IMG/VR virus record: IMGVR_UViG_3300014926_000062
Coordinates: 1-27,062 of that record
Length of the DNA stretch: 27,062 bases
Strand: one strand, 5' to 3'
DNA from: a virus
Below, in pieces: positions 1-27,062 of this stretch; positions within the stretch are counted from its first letter, which is position 1; each line of letters opens with the position of its first letter. The translations under genes and the position numbers were made by a program. A model generated the notes under the pieces. It did not search any database, was not told the origin of the DNA, and saw nothing but the letters and a program-made list of their open reading frames with translations.

Positions 1-111
1 GGCATAACTGTTATTATTGACAAGACACCATCAATTGCACCGGCATTGATTGACGGGGTGCTTTATAAAATTCCGGTATCAATTTATTTTTCAGCAGATA
101 TTTACTCTTAA
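1..111 (+). CDS. C-terminal end of an unidentified tail or connector gene (partial)
   Basis: Frame 1 is open from the window edge to a TAA at 109-111 and gives the last 36 residues of a protein ending in IYFSADIYS. The gene enters from outside the window. Its place directly before the tail tube gene, with only 11 bases between, is where siphoviruses usually carry a tail terminator or tail completion protein. That role comes from position only, because the fragment is too short to recognise. It is on the same strand as the tail operon and probably cotranscribed with it. Confidence 0.55.
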   Translation, partial: GITVIIDKTPSIAPALIDGVLYKIPVSIYFSADIYS

Positions 112-122
112 GAGGTTACAAA

Positions 123-1334
123 ATGACAATTGCACAAGGCGTTAAAAAAGTCGTATCGTACAAAAAACAAACTGGTTTAGGTGTTCCAGCGTCAGGCAGT
201 GGTGGTCAAGAATTAAGACGCGTGACCAGCACAATCAATTTAACAAAAGATACTTATCAATCAAATGAGATTCGCTCAGATCAACAAATTGCTGATTTTA
301 GACACGGTTCAAAACAAGTGACAGGCACATTAAGTGCAGAGTTATCAGCTGGCACATATAAAGATTTTTTACAGTCTGTATTGCGCAAAGACTTTGTGGC
401 TATTTCTTCATTGACAGCAGCGGCTGTGACTATTGTTGCATCAACTGGTGTGATTACATTCCAAACAGGCAATCCATTAACTGGCGGCATTAAAATTGGT
501 AATGTGGTTCGTATTACAGTCGGCAGCGTTAACGCGGCTAATTTAAATAAAAATTTGTTGGTGACTGCTGTAACAGCAACAACATTAACCGTTAAAACTT
601 TAAACGGTAGCGCATTGGCTGATAATGCAACGTCAGTCACTGGTGTAACTATTGCCATTCCAGGCAAATATACTTATGTGCCAGAAACCGCACAAACACA
701 AGATTACTATACCGTAGAGCATTGGTTCTCAGACGTAGCGCAATCAGAGGTTTATTCGGATATTGTTCAAACAAACGCACAAGTTAAAATCCCTGCAAAC
801 GGTATGGCGACAATTGACTTTCCTTTAATTGGTTTAAACGTAACCACTGGCACTTCACAAATCTTAACTTCACCCACTGCAATTACAACGGGTGGTGTTA
901 CAGCTGGCGTTAACGGTTTGTTATTAGTTGCAGGAACACCTGTTGCTATTGTGACTTCAATTGATTTTGATGTTAACGGTAATGTTGCAATTGCTGACGC
1001 GGTAGTTGGTTCATTAACACGCCCAGACGTATTTCAAGGCACTGTTAACGCAACAGGTACATTTAGCGCGTATTTTACCGACGCTACATTCAGAGATTAT
1101 TTTATCAATGAAACTGAAGTATCAATCGTTGTTGCGTTGACAACAGATAGCACTGCAACAGCAGACTTTGTTGTGTTCACAATGTCGCGCGTAAAGGTTG
1201 GCGGAGCTGATGTTACTGATGGCGCGTCTGGTTTAACTCGCACATTCCCATTTACTGCGTTGAAAAACACAGCGGGTGGTAGTGCAGTGGCTAATTTAGC
1301 GACAACAATCATGGTTCAAGATTCACTCGCTTAA
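123..1334 (+). CDS. Major tail (tail tube) protein
   Basis: This 403-residue protein is predicted to form the stacked rings of the non-contractile tail tube. Its first 90 residues contain the pattern NEIRSDQQIADFRHGSKQVT followed by GTLSAEL and a DFLQSVLRKDF segment, typical of the Phage_tube_2 type of siphoviral tail tube proteins. The rest is rich in Thr, Val, Ala and Gly, as expected for beta-sheet and Ig-like structure, and the length allows an added C-terminal Ig-like domain. The ATG has an AGAGG ribosome site at 111-115. A strong terminator follows at once, which fits a highly expressed structural gene. The family call rests on motif memory, not a search; the position upstream of chaperone and tape measure agrees. 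Confidence 0.85.
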   Translation: MTIAQGVKKVVSYKKQTGLGVPASGSGGQELRRVTSTINLTKDTYQSNEIRSDQQIADFRHGSKQVTGTLSAELSAGTYKDFLQSVLRKDFVAISSLTAAAVTIVASTGVITFQTGNPLTGGIKIGNVVRITVGSVNAANLNKNLLVTAVTATTLTVKTLNGSALADNATSVTGVTIAIPGKYTYVPETAQTQDYYTVEHWFSDVAQSEVYSDIVQTNAQVKIPANGMATIDFPLIGLNVTTGTSQILTSPTAITTGGVTAGVNGLLLVAGTPVAIVTSIDFDVNGNVAIADAVVGSLTRPDVFQGTVNATGTFSAYFTDATFRDYFINETEVSIVVALTTDSTATADFVVFTMSRVKVGGADVTDGASGLTRTFPFTALKNTAGGSAVANLATTIMVQDSLA

Positions 1335-1350
1335 AAATAGTGCTACAATT

Positions 1351-1388
1351 ACCCACGCTTGTAATTTTGCAGGCGTGGGTATTTTTTT
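1351..1388 (+). terminator. Rho-independent terminator after the tail tube gene
   Basis: ACCCACGC (1351-1358) pairs with GCGTGGGT (1373-1380). With TTG/CAG extending it, including one wobble, the stem reaches 11 bp around an 8-base loop. Seven T residues follow at 1382-1388. It lies between the tail tube and tail chaperone genes and probably raises tube mRNA relative to downstream genes, with partial readthrough. Confidence 0.9.
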
Positions 1389-1412
1389 ATAAATCAACAG
1401 GAACTTACTAAC

Positions 1413-1817
1413 ATGACAAAAGCAACAGGTTTATCATTTGAAGATTTAGATTTAGTTAGCGCGTCTGAAAACGCTTATGAGTTTGAATATTTAAGATCGG
1501 ACGGTGGCGATACAGGTGTTTTTATTACGGTATTAGGCTCACAAGCACCTAAAGTACAAGATTGGGTTCGCAAAACACTTAACCGCAGAAAGTCACAAGA
1601 TCAGTTAGCAGCAAAACGCGGTAAAGAAGTTGAACGCACCATTGAAGACGATGAACAGTTCGGTATTGACGCGGCGGCTATTCGTGTTGTTGGGTGGCGC
1701 GGCATTACTGAACCATACTCAGCAGAAAACGCCACAAGGCTAATGGAACGCAATAGCGAAATCCGTGAACAAGTCTTTGAGGCAAGTAATAACTTGGGAA
1801 ACTTCATCAAAGCTTAA
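1413..1817 (+). CDS. Tail assembly chaperone, short (gpG-like) form
   Basis: This 134-residue protein sits between tail tube and tape measure, the universal place of the siphoviral tail assembly chaperone. In lambda, gpG and the frameshifted gpGT coat the tape measure and recruit tube subunits. The product is acidic and helical and ends at TAA 1815-1817. A GGGAAAC heptamer lies in frame near its end, and the reading frame one base back stays open to 2182. Together these show the G/GT organisation. The ATG at 1413 has a weak AGGAA ribosome site at 1399-1403. Sequence similarity to lambda gpG is not obvious, so the call rests on position, size and frameshift architecture. Confidence 0.85.
   Translation: MTKATGLSFEDLDLVSASENAYEFEYLRSDGGDTGVFITVLGSQAPKVQDWVRKTLNRRKSQDQLAAKRGKEVERTIEDDEQFGIDAAAIRVVGWRGITEPYSAENATRLMERNSEIREQVFEASNNLGNFIKA
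1796..1802 (+). promoter_or_regulatory. Programmed -1 ribosomal frameshift slippery site GGGAAAC
   Basis: In the zero frame the bases read G GGA AAC, an exact X XXY YYZ slippery heptamer close to lambda's GGGAAAG. The overlap of the two frames is narrow: the -1 frame has a stop at 1790-1792 and the zero frame stops at 1815-1817, and the heptamer lies inside that 25-base window. A -1 slip joins residue 130 of the short chaperone to a 126-residue extension. I did not find a clear downstream stimulatory stem-loop by eye. Confidence 0.9.
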
Positions 1818-2182
1818 TTGATGAGCTCGTTACGTTTGGCAAGCGTGAGTTTGAACTAAGCAAAACAAACGATAACGGGTCAAGTTTACGCGATGAAGCT
1901 CAAGCTATTGTTGCAATGGGGCATGAGATACCAGACGATTATAAGTCGCTACCTATGCCAGAAAATTACAGACATTGCTGGTCGTGGTTTAGTGAATTAA
2001 GCCGCACACGTTCAAGCAATGGATTTGGTCAAAATCCAATTAGTTACAGTGAGATTGACGCTTGGTCACGATTGACCAATATTGAATTAACACCATTAGA
2101 AGTAAGTGCTATTATGCGCCTTGATAGTGCTTACTTAACAATCCAAGCCGAGCAAATCGCACAACGGAGCAAGAAAAAATGA
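1802..2182 (+). CDS. T extension of the G-T tail assembly chaperone, made by -1 frameshift
   Basis: After slipping at 1796-1802 ribosomes read 126 more residues to TGA 2180-2182, giving a fusion of about 256 residues starting at 1413. The extension begins LHQSLIDELV and contains the region GFGQNPISYSEIDAWSRL and LTPLEVSAIMRLDSAYL, a pattern seen in T-type chaperone domains of proteobacterial phages. An ATG at 1916 could begin an 88-residue protein, but it lacks a good ribosome site. The open frame upstream of that ATG is protein-like and continuous back to the heptamer, so I read this as part of the fusion. The tape measure ATG overlaps the stop, so translation is coupled. In lambda the T domain contacts the tape measure while G contacts tube subunits. 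Confidence 0.85.
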   Translation, partial: LHQSLIDELVTFGKREFELSKTNDNGSSLRDEAQAIVAMGHEIPDDYKSLPMPENYRHCWSWFSELSRTRSSNGFGQNPISYSEIDAWSRLTNIELTPLEVSAIMRLDSAYLTIQAEQIAQRSKKK

Positions 2183-5100
2183 CAACAGATACCTATTCTA
2201 TTCAAGTCGCAGTCGATTCGACCAGTGCAGTAACAGCATCGCGCAATTTAACTGCAATGGAGCAAGCAACAGGGCGAAGTGAGCGCGCTTTGAGTAGTTT
2301 AGGTAGTGTTGCAAAAATAGCTGGCAGCGCACTTGCTGGCATTAGTATTGCGTCACTTGCTAGAGATATTTTAAAAATAAATATTGAATTTGAAAATATG
2401 CGGGCGCAATTATTATCTGTTACAGGTAGCTCAGTAATGGCTGCCAAAGCAATGGCAGATATTCAAAAGATTTCACGCGAAACACCGCAATCGCTTCAAG
2501 AAATTACAAAGTCTTACATGATGTTGAAGAATTTTGGTATTGAGCCAACAATTCAAGTTATGAGAGATTTGACTAATATTACATCTAAAGTTGGCGGTGA
2601 TGCAGATACATTATCTGGGATTATTCGTCAATTAGGGCAAGCATACGCGAAAAATAAACTTCAAGCAGAAGATGCAAATTCAATAATTGAACGCGGTATT
2701 CCTATTTATTCATTACTTTCACAAGTAACTGGAAAAACAACATCTGAAGTTTTAAAGATGATGGAGGCAGGCAAAATAACACGCCCAGTCATTGAAGATT
2801 TAATTCATGCAATGGGTGGCAGTGCAGTTGACGCAAGCGCAAATAAAATGCAAACACTTGGCGGCAAAGTAGATATGCTAGGTGAGGCATGGCACAATTT
2901 TGAAGATGTTTTATTAAATGATAAAGCAAGTGGGATATTAGGAAACATTGTTTCTGGCATGATTAAATCAATAGATTATTTAACAGAACGTTTTGGAACA
3001 AGTGTAGGAAAACAAATTGCAAATTTAGAAGTTAGTGTTGCAGCAGCTAAGAAAAACATACCAGAAAATAAAAGTAGTGCGTCTTATGCGGCAGCTAATG
3101 AATCTTATATGCAGCAGCAAATTATGCTTGACCAATTAAAAAGACAAAAACAACTTGCTGATGCTGAGGCTGCAAATACCACAGAAAAAATTAAAAATGA
3201 TAAAACCGTTCAAAAATCTCAAGATGAAACTATACGGTTAAGAGATTTAGAAATTAAAAGAGTTAAAGAATTTGGAACAGCTACACAACAAGAAAACCAA
3301 GCATTAAAAGAAGCTAAAGATACTTATAGTGAAGTAACTGCATCAATGAAAGAGCAGATACATCAAAAATATTTTCATAAAGATATTACAGCGGCACAAA
3401 CTAAATTAACCAAAGAAGAATCAGCGGCTAAAAAAGAAGCAGCAAAAGCCGCTAAAGATTTAGCTGAAGCAGAGCGTTATTTTAACGAACAACTTAACGC
3501 ACAAGTAGCAGCCGCAGAAAACGCAGGTAAGTTATTTGCAGCACAACAACAAACTAAACTGGCTGGGATTGAAGCAGAAAAACAATCCATTATTGATAAA
3601 GCATCAATTGAATATCAACACGCAACCAGCTACGAAGAAAAATCACGCATATTAAATGAATCGCAAAATGCAACCAATGCGCTACTCGTAAAAGAAAAAG
3701 AGATCCGCGATGCGCTAACCAATCAAAGTGCAGAAACTATTGACGCTAAAATTGCAGCGGCACAATCTGAATTAGACAATGCTGGTCAATACAATTTAAC
3801 ACTGGCTGAACAATTACGCTTAAAAACTGAAATTGCAGGATTGCAAACAGATAAAGCAGTATTAGCAGAAACATCAACACAGTCTGATATTAAAGCAAAG
3901 TCTGAAGCTGAACAAAAAGCAAACAAAGATAAAATTGATGGTATTAAAGCTATTGAAGACGCTCAAAGAAACGCTGATGAACAAGCAACTGCAAGAATGG
4001 CAGTATTAACTTCAGCACTTGAAAACGCAAAAGAGGCTGCAAACGGATTAAAAGACGCATTTGGATTAATTGGCGAAGCAATGGGAGGTATTGGCGTTTC
4101 ACTTGCTCAATATGAAAAAAATGCAGAAACAGCACGACAAGAATATGAAAAAACAGTAAAAAATCTTGCAACAAGTGATATTGCTGGAAATCAAAAAGCA
4201 CAATCTAAGCTGCAAGAAAAATTACTTGGTGCTCAAATTAAATTATATGGAGATTTAACACAATCAGCTCAAAACTTTTTCAAAAAAGGCACAACTGGCT
4301 ATCAAGTATTAGGCGCAGCAACTAAAGTATTTAGAGCGTTTGAGATGGCTCAATCTGCAATGTCAATGGCAAAACAAATTTCAGAAATGGGAAAAACTGT
4401 TGCCATGTATTTATTTGGTGAAACCTCCAAAACAACTGCAAAAGTAACTTCATCAACAACTGGTATTATAGCGGATACCGCTGGAGCTGGAGCGTCTGCA
4501 ACTAAAGCCGTTGCTGATGCGTCACAAGGCGACCCTTATACTGGGTTAGCGCGTGGTGCAATGATGCTTGCGTTTATGGTTGCCATTGGTGCAATGTCGG
4601 GCGGTGGCGGTGGAGGTGCTGAAGCAGCACCAATGACAGGCGCGGATTACATTACAAAAGAAACTGATAAATATAAATCGTCACAAGGCGGAACGGTTTT
4701 AGGCAGTGATGTTATGTCTAACTCAATCCTTGATGCTTTAGATACCATTAGTTCAAATTCTAGTGCTGATTTGGATTACACAAAAGGCATGGCGAGAAGT
4801 CTTGAAGTTTTATCTTATTCAATGAAAGGCGTTGCAAATTCAATTGCAAAAAATTATGGCGTTGATACTTCATCTCTTGGATTAGGTACGTCAACAAGTG
4901 GTTTCTTTATGACAACCACAACAACAAAAGAATTTGCGGGCAGTGGTATTAAATTTGTAAAAGATACGCTGGGAAATATTGTTGAAAGCGGAATTATTGC
5001 AGGTCGTAATTATTTACAAACATTAGTAACAAAAACTTCAAGTGGTTTTTTAGGTATTGGCGCATCAACAAAGCAATATATTTCAACAAAATGGTCGCCA

Positions 5101-7521
5101 TTAAATGATGAAATAAGTGCTGCAATTGCTTATTCACTTGGAAAGGTTCAAGAAAATGTTGTTTTATTAGCGGGAGATTTTGGTGAAGTTGCAATAGAAA
5201 AATTAAAACAGTTTGAAGTTGATTTAGGAAAAATGCCGCTTGGAAAAGATGCAGCAGCAAATACTGAAATCATAAATGGCGCATTATCAAAACAAGCCGA
5301 TTTAATGGCTATTATTGCAAATTATGCTTATGCAGATTTTCAACAAATTGGTGAGGGATATTATCAAACATTAAATCGTGTTTCTACTGCAATAAATACT
5401 GCAAAAACAAAACTAAAAGCAATGGGCATTACAACCATTGAATATACTGACATAATCAATAAACAAGGTGATATTGAACGTGAGATGGTCACGCAATCAC
5501 TTCAACTGGCATCATCATACACAGACGTTAACGATATTTTAGGAAAATTGCCAGGCACAGCAGACGATATTATTGAAGCGTTTAACGGATTAAACAGTAT
5601 TAAAGCAGGATTATCTGCTATTGGCGAAAGCGGTCTTGTATTAAATCAAGACTTAATCAATGTGGCTGGCGGTATATCTAAATTTGATAGCACTATTACT
5701 GATTATATTGATAATTTTTTAAGTAAAACAGAACAATCGGCTTATCGCACTGGATTATTAACCGATAAGTTTACGCAACTTGGTTTAGTTTTGCCTGTAA
5801 TGACTTCAAACGCTGAAGAATCAAAAACATCCTATAGAAAATTGCTTGATGTTTTAAAAAACGACACAAGCGACACAGGAAAAGCCATTTATGCCACAGC
5901 ATTAGGCATGGCAAGCGATTTTGCAAGTGCAGCGGATGAATATGCAGCTATTGTAAAAGAACGCACTGACGCTATTAAAGCCACCATATCAACGTATGAA
6001 GATTATCGCATTGCCATTTATAAAAAACTAGGCGAACAAAACCCAGTTGCAAAAGAAGAAGCGTTAAGACTTGAGCGCGAAAAAGCAATGCAAGGGATGA
6101 GCGATTTAACGCGCCAATATACAACATCATTAAATCAGTTATCCGATGCTGGTGCAGAATTAACATCAACAACAACTGCGCTTGAAACAGCCTATAAAAA
6201 CTTAACCGCTATGCGTGACAAGTTTGTGACATTAGGTCAAGGTCTAAGAACGTATTACGATCAACTAATGAGTGTTGGCAAGCCACAAGCAACGCCACAA
6301 GAAATTTATAATGCAGCCAAAAAATCATTTCAAGACACAGCGGCACAGGCGGAAAAAGGAACGGAAAGCGCATTAGCATCATTGCCTGAAGTATCAAAAG
6401 CGTTTTTAGATGCGTCTTTAAAATACAATGCTACTGGTGATGCTTATCAAACCGATTATAAATCTGTTTTAAAAGCGTTAGAAAAAGGCATGAGCGCGGC
6501 AGATAGACAAATTGAAATAATGAATAAGCAATTGGCTGAAGCTGTAAAAGCAAACGTTAATTTGCTTGACGTAAAAACAAAAACAACGGATGTTGATGGA
6601 AGCATTGGATTATTATCAACAGCGGTTAATAATTTTTCTAATGCAATGGCAAATTACACGCTGCAAGTAGCAAAAGTAACTGCTGTAGATAATACAATAA
6701 AAAATGAAATAGCGGCTAAACAAACAGAATTGAACCAGATTGCGGCTGATAATACAGCCAAACTATTAAATGCTGAAAAAGAAAAAGCCGCTCGTGATAA
6801 AACAGCAACAGAAGCAGCTTTAATTGCAAGCGAAACCGCAAGACGTGAAACTGCGGCAATGAATGACCCTAATTATCAAGGTAATTATGATGAGTATGAT
6901 ATTTCACAAGCAGCACAATTAGCGGCTGAAATAGCGGCTAAAGCGGCGATATCAGCGGGTAAAAATAGCTCTGACGCACAGCTTGACGCAATAAAAGCAA
7001 CAACAAGCGTTGCAATAGAAAGTGTTGAAAAAATATCAACAGCTATAATTGAAACAAACGCAGCGGTAAAAGCAATGGCTGATGCTGCAAATAACAAAAC
7101 TTTTTCTTATCAAGAAAACGATTATCAATCACTTGTTAATTTAGAAAATATTGCAGTTCAGGCGGGTTATAGTGGTGACTATACCGATACTTACGCTATG
7201 CAAGCATACTTAAAGCAAAACGGATATGCTAAAGGAGGCATGGCAAGCGGGTTATCATTGGTAGGCGAACAAGGCGCAGAATTAATCAACTTCAATTCAC
7301 CCGCTAACGTCACAAGCCATTCACAAACCACTGGCTTATTTGATTCAATCGGTAATGCTATTGACGATCAAAGCGCATTATTGAAAGAGCAAATTATTGA
7401 ATTGAAAGCATTGGTGAATTTACAATCCAATGCAAACGTGGCGTTAATTAACGAGATGCAAGGCATGAAAGAAGAATTAAATACCATTTCACGCAAAGCT
7501 AAACTCGAGGCAGCAGCATGA
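2179..7521 (+). CDS. Tail tape measure protein
   Basis: At 1780 residues this is the largest gene in the window. Residues about 70-245 match the tape measure N-terminal domain (TIGR02675 type): FENMRAQLLSVTGS, then ISRETPQSLQEITKSY, RQLGQAYAKNKLQAEDANS and a final LGGKVDMLGEAW. A long Ala/Lys/Glu/Gln-rich coiled-coil region follows, then a hydrophobic stretch ending in a run of seven glycines near residue 815, and more helical segments. Near the C-terminus GLSLVGEQGAELINF resembles the GEAGPEAI-like end motif common in tape measures. The protein sets tail length; at the usual 0.15 nm per residue this implies a tail up to roughly 260 nm. The start codon overlaps the chaperone stop. Confidence 0.95.
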   Translation: MTTDTYSIQVAVDSTSAVTASRNLTAMEQATGRSERALSSLGSVAKIAGSALAGISIASLARDILKINIEFENMRAQLLSVTGSSVMAAKAMADIQKISRETPQSLQEITKSYMMLKNFGIEPTIQVMRDLTNITSKVGGDADTLSGIIRQLGQAYAKNKLQAEDANSIIERGIPIYSLLSQVTGKTTSEVLKMMEAGKITRPVIEDLIHAMGGSAVDASANKMQTLGGKVDMLGEAWHNFEDVLLNDKASGILGNIVSGMIKSIDYLTERFGTSVGKQIANLEVSVAAAKKNIPENKSSASYAAANESYMQQQIMLDQLKRQKQLADAEAANTTEKIKNDKTVQKSQDETIRLRDLEIKRVKEFGTATQQENQALKEAKDTYSEVTASMKEQIHQKYFHKDITAAQTKLTKEESAAKKEAAKAAKDLAEAERYFNEQLNAQVAAAENAGKLFAAQQQTKLAGIEAEKQSIIDKASIEYQHATSYEEKSRILNESQNATNALLVKEKEIRDALTNQSAETIDAKIAAAQSELDNAGQYNLTLAEQLRLKTEIAGLQTDKAVLAETSTQSDIKAKSEAEQKANKDKIDGIKAIEDAQRNADEQATARMAVLTSALENAKEAANGLKDAFGLIGEAMGGIGVSLAQYEKNAETARQEYEKTVKNLATSDIAGNQKAQSKLQEKLLGAQIKLYGDLTQSAQNFFKKGTTGYQVLGAATKVFRAFEMAQSAMSMAKQISEMGKTVAMYLFGETSKTTAKVTSSTTGIIADTAGAGASATKAVADASQGDPYTGLARGAMMLAFMVAIGAMSGGGGGGAEAAPMTGADYITKETDKYKSSQGGTVLGSDVMSNSILDALDTISSNSSADLDYTKGMARSLEVLSYSMKGVANSIAKNYGVDTSSLGLGTSTSGFFMTTTTTKEFAGSGIKFVKDTLGNIVESGIIAGRNYLQTLVTKTSSGFLGIGASTKQYISTKWSPLNDEISAAIAYSLGKVQENVVLLAGDFGEVAIEKLKQFEVDLGKMPLGKDAAANTEIINGALSKQADLMAIIANYAYADFQQIGEGYYQTLNRVSTAINTAKTKLKAMGITTIEYTDIINKQGDIEREMVTQSLQLASSYTDVNDILGKLPGTADDIIEAFNGLNSIKAGLSAIGESGLVLNQDLINVAGGISKFDSTITDYIDNFLSKTEQSAYRTGLLTDKFTQLGLVLPVMTSNAEESKTSYRKLLDVLKNDTSDTGKAIYATALGMASDFASAADEYAAIVKERTDAIKATISTYEDYRIAIYKKLGEQNPVAKEEALRLEREKAMQGMSDLTRQYTTSLNQLSDAGAELTSTTTALETAYKNLTAMRDKFVTLGQGLRTYYDQLMSVGKPQATPQEIYNAAKKSFQDTAAQAEKGTESALASLPEVSKAFLDASLKYNATGDAYQTDYKSVLKALEKGMSAADRQIEIMNKQLAEAVKANVNLLDVKTKTTDVDGSIGLLSTAVNNFSNAMANYTLQVAKVTAVDNTIKNEIAAKQTELNQIAADNTAKLLNAEKEKAARDKTATEAALIASETARRETAAMNDPNYQGNYDEYDISQAAQLAAEIAAKAAISAGKNSSDAQLDAIKATTSVAIESVEKISTAIIETNAAVKAMADAANNKTFSYQENDYQSLVNLENIAVQAGYSGDYTDTYAMQAYLKQNGYAKGGMASGLSLVGEQGAELINFNSPANVTSHSQTTGLFDSIGNAIDDQSALLKEQIIELKALVNLQSNANVALINEMQGMKEELNTISRKAKLEAAA

Positions 7522-9041
7522 TATATCTTGTTGAAATTACAGCGGCAATAGACGCAGCAGGCACGACAACCACATTGCGTTATTGTTCACAGCCTTACAC
7601 TACAAAGCCGTCTGATACGCCTGCAAATATTTATTATGATGATAGAATTGTAAACCCTGCATCAATTAGCCGAACACTTTACAGCAATGGCACAACAAGC
7701 GGTGCAAGCCGAGTTAATTATGGCGCAGTTGAATTAACAAATGTCGATGGTGGTTTAGATTACATTTTGCCTTATTCTTTTGATGGGCGTTCGCTTGTTA
7801 TTAAGATTGGCAATGCGGGTGACGCTTATTCTACATTTACCACTATTCTTAGCGGCACGATGGAGCAGGTGGAGTTTACATTCTCAAAAGTAACTATACT
7901 TGTTCGTGATAAATTAGCTATTGTTGATATGCCACTGCAAACAACGCTTTATGCTGGGAATAATTCACTCCCTAATGGCGTTGAGGGCGTTGACGATATT
8001 GCAAAATCACCTAAACCATTATTATATGGGCAGGTGTTTAATATTGCGCCAATCATGGTTAACAGCTCAAAATTAACTTATCAAATAAATGATGGGGCTA
8101 TTGCAGCCGTTGGTGCAGTTTATGATCGCGGTGTTGCGTTAACATTTCATGCTGACGAGCCAAATGTTGCTGACCTTGAAGCACATAACCCACCATCGGG
8201 AAAATACGCTACTTGTTTGGCACTTGGATATATTCGCGTCGGCTCAGTCCCAACAGGAATATTGACCTGTGACGCAACACAAGGCGCAGCATCATCTAAT
8301 CGCACAGTGGCGCAGGTTTTAAAGGCAATGGCGTTAAAAGCAGGCATTAGCTCAGGTGATATAAATGCAAGCGATGTCACAGCGTTAGATACTGCAAACA
8401 GCAGCGTTGTTGGAATTTGGATTGATGGCGCAGATTCGGCAATTAGCGCAATGGATAAGGTGGCTCAATCGATTGGTGCTTATTTTGGATTTGATGCGCT
8501 TGGCTCTTTGCGTATGGGTTTATTTACTACGCCAACGGGTAGCGCAACACTTGAGATAAACATAAATAATATTTTAAGTATTGAGCATAGCCGGACAAAT
8601 GATACAGATAAAGGGATTCCAGCGTGGCGTGTTAATTTAACGTATCAAAAAAATTATAGCGTGCAAGATTTTGACTTAGCCGGTGCAGTAACCGCAGCAC
8701 GTAGAAGTGTTTTATCATTATCTGCATTAACAAAATCAGCAGAAGATACAGCTATAAAAACACAATATACACTTGCACCTACAATTGAAAAAGAATCATT
8801 ACTTGTTGATGCAACAGCGGCTCAAACTGAAGCAACGCGGTTGTTAAATTTGTACAAAGTAAGCCGCGATTTGTACACTGTTGATGTTGCACTTGATTTA
8901 ACTCAAACATTGCCTGATTTAAACAATGTTGTGAATATAACAATGAATCGTTTTGGACTGAATAGTGGTAAACTATTTAAAATTATTAGCATTGAGTCGG
9001 ATTATTCAAAAAACCGCGCAACATTAACACTATGGGGATAG
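7518..9041 (+). CDS. Tail hub / minor tail protein
   Basis: This 507-residue protein begins four bases inside the tape measure stop (ATGA overlap), the standard position for distal-tail and hub proteins. The N-terminal part has short beta-rich segments and a VEFTFSKVTILVRDKLA stretch. The C-terminal part, with KVSRDLYTVDVALDL, a DLNNVVNI segment and a final FKIISIESDYSKNRATLTLWG-like ending, resembles the closing beta-barrel of phage hub proteins that shape the tail tip channel. No enzymatic motif was seen. It probably acts with the next gene at the tail tip. The family assignment is inferred from order and general pattern, not from a domain search. Confidence 0.7.
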   Translation: MIYLVEITAAIDAAGTTTTLRYCSQPYTTKPSDTPANIYYDDRIVNPASISRTLYSNGTTSGASRVNYGAVELTNVDGGLDYILPYSFDGRSLVIKIGNAGDAYSTFTTILSGTMEQVEFTFSKVTILVRDKLAIVDMPLQTTLYAGNNSLPNGVEGVDDIAKSPKPLLYGQVFNIAPIMVNSSKLTYQINDGAIAAVGAVYDRGVALTFHADEPNVADLEAHNPPSGKYATCLALGYIRVGSVPTGILTCDATQGAASSNRTVAQVLKAMALKAGISSGDINASDVTALDTANSSVVGIWIDGADSAISAMDKVAQSIGAYFGFDALGSLRMGLFTTPTGSATLEININNILSIEHSRTNDTDKGIPAWRVNLTYQKNYSVQDFDLAGAVTAARRSVLSLSALTKSAEDTAIKTQYTLAPTIEKESLLVDATAAQTEATRLLNLYKVSRDLYTVDVALDLTQTLPDLNNVVNITMNRFGLNSGKLFKIISIESDYSKNRATLTLWG

Positions 9042-9042
9042 C

Positions 9043-9897
9043 ATGAGCAATACAATTATTGGTTATCAAAACAGAATTGATGCAGCTACCTTTGCAGCTT
9101 ACGGTTCGTGGTCAACGACACTGCCATTAACAAATATCAAAACACGCCAATTATCAAAAAAAGCACGTTCAACTAACGCTGCTAATTCTTCTACTAAATT
9201 ACGTTTTTCTTTAGATTCAGAGCGCATTATTGGCTCAGTTGCGATTGTTAATCATAATATGCAAAAAGACGCGACATGGCGTTATCGCGTTTATTCAGAT
9301 AGCGGATATTCAACACTGGTTTATGATAGCGGCACAATTAACGCATGGCCGCTAATGCCATTTGGCAGTTATGAGTGGGAAGATGAAAATTTCTGGGATT
9401 TGCAATTATCAGATGAAGAAATTGCATTATTTACAAAAACATTAACATACGTTCCAGAAACAATTGCATCTGCACAATATTATCAAATTGAATTTTTTGA
9501 CAGCACAAACACTGATGGCTATGTTGAATTAGGGCGTATTTTTGTTGGTTCAATTTATCAGCCAACATTAAACATGAATCTTGGCGCATCAATTGGTGAT
9601 GAAACAAATACCGTTGTTGATGTGGCTTTAAGCGGTGCAGAATTTTTTGATAGAAGAACATCATACCGCGTGGCACAATTTACTTTAGATCATTTGACAT
9701 ATAATGAATCAATCATTAATGGCGACATTATAAAGATAAGCGGTGTAGACGCAGAGGTAGTTTATATTTATGATGATAATACTGCGTTAGATTTGCATAG
9801 ACGCGCATTTCTTGGGCGTTTACGCGCATTGTCGCCAATTTCTCAGCCATATAACACACGTTACCAAACAACATACGAGATTAAGGAATTACTATGA
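9043..9897 (+). CDS. Minor tail / tail tip protein
   Basis: This 284-residue protein starts one base after the hub gene and ends in an ATGA overlap with the next. It is aromatic-rich and beta-rich (ATWRYRVYSDSGYSTLVYDS, QYYQIEFFD, VELGRIFVG), similar in feel to the discoidin-like or galactose-binding sandwich folds of proteobacterial siphophage tip proteins. The paired RIIGSVAIVNHN and YYQIEF strands support that reading. A structural role at the tail tip is likely, and carbohydrate binding is possible but not shown. There is no catalytic motif. Confidence is good for a virion protein and low for the exact role. Confidence 0.6.
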   Translation: MSNTIIGYQNRIDAATFAAYGSWSTTLPLTNIKTRQLSKKARSTNAANSSTKLRFSLDSERIIGSVAIVNHNMQKDATWRYRVYSDSGYSTLVYDSGTINAWPLMPFGSYEWEDENFWDLQLSDEEIALFTKTLTYVPETIASAQYYQIEFFDSTNTDGYVELGRIFVGSIYQPTLNMNLGASIGDETNTVVDVALSGAEFFDRRTSYRVAQFTLDHLTYNESIINGDIIKISGVDAEVVYIYDDNTALDLHRRAFLGRLRALSPISQPYNTRYQTTYEIKELL

Positions 9898-10670
9898 GTT
9901 CAGTTACATTTAGCACTGCGGTTGGAGGTGATGGTTCAACCGTTACCGATGACAACAATGCAACAACAGGATTGCGTGATGGCGGTTGGAAAACGCGATT
10001 TGTACCATGTTTTACACAGCAAGTTGCGGTAGCAAATTATGTTGTTAATACAGCATTAACGGTTTTAGGTGGTGCAACAACAAATTCAACAAGCACAACA
10101 TCTTTAACTATTGGCACAGGCTCAAAATCATTAACGCTTGTTGAATCTGGCAAAGCATATATTGTTGGGCAATATGTAGTTATTGCATCAACTGCATCAC
10201 CGTCAAATAATATGGTTGGGCAAATAACATCGTTCTCAGGAACATCATTGGTTGTAAACGTAACAACAACAATTAATGGCAGTGGAACAATATCAGCATG
10301 GTCTATTAGTGTTACGTTAGCGTCTGGCCAAACTGTCGATGGTACAAATAAGATTGGCTATCTTAACATTCCGTTGTCAGGTATCAAGACAGCAAGCTAC
10401 ACACTTGTTGCTGGTGATGTCGGCAAGTTTATTGAGCTAGGTACTTCTGGCTCAATCGTAGTTCCTGCATCTGTGTTTGCTGCTGGCGATGCAATCAGTA
10501 TTTTTAACAATACATCAGCGTCTATCTCCTGCACTTGTTCTGCAATAACAACCGTTTATAAAGGCGGCACAGACGCAGATATTGCTTCTTTTAGCGTTAC
10601 TACAAGAGGTGTAGCAACTATTCTATTTATCACAGCCACAGTCGCTGTAGTTACGGGGAACTTAGCATGA
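9894..10670 (+). CDS. Tail-fibre-like structural protein
   Basis: This 258-residue protein is Thr/Ser/Gly/Val-rich and nearly free of charge in its middle, a composition typical of fibrous adhesins. Its last 90 residues carry the pattern ASYTLVAGDVGKFIEL, SIVVPASVFAAGDAISIFNN and RGVATILFI...VVTGNLA. That is a recurrent C-terminal domain in phage tail fibre and tail-spike-associated proteins from aquatic phages. It overlaps both neighbours by four bases. It probably trimerises and forms a fibre or collar at the tail tip. The receptor is unknown. Confidence 0.65.
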   Translation: MSSVTFSTAVGGDGSTVTDDNNATTGLRDGGWKTRFVPCFTQQVAVANYVVNTALTVLGGATTNSTSTTSLTIGTGSKSLTLVESGKAYIVGQYVVIASTASPSNNMVGQITSFSGTSLVVNVTTTINGSGTISAWSISVTLASGQTVDGTNKIGYLNIPLSGIKTASYTLVAGDVGKFIELGTSGSIVVPASVFAAGDAISIFNNTSASISCTCSAITTVYKGGTDADIASFSVTTRGVATILFITATVAVVTGNLA

Positions 10671-11326
10671 GTGGGATAATGCTTAATGTGGTAGGTGGAA
10701 CTTTTAGTATTCCTATTCCCGTGCCAGCGATTGGCTCTGCGTTGGGTGGTGGATTCTTTGCTGGTCAAATATCTACTGCGGGTAATGGAGTGGCTGATTA
10801 CAACCTTGTGATTTCGCCTTTAGCCACAGGGCAATCTTCTACGCTTGCGTGGAAAAATGCATTGACCACCACACCGGGCGCTGATAGTGACATAGATGGC
10901 ATACAGAATACAGCAGATATGGTAGCCAACGGCAACGCTACAGTTTACCCAGCGGCGCACTTCTGTAATAACTTATCTACGGGTGGTCAAACAGACTGGT
11001 ATATGCCTGCTAAAAATGAGTTAGAAGTGTGTTATTACAACTTAAAACCCACTACAACAAACAACACCACATCATCTGGCATAAACCCCAATGCTGTTCC
11101 TGCTAGGGCAAGCAACTATACGGCTGGAACACCAGCACAAACCTATGCTACAGATTTTCAAAGTGGCGGCGCAGAGGCGTTCTTGGCTAACTATTATTGG
11201 TCTAGCACTGAGAAAGATACAACGGCGGCATGGGTAGACTACTTTCTTTACGGCGGTCAGCAAGAAGGCACTAAGACAATTGATTTCCTCGTCCGTGTCC
11301 GCGCCATCCGCCGTGTTGCAGTTTAA
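10667..11326 (+). CDS. Lectin-like tail tip protein (DUF1566/Lcl-type domain)
   Basis: This 219-residue protein has a short hydrophobic N-terminal region, then from about residue 60 the hallmarks of the DUF1566/Lcl domain. These are GGQTDWYMPAKNELEVCYYN, YYWSSTEKD, a Trp/Phe-rich strand and a closing VRVRAIRRV. This fold is related to the C-type lectin and formylglycine-generating-enzyme-like fold used for receptor binding and displayed at phage tips. The position after a fibre-like gene supports a receptor-binding role. The same broad fold is used by variable proteins of diversity-generating retroelements, but no reverse transcriptase or template repeat is present here. The target ligand is unknown. 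Confidence 0.75.
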   Translation: MSGIMLNVVGGTFSIPIPVPAIGSALGGGFFAGQISTAGNGVADYNLVISPLATGQSSTLAWKNALTTTPGADSDIDGIQNTADMVANGNATVYPAAHFCNNLSTGGQTDWYMPAKNELEVCYYNLKPTTTNNTTSSGINPNAVPARASNYTAGTPAQTYATDFQSGGAEAFLANYYWSSTEKDTTAAWVDYFLYGGQQEGTKTIDFLVRVRAIRRVAV

Positions 11327-11345
11327 TTTATAAGGAGTATCACAA

Positions 11346-11780
11346 ATGTACATTTGCATCACAGAAGTAGACGCAGTAACCAAAATCGTCTGCACAGCCG
11401 AGCCACAACGCACAGGCCCATCAATGCCTGCTGTCAAGGGTTGGACTCATTTGTGGCACGACAGTTCTACTTGGCCTGTATCTACAGCCTCTGATGGCAC
11501 ATATCTCCGCGCACCAAGATACTATGGCAATTGCGATGACGATGCTGACACCACCATTGCTGGCGTTCTGCAAGTATTGACTGAAGCAGAATTTAACGCT
11601 GCCAAAGTTGCTGAACACGAAGCCCGTAAGCCTTATCCATCGTGGGTTGGCTACTTAGACACAATGACATGGGCAGCACCTGTAGCAAGACCCGCTGATG
11701 CCATTATGAATGGCGGCAACGTGCGCTATCAATGGGATGAAGCAACAGTCAACTGGGTTGCCCAGACTCCAGCAACATGA
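11346..11780 (+). CDS. Small tail-tip-associated protein, cyanophage-like
   Basis: This 144-residue protein has an AAGGAG ribosome site at 11333-11338. It is rich in Trp and Pro, and its C-terminal half has YPSWVGYLDTMTWAAPVARP followed by YQWDEATVNW, a pattern I associate with small tail-region proteins of cyanophages and other aquatic phages. Its function is unknown; fibre assembly or decoration is a guess. The base composition is clearly higher in GC than the upstream tail genes: a hand count of 11401-11460 gives 34 G+C in 60. It shares that with the next gene, so the two probably arrived together. Its stop overlaps the sulfotransferase start. Confidence 0.5.
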   Translation: MYICITEVDAVTKIVCTAEPQRTGPSMPAVKGWTHLWHDSSTWPVSTASDGTYLRAPRYYGNCDDDADTTIAGVLQVLTEAEFNAAKVAEHEARKPYPSWVGYLDTMTWAAPVARPADAIMNGGNVRYQWDEATVNWVAQTPAT

Positions 11781-12598
11781 AAGAGTTTTTCTTCATCTCT
11801 GGCCTGCCACGGTCAGGCTCGACCCTGCTGTCGGCCATCTTGCGCCAGAACCCTGATTTCTACGCAGACATCTCCTCACCCGTACAAGGCTTGGTCACAT
11901 CGACCATCAATGTCATCACGGGCAGCGAGAGCAACCACCTGATTGATGAAGACAGACGCAAGCACATCCTGAAGTCCATCTTCAATGCGTTCTATGAGTC
12001 GGTCACGCCAAACACAGTGTTTGACACCAGCAGGGGCTGGACTGCAAAAACATCGCTTCTCAAAGACATCTACCCACAGACCAAGATCATTTGCTGTGTG
12101 CGTGACTTGCCTTGGATACTGGACAGCTTTGAGCGCATATCGGCCAAGAACTCCCTGTACGGCGCAACCCTGACAGACGACGAAGCTCGCCAGACAGTCA
12201 CCACAAGATGCGATGCGCTAATGGATGTGAAGAAAGAGGGTCAAGTGGTCAAACCCTACTACTTCCTAGAAGAAGGTTTGCTGTTAAACCCTGACATGAT
12301 TATGCTGGTGGAGTACGAATCATTGTGCAAACAACCTGAGAGCGTAATGCGTGAGATATATCAGTTCATTGGCAAGTCCTACTTTGACCACGACTTCAAG
12401 AACGTGGAGTATGAAAATGAGGTGTTTGACAAAGCGTTAAACATGAAGAGCTTGCACACTGTACGCAAGGAAGTGACTTGGCAAGAGCGTCCATCAATTT
12501 TACCCAAGTCAGTGCGGGAGAAGTATGCAGGAAAAGACTTCTGGCGCACGCCAGCACCAGAATCTGCTGTTAAACAGATGTTCAGCGTCAAGTGGTGA
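11777..12598 (+). CDS. Sulfotransferase family protein (PAPS-dependent)
   Basis: The 273-residue protein starts FFFISGLPRSGSTLLSAIL (residues 4-22), the 5'-phosphosulfate-binding loop of sulfotransferases of the Sulfotransfer_3 type. Later it has CCVRDLPWILDSFERI, matching the 3'-phosphate-binding strand and helix. Such enzymes move sulfate from PAPS to a hydroxyl or amine of a sugar, lipid, peptide or small molecule. The acceptor cannot be read from the sequence. The next gene is an APS kinase, which would supply PAPS. It overlaps the previous gene by ATGA. GC is high (35 of 60 in 11821-11880) compared with most of the window, which points to recent transfer. It could modify virion parts, tail fibres or the host surface. 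Confidence 0.85.
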   Translation: MKEFFFISGLPRSGSTLLSAILRQNPDFYADISSPVQGLVTSTINVITGSESNHLIDEDRRKHILKSIFNAFYESVTPNTVFDTSRGWTAKTSLLKDIYPQTKIICCVRDLPWILDSFERISAKNSLYGATLTDDEARQTVTTRCDALMDVKKEGQVVKPYYFLEEGLLLNPDMIMLVEYESLCKQPESVMREIYQFIGKSYFDHDFKNVEYENEVFDKALNMKSLHTVRKEVTWQERPSILPKSVREKYAGKDFWRTPAPESAVKQMFSVKW

Positions 12599-13095
12599 AA
12601 ATCCTTATAATGGGACTTGCTGGGAGCGGAAAAACCACTCTCGCTAAAGCTCTAGCGCATAGGCTAAACGCAGTGTATTTTAATGCTGATTCTGTGCGTC
12701 AAAATCTTTATTTAGATTTAGGGTTCTCACACGCAGATAGGATTCAGCAAGCAAGACGTATGAAGTTTTTATGTGATTGTGTATGCAAAGCAGGTCATTA
12801 TGCGATTGCAGATTTTATATGCCCTACGCAAGAAACACGCGATGCGTTTAATGCAGATTTCACTGTGTTTGTAGACCGCATTAAAACTTGTCAATACGAA
12901 GACACAAATGCTATTTTTGAACCGCCCGCCGACGCAGATGTTGTTATTAAAAGCGGATTAGACGTAAGCGAAGAAATTATTTTAATTTTAAACACATTAG
13001 AAAAACATCATGTCAATATTTGCGACTCAACAGCACAGCCCCGAGTTTGCAAAAGAAAGTGGGAATGCTTCAATCCGTCGGTAAGGATTTTGTAG
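12595..13095 (+). CDS. cysC: Adenylylsulfate (APS) kinase-like protein
   Basis: APS kinase phosphorylates APS to PAPS, the universal sulfate donor. Residues 7-15 are GLAGSGKTT (Walker A), FNADSVR at 29-35 matches the family's DGDNVR element, DLGFSHADR at 41-49 is the family signature, and AIADFICP follows. At 166 residues it is shorter than cellular CysC: the usual lid region is reduced. The last 25 or so residues look unlike the family and overlap another possible small gene, so the end may be remodelled. I chose the GTG at 12595 because it makes a GTGA overlap with the sulfotransferase stop; GTG 12592 is also possible. GC is low here (19 of 60 in 12661-12720), unlike its partner. Confidence 0.8.
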   Translation: MKILIMGLAGSGKTTLAKALAHRLNAVYFNADSVRQNLYLDLGFSHADRIQQARRMKFLCDCVCKAGHYAIADFICPTQETRDAFNADFTVFVDRIKTCQYEDTNAIFEPPADADVVIKSGLDVSEEIILILNTLEKHHVNICDSTAQPRVCKRKWECFNPSVRIL

Positions 13096-13139
13096 AAGCC
13101 GATAAAAAAACACATAAATTTCAATCTAAGAAAAAATAA
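13065..13139 (+). CDS. Possible 24-residue basic protein, perhaps the 3' part of a frameshifted gene
   Basis: ATG 13065 opens a 24-residue lysine-rich peptide ending FQSKKK with a weak AAAGTGGG ribosome site. Just upstream, ATG 13010 opens another 24-residue frame that stops at 13082-13084. Removing one base at the stop would join the two into one 42-residue protein reading IRR then KDFVEADKK. This may be a small gene disrupted by a frameshift, or chance. It overlaps the C-terminus of the APS kinase. Confidence 0.3.
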   Translation: MLQSVGKDFVEADKKTHKFQSKKK

Positions 13140-13149
13140 GGATATTACC

Positions 13150-13362
13150 ATGCCCGATGAAGCCTGCCGTTTAGCTAAAGTAGAACAACGAATTGACTCT
13201 CTTGAAGAAGTGTTTGAAGACAGAGGGAGAAAGCTAGACTCTATAATAGCCGCGCTTGACGAGATGAAAGCGGAGCAATCACGTTATAAAGGCTTTATCG
13301 GTGGGATTGTGTTCACGGTTGGCGCATTGTTTTCTTTTCTTACATGGTGGACGAGTAAGTAA
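13150..13362 (+). CDS. XhlA-like small membrane protein of the lysis cassette
   Basis: The 70-residue protein has an acidic amphipathic coiled coil (about residues 8-44, VEQRIDSLEEVFEDR) and one C-terminal membrane span (about 48-66, FIGGIVFTVGALFSFLTW) ending in a short basic tail. This is the XhlA-type layout found beside phage holins and endolysins. It probably assists holin function or membrane lesion formation at the inner membrane. The ribosome site AAGGA lies at 13138-13142. It overlaps the next gene by one base (TAATG). Confidence 0.65.
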   Translation: MPDEACRLAKVEQRIDSLEEVFEDRGRKLDSIIAALDEMKAEQSRYKGFIGGIVFTVGALFSFLTWWTSK

Positions 13363-13610
13363 TGGAATTTCTGCAATTTGCTACTGATGTTGGGTTTCCA
13401 ATCGCTGCGGCTTGCGGTGGCATCTATTTTGTTTTTCTCACACAAAAGTTTTTGCTTGATAGTGTGCTTGAGCGGATTCAAGGCTTGATTGCTATCATTA
13501 GGCAATTAGACAAGCGCATTACTGCCATGTCGCAAGATATAATTAAAATTGATGCGCTGATGTCTGAAGCGTTAGATATTGCAAAAGAGAAGGAAAAAAA
13601 TGGAAGCTGA
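13362..13610 (+). CDS. Holin-like membrane protein 1
   Basis: The 82-residue protein has one N-terminal membrane segment (about residues 10-32, GFPIAAACGGIYFVFLTQKF) followed by an amphipathic helix with IRQLDKRITAMSQDI and a charged tail. It resembles the next gene in layout and in its FPI-A-GG-Y signature, so the two look like tandem paralogues. Position between an XhlA-like protein and a lysozyme suggests a holin or holin modulator. No named family was recognised. Confidence 0.55.
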   Translation: MEFLQFATDVGFPIAAACGGIYFVFLTQKFLLDSVLERIQGLIAIIRQLDKRITAMSQDIIKIDALMSEALDIAKEKEKNGS

Positions 13611-13842
13611 TGCAATTGCAAAATATATAAATCAATATGGTTTTCCTATCATTGCGGCAGGTGGCATGGGTTATATTGTCTATTATGTTTGGGTTTGGGC
13701 AACAACAATCGTCAAGCCAATACTAGAAGAAGCCTATGTTGTGCTTGTTGAACTTATCGATCAGATTCGCGTACTGGATAACGATATGATTCGATTAACA
13801 CAAAAAATCAGCACTATTTTATTGATGCGGGGGAAGAAATGA
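13600..13842 (+). CDS. Holin-like membrane protein 2
   Basis: Starting at ATG 13600, preceded by AGAAGGA at 13587-13593, this is an 80-residue protein with a membrane segment about residues 12-34 (GFPIIAAGGMGYIVYYVWVW). An amphipathic helix with IRVLDNDMIRLTQKI and a basic end follow. It is related in plan to the preceding protein. It overlaps the previous stop and the endolysin start. A longer start at 13579 exists but would lie in the previous gene without a ribosome site. Role inferred: holin or antiholin. Confidence 0.55.
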   Translation: MEADAIAKYINQYGFPIIAAGGMGYIVYYVWVWATTIVKPILEEAYVVLVELIDQIRVLDNDMIRLTQKISTILLMRGKK

Positions 13843-14285
13843 AAACAGGTGAACGTGGTTTAGCGTTAATCAAAGAATTTGAAGGCTGTAAGTTAGCCGC
13901 TTATCAATGCCCTGCTGGAATATGGACTATTGGCATTGGCTCAACACATTATGGTGATGGTACGCCAGTCACTAAAAATAGAACGCTACCTAATGAAGGT
14001 GCGGCAATTGCTTTACTTGCGGCAACAATTGGTCAATATGAAAAAGCAGTTAATGCAACAGGCGTTGAATTAACACAAAACGAATTTGATGCGCTGGTTT
14101 GTTTATGCTACAACATAGGCGCAGGTAATTTTCTTAAATCAACATTGGTTAAAATGCTTAAAGCCGGTGATGATAAAGCCGAAATAGCACAACAGTTTTT
14201 ACGTTGGAATAAAGCAGGTGGTAAACCGCTTGCTGGATTAACACGCAGGCGAAACGCTGAAGCAGAATTGTTTTTAAGTGAATAA
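13839..14285 (+). CDS. Endolysin, T4-type lysozyme (GH24)
   Basis: The 148-residue enzyme is predicted to cleave the MurNAc-GlcNAc bonds of peptidoglycan. The catalytic region EFEGCKLAAYQCPAGIWTIG (13-32) gives E15, C24 and T30 at the spacing of T4 lysozyme E11, D20, T26. Cys in place of Asp occurs in other phage GH24 lysozymes. The end LAGLTRRRNAEAELF is the conserved C-terminal GH24 segment. There is no signal peptide or signal-anchor segment, so export depends on the holin-like proteins just upstream. No spanin gene was recognised nearby. The start overlaps the upstream gene by ATGA and a terminator follows. Confidence 0.93.
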   Translation: MKTGERGLALIKEFEGCKLAAYQCPAGIWTIGIGSTHYGDGTPVTKNRTLPNEGAAIALLAATIGQYEKAVNATGVELTQNEFDALVCLCYNIGAGNFLKSTLVKMLKAGDDKAEIAQQFLRWNKAGGKPLAGLTRRRNAEAELFLSE

Positions 14286-14289
14286 TAAA

Positions 14290-14319
14290 AAAGCCGCTTA
14301 TTCAGCGGCTTTGTTTTTT
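14290..14319. terminator. Bidirectional terminator between converging operons
   Basis: AAAGCCGCT (14290-14298) pairs with AGCGGCTTT (14304-14312) around a 5-base loop. An A-run lies on the left (14287-14292) and a T-run on the right (14314-14319), so it can work in both directions. It ends the plus-strand tail/lysis operon and the minus-strand early operon. It also overlaps the last codons of the minus-strand gene ending at 14298. Confidence 0.9.
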
Positions 14320-14426
14320 GCTACCCATTTTTGATAGGCTTCTTCAGGTGTTGAACCAGAACAAACAGCCGTTGTTTGTGTATAGCATAGCCAGATTCTA
14401 CCGATCTTTTTAAGTCGTGGTTTCAT
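14298..14426 (-). CDS. Small phage protein of unknown function (42 aa)
   Basis: The frame encodes a 42-residue basic protein beginning MKPRLKKIGRIWLCYTQT and containing STPEEAYQKW. This compact layout (Trp/Tyr strand pair then a helix) recurs in small phage proteins. It starts in an ATGA overlap with the upstream gene at 14423, so it is coupled to the operon. Its last codons form part of the terminator stem. Function unknown. Confidence 0.6.
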   Translation of the reverse strand: MKPRLKKIGRIWLCYTQTTAVCSGSTPEEAYQKWVAKNKAAE

Positions 14427-14572
14427 GCACTGCGTTCACTTATAAATACTGGTGTAACGGGATTATCCGCAAAATGTTTTAAACGCGCCATGTAATCGCG
14501 CATTTTTTGACCTCTTAGTGCTTTAATAGTTGGGTCTTGGTCTACTTTGTAGCCTTTGAAATCATAAATCAT
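14423..14572 (-). CDS. Small hypothetical protein (49 aa)
   Basis: A 49-residue protein beginning MIYDFKGYKVDQDPTIKALR and ending FISERSA. Charged and probably helical, with no known motif. Its ATG shares a base with the stop of the DUF3310 gene (TAATG) and its stop overlaps the next start, so it is fully embedded in the operon. Ribosome site GGAGA lies about seven bases before the ATG. Function unknown. Confidence 0.6.
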   Translation of the reverse strand: MIYDFKGYKVDQDPTIKALRGQKMRDYMARLKHFADNPVTPVFISERSA

Positions 14573-14793
14573 TAAAAATTCTCCAGTTTAATCAATCGCT
14601 CTAAATACCAATTGGCTTTGCGCAAATCTTCAATGCCATTTTTTTCTTTATATCGCCACATGTATTTAAATATATTTCCACGCAAGAATCCACGAAACTC
14701 GTCATGGCTTAACATTGCTTGCATTGCATCAATACATTCCATTTTATCGCCTTTGTAATGCACTGGCGCGTGTACACTGTCACCAGTTAGCAT
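14572..14793 (-). CDS. DUF3310 family protein
   Basis: The 73-residue protein carries the DUF3310 signature: HAPVHYKGDKMECIDAM, FRGFLRGNIFKYMWRYKEK and ANWYLERLI. These small proteins are widespread in phage early regions, sometimes labelled nucleotide kinase-like, but no activity is established. I chose ATG 14793 over 14808 because GGGAG lies seven bases upstream of it, while the longer start has no ribosome site. That ribosome site is inside the WELTLC-coding end of the upstream gene, so translation is coupled. Confidence 0.85.
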   Translation of the reverse strand: MLTGDSVHAPVHYKGDKMECIDAMQAMLSHDEFRGFLRGNIFKYMWRYKEKNGIEDLRKANWYLERLIKLENF

Positions 14794-15026
14794 AACGTCA
14801 ACTCCCATTTGGCAGGCTTTACATAATGCGTTGATAAAAACAAACGTGAAAGCCTTGTTATTTCAGAAATAGGCTCGTTTAATTGTTTACGTTTTGCTTT
14901 GCAACTATAACAATCTTTGCAAACGTCATGCGGCAAATTATCATTTTTACGATTATACATAATCGTTCTATACGAATAAAATTCAAGATCATTGCGCATT
15001 TCTAAACATTTGGTGCATTGTTTCAT
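14787..15026 (-). CDS. Small zinc-finger-like protein
   Basis: The 79-residue basic protein has CTKC at residues 4-7 and CKDCYSC in the middle, which could bind one zinc ion. Its last 20 or so residues, ending in FLSTHYVKPAKWELTLC, closely match the end of the unrelated-looking protein at 16269 (FLSTHFLMPTRWELTLCN). In both cases the DNA for WELTLC supplies the ribosome site and ATG of the next gene. Function is unknown; nucleic acid binding is plausible from the cysteine pairs. Confidence 0.65.
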   Translation of the reverse strand: MKQCTKCLEMRNDLEFYSYRTIMYNRKNDNLPHDVCKDCYSCKAKRKQLNEPISEITRLSRLFLSTHYVKPAKWELTLC

Positions 15027-15223
15027 TTCTTATTCTCAGCAAGTGAGTAAGGATGACAAGTAAGATTCCATCTACCGTGTACCTCAAGTGACTTTAATAC
15101 AAAGTCTTGTCTTGTTGCTGCGGATTCGCACGATGGTTTGTCTGCAAAAATTGTTGTTGTTTGTGTAACTTCGCCAAACGCTACAATAGTATTAATTAAA
15201 ATATAGGCTGTTGTTGCAATCAT
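15023..15223 (-). CDS. Small secreted or membrane-anchored protein (66 aa)
   Basis: The N-terminus MIATTAYILINTIVAFGEV is hydrophobic and could be a signal peptide or membrane anchor without a strong positive charge. The rest has two cysteines (KPSCESA and NLTCHP) that might form a disulfide in the periplasm. No family was recognised. It is joined to both neighbours by ATGA overlaps. Near-identical 15-base junction sequences bound it on both sides (15023-15037 and 15220-15234), as if it were a small cassette. Confidence 0.6.
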   Translation of the reverse strand: MIATTAYILINTIVAFGEVTQTTTIFADKPSCESAATRQDFVLKSLEVHGRWNLTCHPYSLAENKK

Positions 15224-15357
15224 TTCTTATCCTCTTTTACTTTTAACGTATGCAATTCACCAATTCTACTGGCGTTAAGCAACCATGCTAATTGACGCAA
15301 ATAGCCTTGTTGTTGTTTTATGTATTGTTCTGCTGTCATTTTATCTTCTTGTGTCAT
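15220..15357 (-). CDS. Small hypothetical protein (45 aa)
   Basis: A 45-residue protein beginning MTQEDKMTAEQYIKQQQ, helical and Gln/Lys-rich, ending KVKEDKK. A second in-frame ATG lies six codons in. It begins one base after the HNH-AP2 gene stops, and its stop overlaps the next start. No domain is recognisable. The case for coding is the continuous overlap pattern with its neighbours. Confidence 0.55.
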   Translation of the reverse strand: MTQEDKMTAEQYIKQQQGYLRQLAWLLNASRIGELHTLKVKEDKK

Positions 15358-15358
15358 A

Positions 15359-15844
15359 TTAAATAGTGCAAAATTCGTGAAGTTCGCGTTTAGCTTCTAA
15401 ATAAGCTTCGTGAGCTTTTTCGGCAGTGTCAAAATATCCAAGATGTTTTTTATGTTTATGAAATATTATTGTAGCTCTAAACTGTTTAGATTTTTTATCT
15501 TGATAAACACCACGATAGCCAGAATTATTTTTATTTTGTGGTTTAATTATTTTCTGCATAATCTTACTTCTTGTCCCCTCACGCAAATTTTCAATCCTGT
15601 TGTCTGATTTACAACCATTGATATGGTCAATACAACCTTTAGGAAATTTTCCGTGCAAATACATCCAGACCAATCTATGCGCTAAATAAGTATTACCATA
15701 AAGATGGACGTGTCGATAACCATAATTGGTAATATGTCCTGCAACATCCCCAGCTTTATTATTTATTGAAGTTGAAACTTTTCTAATTAACTCTCCATCT
15801 TCACGCAATGTAAATAGATGATGTAATTTTTGTTGTGTAATCAT
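15359..15844 (-). CDS. HNH homing-type endonuclease with AP2 DNA-binding domain
   Basis: The 161-residue protein has an HNH_3-type nuclease core: AHRLVWMYLHG with H56, then GCIDHINGCKSDNRIENLR with D73, H74 and N82. A C-terminal AP2 domain follows from about 108 to 155 (SGYRGVYQDKKSKQFRATI, HLGYFDTAEKAHEAYLEAK). Such HNH-AP2 proteins are free-standing homing endonucleases common in phage genomes. It sits between dUTPase and small genes and is coupled to dUTPase by an ATGA overlap. It is probably a selfish insertion. Confidence 0.92.
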   Translation of the reverse strand: MITQQKLHHLFTLREDGELIRKVSTSINNKAGDVAGHITNYGYRHVHLYGNTYLAHRLVWMYLHGKFPKGCIDHINGCKSDNRIENLREGTRSKIMQKIIKPQNKNNSGYRGVYQDKKSKQFRATIIFHKHKKHLGYFDTAEKAHEAYLEAKRELHEFCTI

Positions 15845-16278
15845 TTTGCACCTGTACTTCCAAAACCACCCGCACCACGCTCAGTTGTTTCTGTAAACTC
15901 GTCAACTTCTTCAAATATTGGGCGCAGCACAGGCACAAAAAACATTTGTGCAATACGCTCGTTTGGCTGAACGCGATAACTATCACCATGCGTCATGCGC
16001 AACTTAACCATAATCTCGCCCTGATAATCTGAATCTATTACGCCAATAGTGTTCATCAAGCCAATGCCGTGATTAAACCCTAGCCCACTGCGAGGAACAA
16101 TTAAACCCACGACAGATTTATCAGCGATATGGATTGCAATTCCTGTCGGTATCAATATAGGAAATTCTGGCGTTAATAATTCTGTGTTATCAATACACGC
16201 GTGTAAATCGATTGCAGCAGCTCCAGCCGTTTTAAATTCTGGCATAATTGCGTTGTCGTGTAATTTTTTTAGTTGCAT
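15841..16278 (-). CDS. dut: dUTPase (deoxyuridine 5'-triphosphate nucleotidohydrolase)
   Basis: The enzyme hydrolyses dUTP to dUMP and pyrophosphate, keeping uracil out of phage DNA and feeding dTMP synthesis. All five motifs of trimeric dUTPases are present: AGAAAIDL, PRSGLG, GVIDSDYQGEI, ERIAQMFF and the C-terminal ERGAGGFGSTG. With the start at 16278 it has 145 residues, normal for the family. I prefer this ATG to one five codons upstream because GGGAG precedes it at the right distance. That ribosome site lies within the last codons (WELTLCN) of the upstream gene. Confidence 0.96.
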   Translation of the reverse strand: MQLKKLHDNAIMPEFKTAGAAAIDLHACIDNTELLTPEFPILIPTGIAIHIADKSVVGLIVPRSGLGFNHGIGLMNTIGVIDSDYQGEIMVKLRMTHGDSYRVQPNERIAQMFFVPVLRPIFEEVDEFTETTERGAGGFGSTGAK

Positions 16279-16895
16279 AAAGTTAACTCCCAACGTGTTG
16301 GCATTAAAAAATGTGTTGATAAAAATGCGCGTATCAGTTTATTGCCGCGTTTTGTTTCATCTAAAACCACTGGTTTGTTGTAAATTTTTTCATCATCAAT
16401 AATCACTTTGCCGCGTCTTCCAATTAAATCACCGCAGTTTTTCATAAATAAATCTTTTTTGTAAAAATAAACCGTGTAATTTCGTATGGTGCGTGAATAA
16501 CGATTTTCATGTTTCATTCTATGATTAACCGTCTGCGGTGATAAATTATGCTCCATTGCAAAATCCATAATGGTGCATTCATCATCGCTTGGGTGTACTA
16601 CTAATAAATTGTTAATTTTAAAGTTGGTATTATCACCATCAACAAAAACAATTGAATCCTCAAACGCTGGATAATAACCATGTGAAAAAAATACTGCTGC
16701 TCGCCACACTGAATGATACTTTGCGTAATCTTTACCAGTGATTTTTATAGTTGCGTTGTTGTTTGCCCAGCAAAATGCGGCAGGGCGTGATTGGTGAAAC
16801 TTACGAAAAAACTCGCCTGTTTTTGGGTCGTATCGCAGATTTTCTTTTAAAATAGCAATATCATTAAGTGACATGCCAACTTGTTGTTTTTTCAT
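16269..16895 (-). CDS. HNH-like phage protein with helix-turn-helix segment
   Basis: The 208-residue protein starts with LRYDPKTGEFFRKF, then has an aromatic-rich middle and VFVDGDNTNFKINNLLVV. This matches the overall plan of HNH_3-type phage proteins, although the catalytic histidines are not clear. A possible helix-turn-helix (MDFAMEHNLSPQTVNHRM) follows, and a C-terminal tail FLSTHFLMPTRWELTLCN that is shared with the protein at 14787. It may be a DNA-binding protein or a degenerate homing endonuclease. The start has AAAGG six bases upstream. Confidence 0.6.
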   Translation of the reverse strand: MKKQQVGMSLNDIAILKENLRYDPKTGEFFRKFHQSRPAAFCWANNNATIKITGKDYAKYHSVWRAAVFFSHGYYPAFEDSIVFVDGDNTNFKINNLLVVHPSDDECTIMDFAMEHNLSPQTVNHRMKHENRYSRTIRNYTVYFYKKDLFMKNCGDLIGRRGKVIIDDEKIYNKPVVLDETKRGNKLIRAFLSTHFLMPTRWELTLCN

Positions 16896-16897
16896 AA

Positions 16898-17059
16898 TTA
16901 CCTTTGATGCTCAATCTTTAAATCAAAAATAGGGCGTATTTCATGGCATGAATCACACTCCCTAATTCCTCTGCTAACATATTGCCGCCATGTCTTGTGC
17001 TGACAGTTTGTTGCTGTTGCTGTTGGTGTTACTGGTGTAACTGGTTTAACTAATGCCAT
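16898..17059 (-). CDS. Small Cys/His protein (53 aa)
   Basis: A 53-residue protein with a Thr/Pro/Ala-rich start (MALVKPVTPVTPTATAT), then CQHKTW and ECDSCHE, four Cys/His positions that could hold a metal ion. It overlaps the upstream 20-residue gene by ten bases. An ACGGGG ribosome-site-like sequence in a 19-bp repeat lies before its start. No family was recognised. Confidence 0.5.
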   Translation of the reverse strand: MALVKPVTPVTPTATATNCQHKTWRQYVSRGIRECDSCHEIRPIFDLKIEHQR

Positions 17060-17112
17060 AACCATATCCCCGTTAATATCAGCCCTAAAACAAAAAATAT
17101 TAATGCCGCCAT
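17050..17112 (-). CDS. Very small membrane protein (20 aa)
   Basis: The frame encodes MAALIFFVLGLILTGIWLWH, almost entirely one hydrophobic helix of membrane-spanning length. GGAG lies about ten bases before the ATG. It is too short to judge by length alone; support comes from its ribosome site, its place in an overlapping operon and a similar tiny membrane gene just upstream. Confidence 0.4.
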   Translation of the reverse strand: MAALIFFVLGLILTGIWLWH

Positions 17113-17116
17113 GTCG

Positions 17117-17194
17117 TCAATCTCCATTGGCGTACTCAATCATAAAACATACAATCAAAACAAAAATGCCTGTGAAAAAAATTAACTCACCCAT
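17117..17194 (-). CDS. Very small membrane protein (25 aa)
   Basis: A 25-residue product beginning MGELIFFTGIFVLIVCFMIE: a single membrane helix with a short charged tail. A good GAGGAG ribosome site precedes the ATG by about seven bases, within the end of the upstream gene, so translation is coupled. Function unknown. Confidence 0.45.
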   Translation of the reverse strand: MGELIFFTGIFVLIVCFMIEYANGD

Positions 17195-17345
17195 GTTTAT
17201 GCTCCTCTTTAAATTTTGCTAATATAAATTGAATATCAATAGTTTCTTTGATGCTGCGTAATTTTTGACGCTTAAGGCTTTTACGTTCTTCTTTAAGCTC
17301 GTTAAGTCGGTTAATCAAATGTTCTTCTAATGCGATCTGTTTCAT
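17187..17345 (-). CDS. Small coiled-coil protein (52 aa)
   Basis: A 52-residue highly charged helix (MKQIALEEHLINRLNELKEE, then KSLKRQKLRSIKET) with heptad-like leucine and isoleucine spacing, suggesting a coiled coil. It is linked upstream by ATGA overlap and downstream by an eight-base overlap. No family was recognised. Confidence 0.55.
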   Translation of the reverse strand: MKQIALEEHLINRLNELKEERKSLKRQKLRSIKETIDIQFILAKFKEEHKHG

Positions 17346-17482
17346 AACTCAACCTCATTTTTATTATCCTTTGAATATGGTCTTTCTTCCCATTTCCATT
17401 CGGGTTTGTAAGGAGTTGCAAACTGACATGATAAGCACCAACCAATTACAATCCCGACAACAAACATGACAAATTCGTTCAT
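17342..17482 (-). CDS. Small membrane protein (46 aa)
   Basis: A 46-residue protein with an N-terminal membrane span (MNEFVMFVVGIVIGWCLSC) and a charged Trp-rich tail (KPEWKWEERPY). The junctions on its two sides are nearly the same 16 bases (17341-17356 and 17478-17493, one mismatch). Both encode a final EVEL, so the gene looks like a repeat-bounded cassette. Function unknown. Confidence 0.55.
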   Translation of the reverse strand: MNEFVMFVVGIVIGWCLSCQFATPYKPEWKWEERPYSKDNKNEVEL

Positions 17483-17889
17483 AACTCTACCTCCCCGCTG
17501 TTGAGCATATCACAAGCCTTTTGTGCTACGTTTTCGTTTCTAAAGTAGGGTTGAATGCTTTCACAAAACTCATCCGTTGAAACATACCAAGCTCCACTTT
17601 CGTGAGAAAAATAAACATAATATTTTTCTTCATCGTTTGTCCAATCAACCTCCTTATTACCACACAACTCATCACGCAGTGCTAACAATCGATTAAACCT
17701 ACGCATCTCAACTGCTGCGCGTTCTGCTTGTGCTTGGGTTTCTCTATCAAATACATTTGTTACACTCAAACATTCCACATAATATTTTCCACTTTTAGGT
17801 TGCCACTTTACTGGCTCAGCAACAATGCGCGATTCTAAGTCAGCAACTTTTGCTTTTAACTCTTGTAATTCTTTTTGTAAATCGTTCAT
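17479..17889 (-). CDS. Hypothetical phage protein with N-terminal coiled coil (136 aa)
   Basis: Residues 1-22 form a coiled coil (MNDLQKELQELKAKVADLES). Later parts contain RAAVEMRRFNRLLALRDEL, a YYVYFSHESGAWYV beta region and AQKACDMLNSGEVEL. This arrangement (a Trp/Tyr beta region and a C-terminal LNSGEV) is familiar from many uncharacterised phage early proteins that look like small cofactor or DNA-metabolism accessory proteins, but no function is known. It is coupled to both neighbours by overlapping stop/start codons. Confidence 0.65.
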   Translation of the reverse strand: MNDLQKELQELKAKVADLESRIVAEPVKWQPKSGKYYVECLSVTNVFDRETQAQAERAAVEMRRFNRLLALRDELCGNKEVDWTNDEEKYYVYFSHESGAWYVSTDEFCESIQPYFRNENVAQKACDMLNSGEVEL

Positions 17890-18086
17890 CTTCCCACCAT
17901 ATCCCCGTTAATATTTCTTTGCATTTCATAGACAGTGAAAATCTTACCGTCTTTTAAAATAAACTCACCGATGTTTGTTTTAATCACTTCATAATGGTGT
18001 CGGTGTGTTGCTGCTATTGTAATAAAGCAAAGCAATGCACCAGCCAAAAATGAACAAATAGAAAACCAAATTAAATCGTTTTTCAT
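17886..18086 (-). CDS. Small membrane protein (66 aa)
   Basis: The N-terminus is a clear membrane helix (LIWFSICSFLAGALLCFITI), followed by a His-rich junction (THRHHYEV) and a short soluble domain ending NINGDMVGR. It is embedded in the operon by ATGA overlaps. Its end contains one copy of the 19-bp direct repeat (17896-17914). Function unknown. Confidence 0.6.
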   Translation of the reverse strand: MKNDLIWFSICSFLAGALLCFITIAATHRHHYEVIKTNIGEFILKDGKIFTVYEMQRNINGDMVGR

Positions 18087-18331
18087 TCAACCACCCCCGT
18101 TTTGCTATCATTGCAAATTGCGCCAATAATGCGCGTAGGTCGCCTAAATAACTGATATGCGCCTACCGCTAGTTGATATTCTTCCTTTGCGTTAGCGCAG
18201 GCTTGCATGGTGTCATACGGTATCGCAACCGTAGTGTATGCGATCACCTCATGCGTGGTTGTTTTGCCGCGTTTGTCGATGTTTGTGTCAATGGTTAAAA
18301 AGCTAAGTGTTAATGCTAGTGTTGCGCTCAT
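18083..18331 (-). CDS. Hypothetical protein with possible signal sequence (82 aa)
   Basis: Starting at ATG 18331, with AGGC upstream and an ATGA overlap with the previous gene, the product begins MSATLALTLSFLTIDTNI and continues with HEVIAYTTVAIPYDTMQACANAKEEYQ. Two cysteines (QACANA and GAICND) could pair. A longer frame begins 20 codons upstream but lies inside the previous gene. It is not recognised; the leader may be a weak export signal. Confidence 0.55.
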   Translation of the reverse strand: MSATLALTLSFLTIDTNIDKRGKTTTHEVIAYTTVAIPYDTMQACANAKEEYQLAVGAYQLFRRPTRIIGAICNDSKTGVVE

Positions 18332-18486
18332 TTTATTGCCTGCTTTAGTAATTTGCGTAAACGGATAATTTCTGCTTGTGCTGTAAAGCAATAATCAGCC
18401 ATCAACAAAAAGCCAAGTAAAAAAATCAAATATGCCGCGCCTGTGTTGTCTAGCATAACTAGAAAATCGTATATTTCTTTAATCAT
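18328..18486 (-). CDS. Small membrane protein (52 aa)
   Basis: A 52-residue protein with a central membrane helix (AAYLIFLLGFLLMADYCF) and a basic amphipathic tail (IIRLRKLLKQAIK). AAAGGTGA lies six bases before the ATG, a good ribosome site. Its stop overlaps the next start. This is one of several one-helix proteins in the operon. Function unknown. Confidence 0.6.
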   Translation of the reverse strand: MIKEIYDFLVMLDNTGAAYLIFLLGFLLMADYCFTAQAEIIRLRKLLKQAIK

Positions 18487-18541
18487 AAATCACCTTTAAA
18501 AAAAGCCACTTGTCTTAGCGGCAGAGGTAGGAGTTGTTTTG

Positions 18542-18865
18542 TTAGCTTAAAAAAGCCAGTAAATCGTGGTCGCTTTTAAAGTCATCAATATAAATAACAT
18601 CTGATTCTTTTTCAGCGTCTTTGTAAATTTTCATATCGTTATCGTCAATGTGTTCAAAAACGATTTCATTTAATTTTTCTGATCCGCTAAATTGCTCGCC
18701 TTCTTCATTAAAAAACTGAATGTTGCTAACCAAGCACTCACGATCATCTTCAACATCGTGATGAAAAGTTGCTTCAATTCTTTTTCCACTTAACATTGCT
18801 GTGACTACAACGCCTATTTCATAGCCGTCGTTTGTCATAATATCAAAGTAAATTATTGCTTCCAT
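18542..18865 (-). CDS. Acidic hypothetical protein (107 aa)
   Basis: The product is strongly acidic (HHDVEDDRECL, EHIDDNDMKIY, IDDFKSDHDLLAFL) with no recognised domain. Acidic small phage proteins sometimes mimic DNA or bind host factors, but nothing here shows that. Its ATG shares a base with the upstream stop (TAATG). About 55 bases separate it from the next gene, one of the few gaps in this operon. Confidence 0.6.
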   Translation of the reverse strand: MEAIIYFDIMTNDGYEIGVVVTAMLSGKRIEATFHHDVEDDRECLVSNIQFFNEEGEQFSGSEKLNEIVFEHIDDNDMKIYKDAEKESDVIYIDDFKSDHDLLAFLS

Positions 18866-19014
18866 TATAGCTCTCCCAAAATATCAGTAACAATTCCATT
18901 TACTTTTACTTTCATTCCATTTTCGTCAAGCGTTTCAGTTTCTACATAATCGCCAATTTCAACACTTTTATAAATTGGCGCAATCGTGTCATCGTTAATC
19001 AATATCGTAAACAT
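18865..19014 (-). CDS. Small hypothetical protein (49 aa)
   Basis: A 49-residue beta-rich protein (MFTILINDDTIAPIYKSVEI, then KVKVNGIVTDILGEL) with a strong AGGAG ribosome site before the ATG. It is the first gene after a 12-bp inverted repeat that overlaps a possible promoter, so it may begin a separately controlled transcript. Function unknown. Confidence 0.6.
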   Translation of the reverse strand: MFTILINDDTIAPIYKSVEIGDYVETETLDENGMKVKVNGIVTDILGEL

Positions 19015-19054
19015 TTTATCTCCTCACCTTAAAATTCCGTTCTTGTGAATGTGC

Positions 19055-19085
19055 GCATATAGTAAAACATAAATTTACTATATGC
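19055..19085 (-). promoter_or_regulatory. Inverted-repeat operator overlapping a possible minus-strand promoter
   Basis: GCATATAGTAAA (19055-19066) and TTTACTATATGC (19074-19085) form a perfect 12-bp inverted repeat with a 7-base spacer. On the minus strand TTGCAT, 17 bases, then TACTAT could serve as -35 and -10, lying in the two arms. There is no T-run, so it is not a typical terminator. A dimeric repressor site controlling genes downstream of ssb is the simplest reading. Confidence 0.6.
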
Positions 19086-19105
19086 AAGCACTAAATTACA
19101 ACTTT

Positions 19106-19564
19106 TTAAAATGGAATGTCATCATCTTTTGCGTAAGAGCCATTTAGTCCAGCAGGAGACCGAGCTGCAATTGCTTGTACGTCTGCATAATCCTGTTGTG
19201 GTGATTGGTATGCTTGTTGTGGTTGCGCTTGCGCTGGTTGCGCGTTGCTGTCGCGTTTACCAACTAAATCAACAATGTTTGCATTTATTTCAAGCGTTGT
19301 TTTTTTAACGCCATCTGTACCGACAAATTCACTTTGTGTTAACTCCCCAGAAATAAAAACCTGTTGTCCTTTCTTCAGGTAGTCTTTTAAACTTCCTTCA
19401 GCACGTTTACCCCACAACGCAACACGAAACCAAATGGTTTGCTGTTTATCTCCAAACCCGATGTTATTGGCTACAGCAATATTTAAAACGGTTTGACCGC
19501 TTGCTGTTGATCTTACTTCTGCATCACGTCCGACTGTTCCTGTGAAACTAATTACGTTACTCAT
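19106..19564 (-). CDS. ssb: Single-stranded DNA-binding protein
   Basis: The 152-residue protein has an N-terminal OB fold (SNVISFTGTVGRDAEVRST, IWFRVALWGKRAEGSLKDYL, KKGQQVFISGEL), a Gln/Ala/Pro-rich flexible linker and the acidic tip DDDIPF that recruits partner proteins in bacterial SSBs. It protects single-stranded DNA during phage replication and recombination. It sits right after the exonuclease and annealing protein genes, as in many phage recombination modules. Confidence 0.96.
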   Translation of the reverse strand: MSNVISFTGTVGRDAEVRSTASGQTVLNIAVANNIGFGDKQQTIWFRVALWGKRAEGSLKDYLKKGQQVFISGELTQSEFVGTDGVKKTTLEINANIVDLVGKRDSNAQPAQAQPQQAYQSPQQDYADVQAIAARSPAGLNGSYAKDDDIPF

Positions 19565-19566
19565 TT

Positions 19567-20247
19567 TTAAACCTCTAATAATAAATTAATTGCCATTTTT
19601 ACACGCTCCGTTAATTGGTCACGTTCCTGTTGTGTCACTTGCCATTTATGGCGCATAACGTTTTTATAATGTCCTCCTTTAATTAAATACGGTAATTCTT
19701 CATCGATCGCATTAACGATAAAATTAAATCGTTTGTCATTGCTTTCTAATGCCGCTGAACGTATATCAGGTAATTCTTCAACATACGGGCAAAATACAAT
19801 CAATTCAGCATAATCTACACCCGTTAAAATGGCATTACTGACCAACTGCCAGTAGTATTCTGGGAAATCATCAAGTAATGAATTATTTTTAAATGATTTC
19901 ACCAACTCACAATAATTTTTAAGCTGCTGGCATTTAATATCCCCAACGCAATCTTCACCGATTAGATCGGGTGCGCCTGTCCATTGTTGGTATAGTGGGT
20001 GGATTAATCGCTCTGTTGACGCTAATTCGTACTCTAAGCCAATATGATTATCATTAACGTAAGATTCCACAAACGTTCCCCACAAAGCAGGGCGTGATGA
20101 AATTTCAGTATTTAATGATCGTCCAAGCATTACCTCATATTTAGTTTCTTCAATGTACGTTAATGCTGGCTTACCTAATGAACCCGCAGCTTTGCCATTG
20201 GTCATTAGTTTATAAATGTTGCTACTGCTAAACGTTCCTGCTCTCAT
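19567..20247 (-). CDS. YqaJ-type recombination exonuclease
   Basis: The 226-residue protein has the start RAGTFSSSNIYKLM and the nuclease motifs of the YqaJ/lambda-Exo branch of PD-(D/E)XK enzymes: WGTFVES with E61, GAPDLIG with D94 and GDIKC with D103 and K105. Such enzymes resect one strand of double-stranded ends, giving a single-stranded tail for the annealing protein. The gene lies directly between the annealing protein and ssb, the classic trio order. A final helical region (TQQERDQLTERVKMAI) is normal for the family. Confidence 0.88.
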   Translation of the reverse strand: MRAGTFSSSNIYKLMTNGKAAGSLGKPALTYIEETKYEVMLGRSLNTEISSRPALWGTFVESYVNDNHIGLEYELASTERLIHPLYQQWTGAPDLIGEDCVGDIKCQQLKNYCELVKSFKNNSLLDDFPEYYWQLVSNAILTGVDYAELIVFCPYVEELPDIRSAALESNDKRFNFIVNAIDEELPYLIKGGHYKNVMRHKWQVTQQERDQLTERVKMAINLLLEV

Positions 20248-20897
20248 TACTTACTCTCCAAAAATAAAATTAACTTTTTATAACTGGTTTTTTCACGGTT
20301 ATTTACGATGCGATGCGCATAAGCCAATTCTTTTTCGCTTAATAATTCCGTTTTTAGCGTTAATTGCTCAATGGCATAATTCCAGTCTTGAGCAATGAAT
20401 CTTACTTCATCTTTTATTTCATCAACACTTAAAACATCACGTCTGTTTAAGTTTGCGCCAAACAAATCGCCAAAATGATCGCAGGCATCTTTAATTGCTA
20501 CCGTTTTAGCCAATGGGAACGCCATTGATAACGCGCCATTGTTAATGCTTGCTAGATCAGCAACACTGCAACCTTTCTTGGTTTGAAGTTGAGCAGCTCC
20601 AATACCATCGTGATAATTCCATTCGCCTGTCACTGGGTGTAAATAATGAACGCGAACTGTTACCCAAACGCCATTAAATGCCGTTCCCTGTCCTGTAATT
20701 TCAATTTTCCATTGTGGAAAAATTGCTTTCATTAATGTTTCAACTTTATCAATCGGCAAATACCGATAACCGGCAATATAAGGGTGTTTTTTTACCCATT
20801 CTTCAATCGGCTGCTGATTCATTAAATCATCGAATTTTTTTACGTTGGGATTGACGATTACCCCGTTTTTAATATCGTCTATTGTTGCTAATTGCAT
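20247..20897 (-). CDS. Single-strand annealing protein, Rad52/Sak-like
   Basis: The 216-residue protein carries YRYLPIDKVETLM, GVWVTVRVHYLHPVTGEW, the glycine-rich YHDGIGAAQLQ and LSMAFPLAKTVAIKDACDHF followed by LFGANLNR. This is the pattern of phage Rad52-like (Sak-type) annealing proteins: a beta-sheet with DNA-binding groove and a conserved A...A.K.A...FG..LN end. It would anneal the tails made by the exonuclease next door. It is the first gene of the minus-strand operon, 36 bases from the promoter start region. RecT-like or Erf-like identity is less likely. The exact subfamily needs a profile search. Confidence 0.75.
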   Translation of the reverse strand: MQLATIDDIKNGVIVNPNVKKFDDLMNQQPIEEWVKKHPYIAGYRYLPIDKVETLMKAIFPQWKIEITGQGTAFNGVWVTVRVHYLHPVTGEWNYHDGIGAAQLQTKKGCSVADLASINNGALSMAFPLAKTVAIKDACDHFGDLFGANLNRRDVLSVDEIKDEVRFIAQDWNYAIEQLTLKTELLSEKELAYAHRIVNNREKTSYKKLILFLESK

Positions 20898-20918
20898 ATT
20901 TTCACCTTTTAGTTATTG

Positions 20919-20941
20919 AATCACCGCGATTCGTGGTAAAT
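20919..20941. promoter_or_regulatory. Imperfect palindromic operator near the early promoter start
   Basis: The half-site ATCACCGCG on the left and the mirrored CGTGGTAAAT on the right form an imperfect palindrome centred on ATT, with seven of ten positions symmetric. It has the general look of lambdoid CI/Cro operators. It overlaps the likely start of the minus-strand transcript, so binding would block it. The Cro-like protein encoded at 21011 is the natural candidate ligand. Confidence 0.5.
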
Positions 20942-20968
20942 TATAAAATAAAGATTTACATAAGTAAA
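20940..20968 (-). promoter_or_regulatory. Minus-strand early promoter
   Basis: On the minus strand TTTACT (20968-20963), a 17-base spacer and a perfect TATAAT (20945-20940) make a strong sigma70-type promoter. The start would be near 20933, upstream of the annealing protein gene. It drives the whole leftward early operon and overlaps the plus-strand promoter. Confidence 0.75.
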
Positions 20969-20983
20969 GGAAAGTTTTATTAT
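20955..20983 (+). promoter_or_regulatory. Plus-strand promoter for the Cro-like gene and replication operon
   Basis: TTTACA (20955-20960), a 17-base spacer and TATTAT (20978-20983) lie 28 bases before the Cro-like gene. The -35 region is interleaved with that of the divergent promoter, so polymerases for the two directions should compete for the same DNA. Confidence 0.75.
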
Positions 20984-21010
20984 ACAACCACCCAAATAAA
21001 CGAGGGCATC

Positions 21011-21202
21011 ATGGAATTACAAAAAATAGTGAATTATTTTGGTAGCAAACAAAAATTAGCTGAAACTATTGGAACGTCAAAACAAAACGTAAATATTTGG
21101 AAAGACAAGGGATATATCCCCACCAAGTGGGCAGTTGAAATTGAAAAAGCTACCAATGGCGAAATTAAACGAGCAGAAATTAGACCGGATATTTTTACAT
21201 GA
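21011..21202 (+). CDS. Cro/YdaS-like transcriptional regulator
   Basis: The 63-residue protein has a helix-turn-helix at about residues 12-34 (SKQKLAETIGTSKQNVNIWK) and the C-terminal pattern IEKATNGEIKRAEIRPDIF typical of YdaS/DicC/Cro-like small repressors. It probably binds the operator beside the divergent promoters and switches early transcription. I start it at ATG 21011, which has GAGGG five to nine bases upstream; a longer open frame upstream runs through the promoter region and is not credible. Its stop overlaps the helicase start. Confidence 0.88.
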   Translation: MELQKIVNYFGSKQKLAETIGTSKQNVNIWKDKGYIPTKWAVEIEKATNGEIKRAEIRPDIFT

Positions 21203-22602
21203 TAAAAGACAGAGATTATCAAATAAACGCCATACAAGGCGTAAGAAACGCAATTTTTAACGGTAGCAAGCGTGTGCTTGTTCAAGCGTCAACAGGCGCA
21301 GGAAAAACGCACATAGCTGCTCGTATTATTGAATCAGCAGTAAACAAAGGAAAGCGTGTGCTATTTGTGGCACATCGAAAAGAAATTATTGGGCAATCGT
21401 CCGTTAAACTTGATTCAATGGATATTGAGCATGGAATTATTATGGCAGATCACCCACGCTATAAACCAAACGAGTTGGTGCAAGTTGCAAGCGTTCAAAC
21501 ATTGCGCGTCAGGCATAAACCAAAAGCCGATATTGTTTTTTTTGATGAGGCACATTTAAGCGTTTCAAAATCATTTTTAGACCTTGTTGAGTATTATAAA
21601 GAATCAATTATTATTGGATTAACCGCCACGCCTGTTCGTACTGATGGGCGTGGACTTGGTGAAATATATCAGCACATGACGCAAGTTGTTCCCATGCGCG
21701 ATTTAATTGACTTAGGTTTTTTAGTTCAACCGCGAGTGTTTGCGCCATTTATTCCAAATCTTGATAATTTTAAAGTTATTCGTGGTGATTACGATGCAAC
21801 GCAAGTAGCCGCTGAAATGGATAAATCAAGCATTACAGGCGACATTGTTAAACACTGGAAACAACACGCCAACAGCAGATCAACAATTTGCTTTGCATCA
21901 AGTGTTGCACATTCACAGCATATTGTTGATGAGTTTAACGCAAGCGGAATCACCGCAAAACATTTAGACGCTAAAACTCCCGCACATTTGCGCGACAAAA
22001 TTATCCAAGATTTTAAAGCCGGTAAATTTTGTGTGCTTTCAAATATGGGAATTATGATTGAAGGTTTTGATCACCCTGCAACCTCATGCGTTATTCTTGC
22101 GCGTCCAACGCAATCAGTGACTATTTACTTGCAAGCCGTTGGGCGTGGAATGAGACCGGCAAATGGAAAAGATGACGTAATTATTTTAGATCATGCAGGA
22201 TTAACCCATTCACACGGTTTCGTCACAGACGAACGCGAGTGGTCGCTTGATGGTAGAAAAAAGAAATCAAAAAAAGGTGAATCGGATAAAGCTCCAGCAG
22301 TAACAATATGTGAATCATGTTTTTGTGCTTATAGCAGGCAAGAACACCCAAATGCGTGTCCTGAATGTGGAAAGGTGACAGAAAAACGCGCAATTATTGA
22401 AGTTGATACCGATGCAGAATTGGTTGAAATTAGTCCGTTAGAAATTAAAGCTCAAAAGCGCGTGGAATTAGTGCAGGCGCGAACGCTTGAGGAATTGGTG
22501 GCGTTGGGCAGGGCGCGCAATTATCAATACCCAGTGCAATGGGCGCAAAGAATTATCGAACAACGAAACGCTTGGAAAAATAAAAATAGAGGTGAGTTAT
22601 GA
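21199..22602 (+). CDS. SF2 DEAH-type DNA helicase
   Basis: The 467-residue protein has the Walker A motif ASTGAGKTH (K36), a DEAH box near residue 117, GLTATP near 140 and the motif VI YLQAVGRGMRP near 312. This is the ResIII/XPB-like set of phage SF2 helicases. The C-terminal part carries CESCFCAYSR and CPECGK, a likely zinc ribbon. It should use ATP to unwind or remodel DNA at the origin or fork. It overlaps both neighbours by ATGA and lies in the replication operon with VRR-NUC and the primase-helicase. Confidence 0.93.
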   Translation: MIKDRDYQINAIQGVRNAIFNGSKRVLVQASTGAGKTHIAARIIESAVNKGKRVLFVAHRKEIIGQSSVKLDSMDIEHGIIMADHPRYKPNELVQVASVQTLRVRHKPKADIVFFDEAHLSVSKSFLDLVEYYKESIIIGLTATPVRTDGRGLGEIYQHMTQVVPMRDLIDLGFLVQPRVFAPFIPNLDNFKVIRGDYDATQVAAEMDKSSITGDIVKHWKQHANSRSTICFASSVAHSQHIVDEFNASGITAKHLDAKTPAHLRDKIIQDFKAGKFCVLSNMGIMIEGFDHPATSCVILARPTQSVTIYLQAVGRGMRPANGKDDVIILDHAGLTHSHGFVTDEREWSLDGRKKKSKKGESDKAPAVTICESCFCAYSRQEHPNACPECGKVTEKRAIIEVDTDAELVEISPLEIKAQKRVELVQARTLEELVALGRARNYQYPVQWAQRIIEQRNAWKNKNRGEL

Positions 22603-23132
22603 GTATGAAAATTGAATTAACACCAGTTGAAGATAGTGACAATTATTTTTTATTTCATCTTTTTGATGATTACCGCAGTGATAATTACAGGGACATGTAT
22701 TTTTCAGCGTCTATTGAAGAAGCCGAAGAAATTGCTAATCAATTATTGCAGGCTGTTTTTGATGCTACTGAAAAACCAGTTTTTAAAAACAAAAAAGACA
22801 TAACGGAAGAAGAATGGAAGGTAATAGACGAGAAAAAATGGGCAGAAATAAAGTCTAAAACTTTATTATGTCAAAAATACCTTTATACACATGATTTTGT
22901 TAAAACTTTATCTGTGATTGATATACATGATGGGAATATTCTTAGTTTAGAATCTAACACGCATGCGCATGTGAGCCCCAGTTTTTTATTTGATGTTTGT
23001 AGGGCAATTGCCTATGCTGACGGCATAGAAATTGATGCTGAAGGAGAAGAAATTGAGATTGGCAATAGCATTGGCTGGGTTAAGATTTTTTTTAAAAATA
23101 CTAGACAAGACGAATTTGAGTACAGTTTATGA
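22599..23132 (+). CDS. Unknown protein, first of two related genes (177 aa)
   Basis: The acidic 177-residue product has no recognised domain. Residues about 34-57 (FSASIEEAEEIANQLLQAVF) closely match part of the next protein (FESVEKAEELANKLLQVIF), both followed by a TEK motif, so the two look like diverged tandem paralogues. The C-terminal half has mixed beta segments. Overlaps with helicase and the next gene indicate cotranslation. Function unknown; a replication accessory role is suggested only by context. Confidence 0.6.
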   Translation: MSMKIELTPVEDSDNYFLFHLFDDYRSDNYRDMYFSASIEEAEEIANQLLQAVFDATEKPVFKNKKDITEEEWKVIDEKKWAEIKSKTLLCQKYLYTHDFVKTLSVIDIHDGNILSLESNTHAHVSPSFLFDVCRAIAYADGIEIDAEGEEIEIGNSIGWVKIFFKNTRQDEFEYSL

Positions 23133-23629
23133 GCATATTAACTGAAGACGGCATATACAATGACACATATATTGATTGCACAATTGTTAAGGATAATATT
23201 ATTTCTTTGCTTATACACGATAAAAAAAACGGTGTAACTAGATCGTATAAATTTGAAAGTGTTGAAAAAGCCGAAGAATTAGCTAATAAGTTGTTACAGG
23301 TTATTTTTACACTTACTGAAAAAAAAGTTGACTACAAAAAAATATTTACAAAATTATATGAAGTAATATTAAGCAAACAAAATCTTACTGATGATGAAAT
23401 TTATTTTCTTTCTCTAATAAAATTTGAAAAGTATGTAGATGATGATATTGATGGCCCAATCCTTTTATTTTATTTTTACACGCCAGTATTGGTAATAAAA
23501 AATCAAAAGCATGTATTTACCCGTAGAATGAATATTTTTTTTAAAAAAATTCATGACGATATTTTAAGTTTTTATTTAGAGAATGACGTTTATGTTTCTG
23601 GTGCTTTTTTGAGTAGAGAGGAATTATGA
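23129..23629 (+). CDS. Unknown protein, second of two related genes (166 aa)
   Basis: This 166-residue protein shares the AEELANKLLQVIF helix with its upstream neighbour but differs elsewhere. It has very low GC (for example TTTTATTTTATTTTTACA near 23463) and many Phe, Ile, Tyr and Lys residues. No domain was recognised. Its stop overlaps the VRR-NUC start. Confidence 0.6.
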   Translation: MSILTEDGIYNDTYIDCTIVKDNIISLLIHDKKNGVTRSYKFESVEKAEELANKLLQVIFTLTEKKVDYKKIFTKLYEVILSKQNLTDDEIYFLSLIKFEKYVDDDIDGPILLFYFYTPVLVIKNQKHVFTRRMNIFFKKIHDDILSFYLENDVYVSGAFLSREEL

Positions 23630-23964
23630 GCGAACAACAAATCCAACAGGAAATTAGACTTGCTATATCAGCTCCCAACGTCAGGTTATTTAGAAATAAT
23701 GTTGGCAGCATTAAAGATGCAAACGGTAGGCTTGTCACATTTGGCTTATGCAAAGGCAGTGCTGACCTTATTGGCTTTAAATCAGTGACAATAACACCCG
23801 AAATGGTCGGTAAAAAAGTGGCTGTTTTTGTAAGTCTTGAAGTAAAAACACCAAAAGGAAAAATATCTGACAATCAACGCGCGTGGTGTGATATGGTAGC
23901 CGACCGCGGTGGAATAGCGGGAATTTGTCGAAGTGTTGAAGATGCTAAGGATCTTTTAAAATGA
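23626..23964 (+). CDS. VRR-NUC domain nuclease
   Basis: The 112-residue protein is a stand-alone VRR-NUC nuclease of the PD-(D/E)XK superfamily. E9 lies in the first helix, D47 in CKGSADLIG, and E72 and K74 in SLEVKTPKGK. SDNQRAWCDMV and GGIAGICRSVEDA complete the fold. Similar phage proteins act on branched or structured DNA, as Holliday-junction-type nucleases. Its place between the helicase and primase-helicase genes supports a role in DNA replication or resolution before packaging. Confidence 0.93.
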   Translation: MSEQQIQQEIRLAISAPNVRLFRNNVGSIKDANGRLVTFGLCKGSADLIGFKSVTITPEMVGKKVAVFVSLEVKTPKGKISDNQRAWCDMVADRGGIAGICRSVEDAKDLLK

Positions 23965-24329
23965 CAATATCACGACTTAAAAAACTAGCCTATTCACAGC
24001 AATTTCACGGAAAACCTACAATAGACGGCTGGAAAACTTGCCATCTATATCTAGGCAGCAACTCATGGCAAGCTAAAGAAGATATTTCAACAGATAGCGT
24101 TATTTTGCCTGCTGGTGACAATCCAGCAGATTATGATTGGTCTATCATGCGTGGGAATATTATCTTTGCGTCAGTGCTTGGTAATTGCGATTTAACGTAT
24201 AGAAAACGCGTGGCTTTGTACGCTTTGCGCGGTGGAGCTTATCAAATACGATTCAAAATAAAACAAGAAATAGAATTATGTGGTTATCCATTGGAGATAT
24301 TTAATTATGACGAGCGTTACGATGCCTAA
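23961..24329 (+). CDS. Hypothetical phage replication-region protein (122 aa)
   Basis: A 122-residue basic protein with aromatic patches (IDGWKTCHLYLGSNSWQAKE, DWSIMRGNIIFASVLG, RKRVALYALRGGAYQIRF). No known domain was recognised. It overlaps VRR-NUC by four bases and the primase-helicase start by 23 bases, so the three are likely translated together. Context suggests DNA replication, but there is no direct evidence. Confidence 0.6.
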   Translation: MTISRLKKLAYSQQFHGKPTIDGWKTCHLYLGSNSWQAKEDISTDSVILPAGDNPADYDWSIMRGNIIFASVLGNCDLTYRKRVALYALRGGAYQIRFKIKQEIELCGYPLEIFNYDERYDA

Positions 24330-25614
24330 AAAAAATAAACACGATCTTGAACAAGAATTTAAGGAGGAAATAGTCCAAGTTGATAACCGGCTAATTGATT
24401 CACCTGATTATCTTTTACAAAATTACATCATGCTTCACGGTACAAATTGCGTTTGGGATATTTCAACAGGAGCAATGCTAAAAGTTGAACATCTTAAAAT
24501 GTCATTTCCTATTTCTTATAAAATATGGCAATCGCAACCATCACGAAAAATTATTCCTGCAACTGATCTTGTTTTTTCACCAAAAGGCGTTGGTAAAGAT
24601 CAGATAAATATGTTTACAGGGATAAAAATGCGCCCAAGTTATGGGAACGGGTATAAAGCATGGAATATGCACTTAATGGATATTTGTGATGATGACATGA
24701 AGTCGGTCAAGTGGATAACATCGTGGTTTGCCTATCAATTGCAAAATTTAGGTTCTAAAATGCGCACGTCACTTGTTATTTATGGAGACGAGGGAACAGG
24801 GAAGAATATTTTAGTAAACGCCGTAAAAGAGATTTACGGGCAATATGGCGATGAAATAGGGCAATCGCAAATTGAATCACAATTTAATGCGTGGGCATCG
24901 TGTAAATTATTTCTTGTGGCTAACGAAGTTGTATCAAGGCGCGAACGCAGGCACATTAAAGGAAAGTTAAAACAGCTAATAACAGAGCCTTTTGTTTATA
25001 TTAATCAAAAATCGATGCCTGAACGTGTTGAGCCTAATTATGCAAACTTTGTATTTTTATCTAATGAAGATGTGCCAATTGATGCGAGCGAAAAAGATCG
25101 CAGGTTTAACTTTACAGAAGTTAAATTAAAACCGCACATGACACACGATCATTTTACGCAGTTAAAATCAGACATTGTTATTTCAGATTTGTATGGTTAT
25201 TTGCTCAGTTATAATTATGGTGATTTTAACGAGCATACAAAGCCGCTATTAAACGAAGCAAAACAAAAGGTGACAGATGCCAACCTTCCAAGTGAACAAG
25301 CGTTCCTGCGCGATTGGCTAGCAAATAAAACAATGTTTCCAGTTGAGACAGTATCAGCAACGACACTTTATTGGGCTTATAAATCTTGGGCAGCAGAAAA
25401 TGGTGAGACTTATACCTGCACACAAACGACATTTGGTAGAGTTGTTGGTCGAATTGACCACATAGTGAAAGCGTTTGTTTCAATCAAATTTACATCGAGA
25501 AAAATAACAGTTTACTTTATGGATAAGAATGTTGTAACGTCAAGCATAGACGACACCACCACCAAAAAATTCGATGACATGGTTTTACAGCAAAAATTGA
25601 AATATAGGCTCTAA
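24307..25614 (+). CDS. Primase-helicase C-terminal type SF3 ATPase (DUF5906-like)
   Basis: The 435-residue protein has Walker A GDEGTGKN at about 160-167, a Walker B-like LFLVANEV near 201-208 and a sensor-like NFVFLSNED. This is the SF3 helicase core of DUF5906 primase-helicases. The N-terminal 130 residues lack a recognisable primase active site, so it may be helicase only. The C-terminal 90 residues (LYWAYKSWAAENGE, TFGRVVGRI) resemble the winged-helix tail of this family. I chose ATG 24307, preceded by GGAG, over the in-frame GTG at 24280. An iteron-like array begins three bases after its stop, so the protein may be the initiator that binds there. Confidence 0.88.
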   Translation: MTSVTMPKKNKHDLEQEFKEEIVQVDNRLIDSPDYLLQNYIMLHGTNCVWDISTGAMLKVEHLKMSFPISYKIWQSQPSRKIIPATDLVFSPKGVGKDQINMFTGIKMRPSYGNGYKAWNMHLMDICDDDMKSVKWITSWFAYQLQNLGSKMRTSLVIYGDEGTGKNILVNAVKEIYGQYGDEIGQSQIESQFNAWASCKLFLVANEVVSRRERRHIKGKLKQLITEPFVYINQKSMPERVEPNYANFVFLSNEDVPIDASEKDRRFNFTEVKLKPHMTHDHFTQLKSDIVISDLYGYLLSYNYGDFNEHTKPLLNEAKQKVTDANLPSEQAFLRDWLANKTMFPVETVSATTLYWAYKSWAAENGETYTCTQTTFGRVVGRIDHIVKAFVSIKFTSRKITVYFMDKNVVTSSIDDTTTKKFDDMVLQQKLKYRL

Positions 25615-25616
25615 TT

Positions 25617-25850
25617 TGTAACAGTTACAGCGGTTTTTGTAACAGTTAAAGCAAACCCCTACAAAAATAACTTTATAAGATTCAACGTCTTGTAACAGTT
25701 GTAACAGTTGTAGGGGTTTTTTTATGTTTTTCACCTAAATTATGATAAAACTTGTTTTTTATAAATAACTATTACAACTATTACAAGTCTATAATATATA
25801 AAGAAAAAACTACTACAAAAACTACTACAAAACTATTACAAACTGTTACA
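25617..25850. repeat. Array of ten 10-bp iteron-like motifs (TGTAACAGTT / AACTDYTACA)
   Basis: TGTAACAGTT occurs exactly at 25617, 25638, 25691 and 25700. On the opposite orientation AACTATTACA occurs at 25767, 25776 and 25831, AACTACTACA at 25808 and 25820, and AACTGTTACA (the exact reverse complement of the first motif) at 25841. Some copies are 9 bases apart and others 10-12, close to one helical turn. The block is AT-rich and directly follows the primase-helicase gene. This is what an initiator-binding origin would look like. A regulator operator array is the alternative. Confidence 0.8.
25653..25723 (+). terminator. Terminator-like hairpin with a 43-base loop, after the replication operon
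   Basis: AAACCCCTACAA (25653-25664) is perfectly complementary to TTGTAGGGGTTT (25708-25719), a 12-bp stem, and T residues run to 25723. The loop is long (43 bases) and holds two iteron copies, so a protein bound there at the DNA level could affect this site. It most likely ends the helicase to primase transcript. Confidence 0.7.
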
Positions 25851-25890
25851 ACAAAAAAGCGCACAAATTGCGTAAATAATAAAATAATTA

Positions 25891-25918
25891 TTTACATATT
25901 GGTTAAACAGATTATAAT
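25891..25918 (+). promoter_or_regulatory. Strong sigma70-type promoter
   Basis: TTTACA at 25891-25896, a 16-base spacer and a perfect TATAAT at 25913-25918. A transcript would start near 25925, right at the beginning of the hairpin-rich non-coding stretch and upstream of the small gene at 26462. It lies just after the iteron array. Confidence 0.75.
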
Positions 25919-25924
25919 TACTGC

Positions 25925-26445
25925 ACGTTTTAAATTTGCTTGAGCAGAAGTGTTAAATTTAAAACTCACCTTTTAGCCTCTTTTAACTTATCCTGCTCGG
26001 TTAGTTACTAGGGGTTTTTTAATTTTTACCCCAACCAATCCAGAAATCACTTTTTAATATTGGCGATTTATCAATGACTGAGTTGGTTGGGTTTAGCTAT
26101 GAATAAAACGTTGTCGTATAAGACTTGTAGTACACTTACCCTATGTGGTTTGAAATATGGGTGCAAATCCCATCAACGTTTTATTGATAGTTGAGAACCA
26201 GCTTACAGCGTTATTGCAACGTGATATGCGTAAGCACTATTATGACAGCTTGGAAAGACAAGCACTTGTCTGCTTTTGGTGTTGCCCGTGTTCTTGCACG
26301 GGTGATGCGCTTTTAGTTATGAAGAATTAAACCCTAACGCGTGTCCTCGGGCACGAAAAAAAGACGGGAGCCAGTTTACTAGCTGTTTTGCTTGCAACGC
26401 TTCTGCGGCTAGGTTGGGGTTTAATTCTTGATGGTTTTAATAAAC
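25925..26445 (+). ncRNA. Candidate large structured non-coding RNA or long structured leader
   Basis: About 520 bases without a convincing protein gene, behind a strong promoter and less AT-rich than the DNA before it. Complementary segments include GAGCAG/CTGCTC (25942/25993), CCCAACCAA/TTGGTTGGG (26030/26083), a 17-bp stem with one mismatch (26097-26113/26174-26190), GCTTAC/GTAAGC (26201/26230), AGACAA/TTGTCT (26256/26266), CCCGTG/CACGGG (26285/26297), AAGAATTAAACCC/GGGTTTAATTCTT (26322/26417) and CGTGTC/GGCACG with a CTCG tetraloop (26340/26350). ACCCCAACC (26028) can also pair with GGTTGGGGT (26412), which would close the whole domain. Phage-associated large RNAs such as GOLLD and ROOL are known, but I cannot match a family from memory. 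It may also be the 5' leader of the next genes. Confidence 0.5.
26097..26190 (+). repeat. Long inverted repeat enclosing a tRNA-like arm
   Basis: CTATGAATAAAACGTTG (26097-26113) pairs with CAACGTTTTATTGATAG (26174-26190) with one mismatch. Directly next to the 3' strand lies a 5-bp stem and 7-base loop, ATGGG-TGCAAAT-CCCAT (26157-26173), in the geometry of a tRNA T-arm; the loop differs from TTCAAAT by one base. A D-arm-like GTAT/GTAC pair follows the 5' strand. The anticodon arm does not form well, so this is not called as a tRNA. It may be a tRNA-like domain within a larger RNA or a decayed tRNA. Confidence 0.65.
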
Positions 26446-26461
26446 AGGAACGAGAATAATA

Positions 26462-26686
26462 ATGAAAAACACACTTACAGATTTAAACAATCACCTATTT
26501 GCCCAAATGGAACGATTAAGCGAAGAATCGCTAAATCTTGAACAACTCGCTTTTGAAGCAGAACGCTCAAAAAGTTTAACGATTATTGCCCGCACAATTG
26601 TCGATAACGCGCGTTTAGTATTAGATGCTCAAACACGCATCAATGACATTCCAGAACGCAAAGAATTGCCTGCTATTTTGAAATGA
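26462..26686 (+). CDS. Small conserved phage protein upstream of HNH/packaging genes (74 aa)
   Basis: The 74-residue helical protein (MKNTLTDLNNHLFAQMERLS, then AERSKSLTIIARTIVDNARL) matches in pattern a family of small phage and prophage proteins usually found just before an HNH endonuclease and the terminase genes. Its function is not known to me. AGGAACGAG (26447-26455) provides a ribosome site. Its stop overlaps the next ATG. Its presence suggests the packaging genes begin just beyond the window. Confidence 0.75.
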   Translation: MKNTLTDLNNHLFAQMERLSEESLNLEQLAFEAERSKSLTIIARTIVDNARLVLDAQTRINDIPERKELPAILK

Positions 26687-27062
26687 ACAGCGGTTGCTTT
26701 GAAAAAGGTTTTACACCTTGGAATAAAGGACTTAAAGGTGTTAATGGAAAATCAGAAACGCGATTTAAAAAAGGTAATGTTAATTGGAATCTTAGGCAGA
26801 TTGGCGATGAAAGAATTGATATAGATGGTTATATTTATGTTAAGGTTTCAGATATTGGCGTAAAAAGCCAACGATGGAAATTAAAACATAGATTGATTTA
26901 TGCTAAGCATCATGGCGAAATAACAGGTGAAACGATCATCAGGTTTTATGATAACGACAAACAAAACATGAATATCGAAAATCTTTATGCGGTAACAAGA
27001 GCTGAAAACGCTGTTTTAAACCGTTTAAAATTTGCAAATGAACCAATCGAATTAAAACCAAC
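26683..27062 (+). CDS. HNH endonuclease (partial, runs off the window)
   Basis: The first 126 residues are present. They show the pattern common to phage HNH_3-type endonucleases: KGFTPWNKGLKGVNG and RFKKGNVNWN, then DGYIYVKV, a KLKHRLIYAKHHGEI segment with the first histidine, and FYDNDKQNMNIENLYAVTRAE with the Asn/Asp-rich second part. In phages such enzymes often sit next to terminase, where HNH nicking can assist packaging, or act as homing endonucleases. The start overlaps the previous stop by ATGA. Confidence 0.85.
   Translation, partial: MNSGCFEKGFTPWNKGLKGVNGKSETRFKKGNVNWNLRQIGDERIDIDGYIYVKVSDIGVKSQRWKLKHRLIYAKHHGEITGETIIRFYDNDKQNMNIENLYAVTRAENAVLNRLKFANEPIELKP

Follow-up and report, generated by a model that had tools for sequence, protein, structure and literature searches.

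A predicted late-operon leader containing recurrent RNA modules and exchangeable payloads in an uncultured virus

Positions 25925-26445 of the window (the whole stretch analysed here, the 27,062-base record of an uncultured virus) appear, from promoter prediction and synteny, to be the untranslated leader of a late (packaging) operon. The modules of this leader seem, on sequence matches, to recur in hundreds of other phages, lambda and P1 included. The region is probably a late leader of a modular RNA type that is common to many phages and whose payloads are swapped. The M1, H1, handle and A/B/C modules set out below have no match in Rfam 15, no description of them was found there or in open-access papers, and a BLAST search of cultured phages with the whole region gave no match.

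Genomic setting, promoter and early hairpins

The leader is preceded by a DUF5906 primase-helicase gene that ends at 25614; seven IMG/VR loci encode this primase. The first gene 3' of the leader is a phrog_2044 gene (26462-26686, + strand) and the next, which begins at 26683, encodes an HNH endonuclease; tail genes lie at the start of the window. The label 'RNA polymerase beta subunit' carried by phrog_2044 is doubtful for a product of 74 amino acids. Directly 3' of the primase gene, at 25615-25860, clustered TTGTAACAGTT / ACTATTACAA direct and inverted repeats are iteron-like and possibly represent a replication origin.

These genes also occur in L006, a near relative, where ParB-like/methyltransferase, TerS, TerL and portal genes come after them, and the gene order in L004 is PhoH, HNH, TerL, portal. 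Because HNH, terminase and portal genes come next in the relatives, the region is read as the leader of a packaging and structural operon. The possibility raised in the first-pass annotation of a leader for the packaging genes is borne out by the HNH, methyltransferase, TerS, TerL and portal genes downstream in relatives. By prediction and synteny, a promoter and terminator stand on the upstream side and packaging genes on the downstream side.

The sigma-70-type promoter TTTACA-N16-TATAAT, which had been placed with its end at 25918, was confirmed at 25891-25918 (+ strand) with 11 of 12 consensus positions matched. It is retained in the relatives L003-L005, and L008 has a diverged promoter-like stretch in a similar place. 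Since weaker promoter-like matches are as common in shuffled sequences, the promoter is treated as a prediction only. Two hairpins follow on the + strand, both obtained by folding and both 100% identical in L003, L004 and L005. The first (25927-25965) is 94% identical in L008. Complementarity between its loop, GAGCAG, and the CUGCUC within the following hairpin's loop would possibly allow the two to form kissing loops. The second hairpin (25975-26016) is terminator-like, running into a U-rich tract that ends at 26027, and lies approximately 50-90 nt 3' of the presumed start. It carries a compensating change in L008 and was not among the matches of the terminator scan.

Structure of the leader

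The 521 bases after the promoter fold with -169.6 kcal/mol, giving z-scores against shuffles of -5.98 for the + strand and -3.63 for the - strand. The earlier description of the region as hairpin-rich and free of a convincing protein gene holds in both parts: every stem then named is present, and the 57-aa open reading frame at 26157-26330 covers a stretch that is replaced wholesale in relatives.

The H1 module (26030-26091, + strand) contains a recurrent core, CAG-AAAUC...GAUUUAUCAAUnnCUG, between the two strands of an outer stem. A payload cassette follows (26096-26191, + strand), in which the handle CUAUGAAUAAAACGUUG / CAACGUUUUAUUGAUAG surrounds a tRNA-like payload. The handle arms, at 26096-26113 and 26174-26191, form a 17-nt inverted repeat (26097-26113/26174-26190) and include an A strand (26097-26103) and a B strand (26185-26191). 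The payload (26106-26182, + strand) was missed in the earlier reading and is called by both ARAGORN, as tRNA-His with anticodon ATG, and Rfam, as tRNA with 30.6 bits (gathering threshold 29); a faster whole-window Rfam scan did not report it. Its T-arm is AUGGG-UGCAAAU-CCCAU. The acceptor stem runs on into the 17-nt handle, and the cloverleaf is not favoured in free folding.

The B strand (UGAUAGU) and a C strand (ACUAUUA, 26236-26242) form a variant B:C module by folding (26185-26242, + strand), which encloses a hairpin at 26201-26235; A is an alternative partner for B. The M1 hairpin, UGACA-GCUUG-GAAAGA-CAAGC-A, is placed immediately afterwards (26243-26264, + strand) and is defined by recurrence and covariation. 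The B:C stem, the A:B handle and the UGACA hairpin of an A/B/C module are all found in the window. The canonical AGGCUGAU/AUCAGC kissing-loop hairpins (searched as AGGCUGAU and AGWUCAGYA), which occur at the equivalent locus in L005, L006 and L008, are missing from the window.

Two further + strand elements were identified by folding. A 13-pair hairpin (26279-26308) followed by GCTTTT is terminator-like. The second handle hairpin (26317-26434, z -5.96) is formed by a 20-nt inverted repeat, AUGAAGAAUUAAACCC / GGGUUUAAUUCUUGAU (stem 26319-26338/26413-26432), around the tetraloop hairpin CGUGUC(CUCG)GGCACG at 26340-26355 and further stems. An element GUGUCCUC...CAC...GAAAAA...GAG with possible pseudoknot pairing is present in L003, L024 and L106 and degenerate in the window at 26340-26400; a pattern written for it matched one locus and was dropped.

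A stem between 26028 and 26420 had been proposed to close the whole region. The stem itself (26028-26041/26407-26420) exists, with 12 of 14 pairs in the window and 11 of 14 in L003 and L004. Neither L005 nor L008 has a counterpart, and it fails as a conserved global closure. A local stem, 26030-26043/26078-26091, competes with it and is the one that is conserved.

Recurrence and covariation of the modules

The M1 consensus, UGACA-(5 bp)-GAAAGA-(5 bp)-A, is found at more than 200 phage and prophage loci. The window 18-mer CAGCTTGGAAAGACAAGC matches more than 120 IMG/VR stretches, where approximately one would be expected by chance on our own estimate. The flanking UGA and A of the search string are 92-98% conserved across 92 distinct contexts, and no conservation was found beyond them. 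A pattern that left the stem free gave about 50 sites in 39 records, against one for a control read backwards. A variant pattern gave 108 stretches in bacterial genome contigs, in which the stems pair (G-U included) with one exception. When the stem is left free, all five pairs form in 176 of 186 distinct contexts, most of which were first found by patterns that fix a pairing stem; ten further stem types from outside such patterns pair too. Across 31 distinct hairpins 97.4% of cells are paired and the covariation score is 0.649 vs 0.235 for shuffled sequences, such shuffle-based scores being inflated by the relatedness of the sequences.

M1 is mostly intergenic, and the downstream gene is usually on the same strand. 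No constant protein partner was found nearby among terminase, DNA polymerase, PhoH, HNH and primase. Copies of M1 precede tRNAs and mRNA starts, adjoin hammerheads or, in L020, follow one another in tandem; M1 also occurs ahead of mRNA leaders and true tRNAs that have no payload cassette. In the crAss-like phage cr272_1 (L139 2569-2641 and 3918-3991) hammerheads adjoin M1-type hairpins, one with 73 bits and the second below threshold. A hammerhead-like sequence, likewise below threshold, adjoins an M1-type hairpin in Acinetobacter phage Alexa (L138 1311-1390). In two tRNA-Leu-like arrays (L118 1-1700, L083 900-1600) the acceptor and T arms are nearly constant and the anticodon parts very variable and often non-standard, with M1-type hairpins between some of the units.

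The H1 core is found in 84 IMG/VR stretches, and the H1 outer stems are of at least four types, unrelated yet complementary. Both A/B/C loops, GCUGAU and AUCAGC, which are complementary and were both fixed by the search pattern, occur at suitable spacing in more than 120 IMG/VR stretches. Of 58 non-redundant copies, 42 pair B with C at eight or more of the nine positions, compared with 6.4 for shuffled partners. In 50 aligned B:C copies from other phages there are 149 double-sided changes vs 48 in shuffles, and slid controls collapse; two-sided changes affect all nine B:C pairs and three of the four pairs of hairpin 1. A:B stems of at least 15 pairs are present in 18 of 42 copies (1.4 in controls). 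Because B pairs with A in these long stems, A could be a competitor of C for pairing with B. Compensatory changes among homologues, which the first-pass annotation had proposed as a check, are on record for M1 and B:C, as judged against shuffles.

Canonical A/B/C copies, whose covariation is very strong, lie in P1 at the tRNA locus and in lambda, HK75 and CUS-3 in the late leader; E. coli prophages have a module at the equivalent late place. In Erwinia phage phiEt88 M1 lies behind a Q-like gene. The elements behind M1 recur with different letters both there and in E. coli prophages, in the order A (CACAAC), payload hairpin, B (GUUGUGGUG), GCGCAGGCUGAUGCGC, a variable part, GCCGGAGAUCAGCACCGGC and C (CACCACAAC).

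Exchange of payloads

Between the window and L003, L004 and L005, M1 can be aligned over all 23 bases (96-100% identity). The flanks of the handle are 94-100% identical in L003-L005, yet the payloads inside are unrelated. Nothing in these three or in L008 corresponds to the tRNA-like payload; each has another payload or module instead. The L117 payload is a homologue of that in the window, and the tRNA call there has a different anticodon.

Among the collected handle hairpins certain payload types recur, with lengths of about 50 to 190 bases. A T-arm is present in 10 of 69 (control 0.4%), the window payload and its L117 homologue included, the 69 containing some reverse-strand or chance entries. 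On this count, and in spite of the low control, the idea that every payload is tRNA-based was rejected. tRNA mimicry is not general: the window score is barely above threshold, and most of the collected hairpins are without the arm.

Alternative explanations

A late leader that carries RNA payloads is the favoured explanation, with RNA-processing signals and put-like antitermination as live rivals. The first of these has perhaps a one-in-four standing in our judgement. On this reading 5' ends would be labelled by M1 and the handles, so that tRNAs and RNA payloads are cut out of a long transcript by RNases or by ribozymes nearby. It fits the position of M1 a few bases 5' of tRNA 5' ends in many arrays, and also before mRNA starts, the hammerheads that adjoin M1 in cr272_1 and Alexa, and the use of cis cleavage by phage tRNA arrays, as seen for theta ribozymes (PMC10879173). 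Against this, nothing is conserved upstream of M1 beyond UGACA, and a single M1 copy per genome is common. Hammerhead and HDV-like ribozyme models of Rfam gave no match in the window region.

Rather unlikely is processive antitermination of the put kind, in which the modules would act in cis on the polymerase for readthrough of the early terminator and the late operon. The leader does sit behind a terminator-like hairpin and is strongly structured, and the E. coli copies begin right after tR' and are also present in an early leader. However, a fixed polymerase contact hardly explains the swapping of payloads. The early leaders of HK022, the type phage for put, contain neither M1 nor the kissing-loop motifs and share no hairpin. 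In HK75 the annotated end of tR' coincides with the start of the modules, which begin after the terminator and not before it, and M1 is found within tRNA arrays too.

It is improbable that the region is recombination debris without RNA function, made up of conserved boundaries that promote exchange and a decayed tRNA. The annotation of CUS-3 calls neighbouring stretches of this type boundary sequence, and payloads are indeed exchanged; but helices are kept by compensatory changes while their letters change completely, and homologous recombination needs conservation of sequence, not of pairing. A single large ornate RNA of the GOLLD/ROOL type closed by 26028/26420, as first proposed, fits the size, the phage origin and the embedded tRNA-like part (tRNAs can sit in the GOLLD linker; PMC12286853) and is largely refuted and very improbable, since tRNA is the sole Rfam match in the region at E up to 10, GOLLD and ROOL included in the search, the closing stem is lost in L005 and L008, and the region is instead a chain of independent, exchangeable modules that also occur singly elsewhere.

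Proposed mechanism

In the payload-carrying late leader, transcription from 25918 onward would first meet the terminator-like hairpin, which may attenuate it. The RNA beyond would consist of a chain of modules, namely H1, the handle with its tRNA-like payload (A-payload-B), the B:C hairpin, M1 and the second handle hairpin, each predicted to fold independently, with A and C perhaps competing for B. The handles and M1 would be the constant parts, and payloads would move between phages by recombination. The functional cargo may be the payloads themselves, which would most likely be stable RNA domains set free or exposed late in infection and in some phages could act as tRNA mimics or decoys. Protection of the long untranslated RNA against Rho and RNases may be a further effect of its dense structure.

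More tentatively, and with less than an even chance, tailed phages may possess a general RNA cassette system of constant handles and exchangeable payloads that act in trans. If so, it would span lambda, P1 and uncultured freshwater and gut phages, with handles placed in a late leader or tRNA locus and payloads such as anti-defence tRNA mimics. Rapid payload swaps among near-identical phages suggest selection for variety, as in phage-host conflict. Structured RNAs of this type are unannotated in the best-studied phages, lambda and P1, and in hundreds more, and the role of the lambdoid late leader, an old question, is now directly testable in laboratory strains.

Comparison with known systems

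GOLLD and ROOL are likewise large structured phage RNAs near tRNAs; the window RNA differs from them as a modular chain without conserved global closure or a model match. Theta ribozymes and RAGATH hammerheads are small phage RNAs beside tRNAs, and hammerheads adjoin M1 in two phages; M1 and the handles differ in matching no ribozyme model. The put RNA of HK022 is also a phage leader RNA of stem-loops; it differs in that it acts early, has a fixed sequence (PMC9378689) and shares no hairpin with the modules. The EcOnc/AgvB and Pas prophage sRNAs come from the lambdoid Q/PR' moron region (PMC4104026, PMC13192938). These are short, bind Hfq and have their own terminators, and the window gave no Rfam match to them; Pas and AgvB were set aside.

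The P1 locus between tRNA-Thr and tRNA-Met differs from the window in that A/B/C lies inside a tRNA array, after two tRNAs, and the packaging genes are not adjacent; it shares tandem A/B/C units, some with a T-arm. At least four such units extend from tRNA-Thr to tciA (L289 1930-2830) and are unannotated in this record.

The terminator-like hairpin at 25975-26016 is placed as the lambdoid tR' is relative to pR'. No described function for the lambda tR'-S stretch was found in open-access papers. In the lambda late leader (L473 388-545) B and C pair perfectly over 9 bp, with an A strand that would compete. Its tR'-S stretch (NC_001416, about 44787-44944) differs from the window in its payload and has no M1 in the part scanned, but shares CACAAC, a payload hairpin, GUUGUGCUG and CAGCACAAC directly after the terminator.
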